Assembly (NCBI GenBank): GCA_015499995.1
Contig: JADNRV010000258.1
Coordinates: 1 to 64,000 of the forward strand
DNA length: 64,000 nucleotides
Origin: Flammula alnicola
Lineage: Eukaryota > Basidiomycota > Agaricomycetes > Agaricales > Strophariaceae
Direction: 5' to 3'
Made by a program: the position numbers and the translations under genes. Below, piece by piece: positions 1 to 64,000 of this stretch; the stretch's first letter is position 1; each line of letters opens with the position of its first letter. The notes beneath the pieces were generated by a model that saw nothing but the letters and a program-made list of their open reading frames with translations, made no database searches and was not told the DNA's origin.

Positions 1-235
1 CACTAAACGTGCTGGCAAATCCAAAAGCAATATTCAGGGCAATTCCAAAGTGAGGTGGCTTCGATGGGTCGTAACGTAGATGCCGTGGAATGGGTAGAAA
101 TCCGAAATCCTTCGTGAACTGGAACTCGGGTTCCGGAGAGCTCACATTTTCAAGCCTTTCATTCACATCCTCCATCTTCACCTTCTGGCCGTAGGGATCC
201 ATGATGGTGGCAGTCGGCGACGACGCACTGGTCAT
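1..235 (-). CDS. MFS transporter, N-terminal part (cut by window edge)
   Basis: The first about 78 codons of a major facilitator transporter run off the left edge. The ATG at 235-233 opens a frame that holds an acidic cytosolic leader and then FGFLPIPRHLRYDPSKPPHF and the start of a hydrophobic segment. The same block is LFFLPIPRRLQYCSDKPFEF in the gene at 5500 and FFLFPVPKRLRYSKDHPFQF in the gene at 2915, so the three are paralogues. It should be a plasma-membrane proton-coupled exporter or importer of small molecules; the substrate cannot be read. A second in-frame ATG lies about 33 nt downstream. It is transcribed in the same direction as the copy at 1054-2915, 820 bp away. Confidence 0.7.
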   Translation of the reverse strand, partial: MTSASSPTATIMDPYGQKVKMEDVNERLENVSSPEPEFQFTKDFGFLPIPRHLRYDPSKPPHFGIALNIAFGFASTFS

Positions 236-1053
236 GGTACCGGTGGTGATGGTCGGGGAAGGTAGCGACTGGAGACTCGGAGCTGTAAAAAGAGCAGCCA
301 CATTTGTAGTCTTGAGAAGAATAATTCAAGTCTGGCCATGATTCATAATCCTTCTGTGCTTGCCGCGGCCGGCTCGGAACAGCGCACCTGCCGTTTCTAA
401 TTTTGGTTCGGCGGATGTGCAACCGATTTCGTCACAATCCAGGGCCGGTGACCGAAAAGCAAAAAAAGAAAAAACAACTTGCGTGACCAAAGACCATCAT
501 CATGAAATCGATCCTCCTAACTCTACGCAGACCAAATGTAAGTACTATCTTAACTTTATATACAATACTTATCAAAGCTATTTATTGGAAAGCCCCAGGA
601 AAGCGCCTGCCAACCTTGCATTGTTCAACCCGTTGACTAGGAGGACTTCCGGCGTCTATGTTATGTGCGCATACCATCGACGTGTCGGAGTCTAGGTTAA
701 TTTGGTACCTTCGGAGTCCGGATGTTGGTACCCTTTGGTGCCAATATATCTATTGCGAACACTGTAGTTGTACTCACTAGCAGCAAGCCTGAAGATAAAT
801 CCGCAGATACATGGACCGCTACAGCACGGGGATAACGTAGCAACTTACTAGCAAGTCTCTCCATTCAACCCCGCCACGTTTATTGATGCTTTAATCGCAA
901 CAGTCAAGGACTATCTACCTAGTAAATTTGGAATCTTCGGGGGACCGTGAATGTGTGACAAGATATAGGTAATCAATTCTAAGTATTCTATCCATGGTCT
1001 TCCTAAATTTATATACAACAATGTTACGTTTTGGTTCTTGATCCACATCGACG

Positions 1054-2915
1054 TTAGATCTTCTCCGTGTTCGAATCAGAAACATGAGAAGGACTGCTCA
1101 ACGCCACACCTCGTCGAAAGCCCAAACCGCCCTCGTACCCAAACCACGTATATTGTTTGCAATGCGGTCCTCTCAACGCTAGAGCAAACAGCTGCATGGC
1201 GTAAAGACCCATTCCAAAAGCCCCGGCTGCTCGCCATCCATATTGGACAAATATTTTGGTACCGACCGCAGTTCCAATCATTTGTCCGACATAAAACTAC
1301 TCGCAAGTCGCAAAATGGCATCAGAAATAATCTGCGTAAATGTTTCGAAGGCCTACCGATATCATGTATATTGCATTCAAGCGAGAGATGGCAGTTTTCG
1401 AAATGCTGTGGTCAAAATTACAGTGTTGGATGGCAATTATTGGTATAACACGCAGCAAAGGTGCCCACCTGAACATGGCTATCACGAGGGCGACATTTTG
1501 TATTTGTTGAAAAAAGTCGAGCCCAAAGCACGACACGATTACAGCAGCGACGTTAATCCCTCCCGCGGCTGTTTGGATGGCTTGAAACGCCAGGAGAATG
1601 GTGGTTGAGATGACCAGCGCGTGCCAAGGCAACATCCGATCCACGATGCGTCCACTTAAGGGTCCAGCGGCCACGCCGGCCATACCAAGGATCCCAAAAA
1701 GCCCGATTTCGAGGCTGGAAATCTTCCAAAAATCAGTAAGGAATCATTAATCAGGAATAGACAAGCGTTCGCGTACGTTGAATAATTATATGGTGGTCCT
1801 CCCAATAGGAATGTCAGAGTCACCCAATAATATGCATAGCACGCGCTTGCGCCGAGATTTATCACCACCGCCTGCACAGCGATAGGTTCCGTTACTGCCA
1901 ATTTCGCCATTGTCCAGTGGATCTTCCAGTATGGAAGGTTGCTGTTAGCGCATGGATAATCAGGCAGGGTGAGGTAGAGTCCGACGAAGACCACGAATTG
2001 CAAGGAGACGGCCGAATAATAGACTATGCGCCACACAACAAACTCTCCGATGATCCCGGCGATAACGCGTGCGAAGAGGATCCCAAACATAAGTCCGGTC
2101 AGGACGATGGAAAATGCGAATGCACGGCGTTCCGGGGGGGCGCTCTCTGCCACTAACGGCACGAGTATCTGCGGCGCGACATTGGTGAATCCCACGACGA
2201 AGGTCAGTGCCTCGAAGATGACCACATCCTTGGTCACGGCAAGCCCGATTGTCAGGAATGAAGTAATGATAACAAGGAACAAGATGAGCTGACGCCGCCG
2301 GACGATATCTCCAAGAGGACAGATCACAAGCAATCCGACGGCATATCTATTGGTGAGTCAATTAGGTTGGTAGAACGGAATAATGTCGGACCGGATAAGA
2401 ACTGACCCTGCTTGCACGAACGTTGGAATTCTATGGAGGAAATGAGTGGAAGTGAATTATTGAACGTCAAGGAAAAGCCGACCGAGAGACACGTTCATAG
2501 GAAACCTCGAAGGACTTTGCCATTGCGACTGTGCCATCATTGTCAGTCCGTCTCGAGGTCGATTGAGAGAATACCTTTACGAACTCAGGAGTGGCTGGCA
2601 GTAATATAGATTGGCGACAACTATCCCAAAGTCATTGAGCAGAGGTCTCCTCCGTTGCGCAGAGAAAAACTCACGTATACTTGTTGCTACAGCGTAGATG
2701 ATCGTCATCGCATAGCTAAACTGGAACGGGTGATCCTTGCTATACCGCAGTCTTTTTGGCACAGGGAAGAGAAAAAATTCTTTTGTGATCGAATCCGGAA
2801 TTTCGTCACCGTCGAGAGGCCTTGGAACATGCTTTTCCTCGTCGGCGCTTCCGATCTTCCTTGTTTCAACACTGGGGAGATCAAAGTGTCCCTCTTTGCA
2901 GGCGTCATGAGACAT
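1054..2915 (-). CDS. MFS transporter, multi-exon
   Basis: This is a multi-exon major facilitator superfamily transporter. The ATG at 2915 starts a leader of about 50 residues. TM1 follows, interrupted by an intron before the conserved VANLYYCQPLLS. Next come a short exon (MAKSFEVSYERVSR), RIPTFVQAG and the MFS loop motif ICPLGDIVRRRQ, which spans the TM2-TM3 turn. The body continues over TM4-TM8 (WRIVYY, LPDYP, TLTFLLGGPPYNYST), GRIVDR in the second half, and a tail ending near EGGLGFRRGVA. Introns sit at the same places as in the gene at 5500-7259. Expected to act at the plasma membrane with about 12 TM helices; the substrate is unknown. The 5' neighbour at 1-235 is a tandem paralogue. Confidence 0.85.
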
Positions 2916-5499
2916 GTTGGAATTGTAGAGGGAAAAGTATCCAGATGAGAGATGTCGAATAAGTGGCCTCTTTTATCTGGAGGTTTACACACGAGGAAGA
3001 CACACGATTACACATTACTTCATGAGAATGAAATTTTGCATCTCGAAATGTCTCGCCAGTTTCCAGAATGACCATGTTGCCACCCCATCATGGCCCTTTA
3101 GTATTCCTCGTTCCAAAATATAGGAGTGACGCACCATGCTTGGTATGATTAATATTGCGCCATGCCGATGACACAACAGCTGGGCTTAATGATCACTTGG
3201 GGGTCGGGTGAAATGCGTCCTACATTTCGTCCCAGGAATCACTGAAGCCGTGAGATATCGTCGATTATGATGGCTAGTTAAACCTCGGTCTTAGGGAGAT
3301 CTTGGGCGGTATAATTGAAAATTTGCGAGTCAAGAAGTCCAAAATTATCGTAATGTCGAACAAAAAATGAGAACATGTGGTATTCAGGAGGTTTCTTACA
3401 CGCCACGAGAGCTTAATTTGTTCAGAGATGTTCCCCTTGCCGGCAACTCGCATTGTAGGGCAAGTGTAAGGATGCGAGAATGTTGCCCAAATGATCCAAC
3501 TAGAGTCAGCAGGCCAAAAAGTTCTGACCGGCGCCAATTGTTCTGGTTTAATCTGCGTCTTATTTGTCATAGATACGGCCCTAGTAAGGGTGCGTGCAGT
3601 ACGTACTAGCAAGGGCATTACAGAGCGATTGCATCCGGGAACCCTCCGAATCAATCCCGAATCGACGGCAAGTATCTATCCAAAAGTTAGACTGAGCACT
3701 CATTATCCCCGCGACTGACAGTGAGCGTGTAATAGCTTCCCGAAGGTGGAACAAGTTGAACAAGAGTAGAGTGAGTTAGTACCTGGCGGCAAGATAACAT
3801 CCTTATCTATGTATCAGTGCCCTCTAATCCGAATAATGGTTAGGTTGAACCAAAGCTGAGTCAGTCCGAGCGCTTCCTCGGCAACCCTTGACCGTTTTCG
3901 CTTTGTAGCGTCGAGTCACTGAGTGCATCTTCATTGAACGTTCACGGACGGCAAGCCGAATGCTGCCGTCCAGGGACCTGTATTCGATCTCCGCCATTTA
4001 TTCTTTCCTTCGTCCCACTGCCAGTGCTTTCTGTCTCTCTTTGATTCTTTCGGACGTCGGTCTTGACTAGTTGACTAGTTGACTCCAAGCTTCGGGCCTC
4101 AGGCATCCCATGATCTGACTGAAGTGCGGAATTTCATCAATGCATGGCCCACCGGATCTATAATGTCGGTTGGTATCCGAGTCGGTAAAATTCTGTTCGG
4201 GGACCTGAGGTGCGGCTTTTTACTCTTGATCACTGTCTGAACGTTTATTTCCTCTTGTCCTTTTTACGTCCAAAGAACCCTTTCGGATGTAGAGTGGTGC
4301 TGTCATTCCTTTATTTTCGTCATGCGGTTCCGAGTCATCATAGGGGCCAAGGTTCTAAACTCTGCGTCAACGGCTTGCATAATCGCCTCTGCGAGAGGAT
4401 GTGCTCACACTATTTCCCGTGCTGTTCACCATCGACGGCGAATTTTGGAATAAATTGGCGCTTGACTTTATCCTGCGTCCAGGATCTCCCAACCATACTG
4501 TGCGGCTCTCCGGATCAAGGTTCTATATTCGCGTTACTGAAGCCAAAGGCATGAATATGTCGATCCCTTACCTCGCGGAGAAGCTCCTTGGGCGGGCGGA
4601 CCCAGGATTTTCGGATTCCTGTACTCTTGCCTTGATTTTCACTCGGAAGGCATATGTTTCGAAATGCGACCCGATTCTTATCAATATCTACGGACCTCCG
4701 TTCTGGTGTTCTAATTTTTGCACGTCCCCTCGGCATATACTTTGATGCAATCTGAGACACGATTCGGATTATGTCCAATTGGTCTCTACACTCCTGGCCT
4801 AATCCTCCTTCGGATGATCTATTCAAGAAAGGTAGTGCACTTCCTGTTGCAAACGCCGCACATATGCACCAGCGTGTTTTCGTACTTTTGTGAAGGAACC
4901 AGGCCTCCTTCGCTCACTTTCAATTCAAAGCTTAAGCATATAGTTACACCGCGGGTTTAACTTGCTTTATAGTTTCATGTTGGAAACATATGCAAAACGA
5001 AGATTGGACAAAGGTATGCTTCGTATTATGCCTCATAACGCGAGTTTGTAACGTGGACGGTCTTCTATTTTATAGACCTTTCCTGTTCCGTGAGCCGCAC
5101 TTGAAGACCCAGAGTTTTCTGACCGGTACATATTACGTCAAACACCTCAAGAAGTGATGATGCCCCAAGCCCAAATGTTCAAGTTTCTCTGAGATCGCCC
5201 ACCGCATGGCGTTACATCGGCTTTCCCTGCCGAAAAAGAAGCTCGGTAATGTGAGAACTTCACGAAAAGTCATCGCAATGTGCGTTATCCGTTGGGTATT
5301 ACTGCCTGTCACCTGCATGGGTTATTTTAAATCACTCCCTGATTCACATCCCTGCTGCTTGTATCCTTCGGTTGTATGAAAAGCACATTGGTCATGCTTC
5401 GGAACGAAAGCTATGAAAAGGCCTTGAAAAGTCATCCTCAGACTGCTCAGAAATTTTCTCAAGTGTCGTCATCTCAAACTACAGGCCTATCACTTCCTT
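2916..5499. other. Intergenic stretch, no gene recognised
   Basis: About 2.6 kb separates two divergently transcribed MFS paralogues. Open frames exist (for example 3274-3654 minus and 4401-4745 plus), but none shows a family motif, a spliced continuation or a repeat of a neighbouring gene. A short direct repeat of the form gactagtt-gactagtt-gact lies near 4063-4083. The stretch probably holds both promoters and decayed sequence. Confidence 0.4.
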
Positions 5500-7259
5500 A
5501 TGTCTTTAAGTTCGACGCTCAACGGCGATGTCGAGAGCATTCCGAAAGACGTCAAGGAACCAAATGTCGTCATAGACGTTATACAACAAGGCCCTACCAA
5601 GGATCTATTTTTCCTCCCTATCCCACGTCGTCTCCAGTATTGCTCCGATAAACCTTTCGAATTTAGCATATGGATGAATTGGGCACTCAGTTTCGCGGCT
5701 ACCTTCCGTAAGTACCCCTGAGAATCTACGGCTTCATCGATAGTAACTTTTCTCCCTTTACTAGTTATCTCGAATCTCTACTACTGCCAGCCTTTGCTGA
5801 GTGAGCAACCTTTTCGACTTTTCTGCTCTTCATTGAATTGACCACGACGCTATCAGTCCAGATGGCAGATAGCTTCAACGTTTCCTACGAGGACGTATCA
5901 AAGTACGCTATCAATACCATCGTCGTACTGTCTTTCTCATATGAATTTAGAATCCCAACATTGATTCAAGCTGGGTATGTCTAAAGTGCCTTCCAACATT
6001 ATCATACCCTTATTTTCTGACAGATATGCCACTGGACTTTTCTTTATCTGTCCACTTGGAGACCTCGTACGGCGCCGCCAGCTCCTCCTTCTCCTCATTT
6101 TCATCACAGCGTCGTTAACAATCGGTCTTGCCACCATTCGCAACCTCCTCGGTTTCCAGATCATCAGCTTTTTCCTAGGAATAGCAAATGTGGCTCCCCA
6201 GATCCTCGTGCCTCTAGCAGCGGACTTGGCTCATCCAGACAAACGCGGATTCGCATACTCAATCGTACTTACCGGTATGGTATCAGGCGTACTCATTGCA
6301 CGCGTCCTGGCGGGGGTTGTCGCGCAATTTACATCGTGGCGCGTCGTCTATTATATGGCCATCGGCGCTCAGTACTTTATCGTACTCATGTGTTACTTCG
6401 TCATCCCCGACTATCCAGCCAAGAACAAAAGCATGACATACTGGAGCATTCTGTGGTCGATGATAAAGTATTCGGTCACCGAACCACTGATGGTCCAGAT
6501 TGAGATTATGTCTATTGCGACGAGCGCTTGTTTCTCCAGCTACTGGGTGACTTTGACATTCTTACTTGGTGGGCCGCCCTACAATTATTCTACGTAAGAG
6601 TATCAATCCCAACTATCCTGCTAATTAATACCAACTGTTAACCGATTCAGACTTGCCATTGGACTCTTCGGACTCGTGGGCCTCGCCGGAATGGCGATGG
6701 GGCCTCTTGCCGGGAGGGTAATCGACAAAATTGCACCTTGGCATGGCATCCTCTTAGGGACAATCATACTTCTCGTCTTTCAAGCCGTCCAAACCGCCGC
6801 AGGTGGTATCACTATCGTCGCCGTAGTCATTGCGTGCTTTGGTCTAGACGCAATCCGACAAGTACAGAATGTCTCCATGGTTACATGTGTATTCAGGTAG
6901 GACAAAGTCCATTTTTTATTCAGACTATTGCGAGGTCGCTAATGAGGCTTATCAAACAGTATTGAGATGGGAGCGGCCTCTCGCCTTAATGCTTTATTCG
7001 TCCTTGCGGTAAGGGTTTGCTCTTTCATCGTGATTTATTTGCTGATATATTTTCTCCGCAGTATTACATCGGACAGCTCATGGGGACTTCAGTCGGCACA
7101 AAAATATTTGTCGATCACGGGTGGCGTGCATGCGCAGCCTTTGGAATGGCCTTGTACGGCTTCCAAGTTGGGATTCTGCTACTTCGAGGACCACACTGCC
7201 AGAGACGAACTTGGTTTGGGTATGAAGGCGGGTTCAGTTTGAAAAAAGATGTTCGTTAA
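5500..7259 (+). CDS. MFS transporter, multi-exon
   Basis: This is the third MFS transporter of the window and it looks intact. The start at 5500 gives a leader with KDLFFLPIPRRLQYC. Introns then separate LISNLYYCQPLLS, IQMADSFNVSYEDVS, IPTLIQAG and YATGLFFICPLGDLVRRRQ. The 48-nt segment ending near 5950 reads as open frame but behaves as an intron, because removing it restores the VSK-IPTLIQAG join seen in the paralogue. The body has WRVVYY, FVIPDYP and TFLLGGPPYNYST. The C-terminal exons carry GRVIDK, IGQLMGTSVGTKIF and end at LKKDVR. It is transcribed away from the minus-strand copies. Function: membrane transport, substrate unknown. Confidence 0.87.
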
Positions 7260-7361
7260 GGGCGCTAGATCATGAATATATACCTAGAATATGAATTGCA
7301 CGATAGAATGCTACACATTATGGAGACCTTTGATAATAGACTTCTATTTTTCTACATTGGT

Positions 7362-8215
7362 GAATACACACGGGGCCGTCCCACGTTCCCAGAAGCAGAA
7401 CGGCCCCGTTCATCTAAACTGCGGAAAGTTATGTGCTTCGGCTCGATGCGTGTAATTTCTAGTATCTTCTTGACATATTTTTGGAGAGGTAGTTCTTTGG
7501 AAGCTTGCAAGTGAGCCTAGAATTATTTAACGAAGTCTAATCCAAACATGCGCGCCGCATCAATGATGAACACACGCACCTCGACACTATCCCACCCAAT
7601 GATCATAAAATAAGACCCAGGTACCTCCTTAATGCCACCCCAGAGCACTGGTGGATGTCCGCCTTTTACAAGATACAGATCCTTCTTAATGCCAGATACC
7701 GCAGTATTCAAATCCTCCTCCCAGCATAAATCTGCTTTCCTGGACTTCAACATCACTATTTCAGTGATAGGTGCGCTTAAAGCGTTCAGAGGGTTTGCAT
7801 CGACTTCGAAATGTCGAATAGAAAGTCCGGAGACGGGAATGTCCTGCAGATAAGTGATAAAAGAGAAATATTTCTCCTTTATAGCGCTCTTGCGGTAACA
7901 TCCATATGTTTCCCAGACTAACAATTTAAAGGGGAAAGAGTGGGATAAGCACATTGGATGGCGATGACGAGGTTAACTTACTTATAATTATGTACGCCCG
8001 TTGATCATCTTCCAGCGCATATCCTTGCATTACTCTTTACTCAGGTTATGATTTTATTCAGTCATCACAAGTACATTCTCCTGATGGACGTGTATCACTG
8101 ACCTCAAACATCCTTCGGACTTGCTGATGTATGATAAACTCGAATTTCCCTTTTTCACATCCTCTAGCACTCTTTTGTCGGAAGTGCCAAAGGATATAAT
8201 TTCTACGAGCGGCAT
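7362..8215 (-). CDS. Two-domain dimeric alpha/beta-barrel (ABM-like) protein
   Basis: The ATG at 8215 begins MPLVEIISFGTSD, the usual start of fungal antibiotic-biosynthesis-monooxygenase-like proteins. A second exon carries VMQGYALEDDQ and then IIIIWETYGCYRK, matching the VWETYEHH strand of the first domain. The second domain begins at APITEIVMLKSRKAD and contains LVKGGHPPVLWG and FMIIGWDSVE. A last exon (LPLQKYVKKILEITRIEP) is joined by an inferred 72-nt intron and ends at 7362. Dimeric alpha/beta barrels of this type are small cytosolic proteins, often stress-related or accessory to secondary metabolism. The two-domain layout is read from sequence; the first and last introns are inferred from phase and could be off. 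Confidence 0.65.
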
Positions 8216-9307
8216 AGAAGGGCGACAAAACTAGTGAGATGGACGTGAAGAGGCGGATGGGAGATACAGTTACAGTGGTAGAAATAAAAGGATGGGATAA
8301 AGAGGCCTACTTGCTCGATTTGCCTCAAAACAGTTTCCCAAGACCTCGGCTAATATTTTCATCAGAGGTACTTCCTTGGTACTACTCGTCGCAATCTGGC
8401 GTCGGTGTTCCCCGGTGGACCATGGGGCAGTCAATTGATTTTATCGCTAGTTCTGGGTCCATTTTCGGGGAAGAAAGCATCACGGTACCTCTTAAATATG
8501 AATAGCACATGTGTTATATGTAATCATAATTCAGCGCTCGACGTTCAAGTATAACGTTACGCTCGAACTACAGTCTACTAAGCACGTCTTTACTTATTAG
8601 AATCTTGGAAGTATATACAGTATACCTCATTGCCTAACGTTCTCGGCCAAACAAATTTTCACGACGTTGCTCCTGATCTGGGGAGCTACGCAAGTGATGG
8701 TATGTACGGTCCAAGTCTTGGCGACTTACAGATACGGTCCAAACAAAGCCGCGGAGGTAGAAGGCCGGTCCAGATAGCCGGACCCGTTGGAGAGAGTCTG
8801 AGAATGAATGAGAGAACATGACCATAAGTACAATAAGTACGCCGAACTGCCAAATTCACATCTGAACGCCGTTGAACGTTGAACGTTGCCAGTGGACGTT
8901 GGACATTGAACAGGGCTCATCGGCAGAGGCTATACTTGTAAAATTCCCCCTAATCCAGACTCACTCAAAAGTTCCAAGTCAATTATAGGAGTCAACATGA
9001 CTCACATTCTACCGCGATACTCGTACAGTACTAGGATGACGATGATATGGCAACTTGCCAACGAGAATGGGCGATCACTGACATTAAATGTGGCTGTGCG
9101 TGCGCCCGTTTCACAGTTGGTTGCAAATGTTGTCAGGACCCTGCATGCTCAGCGCTCAGATCTCAGACCCACAATTTATATGGCAGAAAAGGAATGTCCA
9201 AGTGAACTCCCTAACCTGGAATTTTTCACCTCCAACTCCTTCAAGTTCAGAAATAGCATATATCGCCAACGTTTCGCGTTTGTCCTGCTCATCCCTCCGT
9301 GTTATAA
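8216..9307. other. Intergenic stretch between divergent genes
   Basis: No gene is recognised. It contains a small minisatellite of gttgaac-type heptamers around 8872-8910. An 88-codon plus-strand frame at 8239-8505 lacks recognisable motifs and overlaps the upstream region of the ABM-like gene, so it is not called. Confidence 0.4.
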
Positions 9308-11344
9308 ATGGCAGAACCCTCTCGCGCAAACATCAACGTGGTCGAGCTAGTCTCAGTCACTGATAGCAAAATAGGGCATGTCAGCCTCTACACAGGCCTG
9401 GCCGAGGTTACGCGTATCTGCGCTCCCAAATTGAAGGAAGGAAGCAACAAGGTTGTCATTTCAGGTCTGCCGAACGTGCTGGTGGAAGAATCACTGAGGT
9501 GCGTGCGCCGTTTACTCCAGTCACTTTGCGTCTTTATTGCTTGATTACCTGGCGACTCTAACTAAACTATTGTCGACAGAGTCGAGGGTCGCGGCCCTTG
9601 TTTGATTCACGAGGTTTCGATCTCGGAAATACCAGTCAAGGCTCCTAAAGTAACTTCCCCTAAACTCTCAGGTTTGCTGAAGCAAAAAATACGCATCGAG
9701 AAGGCAGTCTATAGGTGCAAAAAATCGATCGCCACTGTGGATTCATTTCAGAACAGCTTGGAAGTGAAGAATATTAGCGCGAGTGACCTCGGTGGCATCG
9801 AGAAAGGTGTCGAGTCCGTTTCCGAGGAGCTGGATAACAAGTTTCTAGACCTTGAGGACAACCTCGAACAGCTGGAAAAAGAAATCCAAGAGGAACGAAA
9901 GGTTCTTGGCGAGGTGAAAGGAGACGATAAGCTGCGCAAACGCGTCTCTATCACCGTGTTTGCAGAGAAAGAGTGCGAGGTCGAGATTGTTCTCATATAT
10001 GGTGAGCGTTTGTCTCCTCCATAAATTTTCGTTTCTTAATCTTGAACTTGTAAATCGACAGGCGTGAAGGATGCTACGTGGGATGCAGCCTACGATATCT
10101 ACGTTAAAATGGATACGAAGGAGAAACCAGTTACCCTGCTCTACAAAAGCATGATCGTGCAAGGCACTGGCGAGGTATAAATTCGTTCGTTCTGTATTTC
10201 TTCAATCGTTTAAAGATACCATCAGGCATGGGAGGATGTTCCTCTCACTCTCGAAACGGCGACGCCTACATTTGGAGTCAGCATTCCAGAACTCAGACCT
10301 TGGACCCTTTCCGTTTATACCCCCTGGCATCACAAGTCAATGATGAAGTCGAAGAAAAAAGCGAGTTTCGGCTTCTCACTCGGAGGGGGCGGTAGCGAAA
10401 GGCGAGAATCGCGACAGAGGTATCAGGGCCCATACTATGATGACGCCGGGAATGTAATGGCTTCAAGGGGTCTGCTTGTCTCGTCGAAGGGTGACATCAA
10501 TGCAACCTTCTCAGTTCCCGGATTGATTACGGTCCCGAGCGACGGGGCGTCTCATACGGTGACAATTAGCGAGCTTGATTTGGATGCTACGATGTCCTGG
10601 GTCTCCGTTCCGAAGAAGACCCCAAAGGCGCACCTGACGGTAAGTGAATTCCCATTCGCCAATAATCATTGCCAACAAAGAAAGCTCACCATGTATTCCG
10701 ATCTCAGGCAAAAATCAAGAATGATTCAGAATACACTTTCTTGAAGGGGATTGGCAGTATCTACGTTGACGGAAGCTTTATCTCCCGCTCGGAGGTCCCA
10801 GCAGTCAGTCCCCAAGAGAGTTTTGACTGCCCTTTAGGGTAATTATTCTTTCTTGATCACCGCCGTCGACGGGTTGACAAATTCCTTCGACAGTATCGAC
10901 CCAACCATCCGAGTTGTCTACCACCCACGCTCTAAGAAGGTCAATCACTCAGGCTTCACGCGCAAAACCTGCAGCTATGTCTTCGACCAGCGTATTACGA
11001 TCACGAATACCAAATCTTCCACCATCGAAAGCTTGAAGATCCTAGAACAGTTCCCCGTTTCTGAGGATGCTACCATCGTCGTCAACCTCCTGAACCCAGG
11101 CCTTATCGTCCCACAATCGAACAAGAAGGGCGAGTATGCAAAAGCCGAGCCGGTCAAGGTTAACGCCCAGGTGACGGCGCAATGGGATGGTGCGGAAGAC
11201 TCTGAGACGGACCCGACGCTACTTGGGAAGGACGGGAAATTCAGTTGGGATTGCTCGATTCTCTCCCAAGGGAAGCTCAACCTCACCCTGTCATGGGAGG
11301 TCGTTTGCCCGTATGGAACAAATATCATGGGGTTGGACATGTAA
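9308..11344 (+). CDS. Mucoidy-inhibitor-like protein (DUF4140 + DUF4139)
   Basis: Six exons (9308-9498, 9580-10001, 10062-10174, 10226-10639, 10708-10838, 10894-11344) join in frame to 573 codons. The N-terminal domain (about residues 10-80) has VSLYTGLAEVTR, VVISGLPNVL and SLRVEGRG, typical of DUF4140. A coiled coil follows (about 120-180, SEELDNKFLDLEDNLEQLEK). The DUF4139 body has ATWDAAYDIYV, WEDVPLTLETATPTFG, LLVSSKGDINATFSVPG, YHPRSKKV and a beta-rich C-terminus. Bacterial and fungal members are known only loosely (named after mucoidy suppression in Azotobacter); the biochemical role is unknown. No signal peptide is seen, so a cytosolic location is likely. The paralogue at 28726-30812 shares the same exon borders except that one intron is absent there. 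Confidence 0.9.
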
Positions 11345-11561
11345 AAAAAAGCCGTTCTGCGTGGACGTATTTCTCTGTAGCTTTCCCAAATTTGAGCCTG
11401 TTGATAGTCTTCAAAGCTCGTGCTCCACTCAATGGTGCTTTCCCGACCTCGACACGCATTGTGACCAGTTGGCCTGGCCAGATGATGTGCAAATGGAAGC
11501 GGACATACAGTAAAGCACATTTTGGCCTTCGATGTACCCCAAAAATCCAGGACACGTAATG

Positions 11562-12618
11562 CTCAGTAAAAAGCAAAGTCGGGCAAAGTCAGCCAAATTC
11601 AGACAAAAGTGGACAAAAGTCAGTCATAAGTCATGCAATAACAAAATTCACGTCAACTCAGTCTTGGCATCACAAACACAGTCGTATCATGGTCGTATGT
11701 CAGCCATACTCTAGTCATAGAATCAAGGACTTGAAACAAATGAGTGGACTCGGGCTTGACTTGAACACTTTTTGATTTGCTCCGTTCACTCAACTAAGTC
11801 GGTGGGAAAGTCCTTCTATCACGTGAATGCCATGTTCAAATTCCCGACTTCGCTGAAATTACAATTTGAACTTGCCCTCATCGTCGTCTCAACTACTCTG
11901 CACGAAATCCTGGCGTGGCTGCTCTGCTATATGGTATGTTTTCTTCCTTGGTTACCTTCTTCTGTTCTATGAACCCTCTTTCTTTGCAGTGCCGCCCCGG
12001 ATATGCGCCATTCAGTTACTCAGCGCTGCGCCAAATGTTCGGAGGGCCCTTGAAATGAAGGCAGGTATGTACCCCTCCTTTTCTTCTATAACACCCGCTC
12101 ATCCATCCTTCAGCTTCAGGGTTCAAGTTCAAGTTCCGTTATTTACAGCGCTGTCTCTGGAAAACCGGGTGAGTGCATGTTTGTTCACTGGCACGTTGGG
12201 GACTTACTCGACTTCCTCCTCTTTTCTTACAGATGCACACCATGCAGGAGCATTATTTACTGGTGGGAAGGGTGCAGGTCTGGGTTTTAAGGCTATGGTA
12301 AGACTCCCAGCGTCGTATTAGTACTTATGTAGTGTCTGGCATAATATATTTTGGTTTCCTGTGCTTCTAAATGTTTGGCTTGAGGAATTCTAAAGCTGGT
12401 CCGACTTTTCTATGACTATTTTCGTGGGTAACCAAATATCTGTCAAGGTTTGACTAAGGTTGGACTGATGCCTGACTAGTGTATGACTTAGATGCGACTT
12501 TTTGAATGACTTCGTAGTCGACAACTCGTTACGAAAACGCCTTTTAGTCAAACACTTCCATTTGGTTGACTATTTCTCGACTTTATCTGACTATCGTCCG
12601 ACTTTGCTTTTTACTGAG
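11562..12618. mobile_element. Transposon-like element copy A, left arm of inverted pair
   Basis: The 1057-bp unit begins CTCAGTAAAAAGCAAAGTC and ends with its inverse, GACTTTGCTTTTTACTGAG. Both ends are followed inward by many scattered AGTC/GACT subterminal motifs. The right end carries the outer GGTGACC heptamer twice. Copy B is its reverse complement at equal length. The interior holds short GT-AG intron-like segments but no transposase. It is best described as a non-autonomous terminal-inverted-repeat element; KDZ-like or another DNA transposon superfamily is possible but not shown. Confidence 0.75.
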
Positions 12619-12668
12619 GGTGACCGGTGACCCCCAACGTGATTTAAACCCTATACTGGACCATTACG

Positions 12669-13725
12669 CTCAGTAAAAAGCAAAGTCGGACGATAGTCAG
12701 ATAAAGTCGAGAAATAGTCAACCAAATGGAAGTGTTTGACTAAAAGGCGTTTTCGTAACGAGTTGTCGACTACGAAGTCATTCAAAAAGTCGCATCTAAG
12801 TCATACACTAGTCAGGCATCAGTCCAACCTTAGTCAAACCTTGACAGATATTTGGTTACCCACGAAAATAGTCATAGAAAAGTCGGACCAGCTTTAGAAT
12901 TCCTCAAGCCAAACATTTAGAAGCACAGGAAACCAAAATATATTATGCCAGACACTACATAAGTACTAATACGACGCTGGGAGTCTTACCATAGCCTTAA
13001 AACCCAGACCTGCACCCTTCCCACCAGTAAATAATGCTCCTGCATGGTGTGCATCTGTAAGAAAAGAGGAGGAAGTCGAGTAAGTCCCCAACGTGCCAGT
13101 GAACAAACATGCACTCACCCGGTTTTCCAGAGACAGCGCTGTAAATAACGGAACTTGAACTTGAACCCTGAAGCTGAAGGATGGATGAGCGGGTGTTATA
13201 GAAGAAAAGGAGGGGTACATACCTGCCTTCATTTCAAGGGCCCTCCGAACATTTGGCGCAGCGCTGAGTAACTGAATGGCGCATATCCGGGGCGGCACTG
13301 CAAAGAAAGAGGGTTCATAGAACAGAAGAAGGTAACCAAGGAAGAAAACATACCATATAGCAGAGCAGCCACGCCAGGATTTCGTGCAGAGTAGTTGAGA
13401 CGACGATGAGGGCAAGTTCAAATTGTAATTTCAGCGAAGTCGGGAATTTGAACATGGCATTCACGTGATAGAAGGACTTTCCCACCGACTTAGTTGAGTG
13501 AACGGAGCAAATCAAAAAGTGTTCAAGTCAAGCCCGAGTCCACTCATTTGTTTCAAGTCCTTGATTCTATGACTAGAGTATGGCTGACATACGACCATGA
13601 TACGACTGTGTTTGTGATGCCAAGACTGAGTTGACGTGAATTTTGTTATTGCATGACTTATGACTGACTTTTGTCCACTTTTGTCTGAATTTGGCTGACT
13701 TTGCCCGACTTTGCTTTTTACTGAG
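12669..13725. mobile_element. Transposon-like element copy B, inverted right arm
   Basis: This is the reverse complement of copy A, also 1057 bp. In every stretch compared by eye the two match exactly, including the encoded 66- and 151-codon frames. A 50-bp spacer (12619-12668) lies between the arms. The outer heptamer GGTCACC is present at its right end and absent at its left end. Confidence 0.75.
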
Positions 13726-13739
13726 GGTCACCGGTCACC

Positions 13740-14828
13740 CTCAGTAAAAAGCAAAGTCGCGCAAAGTCGGACAAAGTCATCAATATTCATAGGAAAGTCA
13801 GCCAGAGTCAGCTAAAAGTCATGCATTGACAGATCTCAGTCAACTTTGCCTTGGCATCGCAAACCTAGTCATTTAATAGTCGTACATAATCATACTCCAG
13901 TCAGAGAGTTTAGGACTAAGGACTTGCGAAACCTGTCCGTAGCTCACCCACTTTCACATCAAATTCGAACTTAGCGATATTTTCGTTTTGGCGCACTGTG
14001 AGAAAGTATTCATGTCACGTGAATCTGATGTTCAAATTCCAAACTCGTCTGAAATTACAACTTCAACTTGTCTTCTTCTCAACCACTTCGTCGCTCCATC
14101 TCTGCACAAAAGCCTGGCTGGAAGAATTGGTGGGTTCTTTCCTTTAGTTTCATTCTGCATGCCCAGTAAACCCCCTTTCATTGCAGGACTTGTGTGGATA
14201 CCCCAAACGCTCGACATCGAGCAGAATGTTTGGATCCATGGAGATTCGAGGGGGCCGGGTTTCGATTCTCGAACCAAGGTATGTCGTGTTCTCTCCTTTT
14301 CTTTCCTAACCACCGCTGATCCACTTTGCACTCCTCATGTTTCCCTCTTGTGACCATTGCAGACAAAGCCGAGTGAGTCCAGTACCTCCCCGTGATTTGA
14401 ACCAACCCTCAATTTCATAGAACAGAACCAATGCAAGGATACAAGTTATGGGATGCAAAGGGGTCAACAGGTTCTTGGCTGGGTTTTGGGGTCATGATAG
14501 CGCTATATAGCTTCACCTTAGTACATGTGTAGCATCTGACATATAATATATTTGTTTTATGTGCTTTGTAAATGATTGGAATGACTAGATATGACTTTTG
14601 TATGACTATTTTCACAATGAATATGGCTGCATATTTGGGTCTGACTGATGTTTGACTATGTGTGACCTGTGTCCGACAATTTACTGACTAGAAACAACAT
14701 TGACCTGTTCCCGCAAGTCAAAAACGCGTTCCCCAAAGCAGATAATAGTCAGTGAAATGTAAGTTGTTCTATTTCCGACTATTTCGTGACCAATTCATGA
14801 CTCACTACTGACTTCATTTTTTACTGAG
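13740..14828. mobile_element. Diverged third copy C of the same element
   Basis: The 1089-bp unit is in the same orientation as copy A, with the same CTCAGTAAAAAGC and TTTTTTACTGAG ends flanked by GGTCACC on both sides. The interior aligns to copy A with clear divergence (for example GATGTTCAAATTCC and CTGAAATTACAA are shared). Intron-like blocks with GTATGT and TTGCAG recur at corresponding places. Copies B and C are separated only by GGTCACCGGTCACC-type sequence, so one inserted at the end of the other or both arose by end-to-end transposition. Confidence 0.65.
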
Positions 14829-16360
14829 GGTCACCAGTCAGAGCTGGATGTAGAAGAACCGTGAATATGGTTAAGTACTATGTACGAATTTAAAAGCCAA
14901 GCCAGAGACCCGTTCCAGAATTTTATCGCCATGTAGGAATTCTGTGACCCAGGATCACATCATTTTCATTGATAGCGTATTGACAGAGTCGAATGAATAT
15001 TTTACACTGCAACGTGGTAAAATAATAAATGGAATCTGGATCCAACTTGATGATACAAGCAAAAGACAGTGAGAGTGTCCCCAATGCTCCGTTGCAGGGT
15101 GGTCAGGAGAAAATATCACTGAGACTAGCGCGGTCGCGTGCTTCGCACGCTCCCTTGCTGCCTTCTTGCCATGCATGTTCTTGTGTTATTTCAATGAAAG
15201 CAATGCATTTTTTTGTGTGTGACTACACAGCAGACAGAGATGGTAATAGAAAACATTCATTGCACGAGGACTATGTTGTGCCCGTTAAGTGATATCTGCA
15301 TTTGATACAGACATTTTGTGGTGGGTGTTAGTGGTAAGTCATTATTAGTAGAGTGAATCTGTCTCAGAAGGTGATACATTTTCATTTTCAGTAACCTTGG
15401 ACCATTTATTCACAACAAAAGAGAAATTCTTGTCTTGATTTACATTTGAAAGGGCTAGAATTATTTACAAACAGAAGAGGTATAGTAGCGGTACTGGACT
15501 CACTCTTTCTCGCTTTCGTCAGTGTGGGTATGTTTTAATTTAAATTTGCGGTGTGATTCTCGTCTTCAGAAAGGTTTTTGCTCTCAGTCTCGGTCGCCTT
15601 CGTTTTTCCGGTTGCAACAGAGGGATTTGTAAACAATATCTGAGTAAGTACACTGATCAGTTGTGGTGAAATGGTTAATACATATGACTTGCAATAAGTA
15701 TTACTGGACGTTACTGATTGTCGACCCATGTTGTCAAGCTCAATTGGCTGACTGTCAGCACGATGTCAGCACCTCATTTTGTGAATATAATCTACAGAAA
15801 ATAGCGGTCATCTCTTGAAATGATTTTCAGGCAATTTACATGTCGATAGGATGGACTGCGAATGCTTACTGATTTTCGTAGGCTGTTCGTTGATTCAGGC
15901 ATCGAAAAATCATGTAGAAAGGAAAAGTGAAATGCCTGGCAGCGCGTGACAATGAGGCCGATCCGGCAAGTGACTAAAAGGTGACGTGCCGTCTGCGTAA
16001 ACAGTTGGAGTACCCCCAACAAAGCAAGATAGGATCCTGGCACGACGACCGCACATTCGATAGCAGAAACACTGGCAATGGAAACTGTGAAAACCTTAAG
16101 TTCAGCCAATAGCCCAAAAAAACCGAAATCGGCACCGAAATCGCGACCGCGCTGGACTCTGCAACGCCTGGGAAACTTTCCGGCATCTAGCTTCTTTCAT
16201 TCTTAGGATGGGAATTCTATACCAGACGTTCGGTTTATGACATCACCGGGCCGTGACCCTGTTATCTATTCGGAATTGAATGAAGGGGGTGAGACAAGTT
16301 TTTTTTTCTTCTTTTGCTTTTGTACTTGACAAGCCCACCTGTAAACCTCCAGTTACCTCA
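14829..16360. other. Gene-poor stretch with a repeat-like hairpin
   Basis: No supported gene. A GC-rich segment at about 15121-15172 contains the hairpin GCGTGC-TTC-GCACGC and resembles termini of fungal repeats. A 70-codon minus-strand frame starting at 16186 with a hydrophobic core (VAISVPISVFLGYWL) lies divergent to the DUF202 gene. It could be a small membrane protein, but nothing confirms it. Confidence 0.35.
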
Positions 16361-17249
16361 ATGTCGAGTTTTATACAAAGATCTCTCTCTATGAAAAAGT
16401 CTTTCGCTGAAACCCAGGAATCGGTCAATACTACCAGGACCCCTGACCCGACCCCCAACGACTCGATATTGAACATACCTGGAAATCCTGCATCACCGAT
16501 TGGAAGTTTGGGTTCCTCTTTGGCTTCGAATGAACGACCTAAGCCGCGGCAATGCGCTCAGGCGACCTCCTGTTCAACTATAGAACCTCAGTCGCATTCA
16601 CGATCGAGATCCCTGTCACCTCCAGGGGGAAGAGCGGTCGATCCTTCCTCCAAAGAATCTCCTTCCAAACGAGAGAGGTCGAACACGAAAGAGTCGAAAC
16701 AATTGTCTCTCGAAAAAGCTGAATTATCGACCACACCCAAACGGCGTCGCACCAAATCGAAAATGCTGGGCCGACTCAAGCGTTTCAATCCTTCTCTGAC
16801 GCTCGAGAACTCAGGCAGCGTGGCACGAGACCACCTCGCCTCCGAACGTACCTTCCTAGCCTACGTGCGCACGAGTCTCGCACTCGCTAGCACGGGCGTT
16901 GCCATCGTTCAGCTATTCACCATTGCTGATCTAACGTCGCGAAACACGGGGGTGCCGCTCTCCAATGTGAATCGGAGAGTGCAGAGGTTTGCGAGGCCAT
17001 TGGGGATTATGTCGGTGCTGCTTGCGTTGATCGTGCTCATAATTGGTGTGTTGTCTTTGATAATCCGAGGTTGTGAAATCTTTGTTCACAAAGATAGAAG
17101 GCGTGTACAGGTATTTCCTCATCCAACAGACTTTGCCGCACCAAATGTTCCCTACGGCGAGGGTATCAATCGCTTTCACCACGTTCGTGCTAGGCGCGGT
17201 TGTGGTAGTCATATTTGCGGCGCTACTGAACGGGAGAGTGGGCGGTTGA
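16361..17249 (+). CDS. DUF202 (YidH-like) membrane protein
   Basis: A Ser/Arg-rich N-terminal region of about 150 residues precedes the DUF202 signature ARDHLASERTFLAYVRTSLA, a first TM segment continuing to AIVQLF. TM2 is PLGIMSVLLALIVLIIGV. A 61-nt intron at 17050-17110 then joins YFLIQQTLPHQMFP, and TM3 (SIAFTTFVLGAVVVVIF) leads to the stop at 17247-17249. Without this intron the frame runs on without family similarity, which supports the splice. DUF202 domains occur in vacuolar and plasma-membrane proteins of unknown activity; the related fold in VTC1 acts in polyphosphate synthesis. An upstream in-frame ATG at 16280 is possible, but the added residues look like 5' leader. Confidence 0.82.
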
Positions 17250-17700
17250 CGAGATTCAGGACAGATTTCTGCATTTATATACGGATTTGTGGTGGAATGT
17301 ACTAACAAGACCAGTCAGAGCATATGTCTCTCGTTCAATACTCGCAGGCCTCCGACATTGCATTAGAACAGGTCAAGCTCTTGAATACACGTCGGGGAGA
17401 GCGTCGCGTTGCTGTCCAGATTCGTGCGTGTTGCATTCGAGGCACGCTGGCACAAGCTATCCAATCTATTATCTAAGCGCGTAGGCCAGATCTCACCGCT
17501 ACGCGTTGTATCTATCGCTCGTCGTCCCGACCATCATGGTTCACTTGTGTCGGTCTTTTCGAGGTTTACTTTGATATAGTCACAAAGAAAGAAAATATTA
17601 GGTTATCACAAAGCATAGTAATCATCCGAAATGACTCGGTTCGAGCTGTTTGGCTATAATTTCGACATAGCTATTGTGGTATAGGTCGTTGAAACAATAA

Positions 17701-18554
17701 TTAACATGGCGGGGGATGAGCGATAATACTCGACGCCGTCTGGAACAGCTGGACTTCTGCCGCTCTTCTATTCACCAAACCCTGCAACACCACCCCTCCT
17801 GCGAAGACCCACTTGGGTAGCTCCTGCGCAGCGACGGTGTTCGGATCCTCACCGGCGTTCAGCCTCGCAATCAAAGTCGAGCTCCCAGCATTCCCGCACC
17901 CTTCATTAAAAGCCCACGAACTCAATGCGCCATACTGATTGTCGTTCAGCCTGATAGAACTATTGATGTCGCTGGTGATGCACGCCTCGAATGTCTTCAG
18001 GTCCGAATTGAGGAGGGTCGTAGCTTCAGCCTCGGTCAGAGGGAAGGAGAAGGGTACTTCGCCACAGTTGGTTGTCTGGCATAGGTGTCCATAACCGACG
18101 GTAGGCAGGCCAATGGGGTCAGGAGCAGGGCTGGGAACGAAGCCTTCGAATTGTTTGATGAGGCTTATAGTAGCGGCGTTCACTGCTGGAGGACCGCAAG
18201 TCGCAGACGGAAGGCAGCAGAGGAAGTTGCTTGGTCCAGGGCAGAGTCCTAAGCGATGCTATCATTACTTCTCACTCTCGTCAATTTAGGTCAAAGGGGG
18301 AACATACCACTCTGTGTCCTCCCACTGCTACAAGTGGTAGAGAAGCGACACGTCCCTCCACTGCCACAAGCCTTCGTGCAACATTGAACGTTGGTAGGAT
18401 CGTTGGGACAGAATCCCGCGTGAGATGTACCGCCCCCTGAAGAACAGGAACTAGTTGTGAGGCAAACCCCCGGAGTACTGCCTGCGGTGCACGCGTCGTT
18501 CACGGCTGCGTGGGCGAAGGAGGCTGCGAGGAGGGACAGAGCAATGAAAATCAT
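17701..18554 (-). CDS. Secreted GH24 lysozyme with Cys-rich cell-wall-binding-like module
   Basis: Two exons (18308-18554, 17701-18248) give 264 codons. A signal peptide (MIFIALSLLAASFAHA) precedes a Cys-rich module of about 65 residues with CPNDPTNVQCCTKACG and LCPGPSNFLCC repeats. This resembles the SH3-like cell-wall-binding domain known from fungal muramidases. The phage-type lysozyme (GH24) domain follows: IKQFEGF has the catalytic Glu and DPIGLPTVGYGH the Asp and Thr of the T4-lysozyme-type triad. ALSSWAFNEGCGNAGSSTL and KWVFAGGVVLQGLVNRRAAE match the helical lobe. It should hydrolyse bacterial peptidoglycan outside the cell. GH24 is mainly phage and bacterial, so the fungal gene is probably an old transfer. 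Confidence 0.9.
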
Positions 18555-19621
18555 GGTCAAAGTTGGAGGATTAGATCGACAAGAGGGGGCCTTATATATT
18601 CTCCAAATCCATGTATAATTTGCGACCGCCAACGTCCGGATGATAAGACGTTTCCCTAAGGCATGTGGAAATGTCATTAACCGGACAATGAAAAACGTGC
18701 TATGTGGTCGTCCACGCGGTTCTGGTAAATTCATGACCCCTTCAAATTAATCCATACAGTGTTGCCCTGCAGTTTCCGCGATTGAAACATTTGGTCTATT
18801 GCGACAAGACTGAAAGGAACTCGAAGGTGCAGAGCTAGAAGACATTGGCAGGGCGCTGCACGGCGCTGGAAAAGAGCTGAGCATGTCTGGAATCGGCATC
18901 ATACGATGGATCCAATTTTCAGCCAATGTAGGGAAAATCTTGCAGCCAAGAGACTCTGTGCGCATGGAGAATCAGATTCAGCAATCAGTTTGAAATAACC
19001 AACGTGGGAGTAGCGGTGACGATCTGTACCATGTGCAATATCTTGACTTGTATCGTATGTAACTCGAGTCCCGACTCCCTACGGACCTGATTCGCCATCC
19101 GAGACATACCAACAAGCCCCAGCTCGACATCGCTGAGTTGAAAACGGGTCAGTGAGGCTACAGAATAATTTGGGAAAGTGCGCGGTACCTCGCGATTATT
19201 TCAGTTCTTCAAGAACATGCCCAGTATTCAAGATTAAGTGTCTGAGGGAGAGTGGAGCAGTCAGATACAACCACGGTCGTCATGCAGGCTGATGCAGGTG
19301 CTCGAAAACACGTTGAAGGAGAGCCGTGCGGTATAGCGCCGCCGTCGCAAACAAGGTTTGTTTTGCAAAATATTCTGTATCGTGATATGTACACATGTAC
19401 AGCCACTGCATCCTTATCTAATCTAATCAGAACCTTCGGTACATCCCACTCATAACTGACGGAACTCCTTGAAGTTCCCATAGTTGCTTGAGAAGAACGA
19501 GAACGACACCAGCGTCGTTCTCTCTCAATTTCTCCTCTCTCTTTCTATAAGCAGATCCGTAGGAGTCGAAACGACACTGTCGCGATTGGACCCTCTACTA
19601 CTAAAGAGCAAGGACCCAACG
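18555..19621. other. Intergenic stretch, nothing recognised
   Basis: Short frames only; none shows a motif or spliced continuation. It probably holds the promoters of the divergent lysozyme and thiamine-diphosphate enzyme genes. Confidence 0.4.
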
Positions 19622-21932
19622 ATGTCGACACCTTCAACGTATAATACTTCCACGCTCTTTCTTCGTGCTCTATCTCGAGCAGGCATAACACATGCATTTG
19701 TAAACTGGGGATCGGACCACCCAGCGCTTCTGGAGGAGCTAGAGAGACAGCGCGTCGAGTCGGGGACTAAAGAAACCAATCCGAGTATCGTAACCTGCCC
19801 AAACGAGATGGTGGCTCTCAGTGCCGCACAAGGATTTGCTCAGGCGACAGGGAAGATCGCTGCTGTTATCGTTCATGTCGACGTTGGGACCCAGGTACGC
19901 ATATTCAACCCCTCTTATTGAACGAAACGACCAACTTTTAAGAATGAATTAGGCTCTTGCAGGCGCAGTTCACAACGTTGATCGTAGCAGGACGCCTGTT
20001 TTTATCTACGCAGGTGCTTCACCCTTCAGTGCCGAGGGCGAACATAAAGGAACGCGCAACGAGTGGATCATGTGGATACAAGGTACGTTCATCCTTTAGA
20101 ATGACTGTCTCAGGCTTGGTCCCATTGTTAATTGGTACAGATATACCTGATCAAACCGCCATTATACGCCAGTACATGCGCCACACCGCTCAAATTGGCA
20201 GCGCGAAGACAGTGGAGAAAAGTGTGAAACGGGCATTGCAAATGTGCTTGAGCGACTTCTTGCACTCTCTTTCTATTTTTTCTTGGTCCATACTAATGTC
20301 TTAATTCTATTCAACAGTGCTACGAGTGATCCGAAAGGACCCGTCTACCTCTGGGGACGCCGCGAAGTCATGGAAGAAGAGGTCGACCCTGCAGCCATCG
20401 CCTCAATCTCCGATATGACGGGCTGGACTTCCATCGAACCTGCAGCACTGTCTCCCGCTGGTACGTATATCGACCCTTTCCTACCAAGAAACCTCTCATA
20501 CTGTACCTTCCAGCGACAAAAAAAATCGCAACCGCCCTCATCCAAGCCTCTTCCCCGCTTATTATAACCTCCTACCTTGGCCAATCGAAATCGGCAGTGT
20601 CCGCCCTGCTCTCACTGGCCTCTATCCTCTCCCTCCCCGTGATCAGTGCCTGCCCATCTGCCGTGAACGTCCCATTCTCGCACCCGAGCTATGCAGGCGT
20701 CACCTTCCTTTCCCCTGGATCCCATTGGTCAGGACTGAGCAGAGCCGACGTGATTTTGGTGCTGGACTGCGACCTGCCCTGGATATCGGTGAACGACAAA
20801 CCGCGAGAGGGTGCGAGAGTGTTCGTCGTCGATGGAGGAGACCCGTTGAAGCTCAGCGTGGGCCATTGGCACGTGGACGCAGAACTGGTCTGTCGTGCAG
20901 ATGCAGAGGTCGCTTTGGGGCAGATTGAGAAAGAATTGCGAGGGATGGGCATCCGATCCGAAGGAGAGAAGTGGGACTTGACTAACGATGCTGAAGGGGT
21001 GGAAGCGAAAGTACAAGCGCGACGCGAGAGATTAGCACAGTCCCACTCGGCGCTTATTTCCAAGCTCGACGAGGCAGAGGGTGTCCTTCCCTTCTTCCTT
21101 CCAGCGGACAAAGGCACTTCGTCAAGCTCGTTCACGTTCACGGTACCCAACCTCATGGGTGTCCTCAGGCGGACTCTTAACGAGGCTACGCCCACCCTTA
21201 TTGCAAAGACCCTCATATTGAACGAGTCAATTAGCAACTACCCCGCAGTATGGATGCATCTCCGTCCCCAATTTCCTGGAAATATGGTCTCGAGCGGCGG
21301 TTCGTCCTTGGGATGGGCGTTGGGTGCGGCTGTCGGGGCATCTCTTGGCGGACGAACGTTCAACGGAGATCAAGGGGAAAATGCGTATGAGTTGATCGTG
21401 GTCATCGTAGGAGACGGATCATTCATGTTTGGAGTCCCGAGTTCTGCCTACTGGATGGCCAGACGATACGAAACGGTGAGAACTTTGACTTTTGCTGTCG
21501 CACAAACCTTCGAATTTACTTAACTCATCCCTTTCTCATCTCAAGCCTTTTTTAACCATCGTACTGAACAACGGAGGATGGAAAGTAAGTACATGAAAAT
21601 ATTCTCTACGGTCCTCACTAACCCTTAATCGATTGCAGTCCCCCAAGCTCTCCATGCTCGGTGTCCACCCAACAGGCCACGGTAGCTCTGTCTCCGGTGC
21701 GGAACTCTCCGTAGGATTTGGCCCCTCCTCGCCCGACTATGCCCAGATTGCCGTTGCGGCATCGTCCGGATGGGCATGGGGAGCGCGCGTCGGTGGTGTT
21801 GATGCTGCAATGAAGGGTAAGAGTGGCCTGGAATTGCAGGAAGAATTGCACAAGGTTATTGTTGAAGCCGTCAGGGTCGTTTTGGAAGAGAAGAGGTGTG
21901 CGGTGGTGGATTGTATCTTGGAGTCGATTTAG
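19622..21932 (+). CDS. Thiamine-diphosphate-dependent enzyme (acetolactate synthase/benzoylformate decarboxylase-like)
   Basis: Seven exons (19622-19894, 19953-20082, 20141-20243, 20318-20460, 20514-21475, 21546-21584, 21639-21932). The N-terminal PYR domain has ITHAFVNWGSDHP and CPNEMVALSAAQGFAQATGK, whose Glu activates the cofactor. VHNVDRSRTPVFIYAG follows. The middle domain spans about residues 190-330. The C-terminal PP domain holds the metal and cofactor motif, GDGSFMFGVPSS to IVLNN, with the asparagine pair about 30 residues on. These enzymes cleave or join C-C bonds next to a keto group; the substrate cannot be told. No targeting peptide is obvious. The ATG at 19622 is preferred over an upstream in-frame one at 19484 because the family homology starts there. 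Confidence 0.88.
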
Positions 21933-22285
21933 GCCAAGTGAAAGAATTCGGAAATATATGGAAGAACAAAGGGTATCATTTTGTATCATCAATGCTTATT
22001 GTGTATAGTCTAGGAGAACATGTAACTTGCAGCGGAACGAATTATCCTTTGGATACAATTCACTCGGCCCGGATTCAGTCATAAGAGTCAGAGAACCGGC
22101 CTCGGAAGTGCACCGCCCGCCGAAACACAGCACCGCAACTCACTCACTCCAGCAACACAGCACGACCGCCTCCATCGATTTCCCCATCCCTCACTATCTT
22201 TCTCTCAACGGCTCTCCTGCTTCTTGTATCCCACCACGATCGACCTTCATCAATTTTAATTCCTTCCCTTCTTCCCCCTCCCATA

Positions 22286-25101
22286 ATGTTCACCCCAGAT
22301 CCACAGTACCACCCACCGCTGGGCGCAACTCACCGCCCTCCCAACCAGGTAAACCTCAAAGCTTGGTGGAACCAGTTTAACTTTGTCCCGAAGACAAAAA
22401 AGAATGCTGGAGGTCCGTCGCTCACAGTACCTCTCTTCATTATGTTTCTCGATTCATCACACACAGCGCAAGACACAGAGGACCATCCCGTCTTTGGGAA
22501 GCGGCTCAAAGAAAGTTTACGTTATGCAAGCGTTCAGATTTCCACCGCAAATGCCGATGGCGATCTCTATGTCTGGGGATACATCCCCATCGTCGTCGCA
22601 AAATGGTCAGACATCCCGCCTTGTCTCATGCATCTTTTGTTTCTCTGACACCACACATCATTTCTCTCGCTTTTGTGCATTTTCTTCTTTACGACGGGCA
22701 GTGGGCTTTATTTGAAGGAAAATGGTATATGTGATACACAAGCATATCTGTTTATGTTGGTACTCACGCGACGTCTTGACTAGCCTCCGAAGTGCCGGGT
22801 ACGTTCCGCGTCAATGGGTCAAACGAGCGCATGCGCGAGCTCCAGGCGGCGTTCGAGTCTCCACCTCGCGTGAGTTCACACTCTGCTACTTTTCTCATTC
22901 CGTCCTACGTGCCTCTTTTCTGTTCCTCGCTGCGTATGCATGTCCGTGCCTATTTTCGTCATACCTTAAGTTTTCCTTTTACCCCGACTCCGGACCGCAT
23001 TCCTTCTCCATCTCCGTGTCTGCTTGCCTTATACTCCTCACCTTATCTAACTCAACGCTAACAACATCCTCCAACTTCCCACACGCTCCATTCCCCGACC
23101 AGTACGGCAAATCCATCGACTGGGAGCACGAGTCGTACACCACGCACGACGTCGCAAGTATTTTTCTGAGATACCTCACGCAGATGCCTGTGAGTACAGC
23201 CTCTTCATTTCATTTAGTGTCATTTTAGACCCTATTGATCCTTCCGCCGAGGATGAGGTATTAGGGTGACAAACTTCACTTTGCGTCAGTGGATGGAATT
23301 CATGCCAAAATGTATATGGTCGTGGTCCTAGATCGTGATCGACGCACATCCCCCGTTCTGGGCGTTTAAGTGGTTGTCAACTGGTGCTTGTGCTAACTTT
23401 CTTTTCTCTCTTTTGGTTTGTGGGTATTAGGAACCAGTGATACCGTATGATATGTACCATCTTGTAAGTCCCTTTTCTTTTCTTTCTTTTCTTTCTTTTC
23501 TTTCTTTTCGAGTTGGGCTTGGGTCTGGTTATGGCCAAATTGTGGGACGAGACTATGCTGACTGTTGACTCTTGGCTGTGTGATTAGTTCCGGGCTGCGT
23601 TAGGTGTGTCATCGTTCGTTTCGTCTCTGTTGATCATGTTTTCACGGTACTGACTTTCGTGTTATCTTCTACACCTTCACTTTCACCTCCTGCCATCACC
23701 AACCAACCATGAACCGATACGACATAACTATGCCACCTTCACCCCACTCCCAATCGCACCCCGAAAGCGAAACAGCCATTCAACCATGAAGAAGCCATTA
23801 TGACATACAAGTCGCTCATCCGACGCATGCCGCGCGCGAACCAATACCTCCTCCTCTACGTCCTCGACTTGCTCTGGTTGTTTGCGTACAAAAGCGAAAA
23901 GAATTTGATGACCGCCACTAGTGCGTATTCGTCCTATGATTTTCTGTCTCCTCCACCACTGACAAGCTCATCGCCGTCTTTCCTTCCATGCTTACATCAT
24001 ACAGACCTCGCAGTGATATTCCGCCCCTGCCTCCTCTCGCACCCACAGCACGAGATGTCGCTGCATGAGCACGCGCTCAGCCAGGGGGTGTTGGAGTTTT
24101 TGATCGCGCAGCTGGATTGGTTCATGGGGGATACCGTGCCCCCGGCGGTGGCGGATATGTTTCGAGGGGGTGGAGATGAAGGTGGGTTTGGAGGTGCAGG
24201 AGGAGGAGGTGCAGTGCCGTCAGGAGGGACGGGCAAGTGGCGCGAAGGTACGGCGGATAGTCCTTCCCAGCTGCCTATCGTTTTATATCCACCTTACCAT
24301 TCTGAACAACCATCTATCGACCTTGATCCACCTTCTGAGCCACCAACTATCACTGGCACTCACCCTCCAGCCAGTCATTCCTATCCTTCTAAGTCAGAGT
24401 CGCCTGCCATTCGCACTCCACAGGCGACCCCCTCACATCATTCGAAACGAGCGCGTAAAGAACTGCCTATGCTGCCGAGTACCTCCCCGTCGAAGTCCAA
24501 GTCTAGTTCGAGTCGGCAACTAGAAATCGATTTGGCACCCAACCCTCGGAACCATCGTTCCTCTCCCCACCCCTCATCTGATCGACATCCACCATTAGTT
24601 GCCGCTTCTAACTCGAAGTCGTCTCCACGAACTTCTTCCAGCAACCATGTCGGGATTCAGAGTATTAATTGCGGTCGTGGGGTGCCGATCTTGGCCCTGT
24701 CAACTTCGGGCAGCAACTCGACGTCTTCGTTGAAGTCAAATAGTAGTAGCGGGACAATCAAAGAGACTGACCATATCTTTCCATCGCAGGGAGAATCCAA
24801 GCTTAGAGACGGACATGTCGGGGTGAGTCGATAATAATCCCAAGATTCCTTCTCCTCCATTGCTGACAATACTATGCAGGCACACGCTGGCACTAATTCT
24901 AAGCCTGTGCAATGGATGGCATCCGATGCGACTAGTGTACGATCCGTTACAACAGCATCTAGTATCTCGACGAATGATCACCGGCTTGGAGAGCAAGGTT
25001 CGTTCTTCAAACGAATCTTGAAAGGACGCCGTGCTGCAGTAGCGGCGTCGATTACGAGTAGTACTAGTCGACAGAGCAGTGATGACGATACTTGGGAGTA
25101 A
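22286..25101 (+). CDS. RhoGAP domain protein
   Basis: Ten exons join in frame to 567 codons, including exons of 23, 33 and 16 nt. A short N-terminus leads to the RhoGAP domain (about residues 45-230). It starts at VFGKRLKESLRYASVQI, carries the arginine finger in GTFRVNGS, then YTTHDVASIFLRYLTQMPEP, PRANQYLLLYVLDLL and LMTATNLAVIFRP. The remaining about 330 residues are low-complexity Ser/Pro/Gly-rich sequence ending in a basic patch (FFKRILKGRRAAV). It should switch off Rho/Cdc42-type GTPases and so act in polarity or cell-wall control in the cytosol or at the membrane. The (TTTTC)n tract lies in intron 6. Confidence 0.9.
23471..23509. repeat. (TTTTC)n microsatellite
   Basis: A pyrimidine tract of repeated tttct/ttttc pentamers lies within an intron of the RhoGAP gene, just after the 33-nt exon. 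Confidence 0.8.
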
Positions 25102-25828
25102 GGGAAGTCTAGACTGGTAGGGTTGCAGAGCTGAATGTCTATTAAAATTGTGAATGCAACGGTTCATTCTCCGCATTCGAAAGGCGTTACTTCATTACTG
25201 TTCCGCTTGTACGATATACGAACTTGAATCAAGGTTTCTAGTTGTCCACCCACATAAGCGCAAAGGTTTAAATTCGGTGCAGATGTGTTCAAGTGTGTCT
25301 CAATTTTGATATTCCAATATCGACACCATGGTAAACAATACTGGCGATACTGGCGCCCTCGAGTCAGGTCGTTTACCGCGGCAAACGGTACCCTTGACAT
25401 ATCCTTCTCAAGGGGAAGCCAAAAAATTGTAAAAATTACCCCCCTTGGATCTACAAAATACATGAATGTCAGTCGATGTTGGAACGGTATCAAAATAGTA
25501 GCTATTCACTGTGAATGCGGGTGAGGTGTGGGGATCGCTGACATTGACATGTTGTGATTTATGGATGATGCGAGCTGGATACTTCATTCTTCAAGCTCAA
25601 GCTTCAAAGCTTCAAGGACCTTGGTAGTGTCCGTTGTCAAGGAATTGTGGCGGGCCGCCTGTCAGTCTTTCGGGGCTAGGTGCCACGTGGTCCAGGTCAG
25701 TCCGGTTGCAAATCGTAAGCTCGATGCCATCAAAGTACACACAACAATTTCGACGTTGACCTTACCCTCACACAGTCGCATCTTTTGAACATCATCGAAA
25801 CGGCATCCTTGCTCTCTAATCCTCAAAA
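25102..25828. other. Intergenic stretch, nothing recognised
   Basis: It lies between the RhoGAP stop and the F-box gene start. Only short frames without motifs are seen; it probably holds the 3' end of one gene and the promoter of the next. Confidence 0.35.
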
Positions 25829-27357
25829 ATGATGTCTCAGCTCGTCCGAGACCTTCAGCACCTGAAATCTGAGAACCAGCAGCTACGGTCAGAAAATCAG
25901 CGCCTGAAAGCGGAGAATCAAGCAGCAAAGGAGCGGGAGGAGAGGTACAGAAACGAGCGCAAGAAAGAGGATCGAGACCGCCGAGATCGGGAGAGGTTGG
26001 AGCGGCTAATGCTAAGAGGTGAGGCCTGCTTTTCATCGTATGCTGCTGCTCTGATCAAGCGTGATAGTGCATGGAAACCAAATTGCATTTCCCCAAGAAA
26101 TCATGGATCAGTTCATTGATCATCTATACGACGATCGGAGAACTTTGAAGAAGTGCGCACTCGTGTGCCGTGCTTGGGTTCCTTCCAGCCGCTACCATCT
26201 TTTCAGCGTTATCAATATTTTGCATGACTCGGATTATCAACGTTTTGATGACCTCATTCAACATCTCGATCACCCTCTCTGCACATTTGCGTCGTCAGTA
26301 CGTGAGCTTTGCATATTCGCTCCCGCAGACGATGGTCATCCGACGCCTTTTATGCTCAACCCGCCTTGGCTTGATCCATTAATTCCTCAACTCGCCAAAC
26401 TGGTGTCTGTAAAGTCCTTGTTCGCCCATGAAATTATAAAATGGTCGATGATTAGTTCCTGGCAAGCGCTTTTGAAGTCAGCCTCCTTCACTACTCAAAT
26501 CACCCACCTTATCCTTAGCAATCCTTCTTTCGAGTCCTTCGAACGGTGTATGGAGACAATCCATTCCTTTCCGTCTCTTGTGGTTCTTGAATACAGCGTT
26601 GAAAACCCAGATGACGATGAATGGGCATTGAACTTCCCAACATTCCGAGGTTCACCGCCGCCACCCTTGCGCACCCTGGACATCGTATCGTGGGTTTCCA
26701 CCGTGCAGCTGGCTTGGAGCCAGCTGATGTGGAAATGGCTACATCGCAGCCAGACTCGCTTGTCCACAATTAGGCTGGGAGCAGTATCAATCTCCACTGA
26801 TGATATCAGCACTTCTAAACTCTACCCCTTCGCTCAATACCTTCAATTCCTTGGTCCCTCACTAGAAGTGCTCAAAGTTTGTTTCAACGATGCTCCAAGT
26901 ATTTGTAGGTTTCTCGTACTATCATACATTCGAATGGATAGGCTGAAATACTTGACTAGCTCTTTTTCTTGACAATGTCGACATCGCGCTCAATACCAGC
27001 CTTCGTATGTTGGACTTAGCAGGCATTTTCGAGTTCCACGCTGAGGCGCAATCCTTCGATGGCAAATTTTCGTTGCTTCCCTTGCTTTTGTCCAGAATCC
27101 CTAAAGCAGCTTTGGCGACCATCAACTTCGAGTTTTGGGTCTATGGTCCCAATTTCAAACTCATGGCAGAGGTGACAAATACTAATGCAACATGGATTGC
27201 CATTGATAAACTGCTGGCTGGATCATCTTTTCCAGTGTTAACTGAGGCGGCTTTCAGGGTAAGTGGCTGCCCTCGGGAGTTTGATATAGCAAAATATTTA
27301 GAGCTCAGATTGGCTAGGTGCAAGCAAAGGGGTTTGCTGCATATTTACTATTTCTAA
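25829..27357 (+). CDS. F-box protein with N-terminal coiled coil
   Basis: Three exons (25829-26018, 26068-26898, 26960-27357) give 472 codons. Exon 1 encodes a strongly charged coiled coil (LKSENQQLRSENQRLKAENQ, then Arg/Glu-rich). A 49-nt intron joins it to the F-box, FPQEIMDQFIDHLYDDRRTL and CALVCRAWVPSSRYHLF. The rest is a long leucine-patterned region typical of Agaricomycete F-box proteins. The second intron removes a stop and restores the frame into LNTSLRMLDLAGIF. F-box proteins bring substrates to SCF ubiquitin ligases; this family is expanded in mushrooms and targets are unknown. The coiled coil could be a separate upstream frame if the first intron is wrong. Confidence 0.78.
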
Positions 27358-27473
27358 TAATTGGTGGGCTGGTCACGACTAGGACTCTCCGATGATTCTA
27401 TTGCACAATCTCTTTGCATACAGTATGTATACGACCTATGGCTGTAAATTTATACTAGGAAGTAAATCGTCGC

Positions 27474-27585
27474 AGTGGGTTTGATCTTGCAAGATACCTG
27501 GAAGTGAGATTAACGCGTAGCATGGAAAAGGGCTTGAAAGTCCCGTGTTACTCGTGGTTGGGAAGAGTGATACTATTGTCTCATA
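27474..27585 (+). pseudogene. Duplicated fragment of the F-box gene tail
   Basis: The translation GFDLARYLEVRLTRSMEKGL matches the C-terminal end of the preceding gene (REFDIAKYLELRLARCKQRGL). No start or F-box accompanies it, so it is a stray duplicated 3' exon fragment about 120 bp beyond the parent stop. Confidence 0.6.
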
Positions 27586-27703
27586 ACATATCTACGGCGA
27601 ACACTCTCCTTGGAATTCGAGGAATTCTAGACGAGGTTGGCGTTGAGTGAATATCCTGACTCGGATATAAGAAAAACCAATGGAAAGGGGCGTACTTACC
27701 TTT

Positions 27704-27737
27704 GAAATGCGACCCCCTGTGAAATGCGACCCCCTGT
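27704..27737. repeat. 17-bp tandem duplication
   Basis: Two exact head-to-tail copies of gaaatgcgaccccctgt. Confidence 0.9.
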
Positions 27738-27779
27738 GAACTTCTGCAGCTAAGTTATTTACCATTACAGATTCCTTCT

Positions 27780-28360
27780 CGTTGAACTAGTCCTTGCCGA
27801 GATTTTCAAGGGTGTCACATCGTGGGCCGTCGATGTCGTCGATCTGCCCGTGCTATCTGCCGATCTTTTTGGAGGCTTTGAAGCGAGTCGATTCGGGCAT
27901 GGTGAGGCGCTGGGAGAGATTAATGGCAGCGAGGATGAGAAAAATTCCGATGACGATACACCAGACTGAGAAAAGAATGGAGGATGGTCAGTTAGAATGA
28001 TTCTAGGAATAGAACGTATCGAAGGACAACTGACCTCCATCAACTTTCGCCCTCGACATTCGTAACGTGCTTGTAGCACAGCAGAACGATGATGGTCACG
28101 GCCAAACTGCTGATAAAATTTCCCCGGCCTTGGTTAGAGAAGATGTAAGCCAGCATCATCCCGTATTTTCGGAGGTTGGCGCGGTCGGAAGTGATGGATG
28201 CGGACATGGGGTGGTCACCGCCGATGCCGATGCCAGGGAAGATGCGGAAGATGAAGCATGCGTCGGGCGAGACGGTGCGGGTGGGCGTGGTGAGGTCTCT
28301 TCCGTCTGTCGGGCGATGTGTTAGCTTTTCGGTGGATGGAAAACAAGGAGTGGGACGCAC
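27780..28360 (-). pseudogene. Phosphate:H+ symporter (PHO84-type MFS) remnant
   Basis: The frame near 28260-28060 reads FRIFPGIGIGGDHPMSASIT, then SDRANLRKYGMMLAYIF and CYKHVTNVEGES, clear hallmarks of fungal Pho84-type phosphate transporters. An intron-like gap follows, then VWCIVIGIFLILAAINLSQR and LTMPESTRFKASKKIGR, after which a stop interrupts the frame. The first TM helices and the whole second half are missing, so this is a degraded internal fragment and not a working gene. Confidence 0.75.
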
Positions 28361-28725
28361 AGGCTGATTTTCATCCTAGAGCGTCGGCGGCATATCCTGA
28401 TCTCGAACATCGACGGCCCTCCTCTGCTTATCGTCCTTTCGTGTCTGTGACCGACACTGTTTGCACCGGGAGAGTCAGCCATGGGAGACGGCTAGAACAG
28501 ACAAGAAAGGCTTACCTAGTTCGAGATCACCCCAGCCTCGCTGCTCGCTGACGCAGGTGGATAACCTTGCAATAGCCAGGTCATTTGGTTACGCTACAAA
28601 TTAAAGGAATGCAAATTTCGAAGCTGGAAGCTCGAGCTTGACGGTCCATGGTTGATAGAATCAAACGAATCGAATATTAATGATACAAAAAAAAATACAA
28701 TATCGCATACGGCTCATGTGCATGA

Positions 28726-30812
28726 TTAAAGACCAGTAAAGGCAGTCCTAACAGGCGCCGACACCTCCCACTGAAGCACCAACCCAACCTTTCCCTGCGG
28801 AGGGACCGAGCAAACCCAGGCGAAGCGGCCTTCTCTTCCAAGCGCCTCAACATCCACAGCCTGCCCCGCCTCATCATCCGCGCCGTCCCACATCGCCACC
28901 ACCCCAGGCGAAACCTTCACGGGCGGTGGCGCCTTCAGCTCGCCCCCGCTTGCCGCGCTGAGCGTACCCCCACCACTCCCCTCCGCGCTGGGCAGCGTCA
29001 GAGCAGGCTGCAGCAGCTTCACCGTGATCGTCGAGTCCTCGGACACAGGGACCTGGTCAATGACTTTGATCTTGAGGTTATCGGGGCTGCTCGAGGACGC
29101 GGACTTGGTGTTGTGCACCGTGATGCGCTGCAAGAACGTATATACTGAGGACTTGGAGTAGAAACCGGACTGGGATACTTTCTTGCTGCGCGGGTGGTAC
29201 GTTACGCGGATCGATGGGTCCAATCTGTTGGAGGTGGCGAGTAGATGATAATTAACGATTTGTTAGGAGTAGAAAGAACGCGAGCATGCAAGAAACGCAC
29301 CCAAGAGGACAGTCAAAGTTCTCATCTGGGCTCACGAGGGGCACGTCTGACTTGGAAATAAAGCTTCCATCCACATAAACGCTAGCGCTACCAGCAAGAA
29401 GGGTGTATTCCGATGCATTTTTTATCTTCGCCTGAGGTACAATATCAGTTTCCAGCCACAAAGTCAGACTGCGAAGCCACAAAGCCCACCTTCAGATGCA
29501 CCCTGCTATCTTTCTTCGGAACGCACACCCAGCTCATATCCGCGTCCAAGCCGAGCCTCACAATCGTCACACTATGACCTACCCCATCGCTCGGAATGCT
29601 GATCAGCCCCGGGACACCAAACGTCGCACTTACAGCCCCTTTTGAGGAGACCTGCAGACCCCGATGCTGCATGCTCTGCTGACCCCCGTCGCTCTCCGAC
29701 ATATCCAGCAGGGAATCTTCAACCTGAGGAGGAGGCGCAGCCCCGGGAGCACTGCCAAGCATCGCAGACATGGCCATCATTTGTGGGCGGCTGCGCAAAG
29801 GCAGCGCTTTGCCTCTGAAGTGCGTGGGGCGGTAGATCGAGAGCGTCCATGGAGTAAGCGTGGGGACGCCGACGCCGAACGTGGGCGTGGCGGTTTCGAG
29901 GGTGAGCGGGACGTCGTCCCAGTCCTCGCCTGTGCTCTGCGTGATGGAGCCCTTGTAGATCAGTGTCACGGGCTTCGTGTCTTTCGTTTGCATGTCGACG
30001 CGAATATCATATCCCGCGCTCCATGTCGCGTTGTGTACAGCTGCAGAAATAGAGTATCCAGAATCATAATCAGCATCGTTGCTCGTTTCTCTGGTCAAAG
30101 CAATTCGACGCACCATAGATGAGAGCAATCTTGATTTCTCCTTCTGACTCTGCAAAAACGCCAATCGTAGCTTTCAAGTTTAGTTTCTCGTTCCCTGAAG
30201 GGCCGGCGAGTTTCTTCTTCTCATCCACAATTGCTTCGTCCATCTGCTTTATCTCCTTCTCCAGCTCCGTAACCTTGTCGTCCAACTCTTCCGCATTGGC
30301 ATCGTAGCTCTGCACCACCTCTTTCAGTTTTGAAACCTCGAGGTGCTCCGACTTCACGGAGGCAAGGTATGTTTCCATAGACGAAAGCGATTTGAGTGTA
30401 CGCGCAAGTGCCTTCTCAGCGCGTTTCTTCTGGGACACGAGCGCGACGAGCGCTGGTGACGTTGTGGGGACCGGAGGAGGGGTGATCGTTGATATTGTCA
30501 CATCGTGAATAGTCGCTGCACCGCGCCCTTCGACTCTGCAGGCAAGTGAACATAAATGAGCCTTGTTCTTGGCTGCTTAGACAGGATGTAAACGCACTTG
30601 AATGATTCTTGATCCAATACCGCCGGAAGCCCAATAATGTTCAGCTGGTTCTGCCCAGTCTTGACCGTAAATTTGAAAAGACGCGTAATTTCCGCGCGTC
30701 CAGCGTATACGCTTACGCTGATGATCTTGCTCTCTTTGACGGAGGCAAGTTCAATCGTGTTTACAGGCTGAAATGCGGGAGGAGGACCACTGATAGAGTT
30801 GGTGGGCGACAT
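28726..30812 (-). CDS. Mucoidy-inhibitor-like protein (DUF4140 + DUF4139), second copy
   Basis: Five exons (30598-30812, 30114-30535, 29490-30040, 29301-29431, 28726-29224) give 605 codons. The domains follow the same order as in the gene at 9308: VSVYAGRAEITR, SFKVEGRG, a coiled coil (AEELDDKVTELEKEIKQMDE), WSAGYDIRVDM, WDDVPLTLETATPTFGVGVP, LQVSSKGAVSATFGVPGLIS and TYHPRSKKVSQSG. Exon 2 (422 nt) and the 131-nt exon have exactly the same lengths in both genes. The intron after STGE in the other copy is absent here. A Gly/Ser/Ala insert of about 20 residues sits near the C-terminus. Cellular role unknown; no signal peptide. Confidence 0.9.
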
Positions 30813-31267
30813 TTTTTCAAGAGGAGTTTATGAGAGTGTATGGGTATGTGGGTTCATCCAGCGTCGCCCTTATATACAGACGACTGGCCAGGGCTGGCTG
30901 TGTTATGATTCATATGAAGGGTCTAGCCAGGAACTACGGAAGAGTCAGAAAATGATCGTTGTCAGACACACCATCGAGACACGCATAAACCACTGTCTAT
31001 AATTGGATGACCGCTTGCGGTACCGTCACAAACACAGACTAGTTACATGTAAAACAAATGCAAGAAGGATTGAAGAACTTGAAGGATCAATTCTCCAGTA
31101 TGTATACTGCGCTGTACTGCTGTATGAGGAGACCTGAGGAGACCCACCGTGACCGTGGTCGACGCCTTATTGTCAAGCTTTGCAAATTGCGGCTCCAAAT
31201 AAATTCCAGTAAATTCCTCTCAGGTGCGCACCTTAACACACCCTTCTAGTCTCCCCTGAGCCTTCAG

Positions 31268-32561
31268 TTAGAAGAGATATTCACATATGCGCTGGCCAAA
31301 ACAGAATATTGAGATAAGTGAGAGTCGATGCGGACTCCTCGACAGGCCGTTGGTCCGCAGTTGAACACAAGCATCGATCCGGCGTCCATGCCTTTCATAT
31401 TGGGAATGGCGGTTTATTCCAAGCCTCATGACGAGGGTAAGTTCAAAGTTATGATGATGGTCCTCCACTGAGCAAAATGTCCTTATGTAGATGTCCTTGA
31501 TATTGATTTGCAATTGGCTTGTGGCTGAGGTGATTCCTGGATACAATAACTATTCCTTGTTCTCTGCGTCTGTTCCCTCCCCCCCAACGATTTACTCGAC
31601 TCCTTCAAGAGCAGAAAGCGATGGCAAGATTGACCTATAATTTTTTAAGACTTTAGAAGTCATCAAGAGACGTGAAATTTTACGTCGTTAGCCTCGCATA
31701 CAACTTGAGGACTAGTATCGGTAGGAAAGTGGAAAGCCGTAGGGCAGTTCGGGTTAGTGCCTGGCATGATATAATGTTTAGAGACGAAAATGACAATGCT
31801 AGTTGATTATAATTATCACTTACAATCGGCGCCTGCTCCCTCGCATCCGTTGTAATACCTGAGGAAGAATAGGATTTAAGATCCTGTAGCGCGTTATCCT
31901 GAAAATTACTTACCCGAATCCAGAGGTCACGGAAAACGAATGACTTTACAGTTTACTTGGCGTTAGATCTAAGAAAAATAGGAAACGTGTGGAATACAGA
32001 ACTTACGGTGGTATGAGCGAAATATAAGTGCTGGAGTTACTTCCCGGAGGAGTAATTATTAAAGGGTTGATCAAAGTCGTCCCAATAAGGGTACACCCCT
32101 CGCCATTGAATCCACAGCCTCCTGTAATAGAGATGAGTTCTTGTATACCTCAATACCTGAGGCTCGACGGTACCTGTTTGCAAGTACCTGCATTTAAAAT
32201 TAGTGAGGCGGCATCGTTAATTCGTTTAAATAAACGTACGCGATGGCTGAGATAAGAGGGCCATTGATGGTGAAGTCGTCGCCAGTCGAAAGAACGTTTG
32301 TGCCTTGAATAAGCATCGGCTACAGCAACATTGTATGAGACGGCCATATATCGTGGATCCAAGGATACACTAGTATGTAAGTGACTTACTGTTCCAAAAC
32401 CACACCTAAAATACACGTCAGATCGCTGATCATGGCATTTTAAATGTATACTATTAGTATCCCCCTCTTTACCCATTGTCAAAGTGCACGGTATGTGTCT
32501 CCGCCCTAGAGCCAATGGCAGCACTGGAAATGAATAGAAACAAGAAGTTGAGGGAGAACAT
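31268..32561 (-). CDS. Small secreted glycopeptide-family protein, copy 1
   Basis: Nine exons on the minus strand, several tiny (16 nt at 32390-32405, 14 nt at 32174-32187, 30 nt at 31914-31943), total 228 codons in frame. The start gives a signal peptide (MFSLNFLFLFISSAAIGSRA). Next come THTVHFDNGCGFGTPMLIQG, NVLSTGDDFTINGPLISAIA, YLQTGGCGFNGEGCTLIG and SVTSGFGYYNGCEGAGADC, and the body ends near VVCEAND. Paired cysteines and N-glycosylation sites fit the small secreted glycopeptide family widespread in Agaricomycetes, with a thaumatin-like flavour. The last exon (31268-31495) extends the tail beyond TFC and is less certain. Function unknown; extracellular. Confidence 0.75.
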
Positions 32562-32653
32562 GACAATCGATGAGCGTCAAAAGTCAGAATCAAACACTTA
32601 GGCTGTAGTAAATTTGGCTGAGGTTCGAGGTTCAAGAATTAGAACATGGCTAC

Positions 32654-32660
32654 TTTTATA
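32654..32660 (-). promoter_or_regulatory. TATA box of glycopeptide copy 1
   Basis: TATAAAA on the minus strand, about 93 bp upstream of the ATG and conserved at the same distance in copy 2. An imperfect palindrome (tacatgttgtactacatgta) lies further upstream in both. Confidence 0.55.
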
Positions 32661-33379
32661 CCCCAGAACACCTATTAGAATAGCTCACGGCTATGATGCA
32701 GATTATAAACCCTATGATAATCATCTCAACGGGGGACCAGCCTCCTTCTATTACGTACATGTTGTACTACATGTAGTATTCTGCAGAATTCTGGGTTGCC
32801 CGAGAGTGCTCGAATTTTTACTGATTCCCATATATACAAGGCGAACTTCGCGTATGCATGGGGCATGTAAACCCGGAGATGCATGGGGCATGTAAACCCG
32901 GAGAATGAGTTGAACGATAAAAAAAGAACCATTCTTAAAATAGTTCACGCCAATATTAATGTCATTTGCATTCAACCTTTCCTCTCGCCATCATGGAAGA
33001 ATACGTCTCTATTCTTCACGAAAGACTCAACCTTCTTCAAGTTCGAACCTGCGAGGGTACTGAACTTTTCGACCTTTTTTCTTGATTCTAAACTTCCTAT
33101 CAATGGAGACTTCCTGAATGCCTTGGACGAGGTCGATAAGACGATATGCAGAAGAATGACTGCCACTTCCTATTGCTTAAATAACGGAGGCGAAGATAAT
33201 TCCACGGGAGCACCCTTCTAGTCTCCTCTGGGCCTTTAGTTAGAAGAGATATTCACATCTGCGCTGGCCCAAACTCAACATTGAGATATGTAAGTGAAAA
33301 CCGACGCGCACTCGACAGGACGTTTGATCTGCATTTAGACGCAATTATCGATCCATGCGTCATATTTGGAATGCGCGAT

Positions 33380-34489
33380 TTATTCCAAGCCTGATGACCG
33401 TTCAAAGTCATAATGACGGTCCACTGAGCAAAACGTCGTCATGTAGAGGTCCTTGAAATTGACTTGCGATTGACTGGTAGCTGAGGTGATTCCGGGATAT
33501 CCTTGTTCTCTGCATTTGTTCCCTCCCCCCTCCAACGATTTACTCGACTCCTTCAAGAGCAGAAAGTGATAGCAAGATTGACCTATAATTTTTTTAAGAC
33601 TGTAGAAGTCATCAAGAGATGTAAGTCTTACGTCGTTAGCGTCGCATGCAACTTGAAGACCGGTGTCAGTAGGAACGAGGAAAGCCGAACGGCAGTTCGG
33701 GTTAGTGCCTGGCATCATATAATGTTTAGAGACGATAATGGCAAGGCTCGTTAATTATAATTATCACTTACAATCGGCGCCTGCTCCATCGCATCCATCG
33801 TAATACCTGAGAAAGGATAGGACTTAAGATCCTGTAGCGCGTTATCCCGAAAATTACTTACCCGAATCCAGAGGTCACGGAAAACGCATGGCTTTACAGT
33901 TTACTTGGCGTTAGATCTAAGAAAAACAGGAAACATATGGAATACAGAACTTACGGTGATATGAGCGAAATATAAGTGCTGGAGCCATTTCCTGGAGAAG
34001 TGGGATTGAGCAAAGTCGTCCCAATAAGGGTGCATCCCTCGCCATTGAATCCACAGCCTCCTGTAATAGAGATCAGTTCTTGTATATCTCAATACCTGAG
34101 ACTCGACGGTACCTGTTTGCAAGTACCTGCATTTAAAATTGGTGAGGCGGCATCGTTGATTTGTTTAAATAAACGTACGAAATGGCTGAGATAAGAGGGC
34201 CATTGATGGTGAAGTCATCGCCGGTCGAAAGAACGTTTGTGCCTTGAATAAGGGTTGGCTACAGCAATATTATATGAGACGGCCATATATCGTGGATCCA
34301 AGGATACGCTAATATGTCAGTGACTTACAGTGCCAAAACCACATCTAAAATACACGTTAGTCTCTGATCATGGCATTTTAAATGTGTATCCCCTCTTTAC
34401 CCATTGAAAAAGTGCACGGTATGTATCTCCGCCCTAGAGCCAATGACAGCACTGGCAATGAGTAGAGACAAGAATTTGAGGGAGAACAT
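33380..34489 (-). CDS. Small secreted glycopeptide-family protein, copy 2
   Basis: It has the same nine-exon layout as copy 1. The ATG at 34489 gives a signal peptide (MFSLKFLSLLIASAVIGSRA). The mature part has HTVHFFNGCGFGTPTLIQG, NPTSPGNGSSTYISLISP, HAFSVTSGFGYYDGCDGAG and LQVACDAND. An intron-like stretch after this point happens to stay open, so the terminal exon (to 33380, DLYMTTFCSVD) may be reached by splicing or by read-through. Compared with copy 1 the exon-5 region keeps the family-like NPTSPGNGSS. Secreted, function unknown. Confidence 0.75.
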
Positions 34490-34582
34490 GTTAATTGATG
34501 AGCGTCAAAAGTTGGAATCGAGGACTGAAGGCCGTAGAAATTTTGGCTGAGGTTCGAGGTTCAAGAGTTAGAACCTGGCTAC

Positions 34583-34589
34583 TTTTATA
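34583..34589 (-). promoter_or_regulatory. TATA box of glycopeptide copy 2
   Basis: TATAAAA on the minus strand about 94 bp upstream of the ATG, at the same place as in copy 1. Confidence 0.55.
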
Positions 34590-34805
34590 CCCCAGAACAC
34601 CTATTAGAATAGCTCACGCCTATGATGCAGATTGTAAAGAGCCCTATGATAATCATCTCGGCGGGGGACCAGCCTCCTTCTATTACGTACATGTTGTACT
34701 ACATGTATTCTGCAGAATTCTGGGTTGCCCGAGAGTGCTCGAAATTTTACTGATTCCCATATATACAAGGCGAACTTCGTGTATGCATGGGTCCAAAGTT
34801 AATGT

Positions 34806-35170
34806 TCTACTAACGGATTGTTGAATGTTTGCAAAATGTTTGCCGTTTTAATACGAAAGATGTATGTGGGAGACTAGCTTGGGCAGGTTACCTCACATAG
34901 TTCTTATTAGCGCAGCCTACTCTGATATGGAATCCTGAAAAGGTTTGTAGTATTAGTTTTTAGCAGTTCTCCCCGTCGAACCCGTAGGTAGTTGATACCC
35001 GCCCATCAATATTTACGTAATTACTTTTTATGTACGGTGGGAGGATAGTAGAACTCGCAAAAATATGCAAGCCCAGATGTATCAGAGGAGTACTATATGG
35101 ACCATTGACAGGGGTTTAAAAAAACATACGCACTAGCCTTGCAGTACTTGTAATTAAGCTGAAAGGTGAT
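34806..35170 (-). pseudogene. Possible third, strongly diverged glycopeptide-like copy
   Basis: Exon-like pieces in the same order as the two genes to the left can be read on the minus strand: NGPYSTPLIHLGLHIFASST before an intron-like GTACAT, then GFDGENC, FHIRVGCANKNY and a late TFC. A convincing signal peptide or start was not found and some frames stop, so it is either a relic or a gene whose exons I cannot join. Confidence 0.3.
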
Positions 35171-37020
35171 TTCCACAGACAGGGCGCTCGGCTAGATTAG
35201 ATTAGATAGTATCGAGGCTGTGCATGTCCCTTTGTACTATGTAAACACCTTCCGCATTCGTAGACGAACCATCCTTGCCTTTTGCCATTGCCTGCGACGC
35301 TATCCGCACGGCTTCCCTCCTCGACGCGCATCTTCGGCGAGCACATCCCAGAGCAGGTCAGATTGGCTTTCTCCAACGTTGCTGACTTGAAAGTATCTGA
35401 CCTTTCGAACTCCAGCTGATGGCTCTGGACCGGTTGGACTCGGTTCCCGCCGCCCAATGTATAAACAGCATTCGAGACACCTGAAAATCGAGATGGGTCA
35501 TCATCGAATGTCGTTTTATACAGGACCTACATTGGAGCTACATAATACTATTGCACATGTAGAACTCAAGTGGGCCTGCCATCACATAATTATCAGGCGA
35601 AAGAGAGGTAGTGGGACGGCACAATAGGGTTTGGCGATAGGTCAGGAGAGAAAAGGCGTAAATATGGGAATGATGCGTCCCTCAGGTATCGCCTTATCCA
35701 GCCTTTTGAAATATTATTTGATGAGCAGGATATTCGACTTGGAACTACGCGATTCTGACCTCATCCTCCGTCGGAGTCTGGTTTCAACTTCACGGGTCCA
35801 CTTAAACATTTAAACGTTGAATGCCGCCGAATTCGAACATCCCAAACATTATTTCTCCTTAACCAAGGCTACTTTTGAAGTTCCATTCTTCGTACCATTG
35901 GGTGGCTTTTATCGGCTCTAGCTCACGCTGTACATTTTATATTCTCTCTCTTTTCTTCTCGAAGCTGGCTTCCCAATCTCCAGCCAATCTCCTGCCAGAG
36001 AAGGAGTTGCAACGCATCGTTGTGTGCCGCACTTCATCCCTTTCCCAGTCTTAAGCTTCCGACTCAGATACTCCAACTAGTCAGCGATCTCCCCCGGGCT
36101 TGGAGAGCCTTCCTACACCTGTGACCAGCTGATCTGGGGCACGGCTTTCTAATCCACGTCGCCATTCCGGACCGCACCTGCTCCCCTTCCTCGCTGCCCC
36201 AGTTGTCCCCTATGGATGGAGAACCATATCCTGCCATGCGACTGAAGTTTGGGATGGGCCTCTCAGGTCCAGAGTCTCAGATGCCACCGAGTTCGTGGCC
36301 CTCATGTCTGCGCTTGAAACTTAGCGATGGTTCACAGACGCGCCCCACTTTTGAGAGACTATTTTTATTTCCGTGGAACGCTGCATTCACTTTTGGCTGG
36401 GGTGAGCCATGTCGAGGCAATTTTTGAGAACAGTGATCATGCAAACAGGCACACCTGAATGCGACAAGGTCATCTTTGCTTAAGCCTGCCATAAGTGAAG
36501 TATGCTCAGTGGACGCGGCTTTCGGGATCCAAGGGCTTGTATAATGCCACAGACCCATCCTACGGATTTATTATCCACCCGCTGAAGAGCCACAACTCGC
36601 GTTGGACGTGAGGACTTACCAAGGCGTCTTTGGCGATTGGCCACATCATACCATTCACCACTCTACTCCAAACTAGATCTAGAATGTTGACACATTGTAC
36701 TACGTTTGAGCAGATGTCAGCAGGATCGAGAACTAAAGCTTGAAGACGGGCAAATGCCAACATGTTCATGACTGGCACTGGGACCTCGCCTTTTCAGGTT
36801 TCCATACTCGGCAAGCAACGTTGACAGGCTGCGTCACTTGAATGGTTATCCAGCGCCTCGGAGAATATTGTACATATTCCCTCCAAATCGCTCGGAGATT
36901 CTTATTCATCGGCCTTGGTGTGCCCCCATGCGTTTATAAGACGACGCTCATACGGTTCTCCGTGATTCCCTATCATCTCTAAAATAATATCTGTGAGAAC
37001 GCGTGTTCTGGCCAACTCTG
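35171..37020. other. Stretch without recognised genes
   Basis: Open frames at 35197-35457 (minus), 36203-36427 (plus) and 36277-36558 (minus) show no family motif. Nothing repetitive was noticed until the fold-back element that follows. Confidence 0.35.
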
Positions 37021-37026
37021 ATATCG

Positions 37027-37947
37027 TATGACTGCCCAGGTGCACTTTTATTCCCACGCGCGCGCGCGCGCGAGTTGTGTCTATGTGTGCACCCGAGGTG
37101 GCCTCAACTCATGTAAAACTACAATTTCGTCAGGCTGTCAGCTCATTGGACCTCCCTCCATATATTTATTAGTTGTAAATAGCTTTTATCACCATTTTTA
37201 ACCCAAAATGAAGTGAACGGAACCATTTTTGACAATGGTCAAACACTTTCCCACGGGTGCTACAATCTCTACCGAGAAAGCATTTGGGAGTTCAATGGAG
37301 AAATTTGAAGGCGACAATCCTTTCGTCAAATCTATTATAGCAATAATTTGAATGTCTTACAATTTTTATATTAAAGACCTCTTAATAGCAGATTAATTTT
37401 TACGTTCAGACTTTGGTGTATGCATGCCTCCACTGTCCAGGCTGACTCAAATCCAAAATCTCTGAACTTTCAGTCAACCCACAACGGCCTTGAAAATAAA
37501 TGAATAGACCTTTCCACAACTATTTTTTTAGATAATGTTAATATTTGTTGAACCTTAGGCAGGTCTTAATGATAGTCTTTTAGATTTGAGGTGCATGAGG
37601 CCTTCAAAGTGTAACTAAGCTCAAATTGTAAGAAATTTAGATTATTGCTACAAAAGAATCACCTTCAAATTTCTCCCCTGAACTCCCGAATGCTTTCTCG
37701 GTAGAGATTGTAGCACCTGTGGGAAAGTGTTTGACCATTGTCAAAAATGGTTCTGTTCACTTCATTTTGGGTCAAAAGATGGTGATAAAAGCTATTTGCA
37801 ACTAATAAATATATGGAGGGAGGTCCAATGAGCCGATTGCCTGACGAAATTGTAGTTTTACATGAGTTGAGGCCACCTCGGGTGCACACACAGACACAAC
37901 TCGCGCGCGCGCGCGCGTGGGAATAAAAGTGCACCTGGGCAGTCATA
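37027..37947. mobile_element. Fold-back (MITE-like) element with 6-bp target duplication
   Basis: A 921-bp unit has long inverted arms of about 300 bp or more (about 37027-37370 and 37615-37947). Both begin TATGACTGCCCAGGTGCAC read inward. It is flanked by ATATCG at 37021-37026 and 37948-37953, a direct target-site duplication. Each arm holds an alternating CG run (cgcgcgcgcgcg). Similarity between the arms continues weakly towards the centre (aactatttttttagataatgtt). No coding capacity for a transposase. Confidence 0.8.
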
Positions 37948-38346
37948 ATATCGGAGATGCGAAAGCACCGCACCGATTCTGATGCCACGAAGGGCGGCGT
38001 GTTGGATGCTGTGGCCAGAGCGACTCGATAAAGAATGCAACACGTCTCTTACCTACAACGACCGTACTGCGGTCTTGTCAACTTCAAACGCGTCCGGCGC
38101 TCAGGAGGAGTAAAATTATATTGGCCTACTCCATCGGGAGCTCGAAGGTGTACTTCCCCGAGGAAGTTCCGGCCATGCTACCGACCGTGCACTGTACATA
38201 CTGCTATATTCCTACGGACTGGCCACTACGTACTCTATACGCGACATGATGTTACGAACAACTGGTTACACATTAGCAAATATGTAAGTACTACAAGGAA
38301 GTGTATATCGGGATTCCATATTTTTACCAAAGTGTGTATTAATGGG

Positions 38347-39700
38347 TTATGCGGGAGCCTGCTCTTTGTTGTACTCTTCGTCGCCAATACTTTCCTCGAG
38401 GATAACTGACTCCGTCACCTTTGATACGTTCGAAATTATCGAAGGTTTCAACGTCGTGCCGGAGGCTTTGGCAAACGATATGTTTCCTAGCCGTACGTTG
38501 TTTCCGTCTTGCGTCGTTCTCGGCAACGTGCTTGTCAGCATGCTGGCAGTATCCGCTGACCAGGCCGTTCCAGAAACAACTCGGAATATGATCATAAGAG
38601 TGGCGATAATCTGGATGCAACAGCCGTCGGTCAACGATTTTTTCTCTGCATATAGGGCGCGAAGGAAGGGCTTGCCTGTGCCAATGGTACAACTTGATCA
38701 AAGACATTCTGGACTGGGTGGTTGATAAGGAAGGTCACTAGGGAGAGAAGGGAGAAGGTCGAGTAGACGATGGCAGATTCGACAATCATGGAAACAACGC
38801 CCAGGTAGTCAGCGCCATGTGAGTGCCCCATCACGCGTCTCATCCTCCAGCGGTGCAAGATTAACCTCAGCACAAGGGCGATCGAGAGCACGATGTTCAA
38901 AGCCAAAGATAGTGCAATGTATGGCGCAGTGAAGTTCGTCGTTGCGGACCACGGTGAGAAGGTCGGATTGCAGATCTGAATCGCCCACAGGATACCCATC
39001 GCTGTGGAGGACACAAAGTCAGAAAAATGCGACGAGGGGACTAAAGTTTGAGATGGCGATTCCTGTCACTCACCAATGGTACCGAGATAGGCAAGGATGG
39101 GGATTGCCATGACTATCCAGATAGGGAACCTACAAGTCGAGTAAATGACGAAAACACGCCATAGCTAATATTTCAGGAAAATTGTGAATTAATCCACCTG
39201 CTCCGATATCGAGAGACGTTGTAGGCTAACCAGTATTCCGTCGCATGTCCAGAGCGCGATGACCCAAAACACATCCGCAGCAGCATTTACAGGAAGATCG
39301 AAGAAGGCAACCTCAAAAGCCGCTATTCAAAAAATCATGTTACAAAGACGAATTTCCGGGGGGCAGAGAAGTTTTATTGGGAAGACTTACAAGGTCCTCC
39401 AGGGAAATTACGGTAGTCGATAAAGGCGTACTCGTTGATTTTCTCCCCACCAACCGAAAATACTGTGGCGCACACCAGTAGTAGGAAGACCACTCCTATC
39501 CAAAACCACTTCTCGCGTTTGTTGTTGGCATTCATGGATCGGTAGAGATACGCAAAGCATTGAATCGATAGAGTGATGATGACTCCGTAGGCTAACGCCA
39601 ACAGGAAGAGGCCAGCCTGAGAGAACCATGTTTTTTCGGCGAACAGCGCCTGGGATCCGACATCGGGCGTCCAGCTTGGGTCAAGGGCGCCAGTACTCAT
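38347..39700 (-). CDS. Seven-TM-type Agaricomycete membrane protein, possible frameshift
   Basis: The ATG at 39700 starts MSTGALDPSW. Exon 1 carries two TM helices (LFLLALAYGVIITLSIQCFA; WIGVVFLLLVCATVF). Exon 2 (from 39322) has AFEVAFFDLPVNAAADVFW and WTCDG. Exon 3 (39074-39129) has FPIWIVMAIPILAYLGTI, exon 4 (38676-39001) GILWAIQICNPTF plus three TM segments, and the last exon (38347-38610) IIATLMIIFRVVSGTAWSAD and a hydrophilic tail. The family is common and uncharacterised in mushrooms. Two oddities: the intron at 38611-38675 has a GC donor, and the frame changes by one base between WTCDG and RYRSRF in exon 2, which suggests a frameshift or sequence error. Confidence 0.7.
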
Positions 39701-41167
39701 GTTGGAGCCTACTCGAACGTCGGACGAGGTGGGGAGGGCCTGGGGTGTTGTAAGGATCAAAGTCGCCTTCGTGAAACTTCTAAATACTTAAATAGATCAT
39801 GGTTGTGGACAGAGACACACGACCACACGGCCTCTCCCACTTTCCCACTTTTCAACCGCGTACCTCGGACTTTACTAATTGTCCCGCTTTTGGTGTGCAA
39901 TCAAAAAACGGTGGAGATAGAGACGCGGAAAACTCCCCAGATGGGGCAATCAACCCGGTATTGATAGAGGACTGGTTCACTTATCCTGCGTTATCAGTAC
40001 CCAGAATGTCCAGTGGGCGCACAAATGTCGATTCAGAGGCATTGGGCTGACGTGTATTCAGTGGAACACATCCCAATCGACCGTAACATCGAGGTGAGCC
40101 CTATCTGAACAAATTGACATCGCTTAAGTTCTGGTTTATTCCTGGCTAAGTCTCGTGCACATTGCGGCCCTTTGGCTATTAATGTCATAGGCCCGCCCCG
40201 TCCCACAGAATAAATCCAAAGGCGTACGCAATGGGCATTGAATTGATACGGACCCCATGTCCTTCTCACGCCGACCTTTTACTGAGGGTGTCATGCTCGG
40301 TTCCAGCCAAAACAGTGTCTGGAATTCTTTCCGTATCATCTGAACACAGGACATGGGAACGCTTCTGTGTCAATAATTTCCCCTTCAGTTTCATCTGTAC
40401 ATCGTGACCATATGATGCACAGTTCATATGGAAGAGGATAAACACAACTGGGAGTATGATTTAAGAGGCAGGGGTTTGACATCTAGTTTGAACTGGGTTA
40501 TGGGCAGCTGGCCACCACTGCATATCGTGTCCCATTTCAGAGGAGGAGTATGGCATCGTTGATGAGGTCCCCCCGATCAGAAGCAGTCAGTCTACCGAGC
40601 TAACATACCACTAGTAGTAGTTATCTACATATACATTGCTAGATATTCTTGACCACTCTGATCATCTACAGCGATGCACCACGCGAAACAGATCCCGGAA
40701 ACGCGAAATCGGGGCTGTTGGTGTGGTAGCGCCAGCGTGAGAATGGCCATCCAGGCATAAAACGCGAGTTAATCTTTATCTAGCGCTGCGAATACATAGC
40801 TTCCGTCAGACAACTGTTCGATGAACACGAAGAAATATATTATCAATGCTAGATCAATAGTACAGTGACGGGGAGAGAAATGGTCGTTAGTGATACACGT
40901 CGGAGGATTTCTCGATCTCCTTGCATCTCCTTGAACCACGGTGATGGTGGGGAAGTTGGATCTTTTACAGGACGTCCTGTACGACCAATCAGCGTGTTCT
41001 TGATGATGATTCTCATATGCCATACGCTTCAATGATAGTTGTGCATATCTATGTTCGTATCAAAATGGATCGTATTTATAACCTCGCCCAAATCGCCATG
41101 GATATTTGCGCATTGAAAATGTACCACTCCCACTGTCGGTAGCCTTCAGCCGAGGATTTATGTGCGT
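39701..41167. other. Gene-free stretch with a lone transposon end
   Basis: No gene recognised. TTTTACTGAGGGTG at about 40276-40289 matches the terminus of the element family at 11.6-14.8 kb. No partner end was found nearby, so it may be a relic. Confidence 0.4.
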
Positions 41168-42432
41168 TTAGTTCTCTCCCAAGAACTTTTGAACGACGCT
41201 GAGGTACCTGGGGTGGAATTAGGCTGTTGTGGGAGAGGGGAGACATACAATACGCACTTTTCCTGATCTTCGTACATCGTCATATGGCTACCTTTCTCAA
41301 GCTGAACCCACTCGATATTGGGGACGCTTGTCATCCAGGGCTTCAGTGCCTTTTCCTGGGCCTGATCCTTCAGAGGGTTCCCTGACACCATCAAAATTGG
41401 GTAGGTAATCTTAGGCAAGATATCGATGATGTTCCAATCTCTGAGACTGCCAGAAGTCTTGAACTCAGACGGACCGATCCTATGGAGTCATAAGAATGTG
41501 GAAGAAAATAACAGCACAACAAGCCACTCACGTCGCCATCCACACAGTTGGATCAGCCGCAATCATCATGAAAGAACCCATGACATCTTCCGGCCACGGG
41601 TCGAGCGTACAGACGTGCTTCTTCATAAACTGCAAATTGCCGTTCTGGTATTCTGGCGAGTGAGCTGTACCTTCGTCCTCGTGCTTGCGCATCATGGAAA
41701 CAAAATCGGACGGGAACTTTTCCAGAAGATCGTTAGCGCCTTGCTCGAACAGCTTCATTGAGGCGGGAGTGCTGATCAGGATCAGTTTCCTTAAACCCTT
41801 TGGCTGTCTTTCTGCTGCAAATTGGGCAGCGAGCATTCCTAGAGCGACAATTAGTCTGGCTTGATTTGAAGTCGCGCAATATCGATGCGAAACGTACCTC
41901 CCCAACAGTGGCCTACGAGCGCGAAGTTGTCACTGATACCGAGGTGATTTAAGAGGTTTTCAAGTTCATCCATGAACAACTTGGGAGTCCAGAAGTCACT
42001 CGGTGCGTCCGGAAGATGGGTCGAGTTTCCATTGCCGATTTGGTCATACAGCACGATGGGCCTCCTGAAAGATCGTTGGCATGAGCGATATCAATTAAAG
42101 ATTAAAATATTAACGGCCTACATCTGGCTCGTCCATAGGTGTTTATGATTCCTGCATGAGATTTTAGCATATTAAATACGACACTCGATAATTAGACACG
42201 TACAGCATGCTAACAAACGTAGGTTGCGCTGAATTGAGTACATTTTCGATACCTGTGGTGTTCTTTGGGGTGCTTACTACTGGTGGTTGAGGCCAGGGCC
42301 TCCATGGATAGTAACCAAAGGAGTCTTGCCAGACTTGAGATTTCCAAGCACTTTGTACCAAGTTTTGTAGCTTTGACCATCGACGACAAAGGTGGCGGTC
42401 CCCGTCGCTTCTGGAATTGGAGAAGATGCCAT
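41168..42432 (-). CDS. Alpha/beta hydrolase, proline-iminopeptidase-like (S33) with Cys nucleophile position
   Basis: Six exons (42281-42432, 42122-42151, 41898-42064, 41532-41838, 41258-41479, 41168-41207) give 305 codons. The oxyanion-hole motif HGGPG is at about residue 45, then [14 protein letters not shown] and the nucleophile elbow [23 protein letters not shown], a helical cap, [14 protein letters not shown] (probable Asp) and [10 protein letters not shown] (catalytic His) follow. Family members normally have GHSWGG; here the nucleophile residue 114 is Cys. Proline iminopeptidases and amino-acid amidases release N-terminal residues from small peptides in the cytosol. It sits at the edge of the UstYa block and could process peptide products, which is inference from position only. 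Confidence 0.85.
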
Positions 42433-42930
42433 TGCTAAGTGGATGCGAAGATGTTAACCGACCTCGTCCCTTAAATTGATGTCTAAGAACGTCCCCTGTG
42501 AGAGTTGATGTCGTAGTGGACGGCGTGGAAGTGTAATGGCTGTGGGAGACTGACGAATATGCATCAGACAAGTACAATTCTGGGTGCTAAAGCTCCGGCA
42601 TCGGACATGTACGCTTTCAATCACCCATGTGGTTGTCATCAGCTACGCGTGATGTTCATCAAACCCACTCCCACTAAAAAGACGAAGAGAACCTTCGCTC
42701 TCTTCCACGAGAAGCCTGACCGTCATCATTCGCAGATGGATACACACTTTAAATTCGGGTAGATAACTGTGTACCTTAAGTTTAAGGGATTACTATAAGT
42801 ACCGACTGGCAATTTTAGTCCTCGGAATTTCGTATCGTCAAAACTTGCACAGCCCTGACCATATCAATCCAGCGCCAATGAATCCAATAATAAAGTTGAT
42901 AGTCGTCCTGGTATGTAGACTACCCCTCCC

Positions 42931-43605
42931 TCACTCGACTGATATATCCGCATCCTCCCATGCATGTGTCAGAGACACGCCCTTCCATTCGTCCTGATTG
43001 TCTTCTACGAACTTGCGAATTTTTGACCAATCCCGGCATCTATGAAGCTCTCCTTGCGTTCCATTTACAGGAATCAACGTCAGGTCCGGATGACAAAGGA
43101 GGCCCTGTCTGAGGAAGTGGATACAGTGGGTATTGTGCATGTAGCTTGTATCCACATTCGAATCGAGGGTTAGCCCGAGGCGGGCAACCATGTACATGTA
43201 TCGAATGGAATTTAAGCAATGGAGCTGGTGGTAAATGGCGAGTCCAAATGGCCTTCCCTTGGGTCCTATACGGGTAAGCCCAAGTTCAGGAGGAACCAGG
43301 GAGTTCCAGGCGTCGTTATCGGTCAGAGGATATGAGGTATCGTTCTTTTCGAACAATAGAGCAACCTCTCCATATTTTCCCGGCAGTTCTCTTGGGAAGT
43401 CGAACCCGACATATTCTGTGGAATTCGTTGTCATTAAAAGTATGAAAGGGGTATTTAACTGCCTACTATAGTGTGGCGATTCCAGAGCTTGAAATCTCTG
43501 GATAGTTCTGAGCAATTTAAAAGTATAGGTGGCTTTATGACCGACAAAGGTGACAAGGAGGACGATGAAGATAGATTGGATGATGGTTAAACGTCGCGCA
43601 CCCAT
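42931..43605 (-). CDS. UstYa/DUF3328 family protein, canonical
   Basis: Two exons (43467-43605, 42931-43415; 51-nt intron) give 207 codons. An N-terminal membrane anchor (IIQSIFIVLLVTFVGH) precedes FPRELPG, DNDAWNSLVPPELG and the paired motifs HQLHC (about 109-113) and HNTHC (about 140-144), followed by FLRQGLLCHPDLTLIP and HRCRDW. UstYa and UstYb are copper-type oxidases of the ustiloxin pathway, where the HxxHC motifs are needed for oxidative cyclisation of the peptide core. Both motifs are intact here. The closest relative in the window is the gene at 51160. Confidence 0.92.
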   Translation of the reverse strand: MGARRLTIIQSIFIVLLVTFVGHKATYTFKLLRTIQRFQALESPHYSRQLNTPFILLMTTNSTEYVGFDFPRELPGKYGEVALLFEKNDTSYPLTDNDAWNSLVPPELGLTRIGPKGRPFGLAIYHQLHCLNSIRYMYMVARLGLTLDSNVDTSYMHNTHCIHFLRQGLLCHPDLTLIPVNGTQGELHRCRDWSKIRKFVEDNQDEWKGVSLTHAWEDADISVE

Positions 43606-43788
43606 GTATCTCCTGAAAGGGATGGTTGAGGGTTGTGGTTAACTTTGCCATAAAGATCGTATCTTAACCAAGGACTTGGTGACCGTGAGGGACTTTTTAC
43701 TGGATGGCGCGCCTAACGGCCCGCAGCGGGTCGCACGATCGAATGCACGGGCCAGCGTCGGAAGACGAATCTTTCGGCAAGCGCCCAT

Positions 43789-43812
43789 CCGGGAAGGCGT
43801 TGCCCTTCCCGG
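43789..43812. other. GC-rich hairpin
   Basis: Inverted repeat ccgggaagg - ttccccgg-type: arms at 43789-43797 and 43804-43812 around a short loop. It lies in otherwise unusual GC-rich sequence between two genes of the UstYa block; role unknown. Confidence 0.4.
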
Positions 43813-44274
43813 CTCTCTGTCTACGTTTATGCACATACCCGATCTCGGAATCATTTGCTATCTTCGTCATGCTATTACATTGATACGCCAAATCATTTCT
43901 GGACCGGGGTACCCGTACAAGAATGCCAGTTCCGAGTACGACCATATTTAGGACACGTACTGCACCCTCGCGATCGTGGAGAAGACAGATGTAGAAGTCG
44001 ACACGCTGCGAGCCAATAGTGCGAATATATATCCGTGTTTCCGAGGCCTGTACATAAGACATTGTTTTTTTTTTTTTCCCAAGTTGCCCCCTCATCATCG
44101 GATCTAAGGATCCTGGAATCTCCGAGTCTACCCATATCAATCAAAGAAATCAAATATTGCCCTCATCTTTTCTCATACTTCTGTACTTCTGCGATGAATC
44201 CGGTGCAAGTCTAACTATTAATAGTCTCTTTGTTGCACTGGCAAACGCAAGCTTTCCCCTTGAATAATTTTGCG

Positions 44275-44638
44275 TCACAACTCCTTGTTAATAACTAGGA
44301 TTCTTGTCTTTGCGATCATAGTCAGTCGCGCAATTTTCATTGGACTCGTAGTATTTGAACTTACCTTTGGCATACGACGACAAGCCCACAAATGGATCCG
44401 GGCGAGGCAGGGATGCGAGGTCTTTTCTCTCGCAGGACTTCAAGAGTTCCGCAGCTTTGGAAGCTTGAACGGCATTTGTGAAGGAAAGAATGAGGTTTAA
44501 TGCGAGGAGAATGGACAACACCCATAGGATCCAGCCTCCTGGACCTGAAGTGGGCCGTGAGTGAACGCCGCCGGGGTGCAAAGGCTGGGTGCTTTCTTCG
44601 AAGTCTTCCTTGAGGGGAGTATATTCGACTGAAGACAT
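44275..44638 (-). CDS. Small single-TM protein in the UstYa block
   Basis: Two exons (44365-44638, 44275-44294) give 97 codons. A polar N-terminus (MSSVEYTPLKEDFEES) precedes one strong TM helix (WILWVLSILLALNLILSF), then CERKDLASLPRPDPFVGL and a short tail. The LPRPDPFVGL motif looks like a conserved end motif, and the topology matches the anchor half of UstYa-type proteins without the catalytic half. It could be an accessory membrane subunit, a truncated UstYa relative or an unrelated small protein. Function not known. Confidence 0.65.
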
Positions 44639-45006
44639 GGTTGCCAACTGACGCCAGAGATGCGTGGCTATAATATGCTAGCATAGGAATGCTGATTATA
44701 AATAACGGATCCCTGAAGAGCGCCCACGCGTGCCAGTATTGATTCATCACGATCCATGGGAATGAATCTAGGTGCAGCTTCTCTCTACGATCATTCTGAT
44801 ACGGCTACGAGCGGTCTTTTCCCCTTTCCTATTAATATTACATCTTCGGCACAGGTCAATAACCTCTCTGCGTTGCTGACAACTCGGACGTTTGCCATAC
44901 TGCGCCTTCGCGTCCAGACCTGGGTTATTTTATTCGGTGAGTGACGCATTGAAGGTGCGTTGTCGTACGATGTGAAGAGAATTCGCATCCCATATACTCT
45001 ATCTAG

Positions 45007-45695
45007 ATGTCGCATCGCATACCAACGCCTTTGCTTGTATTGACCATCTCTCTGCTGTTGTTCGCAACTATCTGTGAGATAGTGTGTGCCCTATACTGGA
45101 AACACTCCGGGTTGAACACTCGTTCCAGGAATGTGGAATCTCGTGCGTACATCTTCTGGACTAAATTTTGAAATTCTATTCTGACTTCTTGCACAAAGCG
45201 TTCGACAGCAATAATCTTCCTTCAGAGCTACCGCTGAGCGATGCATATGCTGCAAAGCAGGTGGCAATGCTATGGGACAATCATAACTATGAAGCCACGG
45301 CGTCACGACAATGGGATACGCTCTTCCCGAGAAACAAGGGCAGGATTAGTCTGGACGACAGCGGACGACAGTTTCAGGTTGCAATGTATAGTCACCTGGA
45401 GTGCGTCAACAAAATCCGCCTGGCGCTTGTGGAAGCCAGGGATCTCTTGAAAGGCACCTCACTTACACCGACTTCGCCTCCATTCCAAGCTCGAGAGGAA
45501 ATTGATGCTTGCTTTGGTCAAATTCGTCAAGCAGTCCTTTGTGCCGGAGATTTCACGACCAACCCCACTGTCCTAACATTTACGAATGACTCTTTGGAGA
45601 AATTTGATATCGATACGGTCGAAGTTGGTACATATCACAGATGTAGGGACTGGACAGCAGTGCGTGAAGCAACCACAAGGATGAGTATAAAATAA
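45007..45695 (+). CDS. UstYa/DUF3328-like protein lacking the His motifs
   Basis: Two exons (45007-45142, 45199-45695) give 210 codons. An N-terminal TM helix (LLVLTISLLLFATICEIV) is followed by LPLSDAYAAKQ, RQWDTLFPRNKGRISL, then YSHLECVNKIRLALVEAR where canonical members have YHQLHCLNSIR. The second motif position reads DACFGQIRQAVLCAGDFT instead of HNTHC. The closing HRCRDW is kept. Architecture and Cys positions match UstYa but both copper-type HxxHC motifs are gone, so it may be a non-catalytic partner or have another chemistry. It is co-oriented with the next gene at 46736. Confidence 0.85.
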
Positions 45696-46735
45696 TAACA
45701 TTGTTTGTTTCCATACTTACATCATGGGTGGTCATCAGAATTTCGAGAGCGCTTCCTTAGAATATTATGGAATTTAGGTAACTAACTTAATTCCCTATGT
45801 GAATGTAGACGATACATCTGCAATGCACTTGGATCCAGGTAAATACGCTCCATAATCTATCCGGGATGGAATACGTATGTACGCACTTTGGTAAAGTAAC
45901 TTTCATTGCCTACCACAGATATACTTAGGTTTGAGCGCACATGTATTGTCTTCGATCTATTCTTTATCAAGTTCCCGAGCCCTCCTTAAACACCGCATCA
46001 TAAAAACATTTCAGGTGCGACACTTGGAGATTGAGATACTCCACGCAGTAGCCATGCCAATCATCAAGCTCAAGGCATAGTACTTCTCGTTCTCTTGATT
46101 CGTATGTATATATGCTTCGCGGGCTGGACGTTCCGGGATCCTTCATCTATATCAATGATAAGAACCGCTACCCTCCTTCGAGCTGGAACTTAACCGTCAA
46201 TTCCCGTGCTCAGCGTTCATCATTCATATGCGTCAAACATCCGATGGTGTCCAAAGATAATTCAAAGGATTCCAAAATGAATTTCCCATGTTCTAAGTGC
46301 ATACTTAGACTCTACGTAAGTACATGTTTCGTAGGGCTCACATCCACTTCCCAAAATAGCATATCTTTGAGCCTTCCATTGTAGCACGTATCTTTAACCT
46401 CACAAGTCCCGGTGATGCCTGGTGACGCCAAGTCATCGCCTCAACAATCTAGATCGATTTTTACCCGATGGGAGGCATTGCGCAACTCCAATCAATACAT
46501 GTGGAAGCAGTCACTCCGGGTGCGGGAAATACTGTAATATGTAAACCTCAATTCGTGTAATTTAATACTCCCACCAAATTCCCAACCTTCACTCTTCTCT
46601 ATTTCGCTGTGGGCCCTGGGGACATTATTATTATGATGGTATTTATCAATAATTTGCACTAGTGGTAATTATCCCTGGTCGCTAAATCCATTTCCCTAGC
46701 TGCCAAATGGTCTCACGGGCGCCATCTCTCTTGGC
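45696..46735. other. Spacer between two UstYa-like genes
   Basis: One 90-codon plus frame at 46112-46384 has no recognised motif. Otherwise nothing coding is supported. Confidence 0.35.
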
Positions 46736-47340
46736 ATGGTTCTGCTCATTGTCTGTTCGGCAACTCTTGATGTAGCCACATTAACGCTGCTCGTCCAGTC
46801 TGGAAAGAAGCTCATGTGTCAGTCGTCCTCCATAGTCATCTAATATCTTGCTAATACAGAGAACACCTAGACGCCCAAATACCAAGCACAAGTTCGAAGC
46901 TGTTTAATCCTAATCGTCCCATACAAAATATCGCGACGGAATTCTACAACGATCGCTACAACATCACGGCGCATTCGGCCTGGGCGTCGTTAATCCCAGC
47001 AAACAGAGGCATAATGCCGGTCGGCCAAGAGGGAAAGAAAATGCAGGTTGCCCTTTATCAGCAGCTTGAGTGCATTAACAATCTGCGCATCTCGATGCTC
47101 CATCTTTATAACGTTGCAACTGCAGAGCCACATATTCCTCCCGACTTCGCGAAGTCGGAGATGTGTTTCGGGGTGTTGCGCCATCTTCTTCTGTGCGCTG
47201 CGGACCCAACTATGGAGCATACGACGCCCGAATATCATGCCGACGGCACAGTGGATGAGAAGAGTACTATACATGGCCTCGAAGATACTCACAGGTGCAG
47301 AGATTGGCGACAGGTTTGGGACTTGGCAAACGATAAGTGA
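46736..47340 (+). CDS. UstYa/DUF3328-like protein lacking the His motifs, second
   Basis: Two exons (46736-46815, 46860-47340) give 186 codons. A short hydrophobic N-terminus (MVLLIVCSATLDVATLTLLV) leads to HSAWASLIPANRGIMPVG, VALYQQLECINNLRISML in place of HQLHC, SEMCFGVLRHLLLCAADPTM in place of HxxHC, and HRCRDWRQVW. It pairs with the gene at 45007 in having Glu-Cys instead of His-Cys, so these two form a distinct subgroup. Probably a membrane-anchored lumenal protein of the same pathway. Confidence 0.85.
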
Positions 47341-48037
47341 CTGTATCATAGTAGAATACCTACATACTGTACATCCATTGAATCGAGTCAAAGTATAACA
47401 AGGATGATTTTAATTTCCCTTCTCTGTCATAGTCAATGAGAGCCATCCGCAGCCAGCTGCAGTATGCTCGTCTACAAGTGAGCTTGGCGTTTACATCAGT
47501 GCGGTATGAAGTTACCCGAGAACAATATTTCGTAACAATATCACTCCGTAGAGTATGCATCCTAAGAGTAGCGTTTACCGAGCTATGCGCCCCTCATCCA
47601 TACCAACATACCCAACACACTGAGGCACAAATCTGCATGATACCTATCCAATAGAATATTGCTCCTAAGTGTTTTTTCCGTCATTGTAATGGAAACCAGA
47701 GCATGCTCCCAAAGGCCTCGGAACTTGCTTTATCGGCAGTACATCCAGATCCAGAGCGCCTTCTTACTACACCAAAAGTACGAATTTATTAATATTGTTC
47801 ATGCACCTTCGCATAAATCGAACGAACAACCGATAAAGCTATGGACATCATATAGTTATTCGGAGATAATCCCAGAACGCCGGTGCCAACAACTACTTGA
47901 CAGAATCCTTCTACGGAGATAAATTATCGAATATTGGGGATATTGTTCTATACCCCTGCAAGATGCTGAAAAGTCGAGGCGTGATATTTGCGTCAGCTTT
48001 ATGTCAGTAGCGGACATAATAACTTACAAGCGCCCCC
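47341..48037. other. Downstream spacer of UstYa-like gene and repeat gene
   Basis: Convergent 3' ends; no supported gene. A frame at 47659-47922 has no motif. Confidence 0.35.
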
Positions 48038-49106
48038 TTAGACGGTCGCCGACGCGGTTTCTATGGCTGAAGTTTATATAACACATGGGGCAAAGCCTCA
48101 ATGGACAATAGACGGAAAAAAGTTTATATATCAGTGTGGCGCAGGGAATGAGTTAAAGTGTCTACTTACATGCACTTGTATCGTGGTCCGGGATTGGCGT
48201 CCTAGAATCTAGGATTCAATTGAGTACAGATGAGCTAATCTGCAGATACAACCCATAATTACCTATCTTTCCTGTCGCAACTGCGGCATGCGCGACTGGC
48301 ATTTGGTCAGATTGGCGTCGAATCCGTAGATTCAATATATGCACGTACAAGCCCGTGTAGAGACAACTTCATGCTCCACTGTCTTATCTCCTGCTCTCCA
48401 GTTAGGAATTATTGAATCGTAGAGAGGATTTTATCAATGATTACCTAGCTTTCCTGTTGCAATATCGGCATTCACGACTGAAATTTGGTCAGACTGGCAT
48501 CGATGTAGAGACTCAATACAGCAACGTACAAGCCCGTGCCGAAACAACTTCGGGCTCCACCTTTTTATCTCCTGCTCTCGGGATAAATATTATCGAATTA
48601 TGGAAAAGGTTCCCTTGAGAATCACCTAGCTTTCCTGTTGCAATCTTTGCGTTTACGACTACATTTTGGTCAACCCATGTAGACACACGAATTTGACCTT
48701 CTACTTACAGGCACGTTCAGAAACCGCATTGGCTGGCTTAGCCTCTGATGGTTTTTGGGTAAGTACGCGGAGGTCACGAAGATCTAGACCAATAATCACC
48801 AATATTTCCGGTTGGAAGCTTGACTTTTGCGACTGCGGTTGTCTCTGAGTTTTGCCCGAAAGAATGAAAAACCATATTAAAACGTACAGGCTCTCTCAAT
48901 GTTGCGGTTCACTTTATTTAGTGTCAACATTCACTCGTCTAGAATAATTCATGCTGTGAACCTACCAGCCAGTTCAGCTACGGAAGAGACATTAGTTTAT
49001 GACAACATATATATTCGCCCTGAGACTTACAGACTGGGGACGCAAGCGCTATACCAATAAGCGCAAGAATGAGGGCGGCAAAGTAAACCGATCGGAAAAT
49101 AGCCAT
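48038..49106 (-). CDS. Secreted repeat protein, candidate RiPP precursor
   Basis: Twelve exons join to 144 codons including the stop: 49031-49106, 48966-48977, 48888-48911, 48800-48832, 48709-48744, 48626-48658, 48530-48571, 48445-48477, 48349-48390, 48263-48295, 48170-48208, 48038-48066. Exon 1 is a signal peptide ending LIGIALA-SPV. The rest is four related repeats of about 25 residues, each made by one 33-nt exon (for example FVNAKIATGKL, FVNADIATGKL, FAHAAVATGKI) and one 36-42-nt exon (GDKKVEPEVVSARA, GDKTVEHEVVSTRA). All repeat exons are phase 1-1. Signal peptide plus repeated short cores is the layout of UstA-type precursors, and four UstYa-like genes surround it. No KR Kex2 sites and no Tyr in the cores are seen, so the RiPP role is inference. 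Confidence 0.7.
48240..48912. repeat. Tandem exon-pair repeat array (about 190-bp units)
   Basis: About 3.5 head-to-tail units share both exons and introns: cctagctttcctgttgcaat, gcacgtacaagcccgtg, atctcctgctct and ttggtcagattggc recur at about 180-190-bp spacing. The two central units are most alike; the outer ones are diverged, as expected from internal unequal crossing over. Confidence 0.8.
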
Positions 49107-51159
49107 TGTGGTGGTCAGGATGCTCAGTTGCGTCTCGATAGTGTCATACCCGGTAGTTCTTATATCAATGCGGTGTACACTGATCTATACAAATAGAAGC
49201 CATCGGGTTATTGGGTGCTGGTAGGAGTCAGAAATGGTTGCCATAACGGGACTCTCAGAGCTCCGAGAATATCCTCGAGACAATTTTGTTAAGTTCGGTT
49301 ATAAATATTACTTGCGCGGACGTGTATCAGAATTGTGTTTTTCCATTACTTTCGATCACTAATAATGAACAATCCTCGGCTTGGCTGGATACATACCAGA
49401 AGCCTCGGCGGCGTGATGGATCTCAATCCATGGCAAATGAAACACCATCACCCAAGCAAGATAGCAAATTTGGGGATGACTGAGGTAGACACCTTGGGCT
49501 TGAGAAAATTTACTATCCCAGAACGTGCTCATGTGGGATCGCACTGCTGAAGCATATGTGGACCATCATCACGATCATGATCGTCAAAAGACGTGCCATT
49601 CACGTCGAGGACTTGAAATATGTTCAATGTCAGAAGAGAAAGGCTAGTTGGAAGCCATAACCGTGTCTGGCGTTGGGCGCTGTTCGAGTTTTTCCTTGTG
49701 GTCGATTCGACTTTTCACCTCGCTCTGCGTACATGTACCACACGGAGTCTGATGGAAGGACTTACGTGTAACCCCGGAGCTCGCACTTGATTATGCCCAT
49801 CACTTGATAGGACATTACGGATTGAATAGAGTATAGAGCGGTATTCATGACCGCATTTCCCGATTATAATTGAGAATTCACTGAGCGCCTGTCCGATTGC
49901 TGACAAGATGCGAAAATGCATCTGGGAAAATCCAATTCCTCAAGATGCCACTGACACTGGCACAGCGTGATAAATTGTTCACTGGGAAGAAAGTTCATAT
50001 ATGACACACAACCTTGAATGAAGTTGCTCGAACTGTCGTCAATGGCGGACGTGAGCCATCTATTGAACCTGTACGCTCCAACTGATGTCTTGTGCTCCAT
50101 ATTCAGAGTACAATAGCACCCGTTCAAAAATAGGCGGCAGATTTGGGATAGAAGGACAGGGAGCCCGAGTGTGAGAAGCTTAAGGTTGCATCAGTATGAT
50201 AAGCCAGCGTCCGCATACACAGCCAATTTCCCGATGATGACCGCACGGATCTGCGGGAACTTGAATCTTGTGCATATGCATCACCTAGGCTCCTTGAGCT
50301 CTGAAAGCGCTCTTCTTCCAACAGTCATGCGGTCGGTTGATAAATCTGCTTTGAGTTCCGGGTAGAATCAATCTTCCACGCGTGAGGGTTATTTAGAAGG
50401 AAAGAAAGGCACCATTAAGGACATCCTAAATCCCCACCTGAACTACGCGTAGATTGAAAATTTCCCAAAATCATTGGCTGACAGTGATAGTCTGACTTCA
50501 AAGTTTGACTCAGACTCCGAAGTATGGGAATGATGCCATGGTTTTCTCTACGGATGCTGCGCATCCGGTCTCTCGCGCTGCTCGGGAAGATTCCGAGATA
50601 TCATGGTGATGGAAGGATGGAAGAAGGTAGGCCTCTGAAGACAATAAATTTCCTCCCCACCGAAATGTAGTCGATATGGATTGAAGAGCGCCCATCGCGA
50701 TATTATTATGTTACCACGGTGTGGGAATTTGGAATATTCTATTTATAACCTCTAGAGATACTCGGCCAAGCCATGGTGCTTGCGCGCTTGGAGAGGAAGA
50801 GCAGAAATGGAAGCCATGGGCGTATGCCTATGAGCGCAAGTAGTCGGATTTTTTTAAATTCACTTCTTCTCTTCAGAATCTATGTTGGGGAGACGTGTGG
50901 GAATTGACAGAGTATGATAGATGCAGGACTTCGGAGAGAACGGTTACCCAGTTATAAATCGGTGGTACCAGGGTACCGTACCGACAAGTCCGGGACATTT
51001 TGGATCAGGAAATTAGAAGGGGCAACAGTCAGAAGTTCATCAATGAAGCCTCCCATGCACCACATCGCTTGTATTTTTGGTCTCTTAGTAGTTTTCCCAT
51101 CTATGCATACTTATAAGTAGATACTAGAGACACAAGCACCGGCTTTGATTCTTCGCATC
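49107..51159. other. Long spacer inside the UstYa block
   Basis: Two kb between the repeat-protein gene and the last UstYa gene, which are transcribed divergently. Frames at 49864-50127 and 50124-50321 (minus) and 50171-50365 (plus) have no recognised motif. A decayed gene is possible but unsupported. Confidence 0.35.
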
Positions 51160-51865
51160 ATGCGTACTTCCATCAATCCTGGGATGTCATGTTTAGCCTT
51201 CGCTGGTTGGACGCTTGCCCTGCTCATTGCTTCTTGCTTCAGAGGCTTTGCTACTCTTACATTATCCAATGCAGTCAAGCAATTCGAAACATTGCAGTCG
51301 CCAATATACAGTATGCAGCTCATGTTCCATTCACTTCTTCCCGTTTATAATAATTCGTCCGAACCCTGCAGGTTGGAAAGCGCCCGACTTTCCACAAGAG
51401 TTACCAGGACTTGACGGGCCCGAAACTGCCATGTTCTTCACGAGAAATGACACCACCCAATATCCGCTAGACGATAACGACGCTTGGAATACCATAATTC
51501 CTCCCAAGTTAGGCGTCTTTCGCATTGGTCCCAAAGGCAGACGATACGGATTAAGCCTTTACCACCAACTTCACTGCCTGAACTCCATCCGGTACGACTA
51601 CATGGTTGCCCGACTAGGGCTTTTAGAAGATGTTCCCAACGAACTATCACATCATGATACACATTGCATGCATTTCATCAGGCAAGGTATCATGTGCCAC
51701 GCAGATACGACTCTCATTCCACTTGAGGAAGAAAGCGGGATAGAGACGTCGGGGGAGTGGCATAGATGTCGAGGGGATTGGACAAATATACGGACATTTA
51801 TAGAGGACCTGCAGGCGAAGTGGAAAGGTGTACCGCTCACACATGCATTTGAGGATGCGGACTGA
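51160..51865 (+). CDS. UstYa/DUF3328 family protein, canonical, second
   Basis: Two exons (51160-51310, 51372-51865) give 214 codons. A hydrophobic anchor (AFAGWTLALLIASCF) precedes FPQELPGLDGPETAMFF, NDAWNTIIPPKLGVFRIGPK, YHQLHCLNSIRYDYMVARLG, HHDTHCMHFIRQGIMCHAD and HRCRGDWTNIRTF. Both HxxHC motifs are intact. It is a close paralogue of the minus-strand gene at 42931, with the same intron position. Expected as a membrane-anchored oxidase acting in the secretory route on a small peptide. Confidence 0.92.
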
Positions 51866-52861
51866 TAGAATAGACCAAAGCAAGGCTTCGTTTTAATGTC
51901 CTAGAACTAATAAAGGCCAAAGCGCTGTGTTCCAGTACGGAGGAGGAGGATTAAGATGTAGGGAAATCATATGTTTCCCAGCTGCACAATCTTTCCACTC
52001 CGGTAGAAAGTCGGTCCACTCCTCCCCGGGAGGGATGTGGGCAGCCGCTCATGCTGGCGGCTCCTCCAACGGCTTGTTCTGATCCATATATGTAGTTTGC
52101 TCGGTCCACTTACACGCGGTGCCCATCGCGTCCCACGGCGCGGGGCCACGGCGCAGTCCCACTAAAATTTTATGATTAAATTGCCACACTCTGACGCCAG
52201 CATCGCATAGCGAACAGGGTTCGGGTCTTTTGGATCCGGTACTATGTCCTCCACGCGCCACTCCTTATGATTCCAGAAAAATTCCCCTTAGAGCATGGTG
52301 AAGTTCTCCATATCAGCGCATACCATCATGGATACGATAGAGAAACCGGAGCGGCGTAACGCGACGCTTGAAGAGTGGGAAGGATCGGAGTCTCTTATAT
52401 ATAATTTTCTTCCTCGTAATATCGATGAACTTGAACCAGGGGGTATAGCACAAATTTCAAGCAAGTCTAGCAGAGTTGGGAGCCTGTACTTCCGTGGTAT
52501 AGGCCAGAAAAGAATCTAAAAGGTGCGCAACGGATGTATACAGCTTCAAGTGTCAGTGTGACTTTTGCAACAAGAATGATAGGATTTATACTATTTTAGA
52601 TCATGTAATGTCTTCCAAAGCTTCGCGTCCTTTGAGTTTTGGTGCACACGGCGCAGTAGGTTGAGAAGCATGGCGCTGTAAGATTAGAAGAACATGGGGA
52701 CCTTCATAATCTAAAGACAAGTATGTAGAATTGCAAGGTCTTAAAATGATAGTAGGAAGAGGTACCGAAACCCCAACCCCAACAACGACCAACTGTCCTG
52801 TCGATGCCTACCGGTACACATTCGCTTTTCAACCATCCGGCACAGAACGACAAGGACCACT
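51866..52861. other. Spacer, no gene recognised
   Basis: A 74-codon frame at 52295-52519 lacks any motif. Nothing else is supported between the UstYa gene and the convergent hydrolase gene. Confidence 0.35.
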
Positions 52862-55319
52862 TTAAATTACGATTTCACCTCCACTATGATAAATCGCTAA
52901 TTGATTGATGGCCTTGCGAAGCCGTAAATCGCTGTTGAAAACCAGCTGAGTGGCCTCGCTGGTCGCGCCCGATTCAGGGAAAGTCTGTAACTCGTTCTTA
53001 CAGAAGGACCCGTTCACAGGCGTGTTGCCTTCAAAGTAAGCGCGCTTTAGCTTTGCTATGCAGAGGGATGGATTCAAAAGTGAGCTGTGCTGTTGGCCGC
53101 GTGCGTTTAGTATGGAGTTAGATATGGAGAGACGTGTGCGTACCCCAGGCCCTTCTTGGATAATCAGTGACGAGGAATGTGCTGGCATGAGTGCGTTGAC
53201 ATGCGAGCCGCTAGCTATCGGTGTTATTCTTGGTATATATCAGCTTTTATGTCCGCACAGTTCTTTCAAAGTCACCTACGGGTCTGCCTATAATATTATC
53301 ATCCATCAGCACCGACCAATCAAAGCTAGTCAAAGACAACGCTCACCGTGTTGCTTACGATTAACATCGGCCTATCCAAAGAAGCATTCCAAGGACCGTT
53401 GAACCGCTCGGGACCTCTCGCAGGCCAGTACTCACACCCGCCATCGCGTTCAACAACGCCAATGCTCAATCCAAAATGCCTCGACACTTCCTTCAAGTTC
53501 AAAATTCCCTGATCGGCAAGGAGCTCAGGCGTCGGCATGTCCTCAGGGCCTTCGGGCGGCGGGGCATCGAGGCACGCCACCGCCTGGCGCGTCAAGTCGT
53601 AGAGCGGGATGGGGCCGGGGATCTGTTTGTCGTAGTCTGCGATCAACGCGTTGAAGATGGCCGTGCCGTTCCCTTGCATGGCTGCGTGGAGAGCAGCGGC
53701 GCTTGCTCCCCATCCCGTAGGGCGCATGAGGTAGAGAAGCATCATGCCTGTTTGATCCGGGACAATGAGTATACGTATACATAATGGGAATACATTGAGG
53801 ACACTCACCCCGAACTGCGCCAGATGTAAGGAAGCCCGGTCGTCTACCATCTGGAACGGGCAATGGATGGTGCACGAGGCTGTCGAAGAAATCTTCCAAC
53901 CGCGCCTCGATATTCTCCCAAGGTTCGCTCTTCTCCTTAGCCAAGGGACAAAGGGACGGACCGGCCTGCGTTAAATGTAAACCATGCTCTTGGATGCGGC
54001 TGGTAGTTTTCTTACCTGAGCACAATCTTTGAGGAAATATTCATATGCGGCTTCTGCAGAGGAAAGCCAGTTATGCGCCCACTCGTGAGTAGGCTCATCT
54101 GCGAGCATTCAGAATGATATGACACATCAATTGGAAAGTACGCACTGGCCCAGCTAACGGGGTCCACAATTCCGTCGATGACAATGTATCCGACGCGTTC
54201 CGGGAACCTACCATGGGTTGAAGTCAACTCTCAATAGATCGGGGAATACGATATAGCAACATACATATTGACAAGCCATACACCAATAATGGCTCCATAA
54301 GATGCGCCATGGAAGTTCCTAATCAAAGGAGAAGGGAAAAATTAGAAACTTCATATAAATTCATGCAGGGATGTCGTACACTTTGGCATCTTCCCCATCG
54401 AAGACTCGTGTCATGAACTCCAAGTCCCGTGCCACAGTCGCGGTACCCATGAATTTCAGCTCATCACCCATGACCTCTCCACAGCGCTCAGCCTGACTCT
54501 GCTTGATGACCAGAAGCTGTCTAAATTGCTCTACGACATTCTCCCTGAACAAAGGCGAAGAGAAGTTGGCCATCGGTGGTGTAGTGATGCCGCCTTCGAC
54601 GACCGTGTTTGAGATATAGAGCTGGTGGGTAATGAAGTCGGGGAAACATTGCACTGCCGGTCTAAGAATAAAATTAGTTGGTTCGTACGTTCATCGGTAA
54701 GAAATGATTGTACTTCGACTGCCCAATACCCCTAGGATCAAAGCCAACGAGATCCCAGTCGTCCCCAATAAGTGCAGCGTATTGCGGTCCTGCGACTGCG
54801 GCGAGGCCCATACCTGCACCTCCAGGGCCGCCTAACCAGGGAGATTCATGTCAGCTTGCACAATGCACTGGTCCGATAAGCCATTGACTAACCCGGGTTC
54901 AAGAAAACCGATCCTTTACTAGGAGTCTTTTTAGCGCGATAGGTTGCAAAAGCAATCGACGCGGTACCCCCAGTCTCCACGTTAAAATAGTCCTTTGGAA
55001 CGCTTTCAACCATAAGCATATTGCGCAAACCAGTTGAAACGAAAACGTACATGACCGAGCCACAGTCTACGTTGGGAAGTGAGCCGGGCGGGCATTCCTC
55101 CCAAAGGATATCTCCCAGTTTATTGGATGTTTGACTCGGACGATGGCCAGAGACATGTTGTAGGTAATAGACATGAAGAGCCACGAACAAGAGCACCGCA
55201 ATAATGGCTGTCCTCAGCAACCGCAGCGGGCGATAACCGTGCGAAATATTTGCATGTGGTGAGCGGGTCGCGTTTGGTTGTTTTTCAAGGGAGTCCATCA
55301 TGGCCAGAGGGGTAGCCAT
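52862..55319 (-). CDS. TAP-type S33 alpha/beta hydrolase, membrane-anchored; possible defect near catalytic Asp
   Basis: The start gives a cytosolic leader, a TM anchor (TAIIAVLLFVALHVYYL), then ILWEECPPGSLPNVDCGSV, VPKDYFNVETGGTASIAFA, SVFLNPGGPGGAGMG (oxyanion site), GDDWDLVGFDPRGIGQSKY and the nucleophile elbow NFHGASYGAIIGVW. Further exons hold EPTHEWAHNWLSS, DQTGMMLLYLMRPTG and ARGPERFNGPW. The TAP C-terminal domain has ITPIASGSHVNALMPAHSS and LLNPSLCIAKLKRAYFEGNTP. Such enzymes are tripeptidyl- or prolyl-aminopeptidases. The exon that should give DPxTP after LIVSNT cannot be joined in frame: GCT GAT is present but followed by a shift. An alternative ATG lies at 55355. Confidence 0.75.
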
Positions 55320-55355
55320 CAACAGCGAACTGGGCTCAGCGTTGCATATATACAT

Positions 55356-56406
55356 TCTCCGTCCTTCTGAAGCCGTGGCTAATCAGGATTCCATTCTGAT
55401 GCCCTGTTGTCGTGGAACACGGTGTCAATTCCCACATTGTCAATCAAGAAGCGAAGGAAGGCGCATGGGCGTTGGCGTCGAAAGGTACTCTGTCTTTTCA
55501 TATCATCAGCAAACTCATGGTCTAAAATTGTATCTCGTTCAAGGGATATTTTCAATACCTATGTAGAGTACACATATACATACGTCTCAATACGTCTTTG
55601 AATTTGGTTAATCCGATTTGAATCCGATGACTTTGTACCTCTGTGATCAGCCAGTACATAGATTAGATTAGATGAGATGACAAGGTGGTTGTGCTTGTCC
55701 ACGACCGTGACGCGATCCAGAATACTGCCCTCTCTGCTCTCCTCATGAGCTTTGAACGAACGTTTGAACCTTCGACCTCCAAGGTCAGCCTGCGAGTGAT
55801 ATCAGACCACGCGAGCCATTTTCTCGTCGAGCTGTTCTAACTCCCAAACGACCAACAAACGACAGAATGAACATTTGATTTGCATTTGATATACCCCACT
55901 GGCAGGAATACAACTGTATATGGAATCGCGACCACCGGAACTGCGTAGGCTTTTTAATCGTACACGAATTCGAACTGGCGTACTACCAAGAAAAACACTA
56001 CACACCAGAATGGACATACGGAACGCATGCCAAAAGTGACGACTCCGAATCACCCTCCGTCTTACGGTTTTATAGAGTGGCATCATGAAGCGCTGTCGTT
56101 CAATCGTCCGAATTTCCTTCATCGTGGCTGAGATGTTTCGAGGATTACTACATAAAGCATTTTCGGGCGTGGAAACGTTGCATGTCTTCTCAATTAACCT
56201 TGGGATATCAATTCTTCTTGTGGGATGGGGGATAGGGAGTCAACGGTACCGGTGGCAAGTAGTACGAGGATCTCATCAACAGCGACCCTACGTCTGATTA
56301 ATTTCGAGGTCTGGATATTGTGTACATCACATTACAGAAAGTGTGAGGTAATTATTTAATTGTACAGTGTCTATATGATACAGTTACGATAGGGGGTCGA
56401 AAGCGT
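55356..56406. other. Spacer, one unassigned frame
   Basis: A 106-codon minus frame at 55802-56122 is basic (MPLYKTVRRRVIRSRHFW) with no recognised domain. Otherwise nothing is supported. Confidence 0.35.
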
Positions 56407-57420
56407 TTATTCGTCGAGAGCGGGCAATACGGACCATTTCTACACATTAACCATCAGTGATATTCCTCTCAGTCAGCTGCACGAAATAAACCCACCTGGT
56501 TCGGGTTCTGATAACTGCAATCCCACATTTGGATCTATATACAAAACACGGGATCAGTCTCCATCCTCCATGACATCCCAAACGACAACTCGGACTTACC
56601 CTCGTATCATCCTGCACCACACCATCCGTCAAGTCCATGCACTTTCCTGGCAGGTGCATCCAGCTGATATGGTCCTCGGGCACGATGAGCTGTACGTGAT
56701 CCCAGTGGTAGAATTGCTGGTTCCGCGCGCCGTCGACACACGTCCAAACTTGGAGCTTGGCACCGTTGGAGGTGTTGCCGTCCGTGACATCGAGACATTT
56801 GTTGGTGCCTACCAACTTGAGGGTGCTGCCGTCGAAGAACCACGTTTGAAGGCGGTTGAGCCCAGAGGAGAAGTTACATTCCTGGAAGCAGATAATGAGT
56901 TGAGGATTGGGGGGGAGGGGAATATCTGGGGAGAGGAAGAACGTACGTCGATAGTGACGGGTGCTCCGTCGTAGTTTTTTGCGCTGATGCATTGCATAGA
57001 GTTTGCGGATGGGTAAATGTGGTAATTCCCAGCCTTGGGAACGGTAGCCGGGCATGCTGGGTTACTATCGCGGCCGGGCTGGGGAACATTCGGGGCGTGG
57101 TATAGGGTGTGGTTGGAGAACTGCCCAAAGAAACGACGATGTTAGCGAGGACGAGATAATGGAAGGAGAGAATCACGTACGTCATACCAGCAGAACTGAT
57201 CGTCTCCTTTCGTAGGGTCATTATCCCAGTACCAGCACTGGTAGTATTGACTGAAGGTGGAGGCTTCCACTAGCCTATAAGAGCCGCCCCCGGATGGTGT
57301 CAATTCAGAAGGGCAGGCGAGGTACACTGGGATCCATGGTGCTCGGGGTGAGAGAGGTGAGGAGAGCACTAGAGGGAGGAAGAACAAGAGCGGAAAAGCG
57401 AGTACGTTAATAAAAGTCAT
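56407..57420 (-). CDS. Secreted ricin-B-type lectin domain protein
   Basis: Five exons (57181-57420, 56947-57120, 56600-56881, 56496-56534, 56407-56439) join to 255 codons. A signal peptide (MTFINVLAFPLLFFLPLVLS) precedes a Cys-containing N-terminal part (ACPSELTPSGGGSYRLVE, CWYWDNDPTKGDDQFCWYD). The beta-trefoil repeats have QCISAKNYDGAPVTID, KLVGTNKCLDVTDGNTSNG, KLQVWTC, GKCMDLTDG, IQMWDC and NQKWSV. The QxW motifs are the ricin-B hallmark. It should bind galactose- or related glycans outside the cell. No attached catalytic domain is present. Confidence 0.85.
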
Positions 57421-57699
57421 TGATTGAGTGTGTAATTGAGACTCACCTTCTGCACTTCAGAGCGTCTTATATAGCTACCGTTCTGGCACCAGAGGGTGCT
57501 GGCCGGACCTCGTTCAGCTGAGGCACTGCTCCAACAGCCAAGCGTAAGGCATTTCTAGCCCTGTTATTTATTGACAAAGATCAAAGGGGCTAGAGGCAGG
57601 GAATAAGCGCGCGAACCTTGGTCGAACCCGCTCTTTCTCCGACAACGTTTAAGTGGATACGATTTCCAAGTCCCGTGCCGCTTTCGACAACCGTGATAT
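57421..57699. other. Upstream region of the lectin gene
   Basis: No gene seen; it contains the lectin promoter. A GTATATAAG-type TATA sequence (tatatag on the plus strand) lies about 50 bp upstream of the ATG. Confidence 0.35.
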
Positions 57700-58060
57700 T
57701 TGGAGCTGGTGGGTAATGAAGTCGGGGAACACTACTGGTCTTGGAATAACATTAGTTTCTGGGCTTGTACGTTCATTGGTAAGATGTGCTTGTACTTCGA
57801 CTGTCCAATTCCCCTAGGATCAAAGCCAACGAGATCCCAGTCGTCCCCAATAAGTGCAGCGAAGTATTGCGATCCTATAGTGGCTGCGAGGCCCATGCCT
57901 GCTCCAGGTCCGCCTAAATGACAGTTTCCTTTGAGCTCGCGCAAAGCAGTCGTGTAATGGGTTGACTAACCTGGGTTCAAGAAAACAAATTCTTTGCTGG
58001 GAGTCTTTTTAGTGCGGTAGGTTACAAAAGTGATTGACGCAGTATCCCGGGACTCGGAAA
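57700..58060 (-). pseudogene. Duplicated fragment of the TAP-type hydrolase gene
   Basis: This segment repeats about 54620-54980 of the hydrolase gene, introns included. The exon reads GPGAGMGLAATIGSQYFAAL, IGDDWDLVGFDPRGIGQSKY, and the neighbouring exon edge (aagaaaac, ggagtctttttag) is also kept. The upstream and downstream parts of the gene are missing, and the exon lacks one Gly-Gly of the parent. It is a partial copy and not functional. Confidence 0.8.
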
Positions 58061-58408
58061 AGATCCGGGCCGGATCATGCCAGAATTACATAATTCCCTT
58101 CCGGAAATTTCCGTGGAACCGTCTTCAGTTCTAACCACTCAACATTCCGAACACCATCGCTAAGTTGCAAGATTGAACATGTAGTCCTCATTTCTGGAGC
58201 TAGAGGCAAGATTGGCAATGGACTTGTAGCGCTTGTAACTTTCTATCAGGTATTCGAAACGACGGACCGAAGACATACTCGAACAATGCGTAACACTGGT
58301 GTAGAATTCGTTTCAAGAATAGCCAAGGTCAGCAGACCGAAGACCATAGGATGCAGTATATAAGGAAGTAGGTAGGCAACTAAAAAGATCCCTCACCTCA
58401 GAATTTTA

Positions 58409-61400
58409 ATGGCAACTTCCAGCACTCCTTACCGAAGCACGACATTAGTTTTCGACGAGAAACAGAGCTGGTTTTGGAAGCAACGCAAATCGTCGACGGC
58501 TTCAGTTCTGGACGAGGTTGATGTTGCGGAGGATAAGGATATCGTTCGTGGGTGGACAAAAGCTCGCTCCTCTCCCTCCGAAATTCATGTTGAGCTTCTG
58601 ACAACTGGAGCCATTCCTGATCCTTACATCGGATTCAACGAACACAAGGTCCAATGTAAGCCAAAAGGCAGTGCTTACTGCTATCATGGAGTTCTCTGAC
58701 GCGAAAAATAATTCGATCTATTAGGGATTGGGGATATGGAATGGCTGTACAAATGCCATTTTCCTTTCGACAAATCCACCCCTCATAAATACGCGATCCT
58801 GACATTTGAGGGTCTGGACACTTTGTGCGATGTCTATCTGGTGCGAGCAGTCCTACACCAGACATACATTTCGCTAACGTCCCACATAACTTGAAAGAAT
58901 AATCACAAGATATTATCGACGAATAACATGTTCCGCACATACACGCATGGCATCGCACTCGCCCGCAATGAAACCGTCCTCAAGGCCGAAAATACGCTTT
59001 TTCTCCATTTCAAATCAGCAAAGGCGCTGGCGAAAGCTGAAGAAGCGAAATACGGCAAGGTTCGCGCAGGTTCAACCAACCTGGGGGATCCCAGCCGCGT
59101 TTATGTGAGGAAAGCACAATATGATTGGCGGTAAGTTAGTAATTGGTTTACGATTGGTTTACGCTAAAACTCCGTTGTATAGGTGGGATTGGGTGAGTCC
59201 TCCAACTTTGGCGAAACTACAATTGAAATTGATATGAGTGTTAGGGCCCCGAGTTGATGACGTGTGGGCCCTACCGCCCTATCACACTCACCACATACAA
59301 TGCGCGTGTCCAAGACGTCCATGTTCGCGCATTAGCCTCTATCCAACCTGATGGCGCCTTTACCGCCTCATTGAAAGTAGACGTCGTCCTCTGTGGCTCG
59401 TGGGATCCCTCGATGGATGCACTACTCATCACCATGACAGACAAGGAAAAGCACACCCTCAGGTCTGAGCGTGTCGAAATCCGCCAATGGAAGAAGGAAG
59501 GATCGCATTCAGATTATGTCCAAAACGCTATTGTGGCATGGAACGACCTTCAAGCCGATGGGGTGCAGCTCTGGTGGCCAGTGGGGTACGGAGAACAGAC
59601 CATGTACACGGTGGAGGTGTCCTTGGTCGCACCTGTGAGTGAACTTGTGGTTGTGTTGTTATTTCCCGTTCTGATTGGGACTAGAACGACAGCGTCATCG
59701 ATAGCAAGACCAAGCGCGTGGGGCTTCGAACTGTAGAGCTCGTTCAGGAACCGTTGTCGAATCCAGATCAGTACGGTACAGGCACTACCTTTCTTTTCGA
59801 AATCAATGGAGTCCGGATGTTCATGGGCGGTAGGTTCAGTAATATGTGGTATGATGGACCCATCTTGACATTCAACCCCCATCAGGTTCGAACTGGGTCC
59901 CTGCTGACAACTTCCTTACCACGATTTCTGAAGAGCGCTATCGAAACTGGCTGACGTTACTCCGCGATGGCAACCAAAACATGGTCCGATTATGGGGTGG
60001 AGGTGTGTATGAGCCCGACATATTTTATGACATTTGCGATGGTACGAGTCTTCGTACATATATCGGGAACTACTGCAATTAATCGTCATTATTCCCTACA
60101 TAGAACTGGGGATACTCGTCTGGCAAGACTTCCAATTCGCGTGTGGTGTCTATCCTGCACATGACGACTTTGTCGCAAGCGTTAAGCAAGAAGCTGAAGA
60201 TAACGTTACCCGCCTCCGGCATCATCCATCCATTGTCTGCTTCTGCGGAAACAACGAAGATTATCAAATGGTGTTGCAGTGGGGTGGTGCGTATCTCATC
60301 CTACAGCGAGAGCTTGTCGCTCACGTTGTTTGAAAGGTATTGGAGATCTACCGGCGCGCCTTATATATGAACATGTTCTCCCGGAAGTCGTTTCGAGGCT
60401 GACGGATCCCCAAGTGCCTTACCACAGAGGATCACCATACGGCGGTAAAGGCTGGGACACAAGCGATCCGACCATCGGCGATGTCCATCAGTGGAATGTT
60501 TGGGGAGGAAAAGAATTCCAATATCAGGAATATGATAGACTCGGAGGCCGTTTCGTCAGGTACGTATTGAAACCAACTTCCGCCGGACCAATCGTTGTGC
60601 TTATAGAAAACTTATGTTTATTTTTTTAGCGAGTTTGGCATGCCCGGTATGCCGTCCATGAGCACGATCAAGTATTGGATGGACGGAGCCGACAAGTCTC
60701 AACTTTATACCCAATCCCAATTAATGGCGCAGCACACAAAGGCCGGAAGCTTTGAGCGGAGGTTCGCGATTGTCATGAACGAGAATTTCCGACTGACGAG
60801 CGACTTTGAAACGTAAGTCTGACTTTCCAGTGCTCCTCCGCATCCAAGCTTATGGTCACCAGGCATGTTTTTAATACGCAGCTAATGCAGTCGGAAGCTG
60901 TCAGCTTTGCTTACCGAGTGTGGAGACGTGAATGGCGAGGCCCCGGCCGCGAATATGTTCGCATATTTCGTCTTCAGTGCTCTGCTGTTTCCTAACGTCT
61001 GCTTATATTTATTTTCAGTGTGCTGGCGTTCTTGTTTGGCAAATGAATGACTGCTGGCCGGTCGTTTCCTGGGCTATTGCCGACTACTTCGTGAGTGGCT
61101 ACATAGTCTATCGCACGATCTGACAACTAATGCCTCCGTTAGCTACGCCCTAAGCCAGTTTACTACACTATCGCTCGCCAACTAGCATCCTTCACGGTTG
61201 GAGTTTTCCGAACTGTGAGACCTTTTTTATTTCTTTCCTAGCTTTACGCTAATTCTTCGATAAGGTCGTAAAGAATAGAGATAACGATCGGCCTCGTCAG
61301 GTGTGTTTGTTAATTCTTTATTTTTGTGTCCTGGCCCGTTCTTAATTACGACACAAGTTCTATGAATTCGGGGCAATTCAATCTTCCTATGCGACTCTCG

Positions 61401-61954
61401 ACATCTGGGCAACAAATAGTACACTCAAGCCACGCTCTGCCAAACTGGAGCTCCTATTCTTCGACCTCCTTTCACCAGACTGGTCTCATTCCGAAACCCA
61501 CGATGTAACCCTACTCCCTAACCAATCTACGGACCTTAAGACTCTCCGGTGTCCAGGCACTAATCGTGAAGGAGTTTCACAAGGAGATCCTCTCTTTGTA
61601 AGCTCGGCTAATGTTGTTGTCTGCGCTCGTCTGTTGGATTCTGTGTCTAGGCTGGTATTGGCAAGGTACTCTGACTGGCCAGAGCCATACCGATTCCTAC
61701 AGCCACCGGATCCTGGCTTGGAAGTCAACGTCCGTACGGCGGAAGATGAGGGGGACACTGTCATGGTTCTTACCGTAAAGCGGCCTGCAAAGTGTGTCGT
61801 CCTATCCACCGATGACTCTGACACCAAAGTCAGGTGGAGCGATAATGCTCTCGACCTTGTTCCTGGAGATGGACAGGTACTGATAGCAAAGGGATTGGGA
61901 GGTAGGCAGGTGAAAGTGGCGTACTTTGGAAGAGAAAAGGCTCAAAATATTTGA
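58409..61954 (+). CDS. Beta-mannosidase, GH2
   Basis: A gene of many exons separated by introns of about 50 nt. In order: IHVELLTTGAIPDPYIGFNE, WLYKCHFPFD, LTFEGLDTLCDVYL, NMFRTYTHGIALA and YVRKAQYDWRWDWGPELMTCG, all in the jelly-roll. The Ig-like part ends near VQLWWPVGYGEQTMYTVEV. The barrel has NMVRLWGGGVYEPDIFYDIC, GILVWQDFQFACGVYP, CFCGNNEDYQ (acid/base Glu) and SEFGMPGMPS (nucleophile Glu). CAGVLVWQMNDCWPVVSWA and a C-terminal Ig-like domain close the protein. It releases terminal beta-mannose from oligosaccharides and N-glycans. No signal peptide is evident, so it may act intracellularly. It converges on the next gene with a 130-bp gap. Confidence 0.9.
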
Positions 61955-62084
61955 CGGCATTCGTCTTTGTACAGGTGTACTACGGCAGCGACAGCATGCA
62001 TATTCAAGATTGTATAACATGAAACGTTCATTCTCTGATCATCTGCACTAGAAGCCCTATCTATAAAATGGAGCAAGGTATGAA

Positions 62085-64000
62085 TCAGATCATAGGTTCA
62101 AGCGTAAGTTCCATGACGACTCTCTCTATCAACCATTCACTTGTTTCCGCGTCCACGATTGTACATGGGACCTTGATCTGCCCAGGGGTGAATCCGGTGT
62201 TCTTGATTTTCCAATCGCGATAGGCCTTGAAAGTGCCAGGGGCAACAATTCTTACTGTGGGATCACCGATATAGCCAGCATCGGTGTACTTCTTGTAGTC
62301 ACCATGGGTGAGCATTTTTTCCTTGAGTTGAGTGAGCGCTGAACCAGAGTTCGAACCTAAACAGAAAGAAATATGAGATTTGCTGATCCCAAGTCGATCA
62401 AAAATAAAGTTATGCGAACCAAGATCTCCTTGGAGCTCCACGAAGAAACCGTATGCACGTAGGGGGAGCTTCCTCTCATCTAGCTCAATAGAGAACTCCA
62501 AAACACCACCCAAGGTGTTTGATATTGATGTGATGGCTTCCTGTAGGAAGGATTGAGTCAGGAATTCGCCCGCGGCACGGAAGGCGACTCTGAAACGAAG
62601 TTAACATGGGGATATAATGAGAACATGACGCCTACCCTTTTCGCTCGATATATCTGATGAGCGGTTGGCCGTCAGCTGGGCTAAATCCTGCCACCTGTAC
62701 TATGTCCTCGAGCATGTATCGCCACAACCCATCTTTATTCGTAACGACGACCTCATATTTCCTTCCAGGCTCCACTTCCCACTGGGGGACGAAGTTAGCC
62801 AATTGCACTCAATCAGAGGTATGCCGCGCACCGGTTGAGAGAGGTTTTCAATCGATCTTTCTTTCTCAACGTCCAGAAGTTCGATGTGCTCGTCCGAATC
62901 GAGGCGATAGAGATTAATATCGTTAGCGTCATATCCATAGCCAACCATCGTCTCTGTTGCTGCGTAGATCACGCTTTGGAGGTTGACAGTGGGTCCGAAG
63001 TGGTGTCGAAGCTTTAATGTCTAGATGTGAGAAAGACTATTCGATATATAAACAAACCATTGCCTACCTTTGAGAGCGGCATCGAGTATGATCCACTGAG
63101 GGTGACTCTAATGATAGCAAGCGAGGGCCACACTTTCTTCAGCCACCCTTCTTTCCCTTTCTCTATCTCACGTAACTGGTTAGCTCTGTCAGAATTGGGT
63201 TTGACATACGCCTTTTCACAAAATTTGTATCAACATCGGGCATTCGTACAGTAAAGATGATCGCACCTGTAAATAGGGCTTGAAATCTCCGAGATCCGGT
63301 ATATCTGGAAGGTAACCTTTCTCTATAGCGTGTATCCAGGCGTCCCAATTGGTTTCTATGACACGAACAGCATCATACAGAATAGTTGAGATTGGTGCAG
63401 CCATGAAAGCCAGAGAAGGATTCATCACGCTAAAAAACGCGGTCATATAAATATTGCTTGTGTACGAGGGAAGGAGCCAGACAGCAAACGGCGAGGTCAT
63501 GAAATGGGCTGACAAAAAAGGAGCGCTCGTCATATAGCGGCATCAGGGACTGCGAAGAAGATGATCACCTTTCTTGTCAATAATTTTCGCGTCATCCCTT
63601 GGACCAATTCCGAGGACTGATCTTGTACCACCACTAGATATGATGGTGACGGGGATATCATCGACGATGCTCCCATCATCCGTCACGACTTCGATTACTC
63701 GATTGAGGCCGATGGCGCCGAATTGGCACATCGTAACCTTCTCGTAGCGCTCGTCCACTTCATTTCTGTCCCAGGGAACAGGTTTGTACAGTGGGTTTGG
63801 GTACTTGAGAAAGTATTTGGGACCAGCGCCGGACGTCCCAGAAGTGTGAGCCACAAAAACCGGTAGGCCTGGTGAGAGGAGATCGCGGACGTCAGAGACG
63901 CGGCAAGGCGAGGTGTGACATAGCCTGGTGACATATGGGAAGTAGTCGTCGTAGGTTGTGAATGGAATGGAAGAGAAGAATTTGCGATGCAGTTCCTCGT
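62085..64000 (-). CDS. GH3 auxin-responsive-promoter-family acyl-adenylate enzyme (5' end outside window)
   Basis: The minus-strand gene enters from the right edge. It reads FTTYDDYFPYVTRLCH, LSPGLPVFVAHTSGTSGAGPKYF (ATP-binding motif 1), then LSAHFMTSPFAVWLLPSYTS and IPDLGDFKPYL. Next come SVIYAATETMVGYGYDAND (motif 2) and VVVTNKDGLWRYMLEDIVQV (motif 3), where typical members have YRLGD; GD is replaced by ED. A C-terminal lobe ends EWLIERVVMELTLEPMI. Plant GH3 enzymes join amino acids to jasmonate or auxin; fungal homologues are uncharacterised and the substrate is not predictable. Confidence 0.85.

Follow-up and report, generated by a model that had tools for sequence, protein, structure and literature searches.

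A candidate UstYa-type peptide maturation cluster in the wood-rotting mushroom Flammula alnicola

Flammula alnicola (Agaricales) is a wood-rotting mushroom, and between 41.2 and 55.3 kb of the 64,000-nucleotide stretch of its genome analyzed here (the window) lie four PF11807/UstYa genes, a gene for a small membrane protein, a 12-exon gene for a secreted repeat protein, and two alpha/beta hydrolase genes. The best reading of this locus, to which we give about an even chance, is that it is a ribosomal-peptide maturation cluster, with UstYa enzymes that may act on the repeat protein. It is not, however, a standard dikaritin cluster. The gene content proposed in an initial annotation is borne out: all four tested UstYa frames exceed the curated PF11807 cut-off of 25 bits, the small transmembrane protein is present and identical in both haplotypes, the predicted signal-peptide protein has both a signal-peptide-like start and four tandem repeats, and the flanking hydrolases are recognized as TIGR01250 (left) and, on a partial model, Abhydrolase_1 (right). 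We found no earlier description of this cluster in the open-licence literature. The features are as follows.

41168..42432, minus strand: left hydrolase of the proline-iminopeptidase family, multi-exon, TIGR01250
42931..43605, minus strand: UstYa A, two exons (43605-43467, 43415-42931), both HxxHC motifs, PF11807 64.6 bits
44288..44638, minus strand: small single-pass membrane protein, 116 residues, with the motif LPRPDPFVGL
45007..45695, plus strand: UstYa B, two exons (45007-45142, 45199-45695), PF11807 39.1 bits
46736..47340, plus strand: UstYa C, exons 46736-46815 and 46860-47340, 5' end uncertain, PF11807 42.0 bits
48038..49106, minus strand: secreted repeat protein, candidate peptide precursor, described from its exon model, a public model (P0001), its repeats, and its composition
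51160..51865, plus strand: UstYa D, two exons (51160-51310, 51372-51865), both HxxHC motifs, PF11807 68.7 bits
53100..55319, minus strand: right hydrolase, membrane-anchored alpha/beta type, Abhydrolase_1 on a partial model

UstYa genes, small membrane protein, and hydrolases

The pair of HxxHC copper motifs is intact in UstYa A and D, and alignment places replacements at all four of the His positions in B and C, with both Cys residues kept, as is an HRCRDW block. One possibility is that B and C are dead copies in the course of being lost, not partners of the other two, as the complete loss of the motif His residues, the lowest PF11807 scores of the four, and long branches in the UstYa tree would suggest. 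We consider this somewhat unlikely, however, as the reading frames of the two genes are open in each haplotype (C with six silent and three replacement differences; B is identical, and therefore uninformative), the motif Cys residues and HRCRDW block have been retained, and a different His-poor UstYa type is shared by two loci (C767_2 and C556_744; tree support 97/96). UstYa D appears conserved, since its haplotypes differ by eight silent changes and one replacement. For UstYa C, a tentative first exon was discarded on account of a 2-nt gap in the allele; the haplotype count without this exon is unchanged. A protein search using B and C as queries, rather than the canonical A and D, returned homologues in F. 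alnicola records only (2 of 2,210), and a PDB sequence search with E up to 1 recovered no relative of A. The AlphaFold models of A and B are poor (mean pLDDT of 52.4 and 56.1, respectively), each having two long helices around the motif positions.

The small membrane protein differs between haplotypes by one silent change. A Pfam search with E up to 1 gave no match for it. It is 35% identical to a protein of a second cluster in this genome (C767), and a protein search for these small membrane proteins returned homologues from F. alnicola only (1 of 114). The left hydrolase, whose spliced model contains a small gap, scores 191 bits against the TIGR01250 cut-off of 167.65, and shares with proline iminopeptidases (7a6g and 3wmr) a near full-length alignment. 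It departs from these enzymes in having Cys in place of the nucleophile Ser (GHCWGG) and in being clustered with UstYa genes, and it matches the C767 hydrolases at 52% over 65 residues. No signal peptide was seen in it, and it would thus encounter a luminal peptide only if that peptide crosses the membrane. The right hydrolase scores 30.4 bits against 25.8 for Abhydrolase_1 in a partial spliced model without the 3' end, and its exons taken singly have no Pfam match; the motifs GGPGGAG and GASYG are presumably tripeptidyl-aminopeptidase-like. Its membership of the cluster is doubtful.

The secreted repeat gene

The repeat gene, which we spliced by hand, has 12 exons joined across GT..AG introns and encodes 143 residues, with a signal-peptide-like start that was called by an ad hoc rule, not by SignalP. 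Each of the four repeats is composed of a 33-nt core exon and a 36- to 42-nt spacer exon, every one of the 11 introns is in phase 1, and all but the last, which has 103 bp, are 50 to 55 bp long. Three direct-repeat families are present, spaced mostly 181 to 182 bp apart, and a repeat scan of 40 to 53 kb gave four matches at this gene and none in each of three shuffles, although these were plain shuffles, neither dinucleotide nor tree-aware. P0001, a public model for this gene in the other haplotype, agrees in its exons up to the last one, but it retains two introns and stops inside the last exon, approximately 100 bp earlier. We did not adopt the two retained introns as coding because P0001 itself splices out the matching introns of the other repeats. 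The 3' end of the gene is uncertain.

Every core begins with Phe, as in FVNAKIATGKL, FVNADIATGKL, and FAHAAVATGKI, and an xRA|F junction recurs along the protein. The absence of KR sites and Tyr noted initially is confirmed and extends further: the 143 residues contain one KK and no KR, RR, or RK, and after the signal there is no Tyr, Trp, or Cys. The haplotypes differ by three silent and three replacement changes, and purifying selection on the repeat gene is therefore not demonstrated. In a protein search, homologues were found in F. alnicola only (1 of 87 candidates). We also note a second signal-peptide-like mini-ORF (49599-49513, minus strand) 0.5 kb from the repeat gene; between 38 and 58 kb, no precursor candidate other than the repeat gene has a usable gene model.

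Other UstYa loci and alternative readings

The proposal of a single UstYa-type peptide pathway gains from the second cluster, C767, which has iminopeptidase-type hydrolases, four UstYa genes, the related small membrane protein, and a secreted gene encoding a 46-residue mini-precursor with one RR site and one 9-residue core. Precursor-like secreted genes adjoin UstYa genes at five of the seven loci distinguished, window included; beyond the window and C767 they are present at three of five other loci, with none seen at C212 and C556:769k. The C556 candidate, like that of C767, has a Kex2 site and a single core. Motif-bearing secreted starts number five in 81.5 kb near UstYa genes and one in 112 kb of control sequence (p ~0.05), and without the motif requirement the counts are 13 and 10 (p ~0.12); this association is post hoc, and the control scan used a P[VIL] motif that was broadened during the analysis. 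A strict scan for mini-precursors with one intron recovered the gene at C767 but not the one at C556, and its false matches included a wrong splice of the repeat gene; it was not used as a count. A 70-bp repeat array near the UstYa gene at C556:769k was set aside as a precursor because it has no signal-peptide-like start.

The ribosomal-peptide reading is supported by the close spacing of four UstYa genes and a secreted repeat gene, all within 9 kb, by the same combination of gene kinds at C767, by the precursor-like genes at five of seven UstYa loci, by the proximity of an iminopeptidase-type hydrolase to UstYa genes at three of eight hydrolase loci (4e-7 to 1e-6 by random placement), and by the conservation of UstYa D. 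It is weakened by the lack of KR/RR, Tyr, Trp, and Cys in the repeats, by the confinement of the repeat gene's matches in the protein search to F. alnicola, by the post hoc nature of the secreted-gene association and its absence at C212 and C556:769k, by the balance of silent and replacement changes in the repeat gene, and by the lack of a signal peptide in the left hydrolase. We count as a prior in its favor that, among 1680 Kex2-processed repeat proteins of basidiomycetes, 103 are encoded no more than 15 genes away from a DUF3328 gene (PMC7329392), and as a point against it that passages from a peptidomics study of Agaricomycete repeat proteins describe many pyroglutamated peptides without mention of UstY or DUF3328 (PMC9769878).

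It is possible, although we think it unlikely, that the UstYa pathway is real and the repeat gene a bystander, the substrate being a non-ribosomal compound or the product of a different small peptide gene within the cluster or close to it. In favor of this, the best-studied family member, CctR, hydroxylates a non-ribosomal peptide (PMC12435403), the repeats have neither Kex2 sites nor residues of the kinds known to undergo modification, and the mini-ORF lies close by; set against this are the lack of any other candidate with a usable gene model in 38 to 58 kb, and the finding that secreted multi-exon genes sit beside UstYa genes at other loci too. That a secreted repeat protein with a structural or other role lies by chance among UstYa duplicates, with no common pathway, is improbable. 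The repeat gene is known from F. alnicola only, and the control statistics for secreted genes near UstYa loci are weak, both of which would allow it; against it, the combination occurs again at C767, where both the rare small membrane protein and the hydrolase family are part of it.

Known systems and a possible pathway

The ribosomal-peptide reading finds a close parallel in the dikaritin clusters of ascomycetes (ustiloxin, phomopsin, and asperipin-2a), in which several UstYa/DUF3328 genes adjoin a signal-peptide protein of short repeats; the window likewise has four DUF3328 genes and a secreted candidate precursor with repeated cores. The specifically dikaritin-like part of the initial proposal does not stand as well. 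The repeats lack Kex2 KR/RR sites, the cores lack the Tyr found in those of characterized members, and two of the UstYa proteins lack the copper-ligand His residues; the construction of the repeats from exon pairs may be a further difference. Peptidase S41 is the peptidase of the ustiloxin and phomopsin clusters; a search for it gave no match in this genome, whereas 10 of the 14 genomes used as controls did have matches. Tyrosinase has 28 matches in the genome, none of them on the window contig (C177) or its allele (C852). The Kex2-processed repeat proteins (KEPs) of Agaricomycetes are similarly secreted proteins of tandem short repeats (PMC7329392, PMC6339444, PMC9769878), but are defined by Kex2 sites, and the window gene has the signal-peptide-like start and repeats without these sites. 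CctR, a copper-dependent DUF3328 hydroxylase, shares with A and D the HxxHC pair, which binds two coppers, and an N-terminal membrane segment; it is a membrane-bound homodimer acting on a non-ribosomal cyclic peptide, in contrast to the window, where B and C lack copper ligands (PMC12435403).

We envisage that the repeat protein would enter the secretory pathway, where a protease independent of KR/RR would separate the repeats, with the recurring xRA|F junction as a possible cleavage site. The copper oxidases A and D would be attached to the ER/Golgi membrane and, perhaps as mixed dimers with the His-less B and C, would oxidize the Phe-led cores, the small membrane protein may be an accessory of the oxidases, and the hydrolases could trim or turn over the peptide. 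A bolder and rather doubtful extension is that the UstYa peptide system of mushrooms is modular and separate from the dikaritins of ascomycetes. In such a system, a kit of copper-binding UstYa enzymes with His-less UstYa partners as mixed dimers, the LPRPD membrane accessory, and an iminopeptidase-type hydrolase would be combined with precursors that are unrelated to one another and range from a single-core peptide of 46 residues to multi-exon Kex2-less repeats, with Phe-led cores oxidized in place of Tyr.

In the literature we found, UstYa-type ribosomal peptides are established in ascomycetes only; one survey remarks that cyclization of such proteins "might hardly occur in Basidiomycota" (PMC7329392, section 7). 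In F. alnicola, several UstYa loci come with concrete candidate substrates, and the His-less UstYa copies are a natural test of what such copies do. Because the C767 and C556 candidates have a single core, tandem-repeat mining would, judging from the method as described, pass over them; more generally, genome mining that requires tandem repeats with Kex2 sites would miss precursors that have a single core or lack such sites.

Structure and context of the repeat gene

Hand-made gene models, a motif alignment, and profile matches bear out and sharpen the initial annotation's observation of UstYa (PF11807) genes beside a secreted repeat gene. In the hand model, the repeat gene begins at 49106 on the minus strand with a signal-peptide-like exon ahead of 11 short ones. 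Its 11 introns all lie in phase 1; ten are 50 to 55 bp long and the last is 103 bp, and a branch-point-like CTNAY string lies near the intron end in four of the nine listed. The repeat unit is an exon pair, with a 33-nt core exon and a 36- to 42-nt spacer exon; the four core exons encode FAKVKLPTGNI, FVNAKIATGKL, FVNADIATGKL, and FAHAAVATGKI, and the core Phe codon is split by an intron in every repeat. Adjacent units are similar at the DNA level in core exons (70 to 85%), spacers (52 to 81%), and introns (56 to 81%); similarity that extends into the introns would be expected had exon-intron units been duplicated. The 143-residue protein contains a single KK and no KR, RR, or RK, and it has no Tyr, Trp, or Cys downstream of the signal, in agreement with the earlier remark that the repeats lack KR sites and Tyr. 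The gene is present once per haplotype by genome search, and no homologue beyond F. alnicola was found among ∼5.8 billion proteins in a search requiring shared five-residue words. A 28-residue signal-peptide-like mini-ORF ending in IPHEHVLG lies 0.5 kb away (window 49599-49513, minus strand).

The window is on contig C177 of a 74.4-Mb assembly with 861 contigs, and contig C852 (225,356 bp) carries the other haplotype. Identity between them is 98.4% at 38.0 to 47.4 kb, 95.4% at 47.7 to 52.7 kb, and 98.9% at 52.7 to 57.7 kb; they are almost identical at 42000-46500 and 54000-57500, with 1 to 5% or more divergence in the surroundings, a mosaic that may reflect recombination or assembly phase switching. 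Repeat-gene exons differ by six substitutions (three silent, three replacement; too few to show selection) and no gaps, and the introns by 14 substitutions and two indel bases. The public model of the other haplotype's gene, P0001 ('hypothetical protein BDZ97DRAFT_1923140 [Flammula alnicola]'), retains two introns and terminates within the last intron of the hand model, which leaves the 3' end of the gene uncertain. UstYa D has eight silent and one replacement differences, UstYa C has six and three, and UstYa A and B have none in exons.

A gene kit shared with C767

A related set of genes is present on contig C767. The two orders are:

Window: hydrolase, UstYa, LPRPD membrane protein, two His-less UstYa, repeat gene, UstYa, second hydrolase
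C767: iminopeptidase-type hydrolase, LRRPS membrane protein, UstYa, LPRPD membrane protein, mini-precursor, His-poor UstYa, UstYa, second hydrolase, UstYa

The second hydrolase of the window is of another type than the iminopeptidase-type hydrolase. The LPRPD proteins of the window and C767 share 35% identity, and genome searches with either one failed to recover the other, so further copies may exist elsewhere. The LRRPS protein (L011:2474-3384) carries an LRRPSHYMNL motif similar to the LPRPD motif; with E values up to 0.01 allowed, it gave no Pfam match.

UstYa A and D retain both copper-binding HxxHC motifs, and in the alignment these positions are replaced in UstYa B (SHLEC/EIDAC) and C (QQLEC/KSEMC). 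In CctR, a member of the family that has been characterised, two coppers are held by the pair of HxxHC motifs, and exchanging conserved His and Cys residues for Ala abolishes activity (PMC12435403). Since CctR needs these residues, UstYa B and C should be unable to oxidise by the CctR-type copper mechanism. A milder loss is seen in C767_2 and C556_744 (HQL[RK]C, with the second motif lacking its first His), which cluster in a UstYa tree with support 97/96, as do the canonical C767_3 and C556_769 (94/92). The tree has 10 rows, covers loci other than C212, C445, and C732/C778, leaves four of seven inner branches poorly resolved, and places B and C on long branches. From these pairings, canonical and His-poor UstYa recur in the same neighbourhoods, adjacent at C767 versus ∼25 kb apart at C556; dimerisation between them is speculative.

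The initial annotation placed an alpha/beta hydrolase on each flank. The left one passes TIGR01250 and aligns with 7a6g and 3wmr; in the stretch at window 41881-42090, it has Cys at the nucleophile position instead of their Ser, and the C767 copy has GHSWGG. A signal peptide was not seen. The right one has a membrane anchor and an Abhydrolase_1 match; a related partial copy at 57.6 to 58.1 kb puts its membership of the cluster in doubt. A Ricin-B-type lectin domain gene adjoins it (window 56450-57061, minus strand). The 25 genome matches to the iminopeptidase-type hydrolase were merged by eye into nine gene places, four of which, at three loci (C177, C767 twice, C212), lie within ∼3 kb of UstYa; no UstYa motif occurs in the 9 kb read at C545 and C601. 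Under random placement, three of eight hydrolase loci near UstYa has a chance of 4e-7 to 1e-6, a model that linked-pair duplication would break.

Candidate precursors at other UstYa loci

A PF11807 profile search gave 23 exon-level matches, hand-grouped into seven loci with presumed alleles merged (C177/C852, C767, C732/C778, C556:744k/C720, C556:769k/C713, C445, and C212). Precursor-like secreted genes, modelled by hand without transcripts, adjoin UstYa at five of these, the window locus included; the other four are:

L011:5841-6043 (C767:77840-78042), mini-precursor, two exons and one intron, 46-residue secreted protein, MSSLSKFLCLLVLITANVVSSAPVETVDCDAEDIARR and tail GSDNLALCF
L016:7936-8140 (C556:747435 on; also in C720), mini-precursor, two exons and one intron, 46-residue secreted protein, MTKFFTFAIFVLSLVVAGMALSATALPIEEAETRR and tail QDADWLKSSGN
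L019:6589-6950 and 8134-8495 (C445), two related secreted genes in tandem, repeat units containing Trp
L014:2700-3290, minus strand (C778; near-identical in C732), repeat gene, units of type ADAVEKPHAWGGYSEKR, one per exon

Both mini-precursors end in RR plus the tail, of nine and 11 residues, respectively. The first sits inside the four-UstYa cluster of C767, has no second copy found in the genome, and is a candidate single-core peptide precursor; the second is ∼3 kb from a His-poor UstYa. The C445 genes carry HAWIRR, SWLRS, and GWVRK stretches 1 to 3 kb from a canonical UstYa gene; their 3' ends are uncertain, and one has an early stop in the hand model. The C732/C778 gene, with a 26-bp tandem duplication in its first exon, is ∼1 kb from UstYa. 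No precursor-like secreted gene was seen beside UstYa in the stretches read at C212 or C556:769k. About nine 70-bp repeats lie ∼3 kb from a UstYa gene at L017:455-1130 (C556:764954-765629), and a control scan found no signal-peptide-like start there.

In that control scan, a signal-peptide-like start with a P[VIL] motif behind it occurs in five genes within 81.5 kb surrounding the UstYa loci (L016:9494, among the five, runs into a stop) versus one in 112 kb elsewhere (p ∼0.05); regardless of motif, the starts number 13 versus 10 (p ∼0.12). The scan missed the C767 mini-precursor because the motif spans a splice, and did not flag the C732/C778 repeat gene at all. The enrichment is suggestive and post hoc.

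Relation to dikaritin clusters

By a loose definition alone, the window cluster would qualify as a cluster for dikaritins, the UstYa-type ribosomal peptides of ascomycetes. Tyrosinase has 28 genome matches, none on C177 or C852, and no S41 peptidase match was found in the genome, so we do not file it as one. A ribosomal-peptide pathway is the preferred interpretation, with odds close to even: missing processing sites lower its standing, and the C767 counterpart raises it. The window cluster may work like a dikaritin cluster.
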